56,938 bases of DNA, from the NCBI GenBank assembly GCA_017451915.1, contig JAFTNJ010000017.1, positions 1 through 56,938 of the forward strand, given 5' to 3'. The stretch is from Clostridia bacterium (GTDB taxonomy: Bacteria; Bacillota; Clostridia; Oscillospirales; CAG-272). Positions 1 to 56,938 of this stretch are shown here, piece after piece. Both the position numbers and the translations under genes were made by a program. The notes under the pieces were generated by a model, which did not search any database, was not told where the DNA came from, and saw only the letters and a list, made by a program, of their open reading frames with translations. Within the stretch, counting starts at the first letter, position 1. The number at the start of each line of letters is the position of its first letter.

Positions 1-15
1 GAGCCTTTCTGATAA

Positions 16-136
16 ACCCCGTTTACGGGGTGCAGTGCGTGTGATGCGATGATATAATTCGGTGCCCCTTTTAGGGGTTAAGCCGGTAATAGCCCCTTAC
101 AGGGGCTGTGCAAACCACCGGTTGAACCGGTGGTTT
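16..136. repeat. Array of four small hairpins
   Basis: Four short perfect inverted repeats follow each other within 121 bases: ACCCCG/CGGGGT (16-31), CCCCT/AGGGG (65-77), AGCCCCT/AGGGGCT (91-107) and AAACCACCGG/CCGGTGGTTT (112-136). Stem sequences differ but the loops are all 3-5 bases. The array lies just past the 3' end of the minus-strand esterase gene, so the last hairpin could serve as its terminator. Similar hairpins recur at 55320-55335 and 56589-56675, so this looks like a dispersed intergenic family. Confidence 0.6.
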
Positions 137-146
137 TGATTCGAAT

Positions 147-1196
147 TCATGATTGAATAAATCCAATCTCCAGGAGCCAGGACTTGCAGTCCGTCGTCCA
201 ATTCTTGACTTCATAGGACGAAGTGAGGGCGAGGGAGCATCCGTGACCACCGGTTTGATAAAGCTGGAAGGTGCAGGAAAGCCCTGCTGCCTCCATGGCC
301 TTGGCCAATTCCTCACTATTGCGGTAAGGGACGGTTTTGTCGGCCTTGCTATGGAACAGAAAGACCGGAGGCATATCCGGGCGTACCTCTTCCTCGCCGG
401 AAAAGAATTTTGCCAGGGCTTCGTCGCTGGCTGCCTCCCCAAGGAAGCGGGTTGCGGAGCCCTCGTGCTTCCAGCTGCCCGACAGGGTAATCACCGGATA
501 GCAGAGAATGGCGGCGTCGGGTCTGGAGGATACGTGATCTATAGCATCTCCCTCCTTGCCGCTGTCAAAGTGCTGCGCGGACATACAGGCAAGGTGACCT
601 CCGGCAGAGAAGCCCATGACCGCAATGCGATTGGGATCCACGCCAAGATCCTTGGCGTAGAAGCGCACGTAGCGAACGGCGCGGAGCACGTCGGAAAGTG
701 TGGATCGATAATCTGCCGGGGCAACGCGATAGGTCAAAACAAAGGCCTGCATTCCCCACTCGGTATTGGCGTAGGAGGCAATGATCGAGCCCTCAGCCTC
801 CTCGGAGCGGTATTTATATCCGCCACCGGGGCAAACGATCACGCAGGGGAGTCCATCGCCCTCAATCAGATAAGGACGTATGCAGGGAATGTCGGTTTCC
901 GGCAGAGAACTGTCCCAATAGGGAACATGCTCGGTGTCGCTCCAAAGATACAGGGGATCGTGACTCTCACGATTGACGCGGATCGACTGGGGAACCTCGG
1001 CGTAGGGCAGATCCTCGGGATCGGGAACCACGGGCGTCTCATAGGTTGGCTCCGGTGTGGTTACGGCAATGGTGGTCTGCTCGGTGGACGAAGATGCGGT
1101 GGTGGTCATTGGATCATTGCCGGTGCCGGCACATGCCACGATAGAAAGCAAAAGACCAACGAAAAGCAAAAGACTGAAAATGCGTTTTGATTTCAT
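147..1196 (-). CDS. Surface alpha/beta-hydrolase lipoprotein (probable carbohydrate esterase)
   Basis: A 349-residue protein with a lipoprotein signal peptide (basic MKSKR, hydrophobic stretch, lipobox ending at Cys22), then a Thr/Ser/Pro-rich linker (about 30-60) and an alpha/beta-hydrolase domain. The oxyanion segment CPGGGY (122-127), nucleophile elbow GFSAGG (Ser197), acid Asp286 (SKADKTVP) and His318 (GGHG) form a complete catalytic triad. The fold resembles the BD-FAE/acetyl-xylan-esterase-like families that deacylate plant or host glycans; the substrate cannot be read from sequence. The ATG at 1196 was chosen because the signal peptide begins there; the frame stays open upstream but lacks a comparable start. 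The gene ends next to the hairpin array and follows the P-type ATPase on the same strand with an 80-base gap. Confidence 0.85.
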   Translation of the reverse strand: MKSKRIFSLLLFVGLLLSIVACAGTGNDPMTTTASSSTEQTTIAVTTPEPTYETPVVPDPEDLPYAEVPQSIRVNRESHDPLYLWSDTEHVPYWDSSLPETDIPCIRPYLIEGDGLPCVIVCPGGGYKYRSEEAEGSIIASYANTEWGMQAFVLTYRVAPADYRSTLSDVLRAVRYVRFYAKDLGVDPNRIAVMGFSAGGHLACMSAQHFDSGKEGDAIDHVSSRPDAAILCYPVITLSGSWKHEGSATRFLGEAASDEALAKFFSGEEEVRPDMPPVFLFHSKADKTVPYRNSEELAKAMEAAGLSCTFQLYQTGGHGCSLALTSSYEVKNWTTDCKSWLLEIGFIQS

Positions 1197-1276
1197 CTCT
1201 ATTTCCTCTATTTTCCTCCAAAGGTGTTCTACCTTCATTATAAAGGGAAAAGGGAAAAAAGTCAAGAGGAATATGA

Positions 1277-3961
1277 TCAAAATCCGTTCCTTCGTCCCCG
1301 CAGCCGCCACAGTATCTTACGGATCAGCTCGGCAGGAAAGACCAAGAGGGAGAGCAGGGCGGTGACCAGCAATTCCCGCAGGGTCAGGGGCGCGGTGCGC
1401 AACACGCTTCCACCCACGTAAACGAACAGGATTTGCAGGATCAGAATGGCCGCCATAATCAACAAAAACACGGGGTTTTGCTTCAATCCCGCGGTCAGCT
1501 TCAGGCGGTCGGTTCGTGCCCCAAAGCAGAGAAAGACCGAGGAAAAAATGAACAGGGCAAAAAATGCCGTGAGAAGATAGATGCGGTCCTCGGAGGGGCG
1601 AAACAGACGGGTGACGTAGGGAGACTTTAAAAAGAACAAGCAAAGGGCCAGAGTAAAGCCTCCCGACAGAAGGATCTGATTGACCATGTAGCGGTTGAGA
1701 ATGGGTTCGTCCCGCTTCTTTGGGGGCTCTTTCATGGAATCCTCCAGAGCAGGCTCGCCCGCAAAGGCCAGGCCGCCCAGGGTGTCCATGATCAGGTTGA
1801 TCCAAAGCATTTGTACCACGGTCACGGGGGAATCCACCCCCAAAAAGGGACAGATCATGGTCACCGCCATGGCGCAAAAGTTCATGGTGAGCTGAAGGGT
1901 GATGAATTTTCGAATGCTCTTGAAGATGGTCCTTCCGTAGAGCACCGCGCGGACGATGGAGGAAAGTCTGTCATCCAGGATCAGAATGTCTCCCGCATCC
2001 TTGGCCACTTGGGTGCCGCTTCCCATGGCAAAGCCGATGTCGGCATGGCGCAGGGCGGGGGCATCGTTGATGCCGTCTCCCGTCATTCCCGTCACCAATC
2101 CCTCGCTTTGTGCCAAGCGTACCAAACGGCTTTTGTCGGTGGGCAGGGCGCGCGCCACCACCGCCAGGCGGGGAAGAAGCTCCCGCAAGCGTAGGTCCGA
2201 GAGGGCGGAGAGCTCCTCCCCGGTCAGGAGCAGATCGTGGGTGTTATTCAGGATCCCACATTGATTTGCGATGCGTCCGGCGGTCTCCCGATTGTCCCCC
2301 GTGATCATGACCACGCGGATCCCTGCTCCATGGAGGCGACGGACCGCGTCCGCGGCCTCGGGACGCAGGGGATCGTCCAGACAAAGAAGTCCCAAAAAGA
2401 GCAAGCTGCCGCACACACGCTCCTTATGGGCGGTGGCGGAAAGATCCTCCCGGGAGGCGGTCAGGAGCAAGACCCGCGCCCCCGTGTTCGTCCATTCCCG
2501 CAGTCGTCCCTCAATTTTGGCGCGGGGAAAGGGAATCTCCCGGCCGTCCTCGGTCAGCCCGCTGCGAACAAAGGGGAGCAGACGCTCGGGCGCCCCCCAC
2601 AAAAAGGTGATCCGTTCTCTGCCGCCAAGGCTTACCGCCGCATATTTGCGATTGCTGTCAAAGGGCAGGCGGGAGCGGATCGTGGGAGGCGATCCATCCG
2701 CCCTGGAGGTCAACACGCTGTTCAGCAGAGCCCGATCGGTGGCGTTCCCCCCAAGGGCGCGCCGTTCCCCTGCAGCATCTACCCCCGCCGTTGCCTCGGT
2801 ACCGTGGCGGAAACAAAGGGCGGCCAACGCTGCGGGGCGTCCTCCGCGTTCCCAGAGCGCAGGGGCGGAATATTGACTGCCGCTCACCGTTTCAAAGACC
2901 GTGACCTGCATTTGTCCTTGGGTCAGGGTGCCGGTTTTGTCGGTAAAGAGGATGTTCATGCTTCCCGCTGCCTCAATTCCCACCGGCTTTCGTACCAGCA
3001 CCTGGTCCTTGATCATTCTTCGGATATTGGAGGAGAGCACCACGGCAATCATCATAGGCAATCCCTCGGGCACCGCCACCACGATCACCGTCAGTCCCAG
3101 GGTCAGCGCGTGGAGCAGTTGAGAAAAGAGGTAGGCGGGATCGGCCAGCTTGAGGTACAGGATCTCCCAACGCATACCGCTATCCAGAAAAAAGACGTTG
3201 AAAAGATAGGCAAAAGCAACGAGAATCGCGGCCAGATATCCCAGGATGCTGATCTGCTTGGCCAGCTTGGAAAGACGAAGCTTTAGGGGACTTTCCCGCG
3301 GCTCCTCCTGGATCTCCCGGGAGATGGCACCCAAAAAGGAAGCGTCTCCCACGGCCAACACTTCCATTTCTCCGCTGCCCAGGGTGACGTTGCATCCGCG
3401 AAAGAGGGCAGAGGGGGCGTTGGGAGAAAGGCGAAGATCGTTGGAGGGGGTCTTTTTGACCTCCCGACTTTCCCCGGTCAGGGCCGATTGATCGGTGCGG
3501 AGCTCCCCCTCTAAAAGAAGCCCGTCGGCGGGGATCGGCTCTCCCGGCCCTAAAAGGATCCGATCTCCCACCACCACGTCGCATAAGGGGATCTGACGCA
3601 CCACGCCCCCACGCCTTGCGCGGCATTGCACCTGCGCCGCCTCCTCGGAGAGCTTGGCAAAGGCGCGAGCCGAGCCGTATTCCGAGGCCGTGGAGATCAG
3701 CGTGGCAAGCAGCACCGCAACGGCAATGCCCGCGGTCTCGATCCAATCGGTGCTTTGAAAGAGCAGGAGCAGATTGATCAGGAGGGCACCGAGAAGAATA
3801 CGGATCACCGGATCGTTGAGATTGGAGAGGAACTGCCGTCCAAAGGAGGTTCCTTTTTTTTGCGTCAGGGTATTGGCACCGTGCTCCTTACGGGAGCGGG
3901 TCACGGCGTCCTCGCGCAGTCCCTCGCGGGAGCGGTGTAACTGGATCTTACTTTCGGTCAT
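1277..3961 (-). CDS. P-type calcium-transporting ATPase, PIIB-like
   Basis: An 894-residue P-type ATPase that would export Ca2+ (or a related divalent cation) across the membrane using ATP. Visible motifs in order: actuator TGES (162-165), M4 motif PEGLP (298-302), phosphorylation site DKTGTLT (Asp341), hinge MTGDGINDAPA, and the C-terminal transport helices. The M6 motif LWINLIMDTLGGLA and the following acidic/basic loop resemble plasma-membrane (PMCA/PIIB) pumps rather than the SERCA-like pump at 11225-13876. The start at 3961 is favoured over an ATG six bases upstream because GGAGG then sits six bases before it. A long hydrophobic C-terminus ends in a short Arg-rich tail. Ion specificity is an inference from family motifs. 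Confidence 0.9.
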   Translation of the reverse strand: MTESKIQLHRSREGLREDAVTRSRKEHGANTLTQKKGTSFGRQFLSNLNDPVIRILLGALLINLLLLFQSTDWIETAGIAVAVLLATLISTASEYGSARAFAKLSEEAAQVQCRARRGGVVRQIPLCDVVVGDRILLGPGEPIPADGLLLEGELRTDQSALTGESREVKKTPSNDLRLSPNAPSALFRGCNVTLGSGEMEVLAVGDASFLGAISREIQEEPRESPLKLRLSKLAKQISILGYLAAILVAFAYLFNVFFLDSGMRWEILYLKLADPAYLFSQLLHALTLGLTVIVVAVPEGLPMMIAVVLSSNIRRMIKDQVLVRKPVGIEAAGSMNILFTDKTGTLTQGQMQVTVFETVSGSQYSAPALWERGGRPAALAALCFRHGTEATAGVDAAGERRALGGNATDRALLNSVLTSRADGSPPTIRSRLPFDSNRKYAAVSLGGRERITFLWGAPERLLPFVRSGLTEDGREIPFPRAKIEGRLREWTNTGARVLLLTASREDLSATAHKERVCGSLLFLGLLCLDDPLRPEAADAVRRLHGAGIRVVMITGDNRETAGRIANQCGILNNTHDLLLTGEELSALSDLRLRELLPRLAVVARALPTDKSRLVRLAQSEGLVTGMTGDGINDAPALRHADIGFAMGSGTQVAKDAGDILILDDRLSSIVRAVLYGRTIFKSIRKFITLQLTMNFCAMAVTMICPFLGVDSPVTVVQMLWINLIMDTLGGLAFAGEPALEDSMKEPPKKRDEPILNRYMVNQILLSGGFTLALCLFFLKSPYVTRLFRPSEDRIYLLTAFFALFIFSSVFLCFGARTDRLKLTAGLKQNPVFLLIMAAILILQILFVYVGGSVLRTAPLTLRELLVTALLSLLVFPAELIRKILWRLRGRRNGF

Positions 3962-4037
3962 TTGCATCCTCCGCCAGTGCTTGGTTTTTGTTCTAACTAT
4001 ATGAGGCACGCGGCGAATTTATGAAAAAAGATCGGTC

Positions 4038-4066
4038 TTGACAGGGGAGGTGGAATGTGCTAAAAT
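4038..4066 (+). promoter_or_regulatory. SigA-type promoter of the sulfatase operon
   Basis: TTGACA (4038-4043), 17 bases, TAAAAT (4061-4066), with an extended -10 TGC directly before the -10 box. It lies about 30 bases before the maturase start and should drive both genes. Confidence 0.8.
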
Positions 4067-4095
4067 AAGGACAGTCCAATGCTTTGGAGGTTGTT

Positions 4096-5193
4096 ATGCC
4101 ACCCATCCATATTCTTATCAAGCCCGCATCGTCCCTGTGCAATCTGCGATGCAAATACTGCTTTTACGCCGACGTTGCGGAAAACCGTGCCGTCAAATCC
4201 TACGGGATCATGGAGGAATCCACCCTGGAGCTCTTGGTCAAGCGGGTGTTTGACTATGCGGATGGCTACGCGACCTTTTCCTTTCAAGGGGGAGAGCCAA
4301 CCCTGGCAGGGCTCTCCTTTTATCAAAAGCTTCTGACGTTTCAGAAGCAATATAACGTGCAACGGATCCCGGTGCAAAACGCCATACAAACCAACGGCTA
4401 CGTGATCGATGAAGCTTGGGCAACGTTTTTGGCGGAGCATCATTTTTTGGTGGGACTTTCCATGGACGGGACCCGAGAGCTGCACGACGGAATGCGGCTC
4501 GATGCGGCAGGAAAGGGGACCTACGGAAGGGTAAAGCGTGCCGCCGAGCTTTTTGACCGTTACGGAGTGGAATACAACATCCTTTGCGTGGTCAACAACC
4601 TTGTGGCGCGGCATCCAAAGCAGGTTTATCAGGCGCTAAAGGGGTATCGGTATTTGCAGTTCATCCCCTGCCTGGACGGCTTGGACGGCGCACGCAAGGC
4701 ATTCTCCCTGGATCCCCGCCGTTACGCCGATTTTCTCATTGGTACCTTTGACGAGTACTATCGGGACTTTATGAGCGGAAATTACGTCAGCGTGCGAAAT
4801 TTTGACAATTACGTGGGAATGCTCCTGGGGCGTCCCCCGGAGAGCTGTGCCCAACGCGGCGTTTGCACCTGTTATTGCGTGGTGGAGGGGGACGGAAGCG
4901 TATATCCCTGTGATTTTTACGTTCTGGACGAGTGGAAATTGGGGAACTTGCGCGAGGATTCCATTTCGGCAATGCTTCAAAATGAAAAAGCGATGGATTT
5001 TATGCGTATGTCCCACCGGTTACCGCGGGAGTGCGGTGCGTGTCCTCACTACGCCCTTTGTCGGGGTGGATGCCGACGGGAACGGGAGCCTTTGGGCGAT
5101 CCCGCGTTGGCAAAGAATTTTTTGTGCGAATCCTATCGACTCTTTTTTGAGCGTTGCACAGAGAAAATGCGGAGCATGGCCGCACGGCTATGA
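4096..5193 (+). CDS. Anaerobic sulfatase-maturating radical SAM enzyme
   Basis: A 365-residue radical SAM protein that converts the active-site cysteine of a sulfatase to C-alpha-formylglycine without oxygen. The N-terminal CNLRCKYC (Cys15, Cys19, Cys22) binds the SAM [4Fe-4S] cluster; the C-terminal SPASM-type region has clustered cysteines (CAQRGVCTCYC, YPC, CGACPHYALCRGGC) for the auxiliary clusters. The ATG at 4096 has GGAGG six bases upstream and is preferred over the in-frame TTG at 4084. The sulfatase starts 28 bases after its stop codon and carries exactly the Cys-type motif this enzyme modifies, which makes the assignment strong. Confidence 0.93.
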   Translation: MPPIHILIKPASSLCNLRCKYCFYADVAENRAVKSYGIMEESTLELLVKRVFDYADGYATFSFQGGEPTLAGLSFYQKLLTFQKQYNVQRIPVQNAIQTNGYVIDEAWATFLAEHHFLVGLSMDGTRELHDGMRLDAAGKGTYGRVKRAAELFDRYGVEYNILCVVNNLVARHPKQVYQALKGYRYLQFIPCLDGLDGARKAFSLDPRRYADFLIGTFDEYYRDFMSGNYVSVRNFDNYVGMLLGRPPESCAQRGVCTCYCVVEGDGSVYPCDFYVLDEWKLGNLREDSISAMLQNEKAMDFMRMSHRLPRECGACPHYALCRGGCRREREPLGDPALAKNFLCESYRLFFERCTEKMRSMAARL

Positions 5194-5220
5194 TCCCTTT
5201 TACAAGAACGGAGGTTTGTT

Positions 5221-6681
5221 ATGCGGATTTTACTGATCGATATTGATACGTTAAGACCCGATCATCTCGGTTGCTACGGCTACGGACGGAATACCTCGCC
5301 CAACATTGACCGGATTGCCGCGGAGGGGGTTCGTTTTGACGAATATTACTGCCCCAACGCGCCCTGCTTGCCCTCCCGTGCGTCCCTCATTACGGGACGG
5401 TATGGGATCCATACCGGTCTTGTGGGGCACGGGGGAAGTGCGGCGGATCTTTGGTTGGAGGGCGAAAGCAGAAGATTCCGATCCACCGTTTCCGCCAACA
5501 ATCTGGTCTCCCTGTTCCGTGATCGGGGGTTGCATTGCGCTTCCATCAGCTCCTTTCCCGAGCGTCATTCCGCGTATTGGTTCCATATGGGCTTTCATGA
5601 AACCGTCAATTCCGGGGAGAAGGGCTACGAATCCGCCGAGAACGTAACCCCCGAGGCACTGGATTGGCTGGAGCGTAAGGGACGAAGCGACGATTGGTTC
5701 CTCCACGTCAATTATTGGGATCCCCACACTCCCTACCGCGCCCCCGCGGCCTTTGGCAGTCCCTTTGCAAAGGAGCCTCTGCCCGACGATTGGATCAACG
5801 ATGCCGTTTTTGCGGAGCATCAGAGACACGTTGGTCCCCACAGCGTCAACGAGATCAAAATGTGGAACGATAAGACCGATCCCAAATACCCCCGTCATCC
5901 CGGGCGGCTGGGCGACCTTGCTGACGTCAAAACATTCATCGACAACTATGACACGGGCATTCTGTACGCCGATACCCACGTGGGCTACCTGTTGGAAAAG
6001 CTCAAGGAGTTGGGGATCTACGATGATGTTTCGATCATTGTAACCTCGGATCACGGCGAGACCATGGGAGAACTGGGAATCTACGGAGAGCATGCCACCG
6101 CAGATTACGCGGTGGGACGGATCCCCATGATCATCAAGTGGGTCGGCGGGCAAAAGAACCTGGTGGAAGGTTCTTTGCACACCAACGTGGACTTGGCTCC
6201 CACCGTTGCCGAGCTGTTGGGACTGCCAATTTCCGAGCGGTTTGACGGGATCAGCTACGCGCAAACGGTGCTGAAGGGCGAAGCACAGGAGCGGGAATAT
6301 GCGGTATTGACGCAATGTGCCCACGTCTGCCAGCGCGCGGTTCGATTCGACGATTATATCTATATCCGCACCTATCACGGCGGGTATCATATGTTTGAGG
6401 ACGAGATGCTGTTCGACGTGAAAAACGATCCCCACGAGACGCACGATCTTGCCAAGGAACGTCCCGATCTCTGTGCCAAAGGCGCGCGATATCTGGAGCG
6501 ATGGGTGGCAGAGATGATGATGACCTCGGAGTATCCCGTGGACCCCTTGTGGGTTGTAATGAAGGAGGGAGGACCGTACCATCCCCGAGGCAAAAAGGAA
6601 AAATACATGACCCGATTGCAAAAAACGGGGCGCGGAGACGCGTTGCCCGCATTTGACGAGCGGTATCGGAATTTTGAATAA
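5221..6681 (+). CDS. Cys-type sulfatase, no signal peptide
   Basis: A 486-residue type I sulfatase that hydrolyses sulfate esters, most likely on a sugar. Metal-binding residues occur in the N-terminal DIDTLRPDHLGCYG, and the formylglycine motif CLPSR spans 49-53, so Cys49 is the residue matured by the upstream enzyme. A second metal/substrate region, TSDHGE followed by GEHA, lies near residues 277-290. The protein begins directly with the core beta-strand (MRILLIDIDT) and has no signal peptide or lipobox, so it should act in the cytoplasm. The start has ACGGAGG seven bases upstream. The natural substrate cannot be read from sequence; sulfated host mucin or fucoidan sugars are plausible given the fucose isomerase gene next door. 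Confidence 0.92.
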   Translation: MRILLIDIDTLRPDHLGCYGYGRNTSPNIDRIAAEGVRFDEYYCPNAPCLPSRASLITGRYGIHTGLVGHGGSAADLWLEGESRRFRSTVSANNLVSLFRDRGLHCASISSFPERHSAYWFHMGFHETVNSGEKGYESAENVTPEALDWLERKGRSDDWFLHVNYWDPHTPYRAPAAFGSPFAKEPLPDDWINDAVFAEHQRHVGPHSVNEIKMWNDKTDPKYPRHPGRLGDLADVKTFIDNYDTGILYADTHVGYLLEKLKELGIYDDVSIIVTSDHGETMGELGIYGEHATADYAVGRIPMIIKWVGGQKNLVEGSLHTNVDLAPTVAELLGLPISERFDGISYAQTVLKGEAQEREYAVLTQCAHVCQRAVRFDDYIYIRTYHGGYHMFEDEMLFDVKNDPHETHDLAKERPDLCAKGARYLERWVAEMMMTSEYPVDPLWVVMKEGGPYHPRGKKEKYMTRLQKTGRGDALPAFDERYRNFE

Positions 6682-6688
6682 CGGTATA

Positions 6689-6730
6689 AACAAGGCTGCC
6701 GACTCTTGCGAGTCGGCAGCCTTGTTTGTT
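6689..6730. terminator. Bidirectional terminator between sulfatase and fucI
   Basis: A 17-bp perfect stem (6689-6705 with 6710-6726, loop TTGC) followed by a T-rich run. It lies between convergent genes and can serve both. Confidence 0.9.
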
Positions 6731-6773
6731 TATTTAGATTGTTTTACATTCTCTCAACGAGAAAATGTCCCTA

Positions 6774-8609
6774 TCAAATGGTCTTCTTGTAGCAGGGACC
6801 GTAGGTAGCGCAGGCGCGGTAGTCCTGGCCTTCCTTGTCCATGCCAAAGGCATTCCAGCAAGCAGGACGGTAGATGTCCTCCTCGGGGACGTTGTGCATA
6901 CAAACGGGAATGCGGAGCATGGAGCACATGGTGATCAGATCGGCACCAATGTGACCGTAGGAGATGGCACCGTGGTTGGCACCCCAGTTCATCATCACCT
7001 CGTAGGCGGTCTTGAAGGCAGAGCCCTCCTTGCCGTCACAGCGAGGAGCAAACCAGGTGCAGGGCCAGGTGGGATTGGTTCTTTCCATCAGGGTGTCGTT
7101 GACTTCCTTGGGCAGGTTCACCGTCCAACCCTCGGCGATCTGGAGCACGGGACCCAGTCCCTTCACCAGATTCAAACGGATCATGGTGCAGGGCATCTCG
7201 GCGTAGGTATCAAAGTGGCTGGAGAATCCGCCGCCGCGGAAGTTGTCAAAGCCGGCCTCGCACCAAACGGTGGCGTCGGTCATCTTCTTGATATCCTCCT
7301 CGGTAACCTCCCACCACTTTTTCATCACGGCGTTGCCGTTCTCGTCGGTGCAAACGCCCGAAGCGTCAAGGCAAGCGGCACCCGAGTTGAGCAGGTGGAT
7401 GATACCGTCGGATTCGGCGGCCTTACCGGTGAGCTTGTAGCCGGTGACGCGCTCGGTTGCCTCGCCCGACCAGTAGGTACGAACGTCGGCAAAGATCTGG
7501 GCGCGGTGGGTCAGCAGACGCATCATCAGCATGCCCATGCCGTTGAGAACGTCGTTCTCGGTGGCAAGAGTGAAGGGCTCACGGGCGCCGTTGTGGTCAA
7601 AGGTAGAGGAGAGCAGAGCCTCGGGGTAGTCGCAGTTGGGCCAGTGGTCGGTCCACTGTCTCTGTCCCTGGAAGCCGCCGGCAATGGCGTTGTGACCGAT
7701 CTTTTCTTCCTCAAAGGCATCGGGAAGATCGGGATTGCCTGCCATCAGATCCTTGATGATGCAGTACATCTTGACGGTGAACTCCCATTGCTTTTCCTTT
7801 TCTTCTTTGGTAAACTTGATCTTGCGCTCCTCGCCCAGGAAGTTTACGCTTTCGGGGTTGTCGTCGCGTCCCTCCTTGCAGTGCTCCTTGGTCCAAGCCA
7901 GAGCCTTCTGGAACTCTTCCTCGTTGTAGATGCCTTCCTCCATACGGCGAAGGATCTCTACCTCGTCTACCGATTCCACGCGCATACCAAAGTAGGATTC
8001 CATCATGTCCTGATCAATGATGGATCCGGCGATACCCATGCACTGGGAGCCGATCTGCAGGTAGGATTTGCCGCGCATGGTAGCAACAGCGATAGCCGCG
8101 CGACCAAAGCGGAGCAGCTTTTCCTTCACGTCCTCGGGAACCTCGTTGACCTGGTCCAGATCCTGAACCTCGTGGCCGTAGATACCAAAGGCGGGCAGAC
8201 CCTTCTGGGCGTGACCGGCCAGAACGGCGGCAAGATATACTGCGCCGGGACGCTCGGTGCCGTTAAAGCCCCAAACACCCTTGATGGTCATGGGATCCAT
8301 ATCCATGGTCTCGGAGCCGTAGCACCAGCAGGAGGTAACCGAAAGGGTAATGGAAACGCCCTCCTTGCGGAATTTATCAGCGCAGGCGGCGGCCTCGGGA
8401 ACACGTCCGATGCAGGTGTCGGCCAATACGACCTTTACCGGCTCGCCGTTGGAATAGAACAGGTTTTCCTCAAACAATTTCTTTGCGGCGTTGGCCATAG
8501 CCCAAACGGTGGGCTCCAGGGATTCACGGAGCATCATCGGGCCGCGGCGGCCGTCAATACAAGGACGAATACCAATGACGGGATAATCGCCTACATATCT
8601 GTTTTTCAT
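6774..8609 (-). CDS. fucI: L-fucose isomerase
   Basis: A 611-residue protein matching the L-fucose isomerase family in length (about 590-610) and sequence: an N-terminal GIRPCIDGRRGPM segment, the ADTCIGRVPEAAACADKF region, CWCYGSETMDMDP, the WGFNGTERPGAVYLAAV motif and a C-terminal HNVPEEDIYRPACWNAFGMD. It interconverts L-fucose and L-fuculose (also D-arabinose and D-ribulose) in a Mn2+-dependent reaction, the first cytosolic step of fucose catabolism. No fuculokinase, aldolase or fucose permease is present in the window. It is transcribed alone and diverges from an AraC regulator, which probably controls it. GGAGGAGAAA precedes the ATG. Confidence 0.95.
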   Translation of the reverse strand: MKNRYVGDYPVIGIRPCIDGRRGPMMLRESLEPTVWAMANAAKKLFEENLFYSNGEPVKVVLADTCIGRVPEAAACADKFRKEGVSITLSVTSCWCYGSETMDMDPMTIKGVWGFNGTERPGAVYLAAVLAGHAQKGLPAFGIYGHEVQDLDQVNEVPEDVKEKLLRFGRAAIAVATMRGKSYLQIGSQCMGIAGSIIDQDMMESYFGMRVESVDEVEILRRMEEGIYNEEEFQKALAWTKEHCKEGRDDNPESVNFLGEERKIKFTKEEKEKQWEFTVKMYCIIKDLMAGNPDLPDAFEEEKIGHNAIAGGFQGQRQWTDHWPNCDYPEALLSSTFDHNGAREPFTLATENDVLNGMGMLMMRLLTHRAQIFADVRTYWSGEATERVTGYKLTGKAAESDGIIHLLNSGAACLDASGVCTDENGNAVMKKWWEVTEEDIKKMTDATVWCEAGFDNFRGGGFSSHFDTYAEMPCTMIRLNLVKGLGPVLQIAEGWTVNLPKEVNDTLMERTNPTWPCTWFAPRCDGKEGSAFKTAYEVMMNWGANHGAISYGHIGADLITMCSMLRIPVCMHNVPEEDIYRPACWNAFGMDKEGQDYRACATYGPCYKKTI

Positions 8610-8630
8610 AATTTTTCTCCTCCAAAGTGA

Positions 8631-8674
8631 TTGACATATCAGCCAACTTGTGATATGCTATTATTGTTATTATA
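8631..8674. promoter_or_regulatory. Divergent fucI/araC promoter region with an inverted repeat
   Basis: On the plus strand TTGACA (8631-8636), 17 bases and TATGCT (8654-8659, extended -10 TGA) form the regulator promoter. A perfect 7-bp inverted repeat, CATATCA (8635-8641) and TGATATG (8651-8657), lies inside it. On the minus strand the complement of ATTATA (8669-8674) reads TATAAT as a -10 for fucI, with only a poor -35 (AAGAAC), as expected for an activator-dependent promoter. Confidence 0.6.
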
Positions 8675-8747
8675 TCATATATAGAGGCGTTGTTCTTGTG
8701 TTTTTTTGCCTTTTTATATAACAATATTCACTTTTTGGAGAAAGAAC

Positions 8748-9608
8748 TTGGATTACAAAGAGAAACGCGTACACGGAGAGGAGGGCCTGCCGGTCTCCAT
8801 GTATCCCCTGACCCCTCAAAGCCTTCGCTACCACATGAACTGTCATTGGCATACCGAGCACGAGATCATCTACGTGCGGAGCGGACGCCTGGAGCTGAAG
8901 CTGGGGCTGGGCGACGAGCTTTTGACCCTGGAGCGCGGCGAGGTCGCCGTTGTTCAGGGGGGGACGTTGCATTCCGCCGTGCCCTACGATTGCAACTATA
9001 TTTGCTTTGTGCTGGACGCCTCGCGGATGCTTCGCCCCGACGATGCCTGTGCCGAGGCCATGTATTGCTTTGATAAGGGCAAGTGGCGGATCCATCCCCG
9101 TCCGGAAAAGCAGATGCCTCGGTTTGCCGCGCTCTGTGAGCAATTGTACCGGGTGTTGATCCGTCGGGAGGAGGGCTACGCCTTCCTGGCCAAGGGATAT
9201 GTTTTGGAGTTCTTTGGTCTCTTGCTGCAATACCGTCTCTACGAGCGCACCGTTTCCCATTCCGAGCTGGAGGAAAAGCACGCGGGAAGGATGCGGGTGG
9301 TGCTGGATTTCATTCAGCAAAATTACAATCGGGAGATCGAGCTCTCGGAGCTGGCGCGTCTTTCCAATATGAGTCCCAACTATTTTTGCCGTTATTTCCG
9401 ACGCTTGACGGGGCAGACCCCCATAGACTATTTGATCACCTATCGGTTGGAGTCCTCCTGCTACGCCCTGCGGACCACCGACTTGACCGTGACCGACATC
9501 GCCTTTGGATGTGGCTTCAACGATGTAAGCCACTATGTTAAAATGTTCCGGAAGATGTATGGCATGACCCCTAAGAGTTATCGTCTGATCCAGGGATCCG
9601 ACGCATAA
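8748..9608 (+). CDS. AraC-family regulator, probable fucose-pathway activator
   Basis: A 286-residue AraC-family transcription factor with an N-terminal cupin sensor (HWHTEHEIIYVRSGRLEL, then a VVQGGTLHSAVP segment) and a C-terminal double helix-turn-helix from about residue 180 (ELARLSNMSPNYFCRYFRRLTGQTPIDYL and DIAFGCGFNDVSHYVKMFRKMYGMTP are split over the two helices). The start is TTG at 8748 because GGAG lies seven bases upstream and no in-frame ATG exists near it; an earlier in-frame TTG at 8706 lacks a ribosome site. Divergent placement next to fucI suggests that it senses fucose or a related sugar; the ligand is inferred from context only. Confidence 0.88.
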   Translation: MDYKEKRVHGEEGLPVSMYPLTPQSLRYHMNCHWHTEHEIIYVRSGRLELKLGLGDELLTLERGEVAVVQGGTLHSAVPYDCNYICFVLDASRMLRPDDACAEAMYCFDKGKWRIHPRPEKQMPRFAALCEQLYRVLIRREEGYAFLAKGYVLEFFGLLLQYRLYERTVSHSELEEKHAGRMRVVLDFIQQNYNREIELSELARLSNMSPNYFCRYFRRLTGQTPIDYLITYRLESSCYALRTTDLTVTDIAFGCGFNDVSHYVKMFRKMYGMTPKSYRLIQGSDA

Positions 9609-9651
9609 AAATAACCGCCGCGGCAGTACAACTGCCGCGGCGGTTATTTTT
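9607..9651. terminator. Bidirectional terminator, 21-bp stem
   Basis: A perfect 21-bp stem (9607-9627 with 9631-9651) with a three-base loop ACA lies between the convergent araC-type and cardiolipin synthase genes. The A/T tracts at the stem ends provide a U-run on either strand. Confidence 0.9.
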
Positions 9652-11184
9652 TTACATCAGGGGCGCAAACAGGCGTGCAATGCTCTGCCACAGACGCTTC
9701 AGCGGTCCTGCCTTGCAGTCCTCCGGAGTGATCTCTCGGCACTGCTCCAGGGTGCTGAAAAAGTCCTTTTTGATCTCCTCTATGGCGGGGGTCAGATAGA
9801 GGCAAACGCCGCATTCAAAGTGTAGGTACAAGCTGCGAAAATCCAGATTTACCGTTCCCACCGTGGCCATGGTATCGTCGGAGAGAAAGAGCTTGGCGTG
9901 CAAAAAGCCCTTTTCAAATTCGTACACCCGTACTCCGGCCTTCAGCAGATCCTTATAGTAGGATCGGGTGGTAAAGTGGACCGGCTTTTTATCGGGAATT
10001 CCGGGGGTGACGATGCGCACGTCAACGCCGCTTGCCGCGGCTCGCTTGAGGGCCGAGAGCATACTGTCATCCACCATAAAATAGGGCGTGGTGATATACA
10101 AATACTCCTTGGCGTGCTCGATCATCTGCATATAAACGTACTCACCCACCGTCTCACCGTCGATGGGGCTGTCGGAGTAGGGCTGAACCCAACCTCCGCC
10201 CTTGGTATAGAGGGAGGGAAGAGGGGCGTAATCGGCGTAGGCCTCCTCCTTTTTGGAAAGCAATCCCCAGATCTGCAGGAACATGACCGTAAAGCTCCAG
10301 GCACCCTCGCCCTGCAGGCGAATGGCCGAGTCCTTCCAAAGCCCAAAGCGGATCTTCTCCCCAATGTATTCGTCGGCCAGATTGACTCCGCCGGTGTAGG
10401 CGATCCTGCCGTCAATCACCGCGATCTTTCGGTGGTCGCGGTTGTTCTGCAGACTGGTCAGGAAGGGCTGGAAGCGATTGAATACCCGACATTGGATCCC
10501 ACGCTTTTCCAAGGATTTGGCGTAATTTGGAGGCAGGGTCAGGAAGCATCCCAGGTCATCGTAGACCACGCGCACGTCCACACCCTCCCGTGCCTTTTGC
10601 TCCAGAATCTCCAGGATCGCGTCCCACATACGGCCTCTTTCCATGATGAAAAATTCAAAAAAGATATAGTGCTTGGCGCTTTTCAGATCCTCCAGAAGCG
10701 GTGTGAGCATTTCCTTTCCCGATGAAAAATAGCAGGCCTCCGTATTTCGGTAAATAGGGAAGCCCGCAGTGTTTTGCAAGTAGGTTATAATCTTTTGATG
10801 GTCACGGAGCTTCCCACGGGCGTCACGCAGACGCTCCGGGGAGGCGGCATAGGCGCCTTTTGCCTTTTCTTCGATCTGTTTCAGCGTTTTTCGAAAGCCA
10901 ACGCTGGTGGTTTGAAAGTGGAAGATCCAATAAAAGGCGCCGCCAAACAGGGGGAACAGGAGGATCAGAAAAATCAGCGAGTTTTTAAAGGGCTTTTGAT
11001 CGGGACGCGTAAGCAGATGCAGGGCGGTGAGAATACTGATCACGTTGAGCAGTACCACCAGCCAATGCAGCCGAAAGCTGCGCATCAGCATCGCAATCAG
11101 AAACGCGATCTGCGCCAGGATCAAAAGAAGGATAAACATCCGACGGCTGACCAGTCGCCGAATTCCGTCAAAAAGTGATTTCAT
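9652..11184 (-). CDS. cls: Cardiolipin synthase
   Basis: A 510-residue phospholipase D-superfamily membrane enzyme that condenses two phosphatidylglycerol molecules into cardiolipin and glycerol. Hydrophobic segments occupy about 15-35, 38-58 and 68-90. Both HxKxxxxD motifs are intact: His251/Lys253/Asp258 (HRKIAVIDG) and His429/Lys431/Asp436 (HAKLFLSDD). The length fits clostridial Cls (about 480-520). It follows the calcium ATPase by 40 bases on the same strand with GGAGG before its ATG, so the two are probably cotranscribed. Confidence 0.93.
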   Translation of the reverse strand: MKSLFDGIRRLVSRRMFILLLILAQIAFLIAMLMRSFRLHWLVVLLNVISILTALHLLTRPDQKPFKNSLIFLILLFPLFGGAFYWIFHFQTTSVGFRKTLKQIEEKAKGAYAASPERLRDARGKLRDHQKIITYLQNTAGFPIYRNTEACYFSSGKEMLTPLLEDLKSAKHYIFFEFFIMERGRMWDAILEILEQKAREGVDVRVVYDDLGCFLTLPPNYAKSLEKRGIQCRVFNRFQPFLTSLQNNRDHRKIAVIDGRIAYTGGVNLADEYIGEKIRFGLWKDSAIRLQGEGAWSFTVMFLQIWGLLSKKEEAYADYAPLPSLYTKGGGWVQPYSDSPIDGETVGEYVYMQMIEHAKEYLYITTPYFMVDDSMLSALKRAAASGVDVRIVTPGIPDKKPVHFTTRSYYKDLLKAGVRVYEFEKGFLHAKLFLSDDTMATVGTVNLDFRSLYLHFECGVCLYLTPAIEEIKKDFFSTLEQCREITPEDCKAGPLKRLWQSIARLFAPLM

Positions 11185-11224
11185 GCGATCCTCCGTTCCG
11201 CGGTCTTGGGAAGCGACGTGCTTC

Positions 11225-13876
11225 TTATTTCTCGTGGTGATCGTGCTTGATCAAGCCCAAGGCCTTGCTGAGCTCCATCACAAGGAGGGGAACCATGAAC
11301 AGGCCAACGGCGATCGCGTAGAGATAGCCGGGCAGATATACCAGACCAAAGGCATCGTTTACGCCGGGAACAAACAGAATCAGAGCCGTCAGCACGAATG
11401 CCGCGAGAGCAGCCAGATTCAGGGTCTTATTCGAGAAGAAGCCGATCTTGAAGAGGGATCTTTCGGATCTCATGTTAAAGGATTGAACGATCTGGGACAT
11501 GGCAAGAACGATGAACGCCATGGTCTCGCCGTAGGATCTTGCCAATTCCACGGTAGCCGCACCGCTGAAGAAGCGGCCGATGGCAAAGGCGAGGAGAGTA
11601 AGACCGCCAAACATACAACCCTGAAGAACGATGCGCGCGCCAAAGCCGTTGGCAAAAATGCCTTCGTTTTTGGGCTTAGGCTTGCGTTCCATCACGTTGG
11701 ATTCTACCTTTTCCATACCAAGCGCAATGGCGGGCAGGGAGTCGGTCACCAGGTTGATCCAGAGCAACTGCATGGAGAGCAGGGGAGATTCCTTCCAAAG
11801 GAGCATTGCAAAGAATACGGTAAGAATTTCACCAATGTTGGTGCCCAGCAGGTAGCCAACCACCTTTTTGATGTTGGCGTAGATGCCGCGGCCTTCACGG
11901 ACGGCGTCTACGATGGTGGCAAAGTTGTCGTCGGTCAGGGTCATGTCGGAGGCACCCTTGGCCACGTCGGTGCCGGTGATACCCATGGCGCATCCAATGT
12001 CGGCAGCCTTGAGGGCGGGGGCGTCGTTTACGCCGTCACCCGTCATGGAGACCACCTGATCCTTGCGCTGCCATGCCTGTACGATGCGAATCTTGTTTTC
12101 GGGGGATACGCGGGCGTAAACCGAGATCTGCTCTACCTTGGCGTCCAGCTCTTCGTCGGACATTTCGTCCAGCTCGGCACCGGTAATGGCAAGGTCGCCG
12201 TCCTGCAGGATGCCCAGCTCGCGGGCGATGGCGGATGCGGTTACCACGTGGTCACCCGTGATCATCACAGCCTTGATGCCGGCCTTGCGGCAGATGGCAA
12301 CGGCGTCCTTTGCTTCGGGACGGGGCGGGTCGATCATGGCCACCAGGCCCACAAAGGTCAGGCCGGTTTCCAGGGTGTCGGTGGAGATTTCTTCGGGGAG
12401 TTCGTCGATATACTTGTAGCCAACGGCCAGAACGCGCAGAGCGTCGGAGCTCATGGCGTCGGTCATTTCCCGTGCCTTTTCGATGTTACCGGCAACGCAT
12501 CTCTTTGCCATAACGTCAAAGGCACCCTTGGTGATGACAACCAGCTTGCCGTCGATGCGGTTGACGGTGGACATCAGCTTACGGTCGGAGTCAAAGGGAA
12601 GCTCGGCTACGCGGGGGCACTCGGCGTTGAGGGTGTCCTTGGGCATACCGATCTTGTGAGCCGCAAGCACCAAAGCCGTTTCGGTGGGGTCACCGATATG
12701 GATCTCGCGGTTGTCCTCAAACTGGATCGAGCCGTCGCAGCAGAGGGAGGTCAGGCGGAGCAGCTCACGGGTCTTGTCGGAGACGCCTTGGCTTGCCTCA
12801 AACTTGTCGGAATCCTCGTTTCCGTCGCAATAGGTGCGAACCAGAGTCATACGGTTTTGGGTCAGCGTACCGGTTTTGTCGGAACAAATGACCGAAGCAC
12901 TACCCAGGGTCTCAACCGCGGGCAACCGGCGAATGATGGCGTTTTTGCTGACCATGCGCTGTACGCCGATGGAAAGAACGATGGTAACGATGGCGGGAAG
13001 GCCCTCGGGGATTGCCGAAACAGCCAACGAAACGGCGATCATAAAGACCTCAATTACGCCCATGCCGTCAAGCAGACCGATAACGAAGATCACGGCGCAG
13101 GCGGCCAGGGCAACGATGCCCAGATATTTACCCAGCTGAGCCAGCTTCTCCTGCAGGGGAGTCTTGGTCTCTTCGGAGCTTTCCAGCAGGTTTGCGATCT
13201 TACCCATTTCGGTGTTCATACCCGTGCCAACAACAATGGCAAGGGCGGTACCGTAGGTCACGTTGCAGCCCGAGAACACCATGTTGGAGCGGTCTCCCAA
13301 GGGAGCGTCCTCGGCAACCTCGGCCTTGGCGTCCTTTTCGCTGGGAACCGATTCACCCGTCAGGGCCGATTCCTCGCACTTGAGGCTGACCGAGCGGAGC
13401 AGGCGGGCGTCGGCAGGAATGCTGTCACCGGCTTCCAGGCGGATGATATCGCCGGGAACCAGGTCGGCGGCGTCAATGATTTGCTCCTGACCGTCGCGAA
13501 TGACGCGGCAGTGGGGAGAGGAAAGGCTTTGCAGAGCCTCCAGGGCATGCTCGGCTTTGCTTTCCTGTACAACGCCCATCACGGCATTGAGGATTACGAT
13601 GAGAACGATCAAGAGGGGCTCAAAGAGCTCGCTCCAGTTTTGCTCCGCGCAAACCACTACAAAGGAGATGGCCGCGGCGGCAAGCAGAATCAGGATCATT
13701 ACGTCCTTAAACTGCTCCAGGAATCGTTGCAGGGTGGTTTTCTTTTTCTTTTCGCGCAGACGGTTGGGGCCGTACTGAGTACGCAGCTCCTCCACCTGCT
13801 GGGTGGTCAGACCGGTCTCGGCGTTGCTGTTGTAATGCTTCAACACGTTTTCCGGCGCTTCAAAATGCTCAATCAC
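11225..13876 (-). CDS. P-type calcium-transporting ATPase, PIIA (SERCA/PMR1)-like
   Basis: An 883-residue Ca2+-exporting P-type ATPase. Motifs: N-terminal cation-ATPase segment, TGES (173-176), PEGLP (290-294), phosphorylation site DKTGTLT (Asp333), MTGDGVNDAPALK hinge, and the transport helix motif LWINLVTDSLPAIALGME typical of PIIA pumps. Ten transmembrane helices are expected and the hydrophobic segments fit. It is the first gene of a two-gene unit with cls and has its own consensus promoter at 13935-13963. With the PIIB-like pump at 1277-3961 the cell has two calcium exporter subtypes within 11 kb. Confidence 0.93.
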   Translation of the reverse strand: MIEHFEAPENVLKHYNSNAETGLTTQQVEELRTQYGPNRLREKKKKTTLQRFLEQFKDVMILILLAAAAISFVVVCAEQNWSELFEPLLIVLIVILNAVMGVVQESKAEHALEALQSLSSPHCRVIRDGQEQIIDAADLVPGDIIRLEAGDSIPADARLLRSVSLKCEESALTGESVPSEKDAKAEVAEDAPLGDRSNMVFSGCNVTYGTALAIVVGTGMNTEMGKIANLLESSEETKTPLQEKLAQLGKYLGIVALAACAVIFVIGLLDGMGVIEVFMIAVSLAVSAIPEGLPAIVTIVLSIGVQRMVSKNAIIRRLPAVETLGSASVICSDKTGTLTQNRMTLVRTYCDGNEDSDKFEASQGVSDKTRELLRLTSLCCDGSIQFEDNREIHIGDPTETALVLAAHKIGMPKDTLNAECPRVAELPFDSDRKLMSTVNRIDGKLVVITKGAFDVMAKRCVAGNIEKAREMTDAMSSDALRVLAVGYKYIDELPEEISTDTLETGLTFVGLVAMIDPPRPEAKDAVAICRKAGIKAVMITGDHVVTASAIARELGILQDGDLAITGAELDEMSDEELDAKVEQISVYARVSPENKIRIVQAWQRKDQVVSMTGDGVNDAPALKAADIGCAMGITGTDVAKGASDMTLTDDNFATIVDAVREGRGIYANIKKVVGYLLGTNIGEILTVFFAMLLWKESPLLSMQLLWINLVTDSLPAIALGMEKVESNVMERKPKPKNEGIFANGFGARIVLQGCMFGGLTLLAFAIGRFFSGAATVELARSYGETMAFIVLAMSQIVQSFNMRSERSLFKIGFFSNKTLNLAALAAFVLTALILFVPGVNDAFGLVYLPGYLYAIAVGLFMVPLLVMELSKALGLIKHDHHEK

Positions 13877-13934
13877 TTGTAAAAGTCCTCCTACTTTCTT
13901 CTGGATTTTTGGTTGTATTTAAAACGCTTTCCAA

Positions 13935-13963
13935 ATTATACAACAAAGTCACATGATTGTCAA
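13935..13963 (-). promoter_or_regulatory. Consensus SigA promoter of the calcium ATPase-cls unit
   Basis: On the minus strand: TTGACA (13958-13963), 17 bases, TATAAT (13935-13940). Every base of both hexamers matches the consensus. Confidence 0.88.
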
Positions 13964-14088
13964 TAGTTTTCACAAAAAATTCAATAATTTATTATTATCG
14001 GGAGGGGAGAAACCCGTGCGGTTGGAGAATAATATAAGGAAGAGTTCCTCCGTTGGCAATAAAAAAGCCGAAAGTCGATATATTTTCC

Positions 14089-14117
14089 TTGACATTTTTT
14101 CCCTTCTGTGATATAAT
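14089..14117 (+). promoter_or_regulatory. Consensus SigA promoter of the first aromatic operon
   Basis: TTGACA (14089-14094), 17 bases, TATAAT (14112-14117), preceded by TGA as an extended -10. Transcription should start near 14124, leaving a leader of about 160 bases before the acyl-CoA synthetase. The other 250 bases of the 13877-14284 gap show only the divergent ATPase promoter and AT-rich sequence. Confidence 0.88.
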
Positions 14118-14131
14118 TGGGCTATATATGG

Positions 14132-14153
14132 AGATGTGAACCGATTCACATCT
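14132..14153 (+). promoter_or_regulatory. Perfect inverted repeat at the start of the operon leader
   Basis: AGATGTGAA (14132-14140), loop CCGA, TTCACATCT (14145-14153) begins about eight bases after the predicted transcription start. It could be a repressor operator or a 5' stabilising RNA hairpin. No U-run follows, so it is not a terminator. Confidence 0.55.
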
Positions 14154-14183
14154 TTGTCCCTTTCCCATACGGATAGTATTGCC

Positions 14184-14288
14184 ATGAGAGGCGGAGGTTC
14201 ATTCTTTACGGAAGGTATCCTTATTTACGGTTTGCAGCATTGCTCCGTTTTTCTTTGGCCACAAACAAGAAAGGAAGAATTGTTATGA
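14184..14288 (+). CDS. Possible 34-codon leader ORF, translationally overlapping the next gene
   Basis: An ATG at 14184 opens a 34-codon frame in the leader that includes Phe-Phe, Tyr, Phe and Trp codons and stops with TGA at 14286-14288, overlapping the ATG of the acyl-CoA synthetase in the arrangement ATGA. No good Shine-Dalgarno site precedes it (only GGAT about ten bases upstream), and the following gene has its own GGAAG. It may be chance. It is recorded because this arrangement is typical of translational coupling and the operon makes aromatic amino acids. Confidence 0.22.
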   Translation: MRGGGSFFTEGILIYGLQHCSVFLWPQTRKEELL

Positions 14289-15985
14289 AAATGCCCCCTT
14301 TGAACAAGAGTTATTTGTACGTAAATTTCCGTGAGATGGTAGAGGATCTGGCTCTGCGTCACGGTGAGCGGATTGCGTATTCCTTCCGCATCAATCCCAA
14401 GGACGAGGAGATCCAAACGATCAGCTTCCAACAGCTGGCCGAGGACGTCCGTTGCCTGGGTACCGCCCTGTTGGAAAAGGGCGTTAAGAACGGAAACACC
14501 GCCCTGATCGGTAAGATGTCCTACGGATGGGTCTGCTCCTACCTGGCTCTGCTTTCCGTGGGTGCCGTAGTCAGCCCCCTGGATCCCGATTGGACCGTGG
14601 AGGAGCTGTCCGAAACCGTGCGCTTTGCCGAGTGTAAAACGTTGATCGCTTCCTCGGATCTGATCGCCTCCAAGGGAGAGGAGATCTGCCGGACGGCGGG
14701 GATCAAAACGGTGCTCTCCACCGATCTTGGCGAGGAGGAGAACGCTCTGCCCGCTCTGATCGCCCGCGGTGCGGCGGCAAGAGAGAATGGCGACGTTTCC
14801 TTTGAGGAGGCGCGGATCTCTCCCGACGAAACCGCCCTTCTGGTGTTCACCTCGGGTACCACGGGCAAGGGCAAGGGTGTTATGCTGACCCAGACCGCCA
14901 TTCTTTCCAACATCTACGCCGGCCTCCAGCTGATCTCGGTAGGAGATCGAAGCATCAGCGTGCTTCCTCCTCACCACACCTTTGGCTCCACCATTAATCT
15001 CCTTGGAAATCTTTACGTTGGCTCCAACGTATATATTACCTCGGGAATTAAATATTTGCTCCAGGAAATGAAGGAGCATCAGCCCACCCATCTGGTATTG
15101 GTTCCCCTGTTTTTGGAGAGCTTTTACCGCAAGATCATGGATACGTTGCGCAAGAGCAAAAAGGAAAAATTCCTTGGCCGCATGATCCGGGTGAGCAACG
15201 CGGCACGCAAAACCGGTATCGACCTGCGCACCCAGCTCTTTGCGGTGGTTCGCAACGCCTTTGGCGGACGCTTGAACACCATCGTTTGCGGCGGCGCGCC
15301 CATCAACCAGAAGATCGTGGATTTCTTCCAGTCGGTGGGTATTACCGTAATCAACGGCTACGGCATTACCGAGTGTGCGCCGCTGATTGCCGCTAACCGA
15401 AACAACGGAACCCAGAACGGGCGTTGCGGCTTGCCCATTTCCATTACCACGGTCAAGATCAAGGACCCCGATGAGAACGGCGAGGGAGAAATCTGCGTCA
15501 AGGGTGTCCACGTTATGCAGGGATACTATAAGGATCCCGAGGCAACGGAGGCGGCCTTTGATAAGGACGGCTATTTCCTGACCGGAGACTACGGACGCTT
15601 CGACGAAAACGGTTACCTCTATATTACGGGACGGTTGAAGAATCTGATCATTCTTTCCAACGGCAAAAACGTGTACCCCGAGGAGATCGAGCTTTCTCTG
15701 GCTTCGCGGATCCCCGGCCTTACCGACGTGGTGGTCTACGAGGGACAGAGCAAGCGGGGACAGGAGCACAACGCCGTAGTGGCCGAGCTCTTCCTGGATG
15801 CGGCTTACCTTGCCAAGGAAAAGATCGAGGATCCCCGGGAGTACTGCCGCGGCTTTATTAATGAATACAACAAGACCGCGGTGCCTTATAAGAAGATCGG
15901 ACTGTTCAAGATTCGTGACGAGGAATTTCCGAAAAACACATTGAGAAAGATCGTGCGCTTTAAGATTGATAAGACCATCGACTAA
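14285..15985 (+). CDS. AMP-forming acyl-CoA synthetase
   Basis: A 566-residue ANL-superfamily ligase that activates a carboxylic acid as acyl-AMP and then acyl-CoA. Motifs: the ATP-binding loop FTSGTTGKGKGVMLT (about 196-210), GYGITECAPL, the hinge segment LTGDYGRFDENGYLYITGR and a C-terminal Lys region before KNTLRKIVRFK. The overall pattern is closest to long-chain acyl-CoA ligases, but substrate cannot be read. It heads the operon with pheA-aroA-tyrA-DAHP synthase: pheA starts 22 bases after its stop and there is no terminator between them. An aryl acid substrate (arylacetate salvage) is a possible reason for the linkage; ordinary fatty-acid activation is equally possible. The ATG at 14285 follows GGAAG and is preferred over an upstream in-frame start at 14240. 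Confidence 0.85.
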   Translation: MKMPPLNKSYLYVNFREMVEDLALRHGERIAYSFRINPKDEEIQTISFQQLAEDVRCLGTALLEKGVKNGNTALIGKMSYGWVCSYLALLSVGAVVSPLDPDWTVEELSETVRFAECKTLIASSDLIASKGEEICRTAGIKTVLSTDLGEEENALPALIARGAAARENGDVSFEEARISPDETALLVFTSGTTGKGKGVMLTQTAILSNIYAGLQLISVGDRSISVLPPHHTFGSTINLLGNLYVGSNVYITSGIKYLLQEMKEHQPTHLVLVPLFLESFYRKIMDTLRKSKKEKFLGRMIRVSNAARKTGIDLRTQLFAVVRNAFGGRLNTIVCGGAPINQKIVDFFQSVGITVINGYGITECAPLIAANRNNGTQNGRCGLPISITTVKIKDPDENGEGEICVKGVHVMQGYYKDPEATEAAFDKDGYFLTGDYGRFDENGYLYITGRLKNLIILSNGKNVYPEEIELSLASRIPGLTDVVVYEGQSKRGQEHNAVVAELFLDAAYLAKEKIEDPREYCRGFINEYNKTAVPYKKIGLFKIRDEEFPKNTLRKIVRFKIDKTID

Positions 15986-16007
15986 AGACCGCGCGAAGGA
16001 GCGCCCC

Positions 16008-17105
16008 ATGAAGGACTACGAATTAGACAAAGCAAGAGAGGAGATCGACGCCTGTGATGCGGCAATGGCAGAGCTGTTCTGCCGCCGCATGGAGGCGGTC
16101 AAGGTGATCTCCGAATACAAAAAACGGCAGGGCCTGCCCGTGAATGAAACCGATCGGGAGGAGGCTCTGGTGGCGCAAAATGCCCTGCGTATTGCGGACG
16201 ATTCCATTCGTCCCTATTACGTTGGCTTTTTACGGGACACGATGAAAGCGGCTCGCCTGTACCAAAGCCGACAGATGCAGGGGATGCGAGTTGCATTTTC
16301 GGGGATCGAGGGGGCTTTTGCCTCGATTGCGGCGGGAAAGATCTTTCCCAGTGCCGAGCGGATCCCCTACAACGATTTTTCCGCAGCCTACCGTGCCGTG
16401 GAGCAGGGCGACTGTGACGTCGCCGTTCTGCCCATCGAAAACAGTACCGCTGGAGAGGTAGGGCAGGTGACCGACCTGATGTTCTCCGGCGGGCTCTTTG
16501 TTACCGGCATTTACGATTTTTCCATCCATCACCACCTGCTGGGCACCCCCGAGGCTACGGTGGAGGGGATTCGGGAGGTCATCAGCCATCCCCAGGCCCT
16601 GGCCCAATGCGAGGAGTACATTCGGGAGCATTCCTTCTCCCAGATCCAAGCAGGGAATACTGCCATGGCGGCAAAACAGGTGGCCGATCGTATGGATCCC
16701 TCCGTGGCCGCCATTGCCAGTGCCGAGACCGCGGAGCTTTACGGCCTGAAGGTTCTGGCGCGGAACATCAACGAAACGGATATCAATACCACGCGCTTTG
16801 CCGTCTTTGCCCGTGCTCCCCTCACCGTGGGAGACGCGGCGGGAAAGCACTCCATTCTGCTTTTTACCGTGCGTCACGAGGCGGGTTTTTTGGCCCAGGC
16901 CATCAACGTGATCGGTGAATACGGCTATAATATGCGATGCTTGCGGAGCCGTCCCATGAAGTCCCTTCTTTGGCAATACTATTTCTACGTAGAGCTGGAG
17001 GGCGATCTGACCGGGGAGAACGGACAGCGGATGCTGGAGGCCCTGAAGCCTTACTGCGAGCGCTTAAAAATGCTGGGATGCTTTCAGTATCCCACGGAAC
17101 TGTGA
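16008..17105 (+). CDS. pheA: Bifunctional chorismate mutase/prephenate dehydratase
   Basis: A 365-residue fusion. Residues 1-88 form an AroQ-type chorismate mutase helix bundle with the expected basic and acidic residues (Arg10, Arg26-27, Lys38-39, Arg50). Residues 93-270 are prephenate dehydratase with the catalytic TRF motif at 262-264, and about 277-365 form an ACT regulatory domain with SRP at the position of the ESRP phenylalanine-binding motif. It converts chorismate to prephenate and then phenylpyruvate. A GGAG site precedes the ATG. The mutase domain is a clear paralogue of the one fused to AroB at 50008. Phe feedback inhibition is likely but the GALV motif is altered (GFLA). Confidence 0.95.
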   Translation: MKDYELDKAREEIDACDAAMAELFCRRMEAVKVISEYKKRQGLPVNETDREEALVAQNALRIADDSIRPYYVGFLRDTMKAARLYQSRQMQGMRVAFSGIEGAFASIAAGKIFPSAERIPYNDFSAAYRAVEQGDCDVAVLPIENSTAGEVGQVTDLMFSGGLFVTGIYDFSIHHHLLGTPEATVEGIREVISHPQALAQCEEYIREHSFSQIQAGNTAMAAKQVADRMDPSVAAIASAETAELYGLKVLARNINETDINTTRFAVFARAPLTVGDAAGKHSILLFTVRHEAGFLAQAINVIGEYGYNMRCLRSRPMKSLLWQYYFYVELEGDLTGENGQRMLEALKPYCERLKMLGCFQYPTEL

Positions 17106-17115
17106 GGGATAAGCG

Positions 17116-18333
17116 ATGAACGTTACGGTCAAGCCCTCCCATCTTTGCGGTGCCGTTGCGGCACCTCCCTCCAAAAGCATGGCGCACCGGCTGCTCATTG
17201 CCGCGGGATTGGCCCACGGGCAGAGCAGCATCACGGGAATTGCCGATTCCCAGGACGTGCTGGCAACGCTGGATCTTCTGGCGGGGCTGGGTGCGCACTT
17301 TGAAAAGAATTGTGGACAGGTGGAGATCCGCGGCATGGATCCCCGCAACGCCGCCCCCGTGCAACCCCTCTCCTGTCGGGAGTGCGGGAGTACCCTTCGG
17401 TTTTTCATTCCCATTTGTCTGCTTTCCTCCAACCCCGTGACTCTAACGGGAAGTGGGCGGTTATTTGCCCGTCCCTTGACGGTTTATGAGGAGATCTGTC
17501 GCCAAAGAGGTCTGCGTTGGGAGCAATCCGACGCTTCGGTGACTTTGCAGGGCCCCCTGCGCGGCGGGGAATTTACAATTCCCGGTAACGTGAGCAGTCA
17601 GTTTATCAGCGGACTTCTCTTTGCCCTTCCTCTTTGCGAGGAGGATAGCGTGATCCGCATTCTGCCTCCCCTGGAGAGCAAGCCCTACGTGGATATGACC
17701 GTGGCGTCGCTGCGGCGGTTTGGCATTACGGTGCTGTGGGAGGAGGAGCTTACCATCCGTATTCCCGGCAAACAGCAGTATCTCTCTCAATCCTTTGCGG
17801 TGGAGGGGGACTATTCCAATGCCGCGTTCTTTGACGGCCTACGTTTGTTGGGACACGATGTTTCGGTGACGGGACTGCAAGAGGAGAGCCTGCAAGGCGA
17901 TCGGATTTACCGTTCCTATTTTTCCGCTCTGGAGGAGGGCAATCCTACGCTCTCTTTGAGGCAATGTCCCGACCTGGGGCCGATCCTTATGGCGCTTGCG
18001 GCAGCGGGGAAGGGGGCAACCCTGACCGATACCGAGCGTTTGCGGATCAAGGAAAGCGATCGCGGCGTGGTTATGGCACAGGAGCTTTCCAAGCTGGGGG
18101 CCGACGTGACGGTGGGGGAGAACGAGATCTGCATCCGTCCCCGTCCTCTGCATCCTTCGGTTCAGCCCTTGAGCGGACACAATGACCATCGGGTGGTCAT
18201 GTCTCTGGCGGTGCTCTTGACCCGTCTTGGCGGCGAGATCACCGGTGCCGAGGCAGTGCAAAAGAGCCTGCCCGAATTCTTTCGTATACTACAATCCTTG
18301 GGATGTGAGGTGAACCTCCATGAAACTGAATAA
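17116..18333 (+). CDS. aroA: 3-phosphoshikimate 1-carboxyvinyltransferase (EPSP synthase)
   Basis: A 405-residue EPSP synthase joining shikimate-3-phosphate and phosphoenolpyruvate. Signature elements: PPSKSMAHR near the N-terminus, ECGSTLRFF, the GDYSNAAFF segment, KESDR and HNDHRVVM. Length is slightly under the usual 420-430, which is normal for clostridial enzymes. The start lies ten bases after the pheA stop with GAGG upstream, and the 3' end overlaps tyrA by 14 bases, so expression is coupled. Confidence 0.96.
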   Translation: MNVTVKPSHLCGAVAAPPSKSMAHRLLIAAGLAHGQSSITGIADSQDVLATLDLLAGLGAHFEKNCGQVEIRGMDPRNAAPVQPLSCRECGSTLRFFIPICLLSSNPVTLTGSGRLFARPLTVYEEICRQRGLRWEQSDASVTLQGPLRGGEFTIPGNVSSQFISGLLFALPLCEEDSVIRILPPLESKPYVDMTVASLRRFGITVLWEEELTIRIPGKQQYLSQSFAVEGDYSNAAFFDGLRLLGHDVSVTGLQEESLQGDRIYRSYFSALEEGNPTLSLRQCPDLGPILMALAAAGKGATLTDTERLRIKESDRGVVMAQELSKLGADVTVGENEICIRPRPLHPSVQPLSGHNDHRVVMSLAVLLTRLGGEITGAEAVQKSLPEFFRILQSLGCEVNLHETE

Positions 18334-19183
18334 AAATCATAAGATTCTGATCGTGGGTCTGGGACTTTTGGGCGGTAGCTACGCTCGTGCCCTGACCAAG
18401 CACGGCTACTCTGTCTCGGCCATCACCCGGGATCAAAGCTCCATTGATTACGCCCTGGAGCAGGGCATGATCCAAAAGGGGGCCGCCTTTGTTGACGAAG
18501 CCCTTTGCGCTGAGGCCGATATCGTGATCTTTGCCCTGTATCCCCACGTTTTTGTGGAATGGATCCGGGAGAATCAGCGGTATTTGAAGGCGGGAGCCAT
18601 TTTGACCGACGTTACCGGTGTCAAGTCCTGCGTGGTGGAGCAGATTCACGGTATGCTGCGCTCCGACCTGGAATTCATTGCCGCTCACCCCATGGCGGGA
18701 CGTGAGCGAAGCGGCGTGGAGAACAGCGACGACAGCATTTTCCGCGGTGCCAACTACGTAGTTACCCCTACCTCCGTCAACACCCCCGACGCCATTGAGC
18801 TTTGTGAGGATCTCGGCTGGAAGCTGGGCTTTGCCCGGGTGTCACGCCTGAGCCCCGAGGAGCATGACGAGATCATCGCCTTCGTTTCTCAGTTGACGCA
18901 CTGCATCGCCATTTCCCTGATGACCTGTCAGCCCACCGAGCAGCCCTTGGAGGACTATACGGGTGACTCCTTCCGGGATCTGACCCGTATCGCCCGTATG
19001 AACGACGAAATGTGGAGTGAGCTCTTCCTTTTGAATAAGGATGCGCTGTTGGAGCAGATGTCTCTGTTCCAGGACGAGCTCAGCAAGCTCAAGATCCTGT
19101 TGCGTGAGGGCAATCGGGAGGGCTTGCGGGATATGATGCGCAAATCCACCGCCCGTCGCGCTCTGTTTGATAAAAAAATTTGA
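18320..19183 (+). CDS. tyrA: Prephenate dehydrogenase
   Basis: A 287-residue NAD(P)-dependent enzyme that oxidatively decarboxylates prephenate to 4-hydroxyphenylpyruvate. The Rossmann motif GLGLLGGS occurs at the N-terminus; TDVTGVKS and HPMAGRERSGVE are the prephenate-dehydrogenase signatures, followed by a helical dimerisation domain. It lacks a C-terminal ACT domain. The start codon lies inside the end of aroA (14-base overlap). Confidence 0.95.
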   Translation: MKLNKNHKILIVGLGLLGGSYARALTKHGYSVSAITRDQSSIDYALEQGMIQKGAAFVDEALCAEADIVIFALYPHVFVEWIRENQRYLKAGAILTDVTGVKSCVVEQIHGMLRSDLEFIAAHPMAGRERSGVENSDDSIFRGANYVVTPTSVNTPDAIELCEDLGWKLGFARVSRLSPEEHDEIIAFVSQLTHCIAISLMTCQPTEQPLEDYTGDSFRDLTRIARMNDEMWSELFLLNKDALLEQMSLFQDELSKLKILLREGNREGLRDMMRKSTARRALFDKKI

Positions 19184-19223
19184 TAAAATAGAAAAGTTTT
19201 TTCCGAAAGAAGGTTGTTTTCCC

Positions 19224-20252
19224 ATGAATATGAATTTTATCCGCAAGCTTCCCATTCCCATGGACATCAAGGCAGAGTACCCTCTGACCCCCGAGCTTGC
19301 AAAGATCAAGTCCGACCGCGATGAAGAGATCAAAAAGGTCTTTCGCGGCGAGTCCGACAAGTTCCTGCTGGTCATTGGCCCTTGCTCTGCCGATTATGAG
19401 GAGGCGGTGCTGGACTATATTTCCAGACTGCGCCGCGTGCAGGATCAGGTCAGCGACAAGATTTTGATCATTCCCCGCATCTATACCGGTAAGCCCCGTA
19501 CCACCGGAGACGGCTACAAGGGAATTTTGCACCAGCCCGATCCGATGCAGGCTCCCGATATGCTCAAGGGCATCATTGCCATTCGTGAGCTTCATATGAG
19601 AGCCTTAAAGGAATCCGGCTTCAGCTGTGCCGACGAGATGCTCTATCCCGAAAATCACCGTTACCTGGACGATCTGTTGGCCTACGTTGCCATTGGTGCC
19701 CGCTCGGTGGAGGATCAGCATCACCGCTTGACCGCCAGCGGTCTGAACATTCCCGTGGGTATGAAGAATCCTACCAGCGGCGACCTTTCGGTTATGATGA
19801 ACTCCATTACCGCGGCTCAGCACGCTCATTCCTTTATCTATCGCGGCTGGGAGGTACAGAGCACGGGTAACCCCTACGCCCACGCCATTCTGCGCGGCTA
19901 CGTGGATGACCGCGGAAATTCCTTCCCCAACTACCACTACGAGGATCTGGCCCGTTTGGCTCAGACCTACGCCGAGAAGAATTTGCAAAATCCCGCGGTG
20001 ATCGTGGATACCAACCATGCCAACTCCGGCAAAAAGTATTTGGAGCAGGTGCGCATTGCCAACGAGATCCTTCATGCCTGCCGCCACAGCGGAGACATCA
20101 AAAAGCTGGTCAAGGGCTTGATGATTGAGAGCTATATTGAGGACGGCGCGCAAAAGGCAGAGGAGGGCATTTACGGAAAATCCATCACCGACCCCTGCCT
20201 TGGCTGGGACAAGACCGAGAAGCTGATTTTGAACCTTGCGGATCAGCTGTAA
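19224..20252 (+). CDS. aroF: 3-deoxy-7-phosphoheptulonate (DAHP) synthase, type I
   Basis: A 342-residue type I-alpha DAHP synthase, the entry enzyme of the shikimate pathway (phosphoenolpyruvate plus erythrose-4-phosphate). Recognisable segments: the GPCSA motif, PRIYTGKPRTTGDGYKG, IGARSVEDQHHR, PVGMKNPTSGD and the late VDTNHANSGK. It is closer to the E. coli AroF/G/H type than to the type I-beta enzymes common in Firmicutes; which isozyme symbol fits cannot be decided. The ATG at 19224 follows AGAAGG; an in-frame upstream start at 19167 would overlap tyrA and lacks a ribosome site. It is the last gene before a strong terminator. Confidence 0.93.
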   Translation: MNMNFIRKLPIPMDIKAEYPLTPELAKIKSDRDEEIKKVFRGESDKFLLVIGPCSADYEEAVLDYISRLRRVQDQVSDKILIIPRIYTGKPRTTGDGYKGILHQPDPMQAPDMLKGIIAIRELHMRALKESGFSCADEMLYPENHRYLDDLLAYVAIGARSVEDQHHRLTASGLNIPVGMKNPTSGDLSVMMNSITAAQHAHSFIYRGWEVQSTGNPYAHAILRGYVDDRGNSFPNYHYEDLARLAQTYAEKNLQNPAVIVDTNHANSGKKYLEQVRIANEILHACRHSGDIKKLVKGLMIESYIEDGAQKAEEGIYGKSITDPCLGWDKTEKLILNLADQL

Positions 20253-20260
20253 GTGAAAAG

Positions 20261-20303
20261 AAAATCCTTCCGCAACAGAAACCGCGGAAGGATTTTCTTT
20301 TTT
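20261..20303 (+). terminator. Terminator of the first aromatic operon
   Basis: A perfect 13-bp stem, AAAATCCTTCCGC (20261-20273) with GCGGAAGGATTTT (20284-20296), is followed by a pyrimidine-rich T tract. Confidence 0.92.
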
Positions 20304-20317
20304 CTTGTTTATAATAC

Positions 20318-20361
20318 GTTCATAAAATGAACATTGAAACAACACAAATCTGTGATACAAT
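20318..20361 (+). promoter_or_regulatory. Promoter with an adjacent 15-bp palindrome (metal-linked ABC operon)
   Basis: TTGAAA (20334-20339), 16 bases, TACAAT (20356-20361) with the extended -10 TGA. One base upstream of the -35 box lies a perfect palindrome, GTTCAT-AAA-ATGAAC (20318-20332), well placed for an operator. The arm orientation (TTCA..TGAA) is opposite to the TGAA..TTCA arrangement of ArsR/SmtB sites, and it does not match the usual Zur or Fur boxes, so the regulator is unknown. Confidence 0.65.
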
Positions 20362-20408
20362 GAATCTATCTGTGCAAGGCATAGAAATTTAGAAGGGAGG
20401 GAATCGGA

Positions 20409-20702
20409 ATGAAAAACCGTCGTGTGGCCATGGCCGTGGTTTGCCTGCTGGCATTGCTTGTGGTTTGGAATACGTGGGGGCTTTTCTCAGTAACGGAACA
20501 CGATTGCACCGGCGAATACTGCTTTGTCTGTCGCTGGGTCTCGCAATCCAATGAGACGCTGAAGCTGTTTTGGTACGGTCTTTGGATGCTTTCTCTGATC
20601 GTTCTGCTGTGCTTTACTCCCCGGTTCTTTCAGGCGCATACCCGCGGTATGCTAATGGATTTTTCCACTCCCATCCGGCTCCGAGATAAGCTTTCCAATT
20701 AA
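20409..20702 (+). CDS. Small membrane protein with a Cys/His motif
   Basis: A 97-residue protein with transmembrane segments at about 7-26 and 53-70. The extracytoplasmic loop between them carries His31, Cys33, Cys38 and Cys41 (HDC, then CFVC), a pattern suited to metal or disulfide chemistry. A conserved-looking cytoplasmic tail follows. GGGAGG lies eight bases before the ATG. It is the first gene of an operon with an ABC ATPase, a permease and a lipoprotein. I recall similar small proteins next to such transporters in Firmicutes, but no function is established; a metal-related role is inferred from the motif and neighbours. Confidence 0.75.
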   Translation: MKNRRVAMAVVCLLALLVVWNTWGLFSVTEHDCTGEYCFVCRWVSQSNETLKLFWYGLWMLSLIVLLCFTPRFFQAHTRGMLMDFSTPIRLRDKLSN

Positions 20703-20761
20703 ATCCATTGTGTTTCACCGAAAAACAATGAGATTTTTTTAGAAAGGAACACAGAGCCATA

Positions 20762-21427
20762 ATGATAGAAGTAATTGGCGTAAGCAAACAGTTTAAAAAC
20801 GAAACCGCGATTGATTATCGCGATATGATCTTTGAAAACGGAAAATCCTACATGCTTTTGGGGGCCTCGGGATGCGGAAAATCCACTCTGCTGAACATGA
20901 TTGCCGGCATCCTCTCCGCCGAGCAGGGCAAGATCCTGATCGACGGCGTAAATATGAGTGAAAAGAGTCAGCGGGAAAAGGATCGCTTCCGCATCGAAAA
21001 AATCGGCTATATCTTCCAGGATTTTAAGCTGATTCCCGATATGACCGTGATGGATAACATCAATATTCTCCGCCTGGAGGGCGTGGATACCTCCCGCGCT
21101 CCCGCGTTGTTAAAGACGCTGGATATTTATGAGCAGCGCAACAAAAAGATCAAGCATCTTTCGGGCGGACAAAAGCAGCGCGTTGCCATTGTGCGCGCTC
21201 TGGTCAAGACCCCCGACATCATTCTTGCCGACGAGCCTACGGGAAATTTGAACTTTGCCATTGGTGAGCAGGTGATCCAACAGTTGACCTCCGTGGCGAA
21301 GGGCAAGACCCTGATCGCCGTGACCCACGATGACCGCCTGGCCAAATATTTTGACGTGGTTGTGGATATGAACGAGATGACCGACGGCGGCCGACGGGAT
21401 CTGGTGGACGGAAAGGAGGGGGCTTGA
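20762..21427 (+). CDS. ABC transporter ATP-binding protein, MacB/LolD type
   Basis: A 221-residue ATPase with Walker A GASGCGKST (34-42), signature LSGGQKQR, Walker B ILADEPTGNLN and the H-loop VTHDD. Its size and the ADEPTGNL motif place it in the MacB/LolD/FtsE family that partners FtsX-type permeases. The next gene starts one base after its stop, so the two subunits are made together. Confidence 0.93.
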   Translation: MIEVIGVSKQFKNETAIDYRDMIFENGKSYMLLGASGCGKSTLLNMIAGILSAEQGKILIDGVNMSEKSQREKDRFRIEKIGYIFQDFKLIPDMTVMDNINILRLEGVDTSRAPALLKTLDIYEQRNKKIKHLSGGQKQRVAIVRALVKTPDIILADEPTGNLNFAIGEQVIQQLTSVAKGKTLIAVTHDDRLAKYFDVVVDMNEMTDGGRRDLVDGKEGA

Positions 21428-21428
21428 G

Positions 21429-22643
21429 ATGTTTCGATTTGCGATCAAGAATATGCTGATCAAAAAGATACAAATCATTTTGATCATTCTTTCCATTGTT
21501 CTTTCCGCCGGCGTGGGCGTGCTTGCCTATAACGTGGGCGAGCAGGTCAGCGACGGGATCTCGGGTACGGCGGGGTACTATTCCGCCATCATCGGTCCCT
21601 CGGGAAGTGCCACTCAGCTGGCCATGAACACCATGTATTTTACCGATGAGCCCCTGGGAACCATTCCCTATACCCTTGTTACCGAGCTGATGCAGGATAC
21701 CCGCGTCAATGAGGTGATCCCCTTTGCTATGGCCGACAGCTACAACGGGTCCTCGGTGGTGGGTACCACCACGGGCTTCCTTTCCTCCAAAACCGTAGGG
21801 GAAGGACGTTTGTTTGATGACCACGGTGAATTTGAGGTAGTGGTGGGCTGGTCGGTCGCCCAAATGAACGAGCTGAAGGTGGGCGACCAACTGTATACCA
21901 GCCACGCCGCCGGGGACGTTCATACCCAGCCCTTGACGGTGGTTGGCATCCTGGAGCAATCCCACACGGTGTACGATAACGTGGTCTTTACCCAGCTGCA
22001 AACCATCTGGCAGGTACACGACCACGGCGAGGAAGAACACACCGAGGAGGAGCACGAGGGCGAGGAGGAGCACGATCACAGCACCCACGGCATGATTTGC
22101 GCAGTGCTGGTCAAGACCAAGAATCCCGGCTACGCCATGACCCTGGTCAACGATTACGACGGCAAGGTCTTTTCCACCGCCGATGGGGAGAGCTACTCGC
22201 TCCAGGCCATCGAGCCCATGGCAACGGTGCGCGGCGTGCTGGAGGATACCGATAACACCAAGTATATCGTCTTCATTCTCTGCGCCATTATCCTTTTGAT
22301 GAACATCATCATTATTTCCATTATCACGCTCCTGAATATGTATCACTCGGCCAAGGAGATCTCTCTGATGCGCTTGATCGGTATCAGCATGAAGAAGATC
22401 AATCTGCTGTATCTGATTCAAAACAGTCTGATCGGTCTGGTGTCCACGGTGTTGGCCTTTGGAGTGTCCCGCGTTTGCCTGCTCTTTATGGGTGACTACG
22501 TGGCAAGCATGGGCGTGGTGTTGAATCTTGCAACCGTGTATCCCATGGAGTGGATCCTGTTGGTTGCCGTCTTTTTGATCAGCGTTCTGCCTACGGTGGT
22601 TTGCACCGTGCTGATGTCCGGCAGGGACGGATTGGCAGATTGA
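21429..22643 (+). CDS. FtsX-family ABC permease with a His/Glu-rich extracytoplasmic loop
   Basis: A 404-residue permease with the type VII ABC layout: one N-terminal transmembrane helix (about 13-33), a large extracytoplasmic domain (about 35-270) and three C-terminal helices. A strongly charged segment at 197-220 is built from His, Asp and Glu (seven histidines within 24 residues, e.g. HDHGEEEHTEEEHE), a typical metal-binding sequence such as zinc proteins carry. The partner ATPase is directly upstream and the lipoprotein directly downstream. MacB-type systems usually move substrates outward or transmit force rather than import, so the direction of transport is open. Confidence 0.9.
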   Translation: MFRFAIKNMLIKKIQIILIILSIVLSAGVGVLAYNVGEQVSDGISGTAGYYSAIIGPSGSATQLAMNTMYFTDEPLGTIPYTLVTELMQDTRVNEVIPFAMADSYNGSSVVGTTTGFLSSKTVGEGRLFDDHGEFEVVVGWSVAQMNELKVGDQLYTSHAAGDVHTQPLTVVGILEQSHTVYDNVVFTQLQTIWQVHDHGEEEHTEEEHEGEEEHDHSTHGMICAVLVKTKNPGYAMTLVNDYDGKVFSTADGESYSLQAIEPMATVRGVLEDTDNTKYIVFILCAIILLMNIIIISIITLLNMYHSAKEISLMRLIGISMKKINLLYLIQNSLIGLVSTVLAFGVSRVCLLFMGDYVASMGVVLNLATVYPMEWILLVAVFLISVLPTVVCTVLMSGRDGLAD

Positions 22644-22662
22644 GTATGGAGGTCTGAATGTT

Positions 22663-23628
22663 ATGAATAAATCTTATTTGTTTCGGGGGATTACCCTGTT
22701 ATTGATCCTTTGCCTTTTGTGCGGATCGTTGGTTGCCTGCAAGGACGAGCCCATTGACCCTTCCACGGCTACCAAGCTGAGCTTTAAATCGGCGTCCAGC
22801 TACGAGTACCTCAAGGGGCTGGACGGACAGGCCGTGACCATCAACGGCTATCTTGCCACCAGCTCGCCTGCCGACGGCTCCTTCATCTTCCTGATGAATC
22901 TGCCCTTCCAAAGTTGCCCCTTCTGTATTCCCAATACCTCCCAGCTTTCCAATACGGTGGAGGTTTATCCGCAAAAGAATCAAAAGTTTGAATATACCAC
23001 CCAGGCCGTGAAGGTGGTGGGACGTCTGGAGGTCGCGCCCTCCGAGGACAAGCCCTTTACCGATGACTACGGCTACCAGTTCAACTTTAAGATCGTGGAT
23101 GCTACTTATACCATTCTTAAGGACGAGGATCTGACCGAGGATCTGGCTCTTTGGCAGAAGATCGCTTCCTCCGGCGTGGTGGATGAGATGTACCAGATGT
23201 ACGAGTATTTGAATTTCCTCTGCTTCTGGAACACCTATTCCATCAATTCCTACGTTGATTCCAACGGGGAGGTACAGCCGGGCTATTACCTGTACGCCTC
23301 CGATGCCCTGAATTTCCTGGTCAAGGACGGCGCGCAGTTCAACTACGGCTACAAGGACGGCTATTTTGAGGGCATCATCGCCGATATTGAGGCGGTGGAT
23401 CCCAACGCCTTTGAGGATCTGGAGCAGAACGTGAGGGATGCCAAGGCCTTGGCGGAATGGGCGTTGAAGGAATTGACCGACGGCAACTATACCAGTGAGT
23501 ATAAGTACGTGGAGAAGTTTGAAACCTACGACTATATTTACACCATTACCAACGGCGCCGCCCTGGAGGCGCAAATGAATACCCTTTACACTGCCTTCTC
23601 CGATTGGATCGGAAGCTGGGAACTGTAA
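22663..23628 (+). CDS. Lipoprotein resembling the DUF3299 family
   Basis: A 321-residue lipoprotein (lipobox LVAC, Cys at about 26). The region at about 45-160 (GLDGQAVTINGYL, then FIFLMNLPFQSCPFC, then VEVYPQ and VKVVGRLEV) follows the layout of DUF3299, a family found in zinc-related loci of gammaproteobacteria next to FtsX-type ABC transporters. CPFC is a potential metal or redox site. The rest (about 165-321) is mostly helical and unassigned. GGAGG precedes the ATG. It is the last gene of the operon before a terminator. The DUF3299 link is a pattern match by eye. Confidence 0.75.
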   Translation: MNKSYLFRGITLLLILCLLCGSLVACKDEPIDPSTATKLSFKSASSYEYLKGLDGQAVTINGYLATSSPADGSFIFLMNLPFQSCPFCIPNTSQLSNTVEVYPQKNQKFEYTTQAVKVVGRLEVAPSEDKPFTDDYGYQFNFKIVDATYTILKDEDLTEDLALWQKIASSGVVDEMYQMYEYLNFLCFWNTYSINSYVDSNGEVQPGYYLYASDALNFLVKDGAQFNYGYKDGYFEGIIADIEAVDPNAFEDLEQNVRDAKALAEWALKELTDGNYTSEYKYVEKFETYDYIYTITNGAALEAQMNTLYTAFSDWIGSWEL

Positions 23629-23633
23629 AGAAC

Positions 23634-23673
23634 AAAAAACCGAGGGATTGCAAATGCAATCCCTCGGTTTTTT
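23634..23673. terminator. Bidirectional terminator
   Basis: A long stem (AAACCGAGGGATTGC paired with GCAATCCCTCGGTTT, four-base loop) with A/T tracts on both sides separates the convergent lipoprotein and metallo-beta-lactamase-fold genes; it nearly touches the stop codon of the latter. Confidence 0.92.
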
Positions 23674-25243
23674 ATAGGTGTTGCGTCGAATGATAATCGG
23701 GGGTGTGGGTCTTATGAGAGACCACAAAGGGGCGCTCTCCAAGGAACCGAACCGCAAAGGGCTGATTTTCCGGAATCCCCCGCCGTTGCAGGGAGCAGGC
23801 GTTGTAGGTTCCGGGATCCCGATTCACGGCTTGGTCGGTAATATTGATATTGGAGAGGGAAAGGGGAGGCAGCTCGATCTCAATGGAATTGATGCGGTTG
23901 GCCTTTTCCTCAAAAAAGAGCTCAATCCATACCCGCGTGGGGGTATTGGTCATATTGACAAAGCGGAACTGAAAATCCTCCGGGCAGGCCGTATTCAGCT
24001 GTGTATATACCCAGGCTTCGGCCCCGGCCACGTCCAATCCCCGTTGCGCTGCCCGCTGCAATTCTGTCTTGGCATAGGGCTTGGGGGCGTAGGGGAGGGA
24101 AAGCGTGCGTTGCCGATCCCCGGTAATGATCTCGTCTACGTCGCAGTCACGCATGATATGTCTGGTGCCGTCGCGGTGAATACAGAACATGGAGTAGGCG
24201 TTGTAATCCGAGACCGGAAGCAGACATACTCGGGGGCGGATCAGATCGTACCCAAGGATCTCGGCCTCGGCGGCACCGCATTGAAAGCCGTGGTGGGGAA
24301 TCTGCAGAATATCGGATTTCAGATAGGTATCGTATTTTTCGGGGATTTTTGCAAAATCAAAGGAGGCGTCGGTGGCCCACAGGATCACCTGTCCTGCCAG
24401 CTCCATACGAATCACCAGGGAAATGGCGTTGATCTTTTGGGAGCGGTGCATGGTGTCGTCCATCGAGGCCAGGATCTGGCAGGCGGCGTCCCCGATCTGA
24501 TAACGCTGACCCGTGTGAGGCGCATATACCGAGGCTCCCGATGCCCTTATGCGTTCCCACAGCATAGGGATGTTGGTGATAGGAGAAATGTCATGCTCCG
24601 TGCCGGTAGATTCGGTTTGCAGCTTGGGGTAGTGCTCCAGATCGTCGTGCTCCGGGAACAGGAGCATGATCTTTTCGATTTTGATCTGCTCTCCGTAGCG
24701 ATCGTAAAAGCCGAGAAAGCATTGGTAGTGATCGGAGTGAGGATGGGTGAAGATCCAGGAGGCAATCACGGGGCACTCCCACGGAGACCCTTCCTTCAGG
24801 CATTGGAACAATCGCTCCTGATCGGGTTCGTGATTACAACCGCCATCGATGACCACAAAGCGTCCGTCACCAAGGCGAATGGCGTAGGAAAGTCCGTAAT
24901 CGGTGAGCTTTACCTGGGTGATCTGCGGAGTGACGCGCGCCCGGCCGGGGATATCGGTATAGGAAAAATAGTTGCAGTCCTCCTCAACAACCACGGAGAG
25001 CTCTCGGATTTTGGAAAAGAAATTCAAAAAGATTCCGATGGAATCCTTTTGTAGTGCAACAAAGCGGTGGAGACCGTTCTGGTAGGATTCTTTTTTCACA
25101 AAGCCCAGGGCTTCAAAGTAAGTGGTGTAGGATTCCAGGGAAGAGTCATCAACGTTAGATAGATTCAAGACTTGGGAGGTGCGGTTCTCCCGATGGAGCG
25201 TATATTCGGTTTCGCCAAAGGCGGGAAGAGAAAACGTAGACAT
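23672..25243 (-). CDS. Metallo-beta-lactamase-fold hydrolase of unknown function
   Basis: A 523-residue protein. Residues from about 105 to 360 form a metallo-beta-lactamase domain: HPHSDH (His167, His169, Asp171, His172), a later Asp in ATDASFDF and QIPHHGF, the ComEC-like variant of the metal site. The first 100 residues and the last 150 (a beta-sandwich-like tail rich in Phe/Asn) are unassigned. No signal peptide is visible, so it is probably cytoplasmic. It is a single gene, convergent with the ABC operon. Substrate is unknown; nucleic acid, phosphoester and lactone hydrolases all use this fold. Confidence 0.82.
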   Translation of the reverse strand: MSTFSLPAFGETEYTLHRENRTSQVLNLSNVDDSSLESYTTYFEALGFVKKESYQNGLHRFVALQKDSIGIFLNFFSKIRELSVVVEEDCNYFSYTDIPGRARVTPQITQVKLTDYGLSYAIRLGDGRFVVIDGGCNHEPDQERLFQCLKEGSPWECPVIASWIFTHPHSDHYQCFLGFYDRYGEQIKIEKIMLLFPEHDDLEHYPKLQTESTGTEHDISPITNIPMLWERIRASGASVYAPHTGQRYQIGDAACQILASMDDTMHRSQKINAISLVIRMELAGQVILWATDASFDFAKIPEKYDTYLKSDILQIPHHGFQCGAAEAEILGYDLIRPRVCLLPVSDYNAYSMFCIHRDGTRHIMRDCDVDEIITGDRQRTLSLPYAPKPYAKTELQRAAQRGLDVAGAEAWVYTQLNTACPEDFQFRFVNMTNTPTRVWIELFFEEKANRINSIEIELPPLSLSNINITDQAVNRDPGTYNACSLQRRGIPENQPFAVRFLGERPFVVSHKTHTPDYHSTQHL

Positions 25244-25354
25244 TGGAGACTCCTTTATCGTAGAAGTGATGGGGAAGGAGCTTGCACCTTCCTTTTTCTC
25301 ATTATACCACTTCCCGAAAAAAATTGCAAGGGATTTTGTGGAAATAATTGGGAA

Positions 25355-25403
25355 AAGAAAAAATGAAAACGCGCCGTGATCACAAGATCGTGGCGCGTTT
25401 TCT
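25355..25403 (-). terminator. Terminator of spo0A
   Basis: A 16-bp stem with two G-T wobbles (25366-25381 with 25386-25401, loop ACAA). On the minus strand it is followed by a long T-rich run (the complement of 25352-25365). Confidence 0.85.
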
Positions 25404-25415
25404 GTGTAGCGTTTT

Positions 25416-26198
25416 TTAGTACAGCTTATATTTCAATCTCAAATTATCCGCGATCATCGCGATGAACTCACTATTCGTGGGCTTTCCTCGGTTGTTTTGA
25501 ATGGTGTACCCAAAATACGAATTGAGCGTATCCACGTCGCCCCGATCCCAAGCCACCTCAATGGCGTGACGGATGGCGCGCTCTACACGGGAGGTGGTGG
25601 TACTGTACTTTTTGGCTACGCTGGGGTAGAGGACCTTGGTAACGCTGTTGATGATGTCGCTGTCCTTAATGGTGAGAAGAATGGCAGTACGCAAATACTG
25701 GTAGCCCTTGATATGAGCGGGAACGCCGATCTGGTGAATGATCTGGGTCACCTGGGTTTCAATGTCCGGCTCCTTGCTCTCGGCTTGCATGGCCGATGCG
25801 GGAAGGTCTCTCTGCCGTCGGGAGAGAATGCTTTGAATGTGCTCGGCCAAGCTGTTGATATTCACCGGCTTGATCAGGCAGAGCTCAGCACCGGCCTCGG
25901 TGGCCTGAATAAAGACGTTTTGGTTAGAGACCGAGGACATGACGATGAACACCGGTTGCTTGCCCTGACCGCGATCCATGGCGCGACAGCTTCGCAGCAC
26001 GCCGATGCCGTCCAGCTTGGAGAGCCAGACCTCCATCAAAACCACGTCGGGACAAAAGCGGGAGATCTTCAAAAGGGTGTCCTCGCCGTTGGAGGCTTCC
26101 TCCAGGTTGCGGTAGCCAAGACGGTGCAGTCCGTCCCGTATGGCGGCGCGACCGTTGGCGTTTTCGTCTGCGATCAGGATCTTTGTAGTGTATTCCAT
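25416..26198 (-). CDS. spo0A: Sporulation response regulator Spo0A with Glu at the phosphoacceptor site
   Basis: A 260-residue Spo0A, the master regulator of sporulation. Residues 1-125 are a receiver domain and about 150-260 the Spo0A-specific DNA-binding domain ([16 protein letters not shown] near its start, [18 protein letters not shown] as recognition helix region, [14 protein letters not shown] at the end). The acidic pair Asp11-Glu12 and the conserved Lys (IKPVN) are present, but the phosphoacceptor is Glu56 (codon GAG, complement of 26031-26033), where Spo0A normally has Asp, and the following proline is replaced. The protein may therefore be constitutively active or controlled without phosphorylation. 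GGAGG precedes the ATG. It stands alone; spoIVB is not adjacent. Confidence 0.93.
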
Positions 26199-26277
26199 GT
26201 GTAAAAACTCCTCCGAAATTTTCTTTGCAATACCGTTTCCCCCATAAAAAAAGATTTTATCGGTTTACAGTATTTTT

Positions 26278-26318
26278 CTCGACAGGAATATTTTACCATA
26301 TTTTGGAAATTTTTGCAA
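26278..26318 (-). promoter_or_regulatory. spo0A promoter with a near-0A box
   Basis: On the minus strand: TTGCAA (26313-26318), 17 bases, TAAAAT (26290-26295). Just downstream of the -10 lies TGTCGAG (26278-26284), one base from the 0A-box core TGNCGAA, which would allow autoregulation. Confidence 0.55.
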
Positions 26319-26362
26319 GACTTGATTCTATAAAATAGTTTCCAAACTTTCACGGCAAAAAC

Positions 26363-26377
26363 TGGTAAAAATTACCA
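26363..26377 (-). terminator. Weak hairpin, possible terminator of the rluB-side operon
   Basis: TGGTAA-AAA-TTACCA palindrome between spo0A and the gene before it. On the minus strand GTTTTTG follows. The stem is only six A/T-rich pairs, so it would be a poor terminator; an operator is an alternative. Confidence 0.35.
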
Positions 26378-26388
26378 ATTTCTGGAAA

Positions 26389-26784
26389 TTATTGTTTTTT
26401 GGAGTGTTGGCAGGGCTCCTTGAAGAAGTCGGTCAGATCCATAAAGTAGCGTCCGTCGGGGTTTTTGGTAAAGCCGATGGCCTTGATCAGGGTCTCGTTG
26501 TCATAGTTGGCATCAAAATAGGCCTGATGCACGCCGCAGAGATCAATAAAGTTGAGGGCGGCGCGCCCCATCACGAACATGGGCTCAAACTCGTAGGCGT
26601 CGGGCAGATGGGCAAACTCCAAAATGCGGCCGCCGTTTTGATCCATGGTGAACTGGCAAACGCCCTTCAGCTCGCCGTCCACCAGTGCCTTGTAGGCCAG
26701 CAGCTCGGTGTGAAAGGGAATCTTGCAGCGGGCGCAAAGTGCCTCCTGCTCTTGCTTTTCTTGAATCGGTAATACTTCCAGCAT
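26389..26784 (-). CDS. Small GNAT-like protein of unknown function
   Basis: A 131-residue soluble protein. The pattern of alternating strands and the late HQAYFDANYDNETLIKAIGF segment recall the C-terminal half of GNAT acetyltransferases, where a neighbour-strand motif of this kind precedes the last helix, but a clear acetyl-CoA-binding Q/RxxGxG/A motif is missing. Cys-His residues near the N-terminus (CARCKIPFH) could bind a metal. It follows rluB by 12 bases with GGAGAAG before its ATG, so it is the last gene of the block that starts at lon. Function is not known. Confidence 0.65.
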   Translation of the reverse strand: MLEVLPIQEKQEQEALCARCKIPFHTELLAYKALVDGELKGVCQFTMDQNGGRILEFAHLPDAYEFEPMFVMGRAALNFIDLCGVHQAYFDANYDNETLIKAIGFTKNPDGRYFMDLTDFFKEPCQHSKKQ

Positions 26785-26796
26785 AATCTTCTCCGT

Positions 26797-27525
26797 TTAT
26801 TTGTTTTCGTTGTTTTTTTGAGGAAAGAGGTAGGCTACCTCATCGGGGGTCAGGAGCCGCCACTTGCCAAGGGGCAGATCCCCCAGGCTCAGCTCTCCAA
26901 TGGCCACCCGTTGCAGGCGGGTGATCTTCAGGTCTACCGCCTCGCACATCCGACGGATCTGTCGGTTGCGTCCCTCGTAAAGGGTCATTTCCAGCTCCGT
27001 GGGCGAGAGGACTCGAACGCCAACCGGCTGCAATGCGTAGCCGTCCAGCTCCATGGGGGCCGCCAGAGCGGCAAGCTGCTCCCGGGTGGGAGTCTTCGCC
27101 AGCGTTACGTGATAGATTTTTGGAATCTCGTGGCGGGGATGGGTGAGATGATTGGCAAAGGCACCGTCATCGGTCAGAAGTAAAAGACCGTCGGAATCCA
27201 TATCCAGCCGTCCCACCGGATAGACGCGACTGCCGGCATTGCGGGTCAGATCGGTGACGTTTTTTCGTCCCTTTTCGTCCTTTGCGGTGCTGACGTAGCC
27301 GCGAGGCTTATTGAGCATCAGGTAGAGGTAGGGGGTGGAGCGGCGGGGGCGAAGGGGCTTGCCCAGATATTCTACCCGATCGGTTTCGGGATCCACCCGA
27401 TCTCCCAGCTGTGCCACGCGACCGTTGATGCGCACCTTTCCGGCCAGGATCTCGGCCTCGGCGGCACGACGGGAGAGCACTCCGCAGTCGGTAAAAAATT
27501 TTTGAAGCCGTATGGGCTCTGCCAT
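26797..27525 (-). CDS. rluB: 23S rRNA pseudouridine synthase, RluB/RsuA family
   Basis: A 242-residue enzyme with an S4 RNA-binding domain at about 3-50 and a RsuA/RluB catalytic domain. The catalytic aspartate lies in VGRLDMDSDGLLLLT; the MLNKPRG and EGRNRQIRRMCEAV motifs are typical. It isomerises a uridine in ribosomal RNA. It sits directly downstream of dacF (15 bases), the usual clostridial order. Confidence 0.93.
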   Translation of the reverse strand: MAEPIRLQKFFTDCGVLSRRAAEAEILAGKVRINGRVAQLGDRVDPETDRVEYLGKPLRPRRSTPYLYLMLNKPRGYVSTAKDEKGRKNVTDLTRNAGSRVYPVGRLDMDSDGLLLLTDDGAFANHLTHPRHEIPKIYHVTLAKTPTREQLAALAAPMELDGYALQPVGVRVLSPTELEMTLYEGRNRQIRRMCEAVDLKITRLQRVAIGELSLGDLPLGKWRLLTPDEVAYLFPQKNNENK

Positions 27526-27540
27526 GGTTATTTCCTTCCT

Positions 27541-28719
27541 TTATTTTAAAAATCCAAAAAGACGCTTGAGCCATTCCCAAAAGCCATTGGTTTTTTCGTA
27601 GCGTTCTACGCCGTAGCAGGCGGCAAGGGGGGCCTCGCCAAGACATTCCTCCTGTCCGTCACCGTCGGTGTCACCAAAAAAGCGTACGTAGCCCAGGATT
27701 TCTCCCGGGGAGACGGCCGCATAGACGAAGCGGGGGAGCTCCACCACGGAGCGCAGAGAAAGCTCACGGTTGGGAAGCACGCGGGAAAGGGACTCGGTAT
27801 TGCTGACCATCACGTAGGCGTCGCATCCGCCAACCACCGCCAGGGGAAGGAGAAATTCCTCCGCCCGACAGAGCTCCACCGACCGGTATTGAGAAAATCC
27901 GTAGTCCAGCATGGCGGAGTGGTCGTTCCAATCGTCGGGGGCGTTCAAAGTGACGGCAATGAGGGTAACACCGCCTTTTTCCGCCGCTGAGACCAGGCAT
28001 CGACCGCTGCGCTTGGTAAACCCGGTCTTGCCACCGATGCACCCTTCATAGGAGCGCAGAAGCTTGTTGTGATTGACCAAAAGACGGGCCGAATCGGTGC
28101 TTTCATGGGGAATGGTTGCCTTCTTGGTGGACATGATGGTTTGAAGCAGCTCGTTTTGAAGTGCCGCGCGCATGATGACGGCCAGATCGTAGGCCGTGGT
28201 GTAATGCTCCTCCGCGTCCAGACCGTGGGGATTGACGAAATGGGAGTTGGTCAGCCCCAGAGCGGCGGCGGTCTTATTCATTTCGGCGGCAAAGGCCTCC
28301 ACACTACCCGCCGTACCGCAGGCAACCGCAACCGCGGCATCGTTGGCCGATTCCAAAAGAACCGCGTAGAGCAGCTGCTCCAGGGTCAACGTCTCCCCCT
28401 CGGTCAGATAGATGGAGGAGCCCTCCACGTTCACGGCTTGGGGAGGCACGGTAATGCTTTGGGTGGGGGCGGCCAGCTGCAGGGCCACCAACGCCGTCAT
28501 GATCTTCGTCGTGCTTGCCATGGGCAAGGGGGTGGATTCGTTTACGCCCAGGATCACAGTACCGCTTTCGGCCTCCATCAGCACGGCCCCCTGCGCCGAC
28601 ACGACAGGAGGGAAGTCCGCGGGCTCCACCTCCACCTTGGCTTCGCCCGGAAATCGCAGGACTCCACACAGAAGCAGACAGGAGAGAAGGAACGAAAGCG
28701 CTTTTTTCCATTTAGACAT
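27541..28719 (-). CDS. dacF: D-alanyl-D-alanine carboxypeptidase (PBP5/DacF type)
   Basis: A 392-residue secreted serine peptidase that trims the terminal D-Ala from peptidoglycan stem peptides. An N-terminal signal peptide (1-27), catalytic SxxK Ser69-Lys72, SxN Ser124-Asn126 and KTG 231-233 are intact. The C-terminus ends in the amphipathic FWEWLKRLFGFLK, a membrane-surface anchor typical of this class. Its neighbours (gerW, DUF2953, scpAB) support a DacF-like, sporulation-associated role. The Shine-Dalgarno GGAGGG is partly inside an inverted repeat (28729-28769). Confidence 0.93.
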   Translation of the reverse strand: MSKWKKALSFLLSCLLLCGVLRFPGEAKVEVEPADFPPVVSAQGAVLMEAESGTVILGVNESTPLPMASTTKIMTALVALQLAAPTQSITVPPQAVNVEGSSIYLTEGETLTLEQLLYAVLLESANDAAVAVACGTAGSVEAFAAEMNKTAAALGLTNSHFVNPHGLDAEEHYTTAYDLAVIMRAALQNELLQTIMSTKKATIPHESTDSARLLVNHNKLLRSYEGCIGGKTGFTKRSGRCLVSAAEKGGVTLIAVTLNAPDDWNDHSAMLDYGFSQYRSVELCRAEEFLLPLAVVGGCDAYVMVSNTESLSRVLPNRELSLRSVVELPRFVYAAVSPGEILGYVRFFGDTDGDGQEECLGEAPLAACYGVERYEKTNGFWEWLKRLFGFLK

Positions 28720-28728
28720 AATAAGACC

Positions 28729-28769
28729 CTCCGGAAAAATAGATTTTGTACCAATATATTTTTCCGGAG
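28729..28769 (-). promoter_or_regulatory. Inverted repeat covering the dacF ribosome-binding site
   Basis: CTCCGGAAAAATA (28729-28741) and TATTTTTCCGGAG (28757-28769) form a perfect 13-bp inverted repeat with a 15-base loop. In the dacF mRNA the 3' arm contains GGAG of the Shine-Dalgarno GGAGGG, so folding would hide it. No U-run follows, so it is not a standard terminator. Confidence 0.6.
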
Positions 28770-28800
28770 TGAGGTTTATGTCAGATGAGAGCGGAGAGGG

Positions 28801-29433
28801 TTAAAAAGGCGCTGCAGAGGTAATGTCCTCGTCGTCGTCATCCTCGTCGTAATCGTAGGCGGCGCGTTTGGCGGCTTTGGCGGCGCGTTTGGCCTCCTTT
28901 GCGGCACGCTTGGCGGCTTTGGCATCCTGCTTTTCCTCTTTTGGCGTTGCGGGAACCTCTACCGAAGCCAGCTCAACCTCCAGCTTTTTGGAGATCTCCT
29001 CCTCCTTCTTTTGGATCTCCTCCTCGCTGGGGGAGGAATCCTTTCCGTCCCCGGAGAAGGCACTCATGATGCGGCGGATCAGATCCGGTGCCTGATCCAG
29101 CAGATCAAAGACCTGCTCCACGGGACCGCTCTTTTCCTGGGAGATCGGCAGCATTTCCACCTTCCCCTCGGGGGAAACGATCAAAAAGCCGATGGGGGAA
29201 ACGCTCACGCCGGTTCCGCCACCGCCGCCAAAGTTCTTGGCACCGTTGCTGTTTTTGCTTGGCAGATCCAGTCCTCCCGAGGCAAATCCCATGGAAAGCT
29301 TGGAGATGGGAATGATCACCGTGCCACCGGGGGTCACGATCTGCTTTCCAACAATGGTATCGGCATCAATAAAGGTGCGGATCTGTTGCAGGGAATCGTT
29401 GATGATGTTTTTGATAGAAGATTCGTTTTCCAT
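28801..29433 (-). CDS. gerW: GerW/YtfJ-family sporulation protein with a charged tail
   Basis: A 210-residue protein. Residues 1-105 match the GerW (YtfJ) family of spore proteins needed for germination in Bacillus: an N-terminal helix, then VGKQIVTPGGTVIIPISKL and a Gly-rich stretch (GGGGGTGVSVSPIGFLI). The tail is unusual: a Glu-rich helix (about 137-152), an Ala/Lys/Arg repeat (171-192, of the KRAAKEAKRAAKAAKRAA type) and an Asp/Glu cluster (194-203). It lies between DUF2953 and dacF, the usual order. It is cytoplasmic with no signal peptide. Confidence 0.88.
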   Translation of the reverse strand: MENESSIKNIINDSLQQIRTFIDADTIVGKQIVTPGGTVIIPISKLSMGFASGGLDLPSKNSNGAKNFGGGGGTGVSVSPIGFLIVSPEGKVEMLPISQEKSGPVEQVFDLLDQAPDLIRRIMSAFSGDGKDSSPSEEEIQKKEEEISKKLEVELASVEVPATPKEEKQDAKAAKRAAKEAKRAAKAAKRAAYDYDEDDDDEDITSAAPF

Positions 29434-29460
29434 AAGGCTTATCCTTTCGTATGGTTGCGA

Positions 29461-30219
29461 TTACGGTTTTGGAGTGGATGCGTTTGCGGCGCGGCCGGCG
29501 GCCTTTTGCATCGCGTTCTGCTTTTCCTTCTGATAGGTCAGAAGCATGGGGAGCAGGATCCCCAGGGCTTGGTAAAAGCGCAGGGAGCAGATCAGGTCGA
29601 TCTCGGCGGCCGAGGTGGTTTGCCCAAAGGCCGGGATCAAACGGATACTGCCGGGCTTGCGCCGGATGGGAATGAAATGGTCCTGGAGCCATTGGAGCAG
29701 ATCGCCAAGGATCTGTACCAGGACACCGTAAAGCACGGCCGTCTTGGCGGCGTCCTCGGTGCCCACCCAAAGGTGGAGCTGCTTAACGTGTAAACGGAAC
29801 TTTCCGTTGGTGACGGTGTAGAGCTTTTGGAGCAGGGCAACCACCATTTCCAGATTTTCTTTTAGATTGGGGGATGGAGGCTTGGGTGCGGGAGTGGCAG
29901 ACTTGGGGGCTTTCTTGGCCTTTTTTGCCTGCTTTTTGGATTTTCGCAGGGCTTTTCTCTGCTCCTTGCGGGCTTTGCGATCCGACCTCCGCCGTTCTCG
30001 GCGCAGCACCTCGTAGGGATCGATGCACTCGACGGGCGTCGGATTTTTCGTGTCATCCTCATCCGAAAGCAGGGGGATGGGAAAACCGCAGATATAGAGC
30101 ACAATCCGCAAACGGGTGCGGAAAACGATGCGGATCTTGGCTCTGCCAAGAAACAGTACAAGCAACAACAGGAGGATCAGTCCTCCCAATACGGCCAGTA
30201 CGGCCAACAGCGGCTTCAT
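29461..30219 (-). CDS. DUF2953-family membrane-anchored protein
   Basis: A 252-residue protein with one N-terminal transmembrane helix (5-25), a highly basic Lys/Arg/Gln-rich stretch (73-106) and a C-terminal domain with conserved-looking KLYTVTNGKFRLHVKQLHLWVGTEDAAKTAVLYG, given here only by its position around residues 130-165, which is the part shared with DUF2953 proteins. The family is common in clostridia between scpB and gerW and is linked to sporulation by context only. The ATG at 30219 follows GGAGGG and is preferred over an upstream in-frame start at 30291, which is inside the scpB end. Confidence 0.78.
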   Translation of the reverse strand: MKPLLAVLAVLGGLILLLLLVLFLGRAKIRIVFRTRLRIVLYICGFPIPLLSDEDDTKNPTPVECIDPYEVLRRERRRSDRKARKEQRKALRKSKKQAKKAKKAPKSATPAPKPPSPNLKENLEMVVALLQKLYTVTNGKFRLHVKQLHLWVGTEDAAKTAVLYGVLVQILGDLLQWLQDHFIPIRRKPGSIRLIPAFGQTTSAAEIDLICSLRFYQALGILLPMLLTYQKEKQNAMQKAAGRAANASTPKP

Positions 30220-30259
30220 CAAATCCCTCCTTTCAACGAAGATGGGGTGCGGGAATGGG

Positions 30260-30979
30260 TCAGGGGGCGACGGGCTCGCCTCCGTTTTCAAAAATCACGT
30301 CGGTTTCGTCGGTGTCCACCGGCGCGGAGTATTCCTTCAAGGGGGCTTCATCGTCTGCGGCGATGTCGGACTCCTCCAATGCCGCGGTCTCTTGCTGCTG
30401 CTCGCTTTGTGCCGCGGCTGCACTCAAGGCCTCGGTTTCGGGAAGCTCCTCCAGCGACTGGATGCCAAAGACGCGAAGGAATTTATCGGTAGTGACGTAG
30501 AGCATGGGACGGCCGGGAGCGTCCAGACGTCCGGCGGCCTCGATCAGTCCTTTGTCCAACAGGGAGTTGACGGCATAGGAGCTGTCCACACCGCGCACCA
30601 GATCAATAAAGGAACGGGTTACCGGCTGGTTGTAGGCAACCACGGCCAGAACCTCCATGGAGGAGGCAGAGAGGTTGCCGCCCCGACGGATGCCCAGGGC
30701 CTCGCGGATGTAGGGGGCGTATTGCTCTTTGGTGGTCAGCTGACAGGTGGTGGGGTAGAGGAGAAGCTGGATTCCATGGTAGGTTTCGGCCTCCTGGAAG
30801 TGCTGGGCCATTTTTTTGACGATGACCTTTACGTCCTTGGGGGAAAGCCCCAATACCTCTCCGATTTTATCGTAGCGCATGGGATAGCCTGCGGCAAAGA
30901 GAATGGCCTCAATGGCTTGCTCGATCTCCTGCTCGGTGGCGGGAGGCTCGATGACGGGCGCGTTCTTTTTTTCTTCCAT
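30260..30979 (-). CDS. scpB: Segregation and condensation protein B
   Basis: A 239-residue ScpB, a kleisin-associated winged-helix protein of the SMC condensin complex. The two winged-helix domains occupy about 14-175 (e.g. AIEAILFAAGYPMRYDKIGEVL, split across helices, and LSASSMEVLAVVAYNQPVTRS). A Glu/Ala/Gln-rich acidic tail (about 190-239) has no assigned role. It follows scpA by six bases. Confidence 0.93.
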   Translation of the reverse strand: MEEKKNAPVIEPPATEQEIEQAIEAILFAAGYPMRYDKIGEVLGLSPKDVKVIVKKMAQHFQEAETYHGIQLLLYPTTCQLTTKEQYAPYIREALGIRRGGNLSASSMEVLAVVAYNQPVTRSFIDLVRGVDSSYAVNSLLDKGLIEAAGRLDAPGRPMLYVTTDKFLRVFGIQSLEELPETEALSAAAAQSEQQQETAALEESDIAADDEAPLKEYSAPVDTDETDVIFENGGEPVAP

Positions 30980-30985
30980 GGGTGA

Positions 30986-32134
30986 TTACGTCCTTTCTGT
31001 GGGTTCGTCGTTGCCGTCGGTGGCAGTAAAATCTTTGGCTTTTTCGGTCATGGTACGCAGGATCTCGTTCATATCCAGACCCAGATCGTCCATAATGTCC
31101 TCGGCGTCGGCGGAGAGCTTTTCATCCAGCATGGCCTCCAGTTGTGCCTCGGCCTCCAGGTCGCTGTCATCGGCGGGGAGATCCGCGGCAAGGGATGCGT
31201 TGGCCGCTTCCTTGGCACGGCGGCGTTCCTCGGCGCGGCGCGCGCGCTCCTCCTCACGCAACCGCTTCTTTTCCGCCAGCTTGCGCTCACGAATGATGCG
31301 TCGCTGTTCCCGATGCATCTCTGCCTTGGAGGAGAGAGGAATGGGATCGTCGCCAATATTGCTCGGGTCGTATACCTTTTCGGGTTGTTCCTCCACGGGA
31401 GCATCGTTGATAACGAAGCGGGTATTTGAGCCGTGGATGACGGTGTAGGAATCGGGATCCTCCTCAATGAGGATCTTGCGCACCTTGATCAGTTCCAGGA
31501 TGCCCAGGAAGATTGCAATCAGGTCGGGCAGAGAGGTGGCGTCGGAAAGCAACTCCTTCATAGAGGGCTTTTTCTTTTTCTCAATGTGATGGAGGATGCC
31601 AACGATCTTTACGTCCACGGGAATGATGGGTTTGGCAATCATGGGGGCAAAGACCTGCTTTTCGGCCTTGGGACGGCTCTCGTTGGCGGCAATGATGCGG
31701 CGCACCGCAAGACACAGAGCTGTGACCTGCTGATCGGCCACGTAGGAGGTATCTATTGAGATCTCGTCGGTGTCCTTGACCATGCGGCCGCTGAAGCGTT
31801 GGTACAGAGGGATCATTTTTGCTGCGGCTTGCTTGGCCTGCTGATAGCGGAGCAGGGCGTCGGCCAACTCCTTGCGGGGATCCTTTTCGGGTTCCTCCGC
31901 CCGGGGCAAAAGCATACGGCTCTTGATCAGCATCAGCTCGCTGGCCATAACGATGAATTCTCCGGCCAGCTCCATATCCATGTCCTGCGCCGCCTTGATG
32001 TACTCCAGGTACTGATCGCAGATCAGGGCAATGGGAATATCCTCAATATTTACTTTGTTTTTTTGGATCAGCGTCAGCAACAGGTCCAAGGGACCCTCAA
32101 ATTGCTCGATGCGATAGGTGATAACGGTTTCCAT
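30986..32134 (-). CDS. scpA: Segregation and condensation protein A with a long charged tail
   Basis: A 382-residue ScpA kleisin, larger than the usual ~250. Residues 1-80 are the N-terminal SMC-binding region (FEGPLDLLLTLIQKNKVNIEDIPI is its hallmark, given by position 12-34), and 170-240 the C-terminal winged helix. The extra 140 residues consist of a basic coiled-coil (273-308, Arg/Glu/Lys-rich) and an acidic Asp/Glu-rich stretch (318-360). It bridges the SMC head domains with ScpB. It is cotranscribed with scpB. Confidence 0.94.
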   Translation of the reverse strand: METVITYRIEQFEGPLDLLLTLIQKNKVNIEDIPIALICDQYLEYIKAAQDMDMELAGEFIVMASELMLIKSRMLLPRAEEPEKDPRKELADALLRYQQAKQAAAKMIPLYQRFSGRMVKDTDEISIDTSYVADQQVTALCLAVRRIIAANESRPKAEKQVFAPMIAKPIIPVDVKIVGILHHIEKKKKPSMKELLSDATSLPDLIAIFLGILELIKVRKILIEEDPDSYTVIHGSNTRFVINDAPVEEQPEKVYDPSNIGDDPIPLSSKAEMHREQRRIIRERKLAEKKRLREEERARRAEERRRAKEAANASLAADLPADDSDLEAEAQLEAMLDEKLSADAEDIMDDLGLDMNEILRTMTEKAKDFTATDGNDEPTERT

Positions 32135-32157
32135 AGATCAAAGATGGGTCCTTTCGG

Positions 32158-32901
32158 TCAAGTAAATGCGGGGAGCAAGAGCTTAAAAAAGAGATTGGAA
32201 ACGGGTTCCAGGATTCCTACGGTCAATTTGCTTGCGATCCAACCGAAGGGGGAAATACCGAAGCGGGAGAGGACGAGCAGGGCGATCAACATTCCCATCA
32301 TGATCTGACGCTCGTATTTCATAATGCCGAAATACAGCTTGTTGGGCAAAAAGACAAAGGCAATGCGGGAGCCGTCAAAGGGAGGGACGGGAATCAGATT
32401 AAACACCATAAACAGGAAATTGATCATGGCTCCGTTGACAAACATATTATAAAGCCAATACATACAGTTGGTCAAAAAGCCGGGATCCGTGATCGACGCG
32501 GTGGAGACGGTGGTAACGACTCTGCAGTAGTAAAGCGCGTAAAAGAATCCGCCCAGAACGGCGCAGAGCAACCCAAGGATCAGGTTTGCTCCGGGACCTG
32601 CCGCGCCGGTCAAAGCCATGCCGCGGCGGGGATTGCGGAAATTACGGGCATCAATGCGCACCGGCTTTGCCCAGCCGTAGCCAAAGATCAGCAGGAACAA
32701 AAAGCCCAGGGGATCCAGGTGCTTCAGGGGATTCAGGGTCAGGCGTCCCATCAGGTAGGCGGTGGGGTCTCCGCACTTGTAGGCCATCCATCCGTGGGCG
32801 GCCTCGTGGGCAGAGAGCGCCAGGGCCATCATGGGAAGAATGAGTAACAGGGAGATCAGTGCGCTTTGCAGATCGCCGTCTTCTAATATCGAAAACAACA
32901 T
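32158..32901 (-). CDS. Site-2 protease (M50) family membrane metalloprotease
   Basis: A 247-residue polytopic membrane protein with the zinc motif HEAAH (His32, Glu33, His36) in its first helix and the third ligand in NLIPVPPFDGSRI (about 165-180). These mark M50 site-2-like proteases (ywhC type), which cleave membrane proteins. The hydrophobic profile suggests five to six helices. The family precedes scpA in many clostridia. Substrate unknown. Confidence 0.9.
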   Translation of the reverse strand: MLFSILEDGDLQSALISLLLILPMMALALSAHEAAHGWMAYKCGDPTAYLMGRLTLNPLKHLDPLGFLFLLIFGYGWAKPVRIDARNFRNPRRGMALTGAAGPGANLILGLLCAVLGGFFYALYYCRVVTTVSTASITDPGFLTNCMYWLYNMFVNGAMINFLFMVFNLIPVPPFDGSRIAFVFLPNKLYFGIMKYERQIMMGMLIALLVLSRFGISPFGWIASKLTVGILEPVSNLFFKLLLPAFT

Positions 32902-32954
32902 GGTTCTTCTCTCTTTTCAAATAATAATCGAGCGACCAAGCGTGCGGTGAACGC

Positions 32955-33563
32955 TTACAGCTTGATCTGGGTGTATTCGGCAATGCGAGCCCAAAGCTCC
33001 TGCCGTCCCACGCTCTTGAGGGCAGAGTAGAAAAGGATGGGAGTGTCCGTGGGAATGTCGGGATGGTTGTGCAGCAGCTCCTCGGACTTTTTGCGCTCGG
33101 TGGCGTTGAGCTTGTCGCACTTGGTGGCTACCACCAGGTAGGGGATGTCACTCTCGTTCAAAAAGCGGAGCATCATTTCGTCATCGGCGGTGGGGCCAAT
33201 GCGACTGTCTACCAGTTGGATCACCAGCTTGAGCAGATCCCGGTTGGGATTTTGGGTAAAGTACCCGTCGGTCAGGGCCGACCACTGGGCCTTATCGGCA
33301 GGATTCCGCTTGGCAAAGCCGTAGCCGGGCAGGTCTACCAGAAAGAGCTTTTTGTCCACGTCGTAAAAGTTGACGGTGATGGTCTTACCGGGAGCCGAGC
33401 TGACGCGTGCCAGGGATTTGCGCCCCAGGAGGGAATTGATCAAAGAGCTCTTTCCCACGTTGGAGCGCCCGGAGAAGGCGATCTGCACCATGGGATCGGT
33501 GGGGAACTGCTTGGGGAGTCCCGCGCTGATACGCAGGTTGGTGTTATTCAAATTCAAAGCCAT
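32955..33563 (-). CDS. engB: Ribosome biogenesis GTP-binding protein EngB/YsxC
   Basis: A 202-residue GTPase for late 50S subunit assembly. Motifs: G1 GRSNVGKS, switch I region, G3 DLPGYG and G4 TKCDK. The ATG at 33563 is set by GGAG upstream and the family length; the frame is open further upstream but that region is the lon gene. The start lies four bases after the lon stop, the usual lon-engB arrangement. Confidence 0.95.
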   Translation of the reverse strand: MALNLNNTNLRISAGLPKQFPTDPMVQIAFSGRSNVGKSSLINSLLGRKSLARVSSAPGKTITVNFYDVDKKLFLVDLPGYGFAKRNPADKAQWSALTDGYFTQNPNRDLLKLVIQLVDSRIGPTADDEMMLRFLNESDIPYLVVATKCDKLNATERKKSEELLHNHPDIPTDTPILFYSALKSVGRQELWARIAEYTQIKL

Positions 33564-33567
33564 AGGG

Positions 33568-36030
33568 TCAAGACTCCTTTTTTGCGGTTTCGTTGGCAAG
33601 ATGTAGCTGTCCCGCAGGCACGCCGGAGGGGCGGTTTCTGGGAACAAAGGCGGCTTCCGTTGCGGGGGCCTCGGCACCCTGGGAAAGCGCCTCCAAGGGA
33701 CGGGGGAGCAGAGCGCGCTCCAGCACCTCGGGAATCTTCTTGCAGGGCACGAGGGTGAGATTCTCCCGGGCCAAAGGATCCAGCTCCTCCAGATCCCGCA
33801 GATTGTCTGCGGGGATGAGAACGGTTTTTGCGCCGGCACTGTACGCCGCCATGGTTTTTTCCTTCAGTCCGCCAATGGCAAGAACGTTGCCGCGCAGGCT
33901 GACCTCACCGGTCATGGCCAGGTCGTGACGGACGGGACGTCCGGTCAGGGCACTCACCAGGGCGGTGATCATGGTGACACCGGCAGAGGGGCCGTCCTTG
34001 GGAACCGCGCCCTCGGGGAAATGGATATGAATATCCTTGGTTTTGTAAAAATCGGTGGGAATACCGTAGGCCGCGGCGATGGAACGCACGTAGCTGACGG
34101 CAATGTGGGCCGACTCCTTCATTACGTCGCCCAGGGATCCGGTGGTTTCGATCTTTCCGGTTCCTTCCAGTACGGCAACCTCCACCTTGAGCAGGCTACC
34201 GCCAAGCTCGGTGTAGGCAAGGCCGTTGACCACACCCACCTCGTCCTCGGCGTCGATCAGCTCGGGCAACAGCTTGCGCGCGCCCAGATAAGAGGCAACG
34301 TCTTTTTGGTCAATGACGATCTTTTTCGCTTCCTCGGCCAAAAGCTTTCTACCGGCCTTGCGGCAGAGGGTGGCCAGGTTGCGCTCCAGATTACGGACGC
34401 CGGCCTCGCGGGTGTAGTAATCAATGATCTCCAGGAGGGCAGCTTCGGTGATCTTGACCGTTTTGGACGTGAGTCCGTGACGCTTGAGCTGCTTGGGGAG
34501 AAGATGGTCCTTGGCAATGGCCAGCTTTTCCCGCTTGGTATAAATGCCCAGCTCGATGATCTCCATACGGTCGATCAAGGGGCGGGGGATGCTCGACAGA
34601 TTGTTGGCCGTAGCAATGAACATACAGTCCGAAAGATCGTAGGGAAGCTCCACAAAATGATCGCGGAAGGTCTTGTTCTGCTCGCCGTCCAGTACCTCCA
34701 GCAGAGCTGAGGTGGGGTCTCCGTGGGTGTCGTGGGTCAGCTTGTCGATCTCGTCCAGAAGGATGAGAGGATTGCGAACCCCGGCTTGGGTCACGGCGGT
34801 GATGATGCGTCCGGGCATGGCACCGATGTAGGTCTTGCGGTGACCGCGGATGTCGGCCTCATCCCGCACGCCGCCCAGAGAGATGCGCACGTATTTGCGA
34901 TTCATAGCCCGGGCGATGGAGGAGGCAATGGAGGTTTTGCCCACACCGGGAGGGCCTACCAGGCAGAGGATCTGGTTGCGAAGCTCGGGATTCAGCTGCT
35001 TGGCGGCAATGTATTCCACAATGCGTTCCTTTACCTTTTCCAGGCCGTTGTGGTCGGCGTCCAGCACCCGTTGTACCGTGTTGAAGTTCAAACGGTCCTT
35101 GGTGGTCTTTTTCCAGGGAATGTCCAGGCAGGTGTCCAGATAGTTGGCGATCACGGTGGCCTCCGCAGAGCCAAAGGGGGCCTTGGCCAGACGGTCATTC
35201 TCCTTGCGGAGCTTTTCCTCCACCTCGGCGGGGAGGTCGGCTTTACGGATGCGTGCGGCAAACTCCTCTACGTCGTTGCCGTCCCCCAGCTCCTCCTGGA
35301 TCACCTTCATCTGCTCGCGCAGATAATAATCCCGTTGGTTCTGATTCATACGCTGATTGACCTTGTGACGGATCTTGGCCTCGGTTTGCAGAACCATGGC
35401 CTCCTCCTGAAGAATTTCCAGAAGGATCTCGCAGCGGCGCATGGGGTCAAAGCACTCCAGGATCGCCTGCTTATCCCGCAGACGCACCAGAATATTGGCG
35501 GCAATAAAGTCGGCCAGCATTCCGGGATCCTCGTAGAAGCGCGCCGATTGGATCAGCTCCTCGGAGCTGGTGGGCAGGAAGCGGGCGTTGCTTTCAATGG
35601 CCTGCATCATTTCGTGAACGTAGGCCTCCCCGCGGATCCCGCCGTTGCCGGGCAGAAAGATGGTCTTGCAGATCAGGTCGGCCTCCACGTAGGTTTCGTT
35701 GTGGCGGTATTTGACCACGGTAGCTCTTGCCAATCCTTCGGCAATGATGCGGGTCTGTCCCTCGGGGGTGCGCAGGAGCTGTTTGATCTTGGCTACGGTT
35801 CCAACGGTATAGTAGGGGAACTCGTCGTCCTTGACTTTGCGCTTGGAGGGGAGCTCGGAGTAGGTGGTCAAAAATATCAAGGAGCTTCCGGAGCCGGCAA
35901 TGCGCGCGGCGGCTACCGAAGCGTCGTCGTTGATCTCAAAATTGACGGTGATCGAGGGGAAGGTTACGGTTCCGCGCAGGGCGATCACGGGCAGATTGAT
36001 TTGTTCGGCTTTTTCGATATAAGAGGGCAT
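33568..36030 (-). CDS. lon: ATP-dependent protease Lon
   Basis: An 820-residue Lon protease for degrading damaged and regulatory proteins in the cytoplasm. It has the N-terminal LON substrate domain (about 8-205), the AAA+ ATPase with Walker A GPPGVGKT (359-366) and Walker B LLDEIDK, and the C-terminal protease domain with catalytic Ser682 (KDGPSAG) and Lys725. The ATG at 36030 follows AAAGGA; an upstream in-frame start at 36111 overlaps the promoter. Confidence 0.96.
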
Positions 36031-36081
36031 GTTTGGATCCTTTCCATAGGGGTGTGCTATAAAAAATAATATAATTACTTT

Positions 36082-36110
36082 ATTATAGCATAAATAAAGA
36101 AGGATTTCCA
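36082..36110 (-). promoter_or_regulatory. Promoter of lon
   Basis: On the minus strand: TGGAAA (36105-36110), 17 bases, TATAAT (36082-36087), with TGC as extended -10. No CIRCE or CtsR-like heptad repeat was seen next to it. Confidence 0.7.
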
Positions 36111-36179
36111 TAGATTTGCGAAAAAAGTTTCAAAAAGTTATTTTTTCCATAAAATCATTGACATTTTGAAGGATGTTTA

Positions 36180-36208
36180 TTTACTTTGGTCGCGTTTTGT
36201 GCTATACT
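36180..36208 (+). promoter_or_regulatory. Upstream promoter of uvrBA
   Basis: TTTACT (36180-36185), 17 bases, TATACT (36203-36208). It lies 147 bases before the uvrB ATG and is weaker than the second promoter at 36298-36326. Confidence 0.55.
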
Positions 36209-36297
36209 ATTTGGGTAAAGGAACGTTGCGATTTGTCTGCGTGCTTGCACAAACTCAACAAAATGTTTCGATTTTGGAAAAATATTTTCAAAATCTA

Positions 36298-36326
36298 TTT
36301 ACAAGCAACGAAAAAAGTGGTATAAT
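36298..36326 (+). promoter_or_regulatory. Proximal promoter of uvrBA
   Basis: TTTACA (36298-36303), 17 bases, TATAAT (36321-36326), ending 28 bases before the uvrB ATG. No LexA site (GAAC-N4-GTTC) was found in the 36031-36354 gap. Confidence 0.72.
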
Positions 36327-36354
36327 TATTCCAAATACGGAAAGGAGAAGCGCC

Positions 36355-38382
36355 ATGGAGTACAAGCCCTTCCTTCTCAAAAGTGAATATTCGCCTACGG
36401 GTGACCAGCCCCAAGCCATTGACCGATTGGTGGCGGGGATTGAGGAAGGGAAGCGGATGCAGACCCTTTTGGGCGTCACCGGCTCGGGCAAGACCTTTAC
36501 CATGGCCAACGTGATCCAACGGGTCAACCGTCCTACTCTGATCCTGGAGCCCAACAAGACGCTGGCGGCCCAGATCTGCTCCGAGATGCGGGAATTCTTT
36601 CCCGACGCGGCGGTGGAGTTCTTCGTTTCCTACTACGACTATTACCAGCCCGAGGCCTACATTCCGGGCAAGGATATGTATATCGAAAAGGACGCGCTGG
36701 TCAACGACGAGATCGACCGATTGCGCCACAGCGCTACCAGTGCGCTGTTTGAGCGGCGGGACGTGATCATCGTGGCCTCGGTCTCCTGCATTTATTCCTT
36801 GGGTGACCCCAGCGAGTATCAGGGACTGGTGCTTGCCATCCGTCCCGGGACCCAAATGAGTCGGGACATCTTTATTCGCAAGCTGGTGGCCAACAGCTAT
36901 AACCGCAACGATATGTCCCTGGTGCGTGACGCCTTCCGTGTCAATGGGGACACGGTGGAGATCATTCCCGCCAACATGAACGATAGCGCCCTGCGCGTGG
37001 AGTTCTTTGGGGATGAGATCGACCGCATTTCCGAGATCAACATTGTTACGGGCGAGCTGAAGCGCGTCCTTTCCTATGCGGCCATCTATCCCGCCACCCA
37101 CTACGCCGTGTCCGACGAGAAGCGTGAGGCGGCCTTTGGGGAGATCGAGCGGGAAATGATCGAGCGTGTGCAATTTTTTGAGTCCCAGAATCAGCTTATC
37201 GAGGCGCAACGTATCCGCGAGCGGGTCAAATACGATCTGGAAATGCTTCGGGAGATCGGCTTTTGCTCGGGGGTGGAGAACTACTCCCGCGTGCTGTCGG
37301 GGCGTCCCGCCGGATCCACGCCCTTTACCCTCCTGGATTATTTCCCCGAGGATTTTCTCATGTTTATCGACGAGTCCCACGTTATGATCCCCCAGGTACG
37401 GGGTATGAGCGGAGGCGACACGGCACGAAAGAAGAACCTGGTGGACTACGGATTCCGCCTGCCCTCGGCCTACGATAACCGCCCTCTGTATTTTGAGGAA
37501 TTTGAGGAGACCATTCATCAGGCCGTGTTTGTCAGTGCCACTCCCGGCGACTACGAGGATGCACACACCGAGCAGGTGGTGGAGCAGATCATCCGTCCTA
37601 CGGGGCTTCTTGATCCCGAGGTGGAGGTGCGCCCCATTGAGGGGCAGGTGGATGACCTGATGGGGGAAATTCGCATACGGGTTGCCAAAAAAGAGCGTGT
37701 TCTGGTGACCACACTGACCAAAAAAATGGCCGAGGATCTCACCGAATATCTGGAAAACAACGAGATCCGCGTTCGCTACATTCACTTCAACGTGGATACC
37801 ATGGAGCGCATGGAAATCATCCGCGATCTGCGTCTGGGAGAATTTGACGTGCTGGTTGGTATCAACCTGCTGCGTGAGGGCCTGGATATTCCCGAGGTCT
37901 CCCTGGTGGCCATTCTGGACGCCGACAAAGAGGGCTTCCTGCGCGCCGAGCGGTCTCTGATCCAAACCATTGGCCGTGCCGCGCGAAACGCCTCGGGCAA
38001 GGTCATCATGTACGCCGATTCCATCACCCGCTCCATGCGGGGAGCCATCACCGAGACCGCCCGCCGTCGCAAGATCCAGGACGAATACAATCAGGCTCAC
38101 GGCATCACGCCCACCACCATCGTCAAGGGCGTGCGGGACGTGATTGAGATCGGCTCCACCGAAGAAAAGAGCGGAAAGGGCAAGAACAAGTCCGTATCCG
38201 ACGGCAAGCTGAGCTCGGCCGCACGGGAAAAGCTGATCGAGGAGCTGACCGCCGAAATGAAGAGCGCGGCGCGAAAGCTGGAATTCGAGCAGGCTGCCTA
38301 TCTGCGTGACCGCATCAAAAAGCTCCGCGAGGGCAAGGTGGACGTTGCCCGGCCGCAAAAAGCAAAACGAAAAAAACAGTAG
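36355..38382 (+). CDS. uvrB: Excinuclease ABC subunit B
   Basis: A 675-residue UvrB, the damage-verifying helicase-like subunit of nucleotide excision repair. Walker A GVTGSGKT lies near the N-terminus, the beta-hairpin region follows ([12 protein letters not shown]), and a UVR motif for UvrC contact forms the C-terminus ([19 protein letters not shown], about 640-660). The ATG follows AAAGGAG; the frame is open upstream but the protein begins here by comparison with the family. uvrA starts 15 bases after its stop. Confidence 0.96.
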
Positions 38383-38397
38383 GAGAAGCATCGCATT

Positions 38398-41232
38398 ATG
38401 CCAAACGAGATCAAACTTCGCGGTGTTCGCGTACACAATCTGAAAAATATAGACACCGAGATTCCAAGGGACAAGCTGGTGATCCTCACGGGCCTCTCGG
38501 GCTCGGGAAAATCCTCCCTGGCCTTTGACACCATTTACGCCGAGGGGCATCGCCGCTTTGTGGAATCTCTGTCCTCCTATGCCCGTATGTTCCTGGGGCA
38601 GTTGGATAAGCCCGACATTGATTCCATTGAGGGGCTCTCGCCGTCGATTTCCATCGACCAAAAGACCACCTCCAAAAACCCCCGTTCCACCGTGGGAACC
38701 GTGACCGAGATCTACGACTATCTCCGTCTGCTTTATGCTCGCATTGGTGTTCCGCACTGTCCCGTCTGCGGCAAGGAGATCCGTCAGCAGACCACCGATC
38801 AGATTTTGGATCGGATCCTGACCTTGCCCGAGGGGGAGCGCTTTATGGTGTTGGCTCCCGTGGTGCGTTCCCAAAAGGGACGGCATGAGAAGGTATTTGC
38901 CGATGCCAAAAAGAGCGGCTACGTCCGCGTACGGGTGGACGGAAATATGTACGATCTCTCCGAGGAGATCGTGCTGGACAAAAATAAAAAGCACAGCATT
39001 GAGATCGTGGTAGACCGTTTGGTGATGCGGGAGGGGATCGAATCCCGGCTTTCCGATTCGGTGGAGAATGCCCTGAACGCCGCGGACGGACACTTGATTA
39101 TTGTTACGGTTCCCCGGGAAGGGGAAGCCGAGGAGCTGGAATTCTCCCAGAGCTACGCCTGTGAGGAGCATAATATCTCCTTTGGCGAGCTGGAGCCGCG
39201 AATGTTTTCCTTCAACAATCCTACGGGTGCCTGCCCTCATTGCGCGGGCATTGGCGATCTTCAGCGCATTGCCCCCGAGCGGCTGATTCCCAACAAAAAG
39301 CTGGCACTTTCCCAGGGGGCCATTGCCGTGAACGGCTTTAAGACCCTGGAGGAGGAGAGCTGGAATGGCCCGCTGTTTGCCGCGGTGGGCAAGCGCTTCG
39401 GCTTTGATCTTCAGACCCCCGTGGAAAGCTTTACCGAAGAGCAGATGGAAAAGATTCTTTACGGCACCGGAGAGGAGATCTACGATATCCACCGCTATTT
39501 CGCCAAGGAGGAGCACCATCAAAAGGTCAAGTTTGAGGGCCTGATCAAGATGATCGAGAACCGCATGCAGATGGCAGGCGGCGACTACTACGAGCAGTTC
39601 GTGGAGGACGCACCCTGTCCCTCCTGCAAGGGGCACCGATTGGCTCCCGCCCCTCTTGCCGTTACGGTTGGTGGCTTGAATATTCACGAGCTTTGCTCGC
39701 TTTCGGTGCAAAAGGCGCTGGAATTTGTCAATCAATTGCAGCTGACCGACACCGAGGAGCAGATCGCGCGGGAGATTCTCAAGGAGGTGCGCTCCCGTCT
39801 TGGCTTTTTGCTCAGCGTCGGTCTGGATTATCTCACCCTCTCCCGCAAGGCGGGCACGCTTTCGGGAGGCGAGGCCCAGCGCATTCGCCTGGCTACCCAG
39901 ATCGGATCCTCTCTGGTGGGCGTGCTCTACATTTTGGATGAGCCCAGCATTGGTCTGCACCAGCGGGATAATTCCAAGCTCATTGCCACTCTCAAGCGGT
40001 TGCGGGATCTTGGCAACACGGTGATCGTGGTGGAGCATGACGAGGAAACCATGGAAAGCGCCGATTATATTTTGGACATCGGCCCCGGCGCGGGCATTCA
40101 CGGCGGACGCATCGTTGCCGCGGGAACGCCCAAGGAGATCATGGAGAACCGGGAGTCGATCACCGGTGCCTATCTTTCGGGGCGAAAGCGGATCACCGTT
40201 CCTGCCCGCCGGAGGGAAGGGAACGGGCACTTCCTGCGTGTTACCGGTGCGGCGCAGAATAACCTGAAGCAGATCGACGTTTCCATCCCTTTGGGCTGCT
40301 TTGTTTGTGTGACCGGAGTTTCGGGCTCGGGAAAATCCTCTCTGGTCAACGGCATTCTCCATCCCGTCCTGGCCGAAAAGCTGAACCGTGCCATCACCTA
40401 CGCCGGGAAGCACGAGGCGGTGGAGGGGCTGGAGCATCTGGATAAGGTCATTGCCATTGATCAAAGCCCCATCGGACGCACGCCCCGCTCCAATCCCGCC
40501 ACTTATACGGGGCTGTTCGGGGATATCCGAGAGCTGTTTGCTCAAACCCGTGACGCCAAGGCCAAGGGCTACAAGGCGGGACGCTTCTCCTTCAACGTCC
40601 GCGGCGGTCGCTGTGAGGCCTGCGAGGGCGACGGTGTGAAATGCATTGAGATGCACTTCCTGCCCGACGTGTACGTCACCTGTGATGTTTGTAAGGGCAA
40701 ACGCTACAACCGTGACACCCTGGACGTGCATTATAAGGGCAAGAACATTTACGAGGTTTTGGACATGACCGTGGAGGAGGGCTTGCAGTTCTTCGATTCG
40801 CTTCCCGCCATCCAACGCAAGCTTCAGACCCTGTACGACGTGGGACTTGGCTACGTTAAGATCGGTCAATCCTCCACCACCCTGTCGGGCGGTGAGGCAC
40901 AGCGCGTCAAGCTGGCCACCGAGCTGGCCAAGCGATCCACCGGACGCACCATCTATATTCTGGACGAGCCCACCACGGGTCTGCATACGGCGGACGTGGC
41001 AAAGCTGCTGGAGGTGCTTCAGCGGTTGTGTGACGCGGGGAACTCGGTGCTGGTCATTGAGCATAATCTGGACGTGATCAAGTGTGCCGATCACATCATT
41101 GATCTTGGCCCCGAGGGCGGTGACGGCGGCGGACAGATCGTTGCCACGGGTACTCCCGAGGAGGTCTCCGCGGTGGAGGGCTCCTATACCGGCCACTATC
41201 TCAAAAAGGTTTTGACCCGTTATTCCGAATAA
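38398..41232 (+). CDS. uvrA: Excinuclease ABC subunit A
   Basis: A 944-residue UvrA, the damage-sensing ABC ATPase of nucleotide excision repair. The first Walker A is GLSGSGKSS (about 33-41) and the second GVSGSGKSS (about 640-650). Two signature LSGGEAQR loops and zinc-binding cysteines ([19 protein letters not shown] with CDVC) are visible. It belongs to the uvrBA operon, with a strong terminator right after it. Confidence 0.97.
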
Positions 41233-41237
41233 AGAAC

Positions 41238-41276
41238 ACCGACGGCATCGGTTAGATGCCGTCGGTATTTTTTTTT
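41238..41276. terminator. Bidirectional terminator after uvrA
   Basis: A perfect 12-bp stem, ACCGACGGCATC (41238-41249) with GATGCCGTCGGT (41255-41266), followed by a nine-T run. It separates uvrA from the convergent AraC-type gene. Confidence 0.92.
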
Positions 41277-41284
41277 GAATCAAT

Positions 41285-42136
41285 TTAAGCCGTTCCGTCC
41301 GAAAAAACCTGATGCACGTATTCTTTCGGCAACACGCCCACGTGCTGTTTAAAGGTTTTGGTAAAATAATTGGGGGCGCTGAAGCCGCAAAGGCGGCTGA
41401 TCTCGCAGATCGGCAGCGTCTTTTTTTGCAGTAGCTTTTTTGCCTGCTCGATGCGGCAGGCGCGGATGTAGTCCGAGATCCCCATGCCAAAGGATTCCTT
41501 GGACATGGTATAAAGAGTACTGCGGGAGATGGAAAAGTGGCGGCAGATCTCGTACATGGATAGGGTGGGGGAGGCAAGGTGCTCGCGGACGTAGTGCTCC
41601 ACCTTGTACCACAGGGGATTTTGCTGTGCGCGTACGATGTTTTGGGTGCAGAGGAAGCTGGCGCACATTTCCATGATCCGCGTGGCCGAGGAGAGAACCT
41701 CGTGCTCCATGGGAGGAATCTCGTTCAGGGCGCGGATCAGTACCTCACGGTCCACCGCCTCGGCGGCGGGTAGCTCGGCAATACATTCCAAAATGCGCGG
41801 TGTGTGGCTCTCGGTGCGGGTCTGCCCAAGCATCAGATAGCCGATCACGTCGTTTCCCTCCAAAATCGGTGCCACGGCCTCGGTCAGCCCCATGTGGCAT
41901 TGATAGATCAAAAGCTCCTTGCGCTCGCGGCAGGTGGTCAGACCGTAGCGGTCGCAGGCCAAGCATTTTTCAAAGAGGCGCTTGGCGGTGCGGATCTCCT
42001 TGCAAAAGGGAGCCAGCGCGGGGGGATAACTGTAGATCACGTTGAACTGATCGTCGTAAAGGCTGATCAAAAGATGGGTGATATTGTAAAAATCAATAAT
42101 GGCATTTTTTAACTTTTGGATGTTGTACTGTAACAT
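41285..42136 (-). CDS. PocR-sensor AraC-family regulator
   Basis: A 283-residue regulator. Residues 1-165 look like a PocR-type sensory domain, with a Cys-rich core (CLACDRYGLTTC, YQCHMGLTEAV) resembling PocR domains that bind small hydrocarbon derivatives. Residues about 180-283 are the AraC double helix-turn-helix (ICRHFSISRSTLYTMSKESF; ISRLCGFSAPNYFTKTFKQHVG, given in parts). Its promoter is on the minus strand at 42171-42200, and it diverges from the solute-binding lipoprotein, which it may regulate. Ligand unknown. Confidence 0.88.
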   Translation of the reverse strand: MLQYNIQKLKNAIIDFYNITHLLISLYDDQFNVIYSYPPALAPFCKEIRTAKRLFEKCLACDRYGLTTCRERKELLIYQCHMGLTEAVAPILEGNDVIGYLMLGQTRTESHTPRILECIAELPAAEAVDREVLIRALNEIPPMEHEVLSSATRIMEMCASFLCTQNIVRAQQNPLWYKVEHYVREHLASPTLSMYEICRHFSISRSTLYTMSKESFGMGISDYIRACRIEQAKKLLQKKTLPICEISRLCGFSAPNYFTKTFKQHVGVLPKEYVHQVFSDGTA

Positions 42137-42170
42137 GGGTGCCTCCCAAAAAGATCTGCTTTTTCAAGTC

Positions 42171-42200
42171 ATTATAGCATAAAAGAGGCGGATTTGTCAA
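42171..42200 (-). promoter_or_regulatory. Promoter of the PocR/AraC regulator
   Basis: On the minus strand: TTGACA (42195-42200), 18 bases, TATAAT (42171-42176), with TGC as extended -10. Confidence 0.82.
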
Positions 42201-42281
42201 GTTTCTTTTTGTGCAGTTCTCCAAAAGGAGCGAGAGTGTCAAAAAACAATCCAAAATCGCATTTTTTAGTTCCAAAAACGA

Positions 42282-42310
42282 TTTACAATCGGTAGGATCT
42301 ATGGTAATAT
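42282..42310 (+). promoter_or_regulatory. Promoter of the solute-binding lipoprotein operon
   Basis: TTTACA (42282-42287), 17 bases, TAATAT (42305-42310). The 80 bases between it and the divergent promoter are AT-rich and contain AAATCG...CGATTT and CTCCAAAAGGAG inverted repeats, possible regulator sites. Confidence 0.6.
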
Positions 42311-42345
42311 GATAGTGGATCATTTTCATTTTTGAGGAGGTACCT

Positions 42346-43788
42346 ATGAAACGATACCGGAAAAACGGACTTTGTATGCTTTGTATCGGACTGTTGCTTT
42401 GCGGCTGCCTGGTTTCCTGCGGCACGGAGACGTCTCCCCAAAATGGGACGAGCACTCCAATGAGCGGAAGCACGGAGACCGTGACCACGGAGGAAAAGCA
42501 GCCCATTGAATTGGTTCCGATCTCCAATATGGGCGGCAAAGAGTTTTGCATTATGACCACCAACTGGTACAATCACGCGCCTCTGGACTTTACCGACATT
42601 GCTCCTACAGAGCAGACCTCGGATCTGATCTCCAACGCGGCCTATGAGCGCGTCCTCTACATGGAGGAGGCCTACAACTGCTACGTGAGCCGCATAGACG
42701 TGGATACCGGAAGTGTGACCTCCGCCCTTGCAAAGAACACGTTGGGCGGCGACAAGACCTATGATTTCGTCTACCTGCGGGGAACCAATCTGATCTCTGC
42801 CATCACCGGCGGTCATTTGGCGGAAACCTCCTCCTTTGAAATGGATTTTGCGGCTCCTTGGTGGGATGCCGAGGGCATCGCTTCGCTTTCTATCAATAAC
42901 CGAACCTACGCGCTGATCGGCGACGTTTCCGTCAATCACCTGCTGGCCACCTGGATGGGTTGCTTTAACAAGGAGCTGGTGGAGGATCACGGTCTGGAGA
43001 ACCCCTACGATATGGTAAAGCAGGGCAGCTGGACCTTCGAAAACGTGATTCGGATGTCCAAGCAGATCGCCACCGATAACGACGGCACCCCGGGGATGGG
43101 TCCCAACGACCTGTGGGGATTGGATTATTCCCGTGATACGGTTATGGGGATCCTTTCCTCCTGCGGGATCAAGATCGTAGAGAAAAATGCGGACGGCGTT
43201 CCCGAAATGGTCATTGGAAAATACCAGGCCGAGGTGCAAAGCCTGCTGGAGCAGCTTTACGACCGTACGCACACACGGGATCGGTTGAATTTCAGCGGAT
43301 CGGCATCGGTGTTTGAAACGGGTCACGCTCTGGTGCTGTTTGCGGCGGCGCAAAACGCTCCCACCCTGCGCTTCCTGGATGTGGACTACGGCATCGTTCC
43401 GTACCCCAAGGCAAGCGAGGAGAGCGAATATATTTCCACGCCGGCAGGCTTGTATCTCTCCCTGCTTACCATTCCCGTTACCAATACCAACTACGAAACG
43501 TCGGCACTTTTCCTGGACGCGTTTGCCGCGTACGGCTACCAGGAGGTCCGTCCCGTGTTCTACGATAACATCCTGCTCCGAAAGGTGGGCAAGGATGAGG
43601 AGAGCTTTGAAATGCTCCAATACATCTTTGAAAACATCTTTTACGATATCGGAACGATCTACGATATTACCGACCGTCAGATTCAGGATACGGCACGAAC
43701 CTACAATTCCTCGTTCGTTACCCTTTACGCCAACGCCGGCAACGTCTGGAAGACCAAGCTGGAGAATCTGTTGACCAAATTTTCCTAA
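42346..43788 (+). CDS. Extracellular solute-binding lipoprotein
   Basis: A 480-residue lipoprotein (lipobox LVSC, Cys25) with a Thr/Ser-rich linker (about 27-50) and a large domain. The overall pattern (ARE-type N-terminal strands, aromatic-rich binding cleft with WWDAEG and LWGLDYSRDT) matches carbohydrate-binding family 1 ABC solute-binding proteins. No ABC permease lies next to it, so it must use permeases encoded elsewhere, if it is a transporter part at all. GAGGAGG precedes its ATG. The next two genes follow on the same strand without terminators. Confidence 0.75.
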   Translation: MKRYRKNGLCMLCIGLLLCGCLVSCGTETSPQNGTSTPMSGSTETVTTEEKQPIELVPISNMGGKEFCIMTTNWYNHAPLDFTDIAPTEQTSDLISNAAYERVLYMEEAYNCYVSRIDVDTGSVTSALAKNTLGGDKTYDFVYLRGTNLISAITGGHLAETSSFEMDFAAPWWDAEGIASLSINNRTYALIGDVSVNHLLATWMGCFNKELVEDHGLENPYDMVKQGSWTFENVIRMSKQIATDNDGTPGMGPNDLWGLDYSRDTVMGILSSCGIKIVEKNADGVPEMVIGKYQAEVQSLLEQLYDRTHTRDRLNFSGSASVFETGHALVLFAAAQNAPTLRFLDVDYGIVPYPKASEESEYISTPAGLYLSLLTIPVTNTNYETSALFLDAFAAYGYQEVRPVFYDNILLRKVGKDEESFEMLQYIFENIFYDIGTIYDITDRQIQDTARTYNSSFVTLYANAGNVWKTKLENLLTKFS

Positions 43789-43828
43789 AACAAATATGAA
43801 AATACACCGTTGAGAAAGGAACACTGTT

Positions 43829-45046
43829 ATGACAAGGCTGGAACAACTGAAAACCGTATTGGAAGAAACCGGCGGAGTTCTCCGCCTTCTGCCCACCTGG
43901 GTGCCCCGCGCCTTCTGCCGCCCCGGCAAGCGCATCAAGCTTCATCCCGACGATTATTATGCCCTGGGAGCCGAGCGAGGCGGCATTGACGAGCGTTGGT
44001 TTGCCTCCACGACCCATGCCGAAAACGGTCCCGCCACCCCCGAAGACGAGGGCTTAAGCTATATTGCCCTCGGCACCGGAAAGGACGATAAAATCCTGCT
44101 CAAGACCGCCATTGAGGAGATGGGAGAGGAGATCCTGGGCTCCTATCTTTGGAACAAATACCACGGCTGGAGCATTTTTTCCAAATTCTTTGATAATCTC
44201 GGTCCTCTCCCGCATCATATCCACCATCGGGACGAGCACGCCGCGCGGGTGGGATGCAAGGGAAAGCCCGAAATGTACTTCTTCCCCTCACAGGTGAACA
44301 ATTACGGCGGTGAGTTTGACTATACCTTCCTGGGTCTGACCCCCGACACCACCAAGGAACAGGTACTGGAAGCATTGAAGGGCTTTACCAAGGGCGACAA
44401 TCAGCTTCTCGGCCTTTCCCAAGCATACAAGCTTCTGGTGGATACCGGCTTTGACGTTCCTCCCGGACTTCTCCATGCCCCGGGTAGTCTCTGTACCTAC
44501 GAGCCCCAGTTCGCTTCCGACGTGTACGCCATGTATCAGTCGGTGCTTTTGGGCGGTCATACCGTTTCCTCGGATCTGCTTTGGAAGAACTGTCCCGAAG
44601 AAGAAATCGGCAATTTCGATTATCTCCTTGACGTCATCGACTGGGATCTGAACGTGGATCCCGATCTGCACAAGAACCGCTTTATGCGTCCCATTCCTGT
44701 CCGCCCCGTGGAGGAAATGGAAAAAGAGGGCTATGTGGAGGAATGGATCTGCTATAAGAATCCTCTGGTCAGCGCAAAGCGGCTGACGGTACGGCCCGGC
44801 GCGCGCGTGATCATAAAGGATGCGGCTCCTTACGGTCTGATCGCTCTGCAGGGACACGGAACCATTGGAGGACAGCCCCTGGAGACCCCCACGCTCATTC
44901 GCTACGGCGAACAGACTTACGATGAGTACTTCGTGTCGGAATCCGCGGCGAAAAACGGTGTGGAGATCGTTAACACCTCGGCAGGGGAGGACATTGTGAT
45001 CCTTAAGCACTTTGCCGAGAATCCCGATCTTCCCGCAGGACTTTAA
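43829..45046 (+). CDS. Cupin-type sugar isomerase-like protein
   Basis: A 405-residue protein. The HHIHHRDEHA segment (about 130-140) followed by KPEMYFFPSQ and a later LLHAPGSLCTYEPQ resemble the zinc-binding cupin core of class I mannose-6-phosphate isomerases, but length and other regions differ. It most likely isomerises or epimerises a sugar or sugar phosphate. It is downstream of the solute-binding protein and upstream of a glycoside hydrolase, which supports a sugar role. Substrate not known. Confidence 0.68.
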   Translation: MTRLEQLKTVLEETGGVLRLLPTWVPRAFCRPGKRIKLHPDDYYALGAERGGIDERWFASTTHAENGPATPEDEGLSYIALGTGKDDKILLKTAIEEMGEEILGSYLWNKYHGWSIFSKFFDNLGPLPHHIHHRDEHAARVGCKGKPEMYFFPSQVNNYGGEFDYTFLGLTPDTTKEQVLEALKGFTKGDNQLLGLSQAYKLLVDTGFDVPPGLLHAPGSLCTYEPQFASDVYAMYQSVLLGGHTVSSDLLWKNCPEEEIGNFDYLLDVIDWDLNVDPDLHKNRFMRPIPVRPVEEMEKEGYVEEWICYKNPLVSAKRLTVRPGARVIIKDAAPYGLIALQGHGTIGGQPLETPTLIRYGEQTYDEYFVSESAAKNGVEIVNTSAGEDIVILKHFAENPDLPAGL

Positions 45047-45074
45047 TATTTTGCAAATTCAAGAGGATGATACG

Positions 45075-47111
45075 ATGAACCAACAATGGTACGAGAAAAG
45101 CTTCCGCCGCAATCTGGTGGATATGCATATTGAGGATTGGGACGAGCGGTTCCTTTCCCAATTTTCTCCCGAGGATTACGTGGAGAATCTCAAGCGCGCC
45201 AAGATCAAATCGGCAATGCTGTATTTCCACTCCCACGTGGGCTATTCCTATTACCCCACAAAGAGCGGAAAAATGCACCGCGGATTGGTTGGCCGTGAGG
45301 ATGCTATGCGCCGTCTTGCGGATCTTTGCCACGAGAACGGCATGGACGTGATTGGCTATTACAGTCTGATTTTTAACACCTACGAGGAGGACAGACACCC
45401 CGAGTGGCGCATTATGGACGGCGAGGAGGACGATAGCTCCAAGCGTCAAAGAGGCAGTCGCTACGGCCATTGCTGTCCCAACAACCCCGAGTACAGGGAA
45501 TATGTCAAGACCCAGATGCGGGAGATCGCCGACTACTTCACCGTGGAGGGAATGTTCTACGACATGACCTACTGGTCGGGTGTTTGCCATTGCCCCCACT
45601 GTACCAAGCGATTCTTTGAGGAGACGGGATATTTCGAGATTCCCCGCAAGGAAAATTGGGAGGATCCCGTATGGCGGACCTTCATTCAAAAGCGGTATGA
45701 ATGGATCGGGGAGTTTGCCCGCTTTGTTACCGCCTACTCCAAGGAAGTGATGCCCCATGCCAGCGTACAGCACAACTGTGCTTACGCCTCCACGGGCGTT
45801 TGGAAACAGGCCTGCACCGAAGGCGTGACCGATGCCTGTGATTTTTGCGGCGGCGACCTGTACGGGAGCATTTACGCCCACTCCTTTGCGGCAAAATACT
45901 ATCGGGCGGTGACCCAAAACGCGCCCTTTGAATACATGATCAGCCGTTGCAATCCCGGATTGGCACAGCATACCGTGAATCGAACCCACGCCGAGATGGA
46001 GTTGCAAACCTTCTTGACCATTGCTCACCACGGCGCCCCCTTTATCATCGACGCCATGGATCCCGTGGGAACCATGGATTCCCGTGTGTACGAGCAGATC
46101 GGAAGCGTCTTCTCCAAGACCATCCCCTACGAGCCTTATCTCACGGGCAAGCCCATGGAGGACGTGGCCGTCTATTACTCCACCACGGGACGCTACGATC
46201 GGTTTGGTCAAGGCTTTGACCACCGCAGCGCGGTGATCGGTCTTTCCCAGACGCTTGCCTCCTGCCACGTTCCTTACGGAATTCTGACCAACAGCGTTAT
46301 GGAACGCTGCAAGGATTACAAAATGATCTTTGCCCCCATGATCGCGGGACTGGGCGATGCCCAAAGAGCGGCGCTTTGCAGCTACGTCAAGGAGGGCGGA
46401 ACCCTCTATTTCAGCGGAGCGGAGGAGCCTGCGCTTTTGCGGGAGCTGATCGGTGGTGAGTTGATGGGATATACCGATACCATCCACACCTATCTTGCCC
46501 CTCTGCCCGCGTATGAGGATTTCATGAGCGGCTTTAATGAAAAGTATCCCATGACCTTCAAGGTGATGCTCCCCTTGGTCAAACTGACGGGGGCGGCGAC
46601 CACCGTAGCGGCACGGCTCTGTTTGCCGTATTCCAAGGCCGACGATCCCAAGGCTTTTTCATCGATCCATTCCAATCCTCCCGGAGAGCTGACCAACCAT
46701 CCCACCTTGGTGTTTGCCAACTACGGGAAGGGCAAGGTGATCTGGTGCGCCGCTCCCGTGGAGCTGGATCGTAGAAAGCAATATACCGATATGATGCGAC
46801 GGATTCTGGAATTGGGTGCCCCCGAGAAGGAATGGAGCCTGACCTGCGACGCCCGCCGTCAGGTGGAGCTCCTCGGTTTTGAAACGGAGAACGGATACTA
46901 CGTCAATTTTGTGGATCTGCTCTTTGACGACGAGCGTGTGACCACCCGTCCCTTCACCGTAAAGCTACGGATTCCTGCGGGACGAGAGGTCGCATCGGTC
47001 AATCTGCTTCCCACGGGAGCGCCTTTGGACTTTTCCGTGCGGGACGGCGAGCTGACCTTCCGCACGCCCGAGACCGAGCTGATCGCCATGTTTGAGATCA
47101 AACAAAAATAA
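45075..47111 (+). CDS. GHL6-type glycoside hydrolase (alpha-L-fucosidase-like)
   Basis: A 678-residue protein. The N-terminal ~350 residues (NLVDMHIEDWDERFLS, then LDLC-type strand patterns, GMFYDMTYW with a Cys-rich CHCPHC) fit the hypothetical glycoside hydrolase 6 family, a TIM-barrel related to alpha-L-fucosidases and beta-galactosidases. Residues about 370-500 resemble a beta-galactosidase trimerisation domain, and the C-terminus is a small beta-domain. No signal peptide, so it acts in the cytosol on imported oligosaccharides. The ATG at 45075 has GAGGATG upstream; a longer in-frame reading would overlap the cupin gene. Activity is unproven. Confidence 0.75.
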   Translation: MNQQWYEKSFRRNLVDMHIEDWDERFLSQFSPEDYVENLKRAKIKSAMLYFHSHVGYSYYPTKSGKMHRGLVGREDAMRRLADLCHENGMDVIGYYSLIFNTYEEDRHPEWRIMDGEEDDSSKRQRGSRYGHCCPNNPEYREYVKTQMREIADYFTVEGMFYDMTYWSGVCHCPHCTKRFFEETGYFEIPRKENWEDPVWRTFIQKRYEWIGEFARFVTAYSKEVMPHASVQHNCAYASTGVWKQACTEGVTDACDFCGGDLYGSIYAHSFAAKYYRAVTQNAPFEYMISRCNPGLAQHTVNRTHAEMELQTFLTIAHHGAPFIIDAMDPVGTMDSRVYEQIGSVFSKTIPYEPYLTGKPMEDVAVYYSTTGRYDRFGQGFDHRSAVIGLSQTLASCHVPYGILTNSVMERCKDYKMIFAPMIAGLGDAQRAALCSYVKEGGTLYFSGAEEPALLRELIGGELMGYTDTIHTYLAPLPAYEDFMSGFNEKYPMTFKVMLPLVKLTGAATTVAARLCLPYSKADDPKAFSSIHSNPPGELTNHPTLVFANYGKGKVIWCAAPVELDRRKQYTDMMRRILELGAPEKEWSLTCDARRQVELLGFETENGYYVNFVDLLFDDERVTTRPFTVKLRIPAGREVASVNLLPTGAPLDFSVRDGELTFRTPETELIAMFEIKQK

Positions 47112-47124
47112 GCATTTCAAAAAT

Positions 47125-47168
47125 CCATGGAGCCGTCGTGTATTTCGGCGGCTCCATGGGCTTTTATT
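47125..47168 (+). terminator. Terminator of the glycoside hydrolase operon
   Basis: CCATGGAGCCG (47125-47135) pairs with CGGCTCCATGG (47149-47159), extended inward with G-T pairs, and a T-rich tract follows. Confidence 0.88.
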
Positions 47169-47189
47169 TTCCTTTTTCTCCAATAATCA

Positions 47190-47218
47190 TTGACATTTCC
47201 CGCGGTTTGCGGTATAAT
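47190..47218 (+). promoter_or_regulatory. Perfect consensus SigA promoter
   Basis: TTGACA (47190-47195), 17 bases, TATAAT (47213-47218): every base matches the consensus. It drives the two phosphodiesterase genes. Confidence 0.9.
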
Positions 47219-47256
47219 ACGGGTGGTTTCGAAAATGAAGCAGAGGAGGGGTGCCA

Positions 47257-48054
47257 ATGCGACTCTACGATCAAAATATCTGGGGCAATATGAAGCCCGA
47301 TCAGTGCATTGCCAACCGCAACGGACTGATCCGCGGCCTGATCGCCAAGTACGATCCCGATGTCTGCGGCTTTCAGGAGTGCAATCCCAAAACCAGCCGC
47401 GCGGGGGATACCCCCATCGTGGCTTTGCTGGAAGACGCCTACGAGGAGGTCTGTCCTACGCTGGCCGATCGCAACTTTACGCCGATCTTTTACCATCGGG
47501 AGCGGATGCGCCTTTTGGACGGCGGATGGTTTTTGTTTGACGGCAAAAACGACAAGAATTCCAAGTCGGTCACCTGGGCCCTTTTGGAGGAGCGCGCCGG
47601 CAAACAGCGCTGCGCGGTTCTTTCGGTTCATTTTTGGTGGAAATGGGAGAGCGAGGAGGATACCCTTCAGCGCCGTGCCAATGCCGCCCAGCTGGTGGAT
47701 TTTTGCCGGGCTCTGCGGCAGGAGCATGGAGTGCCCATCTTTGTGATGGGGGATCTGAACAGCGGCATCGGTTCCCATCAAGGGGAGGATGCCTACCGTG
47801 AGATGCTTCGTCTTGGAATGCAGGACGCCCGTAACCTTGCCAAGGAATCTACCCAAATGCTCACTGCCCACGCTTATCCGATCCTGAATGCGGAAGGGAA
47901 GTACGTGGACGGCGGCGATCCCATCAAGACCCTGGACTATATCTTCTGCTACGGAGAGCTTCCGACGTCCGTGGATTCGTTCCGGGTCCTTACCGAGCGG
48001 GAGGCGTTGGATAGCTCGGATCACTGTCCGCTGTTGCTGGACGTTCAGCTTTGA
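47257..48054 (+). CDS. Endonuclease/exonuclease/phosphatase-family protein
   Basis: A 265-residue EEP-superfamily metallohydrolase: DQNIWG (N-terminal Asn), FQEC (catalytic Glu), HFWWKW, GDLNS and the final SSDHCPLLLDV motif. No signal peptide is present. The family covers DNases, phosphatases and sphingomyelinase-like enzymes, so substrate is open. AGGAGGGG precedes the ATG at 47257 (a GTG six bases upstream is less well placed). It is cotranscribed with a glycerophosphodiesterase. Confidence 0.85.
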   Translation: MRLYDQNIWGNMKPDQCIANRNGLIRGLIAKYDPDVCGFQECNPKTSRAGDTPIVALLEDAYEEVCPTLADRNFTPIFYHRERMRLLDGGWFLFDGKNDKNSKSVTWALLEERAGKQRCAVLSVHFWWKWESEEDTLQRRANAAQLVDFCRALRQEHGVPIFVMGDLNSGIGSHQGEDAYREMLRLGMQDARNLAKESTQMLTAHAYPILNAEGKYVDGGDPIKTLDYIFCYGELPTSVDSFRVLTEREALDSSDHCPLLLDVQL

Positions 48055-48090
48055 TTTTTTTAATACATATGCATAAAGGAGATTTTTAGT

Positions 48091-48795
48091 ATGTTTATCG
48101 TATACGCGCATCGGGGAGCCAGCGAATACGCACCCGAAAACACCATGAGTTCTTTCCAGCTTGGCGTCCGCATGGGAGCCAACGGCATTGAAACCGACGT
48201 TCGCCGCACCAAGGACGGTGTTTTGGTTCTGTTTCATGACAAGGATTTTACCAGAGTTATCGGTTGTGAGGGCTGCATTGCCGATTACACCTATGAGGAG
48301 CTGATGCAGTTCCGTGTTAAGAATGAGAAGACCGACACCGAGGATATTATCATCAAGTTTGAGGATTTCCTCCGTTATCTTGGGTTCCGCGATCTTCATT
48401 TTGCCATTGAGCTCAAGGAGGATCTGGCAGAGGAGACCATCGCCCTTCTGGATCGGTACAACATGAAGGACAAGGCCATCATCACCTCCTTCAAGTTTGA
48501 TTACATCAAGCACGTCAAGGAGCTTCGTCCCGATTGGCGCGTAGGATACTTGGTCAAAGAGGTGACCGATGAGATCCTTTTCGATCTTGCCTCCATTGGC
48601 GGCGAGCAGCTCTGTCCGCAGGCCAAGTACGTGACCGCCGAGAAGGTGGAAGCATGGCACGGCATGGGCTACAACGTTCGCGCTTGGGGCGTTACCGATT
48701 TCGACCTGATGAAAAACGCCTACGATTGCGGCGTGGACGGCATGACCGTCAATTTCCCCGATCAGCTGATCTCCTACATGGTGAAGAAGCAGTAA
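48091..48795 (+). CDS. Glycerophosphodiester phosphodiesterase
   Basis: A 234-residue cytosolic GDPD: AHRGASEYAPENTMSSF (His7, Arg8, Glu in ENT), ETDVRRTKDGVLVLFHD with the metal Glu/Asp and second His. It hydrolyses glycerophosphodiesters to glycerol-3-phosphate and an alcohol; UgpQ-like enzymes lack a signal peptide in the same way. AAAGGAG lies upstream. No G3P transporter is adjacent. Confidence 0.92.
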   Translation: MFIVYAHRGASEYAPENTMSSFQLGVRMGANGIETDVRRTKDGVLVLFHDKDFTRVIGCEGCIADYTYEELMQFRVKNEKTDTEDIIIKFEDFLRYLGFRDLHFAIELKEDLAEETIALLDRYNMKDKAIITSFKFDYIKHVKELRPDWRVGYLVKEVTDEILFDLASIGGEQLCPQAKYVTAEKVEAWHGMGYNVRAWGVTDFDLMKNAYDCGVDGMTVNFPDQLISYMVKKQ

Positions 48796-48895
48796 ATCGG
48801 TTAAACGATGAATTCCCAATGAGCACTAGAGGTGTTCCAAGTAAAAAGAGATTGGCTCATTAAGGGGATTATTTGCACAAACGAAGAAATAAAAG

Positions 48896-49026
48896 AAGGC
48901 TCCCTTGTGTAAAGGGAGCTGTCGCGAAGCGACTGAGGGATTGTTTTGCGCAAATTTTGCGTTTTTCACAACCCCTCCGCCTCGTTCCTCGGCACCTCCC
49001 CTTACACAGGGGAGGCTTTTTTATGC
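48896..49026. repeat. MITE-like dispersed repeat with inverted ends
   Basis: The ends are imperfect inverted repeats (GGCTCCCTTGTGTAAAGGGAG near 48898 given as a hairpin, and CCTCCCCTTACACAGGGGAGG near 48996), about 130 bases apart. Internal GTCGCGAAGCGAC and CCTCCGCCTC tracts complete a palindromic element. A relative lies at 56718-56835. It has no ORF of its own. The 48796-48895 stretch before it is AT-rich with no feature seen. Confidence 0.7.
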
Positions 49027-49085
49027 CGTTTTACTTTAGCCAGTATCTTTTTTGCTTAGTAATGGGAATGCAGTTCTGCTTTTAT

Positions 49086-49655
49086 TCAGTAGACAACATA
49101 TTGCCCGTGGATAAATTGATAGTAAGTTTGTACATCAACAACTCCCGGGTCGGAAATATACAATTCATCTGTGCTTAAGTTATGCACGAGCATTTGTCCG
49201 TCGGTTTGAAACATAATGTAAAGAGGTGATTCGGTGTTAAAACTTACATAATATCGATTGGCTGCCATAGGATCAAATCCAATCTCTTCGAAAGTGGTAG
49301 GATGTAATACAATGTTTTTTCGAACCAAAACGGTGGATAAAAAGGAGGTGATCTCATTTTCATTACCCAATAAAAACCTTGTGCTTACGTGTGGCATATC
49401 CCATGCGGTAGCCATGCTCGTTATTGTATTGCTAACAAGGACTGAATCGTTTTTTCTCAAAGTTAGAACATTTCCCTCCGAAGAAAGTGTGTATTCGGAA
49501 GATCTTTCTACAAGATTGGCACTTTTTGTAATAGGATCAATTAAGGAATTTCCGTTGTCGTCTAACGATGTGTTCTTACAAGCATTTAGAGAAAAAAGCA
49601 AGAACAACGCTAAAAAAATTCCGGTTGTGCGAAATAAAAAATCCATTTTCTTCAT
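49086..49655 (-). CDS. Small lipoprotein of unknown function in an AT-rich segment
   Basis: A 189-residue lipoprotein (basic MKKMD start, hydrophobic 10-23, lipobox LNAC with Cys26). No recognisable domain; the rest is a Ser/Thr/Asn-rich beta-type sequence with a central hydrophobic stretch. GGAGGAAA precedes the ATG at 49655. Base composition is clearly lower in GC than its neighbours, which suggests horizontal gain or weak selection. It has no operon partner. Confidence 0.65.
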   Translation of the reverse strand: MKKMDFLFRTTGIFLALFLLFSLNACKNTSLDDNGNSLIDPITKSANLVERSSEYTLSSEGNVLTLRKNDSVLVSNTITSMATAWDMPHVSTRFLLGNENEITSFLSTVLVRKNIVLHPTTFEEIGFDPMAANRYYVSFNTESPLYIMFQTDGQMLVHNLSTDELYISDPGVVDVQTYYQFIHGQYVVY

Positions 49656-49947
49656 AGCAATTTCCTCCTTGTTTTTTTGAAAACATACCGTTTCCTTGTT
49701 TTCATGATACCATATTTTTGAAAAAAAGAAAATATAATGTTTTTTTATTTTACAATTTATACACATTAATTGGTTTGCAGTACAAAATTTGCGCTTTGAT
49801 TTTGTTAATTATAAATAATGTTTTCGCTTTTTTGGATTGGGATCCGTCCTGAGATTTAAATTCAATGGTTATGGTGGGTTAAAGACGGTAGGTGATATTT
49901 TATGATCTTTTTACGGTTGTTTTCTTTCGTTCTCCACAAGGTTTTTC
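49656..49947. other. AT-rich gap with no visible gene
   Basis: About 290 AT-rich bases between the lipoprotein start and the promoter of the second aromatic operon. No hairpin with a U-run, ORF with a ribosome site or known motif was seen. Confidence 0.5.
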
Positions 49948-49975
49948 TTGACTTTTTCGCGGATTGGTGTATAAT
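49948..49975 (+). promoter_or_regulatory. Promoter of the second aromatic operon
   Basis: TTGACT (49948-49953), 16 bases, TATAAT (49970-49975). The leader is only about 26 bases, with GGAGG before the ATG, so no attenuator or T-box fits in it. Confidence 0.8.
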
Positions 49976-50007
49976 ATAAGGTAACAGCTTTTTGGAGGCA
50001 ATACACG

Positions 50008-51315
50008 ATGAATCTTTTGGAAGAAGCAAGATTGGAGATCAACGAAATTGATCGGGAAATGGCGCGCCTGTTTACCCGCCGTATGCACGCGGTGGAAAAG
50101 GTGGCGGCCTATAAAAAAGAGCAGGGAATGGCCATCTTTGACCCCGTGCGGGAGCAGCAGGTCATCGCCCGCAACGCAGGGGCCTTGGAGGAGGATGCTC
50201 TGCGTCCCTATTACGTGGATTTTTTAAAGAATGCCATGCGGGTCTCTCGGGCCTATCAGAAAAAAATGCTGGAGTCGGGAGCACTCTGCGCCCGTACCCT
50301 GCGCATGGAGCTGGGGGAGGACAGCTACGACATTCTCATGGAGCGCGGAATTCTGAAGCGTGCCGGGGAGCTGTTGCAGCTTGACCGCCGCGTTCTCATT
50401 GTCACCGACGATGGGGTTCCGCGGCAGTACGCCCTTACCGTGGCGGCGCAATGCAAGGAGCCCGTAATCGTGACCCTGCCCCAGGGCGAGGGAACCAAAA
50501 ACGCGGAGAGCTTGCAGCGGCTTTGGAAGACCATGCTGCAGCACAGCTTTACCCGCTCGGATTGCGTGGTGGCCGTAGGCGGCGGCGTAATGGGAGATCT
50601 GGCAGGCTTTTGCGCCGCGACCTATATGCGCGGTGTGGATTTTTATAATATCCCCACCACCCTTCTGTCTCAGGTGGATTCCTCCATCGGCGGCAAGGTG
50701 GCCGTGGATTTTTGTGAGGTAAAGAACATCGTTGGTGCCTTCCATCAGCCCAAACGGGTGCTGATCGATCCCGACGTTCTCAAGACCCTGCCTCCCCGTC
50801 AGATCGCCAACGGTCTGGCCGAAGCACTCAAGGAATCCCTGACCTCGGATGCCGAGCTCTTTGCCATCATTGAGCAGGGCGTGACCGAGGAAACGCTGGA
50901 AACCGTGATCGAAAAGGCCCTGCAGATCAAAAAGGCCGTGGTGGAGGAGGACGAAAAGGAGAGCGGTCTGCGCCGCATCCTCAATTTTGGCCATACTCTG
51001 GGACACGGCATTGAATCCGAAAGCGGTCTGGACGGTCTCTATCACGGAGAATGCGTGGCTCTGGGCATGATCCCCATGTGCTCGGCATCGGTGCGGGAGC
51101 GGTTGATCCCCGTTCTTGCCGCGCTGGGACTTCCCACGGTGGTGGAAGGGGATCTGGAAACCATTTTGAACATTGCCGCCCACGACAAAAAGCGGAGCGG
51201 CTCGGATATTTCGGTGGTGTGGGTTGAGAGCATTGGCTCCTGCGAGATCCGACGGATGCCCCTGGAGGAATGGAAGCAAATGATCCGAACCAATCTGGGC
51301 AAGGGGGACGCGTAA
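50008..51315 (+). CDS. aroB: Fused chorismate mutase-3-dehydroquinate synthase
   Basis: A 435-residue fusion. Residues 1-90 form an AroQ-type chorismate mutase (Arg8, Arg24-25, Lys36-37, Arg48, Glu49), highly similar to the mutase part of pheA at 16008. Residues 95-435 are 3-dehydroquinate synthase: AVGGGVMGDLAGF (189-201), LSQVDSSIGGKV, NFGHTLGHGIE and a second HGE. It makes 3-dehydroquinate from DAHP and, in its N-terminus, prephenate from chorismate. aroC starts one base after its stop. This order of fusion is not one I recognise from textbooks. Confidence 0.93.
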   Translation: MNLLEEARLEINEIDREMARLFTRRMHAVEKVAAYKKEQGMAIFDPVREQQVIARNAGALEEDALRPYYVDFLKNAMRVSRAYQKKMLESGALCARTLRMELGEDSYDILMERGILKRAGELLQLDRRVLIVTDDGVPRQYALTVAAQCKEPVIVTLPQGEGTKNAESLQRLWKTMLQHSFTRSDCVVAVGGGVMGDLAGFCAATYMRGVDFYNIPTTLLSQVDSSIGGKVAVDFCEVKNIVGAFHQPKRVLIDPDVLKTLPPRQIANGLAEALKESLTSDAELFAIIEQGVTEETLETVIEKALQIKKAVVEEDEKESGLRRILNFGHTLGHGIESESGLDGLYHGECVALGMIPMCSASVRERLIPVLAALGLPTVVEGDLETILNIAAHDKKRSGSDISVVWVESIGSCEIRRMPLEEWKQMIRTNLGKGDA

Positions 51316-51316
51316 C

Positions 51317-52402
51317 ATGAAGAATACCTTTGGACAAAGCGTAAGCCTTACCCTCTTTGGAGAGAGTCACGGAGCACAGATCGGTGCCGTGCTGGACGGA
51401 CTGGCCCCCGGGATCCCGGTGGACGAGGAGTTTCTCCGTCAACAGCTCACGCTGCGGCGTCCGGCGGGCAAGATCTCCACGGCGCGGGTGGAGGCCGATG
51501 AATTTCAGATTGTCAGCGGTCTGTTCCAAGGCCGTACCACCGGTACTCCTTTGACCATTCTCATTCCCAATACCAATACCAAAAGCAAGGATTATACGCC
51601 CGAGCTGCCCCGTCCCGGCCACGCCGACTTTACGGCGGAGCAGAAATACCACGGCTTTCAGGATTACCGCGGCGGAGGGCATTTCTCGGGACGGATCACC
51701 GCGGCACTGGTAGCCGCCGGCGCAATCCTTCTCTCGGCGCTCCGTCAAAAGGGGATCCTGATCGGCACGCATATGAAGCGGGTGGCCGGTGTGGAGGATC
51801 GGGACTTTGATGACTTTGCGGCCGACCTTCACTTTCTTTCCACTGCTCCCTTTGCCGTGCTGAATTCCGCCGCCGGTGAGCAGATGCACCAGGCCATTAC
51901 CCGTGCCGCCTCCGAGGGCGATAGCGTTGGCGGAGTCCTGGAAACCCTGGTTCTCGGCCTTCCCGCCGGGATCGGCGAGCCCTGGTTCGATACGGTGGAG
52001 GGACTGCTCTCCCACGCGCTTTTTGGAATTCCCGCCGTCAAGGGTGTGGAATTTGGCGATGGCTTTGCCATGGCCGAGCATCGGGGAAGCGAAATGAACG
52101 ACGCCTTCCGCATCCGCGAGGGAGGCATTGTTACTCAAACCAATCACAACGGCGGCATCAACGGCGGCATCACCAACGGTATGCCCCTGATCTTCCGTTG
52201 CGCCGTCAAGCCTACGCCCTCCATTTTCCGGGAGCAGGAAACGGTGGATATGTATCAAAAGGAGGAGCGCAAGCTCTCCCTGCAAGGGCGGCACGATCCC
52301 GCCATCGTTCACCGCGCGCGCGTGGTGGTGGACAGCGTTACGGCCCTGGTTCTGTGCGATCTTCTGGCACAGCGCTACGGTACCGATTTTTTGAAACCCT
52401 GA
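51317..52402 (+). CDS. aroC: Chorismate synthase
   Basis: A 361-residue FMN-dependent chorismate synthase with the GESHGAQIGAVLDG start motif, RPGHADFT and the later VDMYQ region. It converts EPSP to chorismate. The start codon is one base after the aroB stop, so translation is likely coupled. Confidence 0.96.
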   Translation: MKNTFGQSVSLTLFGESHGAQIGAVLDGLAPGIPVDEEFLRQQLTLRRPAGKISTARVEADEFQIVSGLFQGRTTGTPLTILIPNTNTKSKDYTPELPRPGHADFTAEQKYHGFQDYRGGGHFSGRITAALVAAGAILLSALRQKGILIGTHMKRVAGVEDRDFDDFAADLHFLSTAPFAVLNSAAGEQMHQAITRAASEGDSVGGVLETLVLGLPAGIGEPWFDTVEGLLSHALFGIPAVKGVEFGDGFAMAEHRGSEMNDAFRIREGGIVTQTNHNGGINGGITNGMPLIFRCAVKPTPSIFREQETVDMYQKEERKLSLQGRHDPAIVHRARVVVDSVTALVLCDLLAQRYGTDFLKP

Positions 52403-52421
52403 CGAAAAGGAAACAACGATC

Positions 52422-53684
52422 ATGCAATACGGATGCATTGGAGAACATTTAAAGCACAGCTTTTCCGCCGAGATCCATCATGCCCTGGGGGAGTATCCCT
52501 ACGAGATCTGTGAGGTGCCGTCCGACGGTCTGGACGAATTCATGCAGGCGCGGGCATTTTGCGGTATCAACGTGACCATCCCCTATAAGGAGCGGGTGAT
52601 CCCTCACCTGTTTTGGATCAGCGAGCAGGCCAAGGCCATTGGCGCGGTCAATACCGTGGTCAACCGTGACGGAAAGCTTTACGGCTACAACACGGATTTT
52701 TACGGCATGAGTGCCCTGATCCGCCGCTTGGGACTTTCCCTCGAAGGCAAAAAGGTAGCGGTTCTGGGGAGCGGAGGCACCTCCCGCACCGCTTTGGCGG
52801 TAGCAAAATCCATGGGGGCGGGAACGGTTCTCTGCGTCAGCCGACGGGAGACCGATTCCACCGTCTCCTACGAGCGTCTCTATGGGGAACATACCGACCT
52901 GCAGATCGTGATCAATACCACTCCCTGCGGTATGTACCCCTATCCCGACGGTACCGAGACCATGGCGGCCGCCGCCGTGGATGTTGCCCGATTTCCTGCC
53001 CTGGAGGGCGTGGTGGACGCGGTGTACAATCCGTTGCGTTCCCAGCTGGTGCTGGATGCCCGCGCCCGCGGGATTCCCGCCGAGGGAGGTCTCTTTATGC
53101 TGGTGGCGCAGGCGGTACGTGCCTCCGAGATCTTTTTGGACGTTACCTATCCCGAGGAGATTGCCGAGCAGATCTACCGTCGGCTGCTGCGGCAAAAGGA
53201 GAATTTAGTGCTTACGGGTATGCCCGGGAGCGGAAAGAGCACCGTGGGCAGGCTCTTGGCCGCGCGCTTGGGGCTGGAGCTCTTTGACCTGGATGCCGCC
53301 ATTGTGGATCGGGTCGGCAAGCCCATTCCCACCATCTTTGCCGAGGAAGGGGAGTGTGGGTTCCGCGCCTGGGAGACCCGCGTGCTCAAGGAGCAGGCAA
53401 CCCAGCGCAACGGACTTCTCATTGCCACCGGCGGCGGTGCTGTTTTGAAGGATGAAAATATCAACGCTCTGCGGCGCAACGGAAGGATCTACTTTTTGGA
53501 CCGTCCCCTGCAGGATCTGCTTCCCACCGAGGACCGTCCTCTGGCGTCCTCTGCCGAGGCGATCCGCGCGCGGTACGAGGAACGCTATCAGCGCTATTGC
53601 ACCACGGCGGATCTGCGGATCGCGGTGCAGGGAGATCCCGAAACCGTTGCCAACGCCATTGAGCGGGATTGGAGTCAATTATGA
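52422..53684 (+). CDS. aroE: Fused shikimate dehydrogenase-shikimate kinase
   Basis: A 420-residue fusion. Residues 1-255 are shikimate dehydrogenase (Lys56 in NVTIPYK, Asp92 in GYNTD, Rossmann GSGGTSRTA near 117). Residues 262-420 are shikimate kinase (AroK) with the P-loop GMPGSGKS (266-273), Arg in RAWE and GGGAV. It carries out two successive steps, 3-dehydroshikimate to shikimate and shikimate to shikimate-3-phosphate. Its stop overlaps the aroQ start (ATGA). Confidence 0.94.
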   Translation: MQYGCIGEHLKHSFSAEIHHALGEYPYEICEVPSDGLDEFMQARAFCGINVTIPYKERVIPHLFWISEQAKAIGAVNTVVNRDGKLYGYNTDFYGMSALIRRLGLSLEGKKVAVLGSGGTSRTALAVAKSMGAGTVLCVSRRETDSTVSYERLYGEHTDLQIVINTTPCGMYPYPDGTETMAAAAVDVARFPALEGVVDAVYNPLRSQLVLDARARGIPAEGGLFMLVAQAVRASEIFLDVTYPEEIAEQIYRRLLRQKENLVLTGMPGSGKSTVGRLLAARLGLELFDLDAAIVDRVGKPIPTIFAEEGECGFRAWETRVLKEQATQRNGLLIATGGGAVLKDENINALRRNGRIYFLDRPLQDLLPTEDRPLASSAEAIRARYEERYQRYCTTADLRIAVQGDPETVANAIERDWSQL

Positions 53685-54133
53685 AGCTGTTTGTGATCAA
53701 CGGTCCCAACCTGAATTTTCTTGGAATTCGGGAGCCGGGACATTACGGAACCACCACCTACGCCGATCTTTGCCACATGATCGAGACCCATTGCAAGGAG
53801 AAGGGAATTCAGGTCACCTGCCTGCAATCCAATCATGAGGGAGACCTGGTGGACTATATTCAAAGAGCCTATTATGAGGGCGTGGACGGCATCGTCATCA
53901 ATCCCGGTGCCTATACCCATACCAGCATTGCGCTCCTGGACGCCGTTAAGTCGGTGTCCCTGCCCACGGTTGAGGTGCATATCTCCAAGGTGGAGGAGCG
54001 GGAGGCCTTTCGACAGGTCAGTTATATTCGCGCCGCCTGTCAAGCCACCATTACCGGGCACGGCGTTGCGGGATATTTGGAGGCGATTGATTTTTTAGCA
54101 GAACATCATCACGAAAAGGGAGGAACACAATGA
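53681..54133 (+). CDS. aroQ: Type II 3-dehydroquinate dehydratase
   Basis: A 150-residue AroQ-type enzyme with INGPNLNFLG, the TYADLCH start of the substrate loop, SNHEGDLVDYIQ, INPGAYTHTSIALLDA and EVHISK. It dehydrates 3-dehydroquinate to 3-dehydroshikimate. The ATG at 53681 overlaps the preceding stop in ATGA and the next gene overlaps its stop in the same way. Confidence 0.95.
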   Translation: MKLFVINGPNLNFLGIREPGHYGTTTYADLCHMIETHCKEKGIQVTCLQSNHEGDLVDYIQRAYYEGVDGIVINPGAYTHTSIALLDAVKSVSLPTVEVHISKVEEREAFRQVSYIRAACQATITGHGVAGYLEAIDFLAEHHHEKGGTQ

Positions 54134-55236
54134 AAAAGCTTGGATTTGGCACCATGCGGTTACCGCTGTTGAACCCGGAGGATAATAAATCTGTGGATCT
54201 GGAGCAATTCAAGGCCATGGTTGATGCCTACCTGGAGGCGGGATTTACTTATTTTGATACGGCATATATGTATCACTCCTATCAAAGCGAGATCTTTGTA
54301 AGAGAGGGACTGGTCAAGCGGCATCCCAGAGAATCCTTCCTTTTGGCCGACAAGCTCCCCAGTATGCAGCTCAAGGCCGAGGGCGACCAGGAGCGCATTT
54401 TTGCCGAGCAGCTGGAAAAGTGCGGCGTAGACTATTTCGATTATTATCTGATTCACTGTCTGGACGTGGAGAACTACGAAAAGGCTAAGCGCTTTGATAG
54501 CTTCGCCTTTGTTTCCAAGCTGAAGGAGGAGGGGAAGGTGCGCAAAATGGGCTTTTCCTTCCACGATACTGCCGAGGTCCTGGACGGGATCCTGCAGGAT
54601 CATCCCGAGGTGGATTTCGTTCAGATCCAGTTGAACTACATGGATTGGGAAAGTGAGAGCATCCAGTCCCGCAAGTGCTACGAGGTTTGTCTCAAGCACG
54701 GAAAGGATATCATCGTTATGGAGCCGGTCAAGGGCGGTATGCTTGCCAACGTGCCGGCACGTGTGACCGAGCTGATGGCGGGAGCGCATCCCGATTGGTC
54801 GCCGGCATCCTGGGCCATTCGCTTTGCCGCGGGATGCAAGAACGTGATCATGGTGCTCTCGGGGATGTCCAACATGGAGCAGCTGCAGGACAACATGAGC
54901 TATATGAGTGATTTTGTTCCCTTAAAGGAGGCGGAGATTGACCTCCTTTGGAAGGCGGTACAGATCATTCACGAGGATATTGCCGTTGCCTGCACGGCCT
55001 GCCGCTATTGCGTGGAGGGCTGTCCCAAGCAGATCGAGATACCCAAATATTTTGCTCTTTACAACGCTCTGCGCACCAGTGCGGATCCCTCTGCGCTGAA
55101 GGCCGAATACACCGAGGCGATTCAAAGCTACGGCAAGGCCTCAGATTGCATTGGATGCCGGAAATGCGTCAAGGCCTGCCCCCAGCACATTCGTATTCCC
55201 GCCGCCCTCAAGCAGGTGGCAAAGGTGTTTGAATGA
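54130..55236 (+). CDS. Aldo/keto reductase with two C-terminal [4Fe-4S] motifs
   Basis: A 368-residue fusion. The aldo/keto reductase barrel has Asp43, Tyr46/48, Lys75 and His109 of the catalytic tetrad. The C-terminal part carries two 4Fe-4S clusters: Cys288, 291, 294, 298 (CTACRYCVEGC) and Cys340, 343, 346, 350. Such proteins are common in clostridia and reduce carbonyl groups with electrons from ferredoxin-like chains, but the substrate is unknown. It overlaps aroQ by four bases (ATGA) and ends the operon, which hints at a reaction linked to aromatic biosynthesis or its intermediates; this is context only. Confidence 0.87.
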   Translation: MKKLGFGTMRLPLLNPEDNKSVDLEQFKAMVDAYLEAGFTYFDTAYMYHSYQSEIFVREGLVKRHPRESFLLADKLPSMQLKAEGDQERIFAEQLEKCGVDYFDYYLIHCLDVENYEKAKRFDSFAFVSKLKEEGKVRKMGFSFHDTAEVLDGILQDHPEVDFVQIQLNYMDWESESIQSRKCYEVCLKHGKDIIVMEPVKGGMLANVPARVTELMAGAHPDWSPASWAIRFAAGCKNVIMVLSGMSNMEQLQDNMSYMSDFVPLKEAEIDLLWKAVQIIHEDIAVACTACRYCVEGCPKQIEIPKYFALYNALRTSADPSALKAEYTEAIQSYGKASDCIGCRKCVKACPQHIRIPAALKQVAKVFE

Positions 55237-55258
55237 TTCTTTTATTTCCTTTTTAACT

Positions 55259-55305
55259 AAAAAACGCTCGCGCCGAATGGTTTGTTCATTCGGGCGAGCG
55301 TTTTT
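55259..55305 (+). terminator. Terminator of the second aromatic operon
   Basis: A near-perfect stem of A/T and G/C tracts (AAAACGCTCGC paired with GCGAGCGTTTT, extended by CCGAATG/CATTCGG after one mismatch) with a T-rich end. Confidence 0.9.
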
Positions 55306-55319
55306 CTTGTATTTCGAAA

Positions 55320-55335
55320 ACCACCGGCTGGTGGT
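55320..55335. repeat. Small hairpin of the window-start family
   Basis: ACCACC-GGCT-GGTGGT followed by CATGACTTTTGATTTT. The sequence resembles the fourth hairpin of the 16-136 array, which is also followed by TTTTGATT. Confidence 0.5.
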
Positions 55336-55404
55336 CATGACTTTTGATTTTGCTGATGTGAAGGAGTAAAGCGTTGCTTTATCTGTTTCACAATGAATTG
55401 ATAA

Positions 55405-55432
55405 TTGAAAAATCGAAAAATTATGCTACAAT
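55405..55432 (+). promoter_or_regulatory. Promoter of the XRE-family gene
   Basis: TTGAAA (55405-55410), 16 bases, TACAAT (55427-55432) with TGC as extended -10. Confidence 0.65.
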
Positions 55433-55472
55433 AAAGCTGTAAGCTTACAAAATACATGTTTGGAGGTACGAT

Positions 55473-56579
55473 ATGAACATTAAAATAGGCGCGATCATTA
55501 AAAAACTTCGCGCAGAAAATAACATCACACAAGACACTCTTGCCACTGCCATAGGGGTGACACCCCAAGCCATATCTCGCTGGGAGTCGGAAGGCGGTTA
55601 TCCCGATATTGAACTCCTGCCTGTACTGGCTGATTTCTTCTCGGTCAGCACAGATGAACTTCTCGGATATAAATTGTCTGAAAGGGAACAAGAGCTTGCC
55701 AACATTAAGAAGGAGATGGAACGCCTTGCAGAAGTTGGTTCTGTTGAAGAGCGAGTAGCTTATGCAAGAAATGCGTTTGCCCACTATCCAAACGATTATG
55801 AGATTCGAAATCATCTTGCGGTGTGCCTGTATTTTGTATGGGAGGAAACGCACGACGAGGCGCTTTTCAAGGAGGTCGAATCGCTGCTTGGCTCGGTAGC
55901 CAACGATTGTAACGATGAGAATATACGGTACGACGCCATCAATACTCTTATCACACTGTATGGAGAAGTCAAACAGTCTGAAAAAGCAAAAGAGTGGGTG
56001 AATCGTTTGGCACCCATGAAATACTGCCGCGAAATTGCACTGTCTAACGGAATTGGTGACGGAAAAACCAAATTCTATATTCAGGATGAAATCGACAAAC
56101 TGGTGGCGAGGCTCGGCAGTGCCATTCAGACACTCGTGTTGCATGAAGAGCTTCCGAATGACTCCTCTACATGGAATGATAAAATAGAAATGCTTCGTAT
56201 TTCCAACCAACTATTTTACACAATCTATGGCGACGATCTTATGTACCATCACAGCCAACTATCCTTCAATTATTGGATCATTTCCACCTATCAAATGTCG
56301 CTGGGAAAAACAGAGGATGCTTTGGATTCGCTTGAAAAAATGTGCGATCATGCCGTAGATTGCGATATATCCTATCAAAAGGATCGCGGCAGGAATTTCA
56401 CATCCTTCTTGGTTGATACTCAAATCTATCCCGAAAAAAGCAAGGATTTCCATGAACTCACAGAGCACACGCAGTGTTACTATAGGCTGGATCGCTTACA
56501 GAGTGTTCGCTATGACTGTATCCGTCAAGATCCTCGTTTCGTTTCCATTGTTGAAAAATTGAACCAATACGCCAAATGA
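55473..56579 (+). CDS. XRE-family transcriptional regulator with a long C-terminal sensor region
   Basis: A 368-residue protein. Residues 1-65 are an XRE helix-turn-helix (LRAENNITQDTLATAIGVTPQAISRWE is the core, given here in position only). The rest is mainly helical with TPR-like repeats (e.g. ERVAYARNAFAHYPNDYEIRNHLA), so it may bind a peptide or act as a scaffold. GGAGG precedes the ATG. Composition is lower in GC than the neighbouring operon. Target unknown. Confidence 0.85.
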   Translation: MNIKIGAIIKKLRAENNITQDTLATAIGVTPQAISRWESEGGYPDIELLPVLADFFSVSTDELLGYKLSEREQELANIKKEMERLAEVGSVEERVAYARNAFAHYPNDYEIRNHLAVCLYFVWEETHDEALFKEVESLLGSVANDCNDENIRYDAINTLITLYGEVKQSEKAKEWVNRLAPMKYCREIALSNGIGDGKTKFYIQDEIDKLVARLGSAIQTLVLHEELPNDSSTWNDKIEMLRISNQLFYTIYGDDLMYHHSQLSFNYWIISTYQMSLGKTEDALDSLEKMCDHAVDCDISYQKDRGRNFTSFLVDTQIYPEKSKDFHELTEHTQCYYRLDRLQSVRYDCIRQDPRFVSIVEKLNQYAK

Positions 56580-56588
56580 TTTATCCTT

Positions 56589-56610
56589 GCCCCGCCTTGT
56601 GCGGGGCTTT
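56589..56610 (+). terminator. Hairpin after the XRE gene, likely terminator
   Basis: GCCCCGC (56589-56595) pairs with GCGGGGC (56601-56607), five-base loop, followed by TTTGCTTT. A second small hairpin TGCC-TTTA-GGCA follows at 56618-56629. Confidence 0.7.
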
Positions 56611-56656
56611 GCTTTAATGCCTTTAGGCAGTGGAGCGCTTGACGCGAAACAGACAA

Positions 56657-56675
56657 CCACCCGCTATGCGGGTGG
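56657..56675. repeat. Small hairpin CCACCCGC-TAT-GCGGGTGG
   Basis: A perfect 8-bp stem in the same region as the other small hairpins, with the same type of loop. It belongs to the small-hairpin family seen at 16-136 and 55320-55335. Confidence 0.55.
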
Positions 56676-56717
56676 GCGACAAAGGTATTACCATTGTTTT
56701 GGACATCGATGTAACAT

Positions 56718-56835
56718 AAGCCTTCTCCTGTGGGAGAAGGGGGACCACCATAGGTGGTGGATGAGGAGTTACTTTAGAATTAGAACACCTCATCCGTCAG
56801 CCTTCGGCTGCCACCTTCCCCCGCTGGGGAAGGCT
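56718..56835. repeat. MITE-like dispersed repeat, second copy type
   Basis: A palindromic element with four successive stems: CCTTCTCC/GGAGAAGG, CCACCA/TGGTGG, CAGCC/GGCTG and CCTTCCCC/GGGGAAGG. The ends read AAGCCTTC and GAAGGCTT, so they are inverted. It resembles the element at 48896-49026. No real ORF is inside it. Confidence 0.7.
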
Positions 56836-56938
56836 TACTGTTGTTTGCACTCTCGATTATGGAGGGGGAGTTTGCTCAAAGCTTTTGCAAAGCAAAAGCC
56901 GGCAGCTTGAGCCGCTGGCCAGTCCTATTGGGCTTTTA
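56836..56938. repeat. Partial region at the window end with a further hairpin
   Basis: GCTTTTGC-AAA-GCAAAAGC (56881-56899) inside a longer imperfect inverted repeat with GCTCAA (56874-56879) and TTGAGC (about 56907-56912). It is cut by the end of the window and holds no gene I can see. Confidence 0.45.

Follow-up and report, generated by a model that had tools for sequence, protein, structure and literature searches.

Glutamate at the Phosphoacceptor Position of Spo0A in a Clostridia Bacterium and Recurrent Replacement of the Receiver Aspartate in Its Order

Introduction

According to the available text of PMC11210211, all endospore formers start sporulation through Spo0A, which is activated by phosphorylation at a conserved aspartate. 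In surveys, the presence of spo0A serves as an initial indicator of the capacity to sporulate (PMC11536998, in the part available). The window analyzed here, a stretch of 56,938 nucleotides from a Clostridia bacterium, encodes a Spo0A in which this residue is a glutamate. Is this protein still a working regulator, and if so, what could switch it? The window belongs to a metagenome-assembled genome (MAG) of 2.2 Mb in 79 contigs, 87% complete, which we call G000. We compared its Spo0A with those of its genus, its order and its class, and we examined the sporulation genes, kinases and promoter elements that bear on how it might work.

Results

The spo0A gene and its receiver pocket

The first-pass annotation described an otherwise intact gene in which Glu (GAG) replaces the phosphoacceptor Asp and the other pocket residues are preserved, and all of this holds. 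The translation runs for 260 amino acids without an internal stop, and residue 56 falls in an alignment column that is Asp in 31 of 33 genus sequences. Asp11, Glu12 and Lys110 are present, as is Ser88, so the further loss of pocket residues that is common but not required in pseudo-receivers is absent. The protein matches both the DNA-binding and the receiver profiles (Table 1) and scores 258.1 bits on the whole-protein equivalog model TIGR02875, where the cut-off is 200. Its DNA-binding domain, which is matched by PDB entries 1lq1 and 1fc3, is 94–99% identical to those of the genus sequences compared. In PDB entry 9xzo, a designed CheY-like protein, an Asp aligns with Glu56.

Table 1. Features of the spo0A locus in the window (positions of the whole stretch).
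Feature	Position	Strand	Evidence or remark
spo0A, 260 aa, intact, Glu at the phosphoacceptor position	25416..26198	-	Translation and profiles
Receiver domain, residues 7-122	25833..26180	-	PF00072, 59.6 bits
Codon 56, GAG (Glu)	26031..26033	-	Asp (GAC or GAT) in 31/33 genus sequences
Asp11-Glu12, acidic pair of the pocket, retained	26163..26168	-	
Lys110, conserved pocket lysine, retained	25869..25871	-	
Cys107, three residues ahead of Lys110	25878..25880	-	Tyr/Phe in 48/48 controls
Spo0A_C DNA-binding domain	25440..25751	-	PF08769, 157.8 bits
Putative sigma-A-like promoter, extended -10, TTGCAA-N17-TAAAAT	26290..26318	-	Consensus match only
GerW/YtfJ-family sporulation protein (candidate)	28801..29433	-	98 bits, under the cut-off of 116

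The G000 protein thus lacks the Asp that defines the phosphoacceptor of Spo0A, and it is an aspartate-less receiver in the sense of a profile-recognized receiver whose phospho-Asp has been replaced. Judged on its sequence, it is a Spo0A by descent but does not belong to the usual phosphorylatable type, because residue 56 is Glu. Its activity would then not be set by Asp phosphorylation, which is what characterizes a pseudo-receiver.

A second unusual residue is shared more widely. The aromatic switch residue of receivers stands three positions before the pocket Lys. This position is Cys in 33/33 genus sequences and Tyr or Phe in 48/48 sequences from outside the order, so the alignment marks the Cys107 change as a trait of the genus and its kin rather than of G000's species alone. 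The 48 control sequences come from the same class and comprise the 28 highest-scoring sequences plus 20 chosen for family spread among 114 matching genomes; one non-Spo0A receiver was dropped. Because of this choice the set leans toward canonical members, and lower-scoring families (e.g., f29, f31, f35, f36, f68 and f70) fall outside it.

Residue 56 within the genus

Spo0A was found in 32 of 35 genus genomes, with no Spo0A-level match in G023, G027 or G033. Residue 56 is Asp in 31 of the 33 sequences from these 32 genomes and Glu in the other two, those of G000 and G015. Among 80 named loci, a set that overlaps the genus set, there are 79 Asp and one Glu; the latter is record L096, which corresponds to G015. 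NCBI taxonomy places 26 of the 80 in Oscillospiraceae and gives no family rank for 54, and the nearest named records of G000 are mostly MAGs from ruminant gut labelled Oscillospiraceae or Clostridia bacterium. The order is probably Oscillospirales.

Since Glu and Asp differ here by a single base in the third position of codon 56, and the nearest relatives of G000 have Asp, the residue could in principle stem from a fault of assembly or consensus calling, or from a minority strain, in a genome reconstructed from metagenomic reads. We consider this very improbable, since Glu also occurs in a genus MAG that belongs to a different clade and in 29 of 137 genomes from the rest of the order, in nine families.

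In a codon tree from which codon 56 had been excluded, G015 groups with the Asp species G019 and G008 to the exclusion of G000 (support 100/97). A topology constrained to unite the two Glu rows is worse by 28 log units, with an AU p of 0.048 that is borderline taken alone. Because G000 and G015 are not sisters on this tree, Glu56 most likely arose twice in the genus. The check proposed earlier, whether Glu56 is fixed in a clade, came out negative: Glu occurs in single species placed apart, and the nearest relatives have Asp. We rejected Glu56 as a clade-fixed trait on the same grounds (2/33 sequences, in non-sister species, with Asp in the clade-mates of G015).

The receiver is still under constraint. 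Conservation across the genus reaches at least 90% at 62 receiver sites. Residue 56 is the sole one of these at which G000 departs; G015 departs at two and G002 at three. NG86 estimates of receiver dN/dS, which are rough because many dS values exceed 1, were 0.06, 0.13 and 0.16 for three pairs involving G000, 0.10 for two pairs involving G015, and 0.035–0.10 for eleven pairs involving neither, so constraint is perhaps slightly weaker in the G000 pairs. These numbers bear on the possibility that sporulation is being lost in G000's species, with Glu56 inactivating a Spo0A whose remaining sequence has not yet decayed. The higher values in two of the three G000 pairs would fit such a loss, as would the three genus genomes without a Spo0A-level match; continued constraint, with residue 56 alone deviating among the conserved sites, argues against it.

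Several other irregularities were seen in the genus and its relatives. In G002 (L008:1501-2280), Asp56 is kept and Asp11 has become Ala, so that the pocket is damaged by another route. G025 carries two different Spo0A genes (L006 and L058), one of them near-identical to that of G022 (L035), and the bin may be mixed. In G001, a 72-aa open frame (L092:10133-10348) about 3.4 kb downstream of the full gene repeats the end of Spo0A almost exactly, and similar tail fragments occur in G004, G006, G022 and G028, some of them at contig ends. Receiver-less Spo0A_C frames were found in G031 (L024:2621-3007, 129 aa), G158 (L318, 122 aa) and G072 (L317, 150 aa). That of G031 sits about 340 bases after the full spo0A, and that of G072 is the only Spo0A_C match in its genome among the matches listed.

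Residue 56 across the order

The order search covered 147 genomes, at least 90% complete except for G000, and 137 of these had a Spo0A match. The set used for counting also numbers 137, all outside the genus and with a readable receiver: 134 from the order search plus G036, G047 and G059. G000 is counted apart. Receiver-less or truncated sequences (G046 and G072, which have no receiver), the second ORFs of G031 and G158, a fragment from G081 and nine second Spo0A copies (Asn, Ser, Gly and six Asp) were left out, and further second matches (e.g., G161:C27, G066:C2, G151:C7 and G077:C66) also lie outside the counts. Genome counts are counts of genomes, not of independent events, except where a tree or a family count is given.

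Residue 56 was Asp in 94 of the 137 genomes, Glu in 29, Asn in 10, Thr in two, Ser in one and Trp in one; in G185 it falls in a gapped stretch of the alignment, and its state there is uncertain. Asp56 is therefore missing from 43/137 genomes of the order versus 0/48 outside it (Fisher p 5e-7, uncorrected for kinship). The erosion extends to the pocket as a whole: the acidic pair, Asp56 and Lys110 are all kept in only 37/137 order genomes, compared with 47/48 outside the order (Fisher p 1e-19, likewise uncorrected). One genome, G039, has two full-length Spo0A copies (L052 and L056), both with Asn56 and both without the pocket Lys.

Replacement of the Asp has recurred. In 15 of the 23 families in the order set, at least one member from outside the window's genus has a residue other than Asp; nine families have Glu, and eight are mixed for Asp and Glu. 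On a FastTree phylogeny of 218 rows from which columns 11, 12, 56 and 110 had been removed, at least 18 changes between Asp and Glu and 25 between Asp and non-Asp are needed. Under parsimony, Asp was lost 22 times, in 15 cases to Glu, and was apparently regained five times. These event counts are rough, since the tree is a FastTree of a short protein and the reconstructed returns may be tree error. The Glu share of 15/22 is higher than the 26% found in aspartate-less receivers at large (p 4e-5). Under a general amino-acid exchange model, about 46% of Asp replacements would be expected to be Glu, as a rough estimate, and against this figure the excess is slight (p 0.03).

Both members of the acidic pair are kept in 1/29 Glu sequences of the order versus 40/94 Asp sequences (p 3e-5, a plain count). 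The other 28 Glu sequences have lost one of the two acids, while G000 and G015 keep both. We do not claim a link between Glu and loss of the acidic pair because the association loses its significance once shared descent is taken into account (independent pairs 0.3 versus 3.7, median p 0.25).

Sporulation genes

In G000, the gene order spoIIAA-spoIIAB-sigF and spoIIGA-sigE is kept. SpoIIAB (183 bits, cut-off 135) and SigE (345.7 bits, cut-off 339) score above their profile cut-offs, and SpoIIAA (96.8, cut-off 114.75), SpoIIGA (103.7, cut-off 209.55) and SigF (230.8, cut-off 321.45) score below them. The genome also has SpoIVA (674.6 bits), a SASP gene (106.7 bits), SpoIIP (172.5 bits) and a weak SigH-like gene (80 bits). 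Retention of SpoIVA, SASP, SpoIIP, the spoIIA operon and spoIIGA-sigE argues against ongoing loss of sporulation.

The earlier suggestion to look for sporulation sigma genes thus succeeded in part: sigF and sigE are present, and sigG was not found in this 87% complete genome. A SigG-like gene scores above 350 bits in 29 of the 35 genus genomes, none of them above the curated 457; the profile search did not find sigG in G000, G015, G006, G017, G027 or G033. That it was found in neither Glu genome of the genus counts against a maintained switch and fits sporulation loss, and it is weak evidence because G000 is 87% and G015 71% complete. When the flanks of the sigG region of G009 were searched for, the rnpB side (rnpB identified by eye) was located in G000, followed by other genes. 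The adjacency seen in G009 is not kept in G019, where the two lie on different contigs, so the flanks carry little weight on whether sigG was deleted in G000.

Dispersed repeats of about 150 bases are present in many copies per genome (G000, G027, G019 and G015), most at 72–88% identity, with example sites at L218 ~8107-8277 and L182 ~6900-7150. A palindrome with TGTGTCGCA arms and a TAAAAATGT core, recognized by eye, lies upstream of spoIIAA in G000. One with the same arms and core stands between spo0A and the receiver-less frame of G031; both may be copies of the dispersed repeat.

The order set was profiled for SpoIIP only, and SpoIVA, SigG and SASP were profiled on 60 relatives. SpoIIP is kept in 37/42 non-Asp and 85/92 Asp genomes of the order (Fisher p 0.52), so a tie between loss of Asp and loss of sporulation genes is not seen with this marker, and retention that is not clearly different speaks against decay of the pathway. 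In the set of 60, seven non-Asp relatives lie outside the genus (G038, G039, G042, G044, G047, G050 and G052). SpoIVA is over its cut-off in 7/7, a SigG-like gene of 381–439 bits is present in 7/7, and SASP is present in five, the exceptions being G042 and G047.

Gene presence does not prove sporulation. G044, an Asn56 genome that may be Ethanoligenens harbinense YUAN-3, is without SpoIIP, as sporulation loss would predict. Ethanoligenens is called non-spore-forming in the available part of PMC7268672, and a table of non-sporogenous strains in PMC3533761 lists spoIIP for E. harbinense YUAN-3, in the portion available apparently among missing genes. Oscillibacter valericigenes offers a case of genes without detected spores: Spo0A and sporulation sigma factors are present, and spores were not detected (PMC3558957, available text). 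Weighing these points together, we regard loss of sporulation in G000's species as rather unlikely, although it is the most serious of the alternatives.

Kinases, promoter and 0A boxes

Each of the five HisKA kinases found in G000 lies within 1.5 kb of a gene for a response regulator, as do 14/14 in five genus relatives, four of which have Asp56. An unpaired HisKA kinase was therefore not found among the 19 in these six genomes, for the HisKA class searched and with G000 at 87% completeness. We rejected a tie between Glu56 and a lack of orphan kinases: the kinase finding does not explain Glu56 because the Asp species look the same. On the earlier idea that the sporulation phosphorelay may be absent, the HisKA class searched thus shows nothing that is tied to Glu56.

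It is also conceivable that the receiver is still phosphorylated, whether a different residue is used or Glu56 affects nothing but its tuning. Receivers can use neighboring phosphorylation sites. In G000, Ser88, Lys110 and both acids of the pair are in place, and Asp51, Ser60 and Asp63 are near residue 56 in sequence. We think continued phosphorylation improbable, since the same acyl phosphate would not be expected on Glu, the HisKA kinases found in the six genus genomes include none that is unpaired, and across the order it is the whole pocket that erodes, not Asp56 alone.

A sigma-A-like promoter pattern precedes spo0A at 28 of the 29 genus loci examined (Table 1 gives its position in the window). 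Control by expression, which the first-pass annotation had raised, would fit this conserved pattern. No conserved 0A box was found upstream of spo0A in the 29 genus loci, and upstream of spoIIAA, spoIIGA and spo0A in G000, matches to the 0A-box core were within chance.

Discussion

We lean, by a narrow preference, toward reading the window's gene as a real and maintained Spo0A that is unable to take phosphate at the normal site, and as one case of a pseudo-receiver conversion repeated across the order. Once Asp is gone, formation of the usual acyl phosphate is not to be expected, and in this geometry Glu should not give the same one. Phosphorylation of this Spo0A in the cell would thus be lost.

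How such a protein might work can be sketched. Spo0A would be made from a vegetative sigma-A promoter, and its receiver would serve as a dimerization and partner-binding module. Glu56, held by Lys110 and Ser88, would give a constant state that partly mimics phospho-Asp, and the signal would be the amount of protein, its dimerization or a partner, not a kinase. We propose a dimerization or partner module because no acyl phosphate is expected, no orphan HisKA kinase was found in the genomes searched, the promoter is sigma-A-like and there is no conserved 0A box at the genus loci.

It is doubtful that Glu alone makes Spo0A always on. In the available text of PMC4395418, the change from Asp to Glu is described as not enough on its own to activate Spo0A or make it constitutive, a result credited to Green 1991. 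In the order sequences, the lost acidic residue of the pocket could be the second change needed beside Glu. G000 and G015 may be early stages or impaired: the Glu56 of G000 may be recent and unadapted, because its acidic pair and Lys are kept while 28/29 order Glu sequences have lost one acid.

A bolder reading, which we consider less likely than not, is that much of this order of gut Clostridia starts sporulation with a Spo0A on which phosphorylation no longer acts as a switch in any way. Input from the relay would have been lost many times and the spore-gene output kept, with Glu favored as a partly active end state and control left to how much Spo0A is present or to some new ligand or partner. 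If these bacteria do sporulate, about a third of the sampled order (43/137) without the Asp but with sporulation genes would mean that the input is replaceable, and the non-Asp proteins would constitute a natural experiment on the purpose that receiver domains serve. Since eight families hold both Asp and Glu members, the effect of residue 56 can be tested in matched pairs. For surveys of sporulation potential, the practical point is that the presence of spo0A does not imply a phosphorylatable Spo0A.

Comparison with known systems

No report of a natural Spo0A without the phosphoacceptor Asp was found among the matches listed in a search of open-licence titles and abstract openings, a scope that most subscription journals fall outside, and the available part of PMC6136694 makes no mention of one. 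The G000 protein shares with Spo0A as modeled by TIGR02875 the domain order, the DNA-binding domain and several downstream sporulation genes. It differs in having no phosphoacceptor Asp, as do 43/137 order relatives, and in the Cys three before the pocket Lys.

Initiation by orphan kinases, as described for clostridia in the available text of PMC11210211, is shared at the level of the class Clostridia, and the same text notes that no phosphorelay is reported in Ruminococcaceae. In contrast to that system, 19/19 HisKA kinases in the six genus genomes are paired.

Aspartate-less receivers and pseudo-receivers, such as RitR and ChxR, are an already known kind, with which the G000 Spo0A shares the missing Asp and a Glu in its place. 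Among aspartate-less receivers, Glu is the commonest replacement (26%), the second acidic residue is often lost and the Lys is often kept (PMC4395418, available text). The differences lie in frequency and in the pocket: 2.0% of receivers lack the phosphoacceptor Asp (PMC12632262, in the part available), as opposed to 43/137 here within a single orthologue, and G000 keeps the rest of its pocket.
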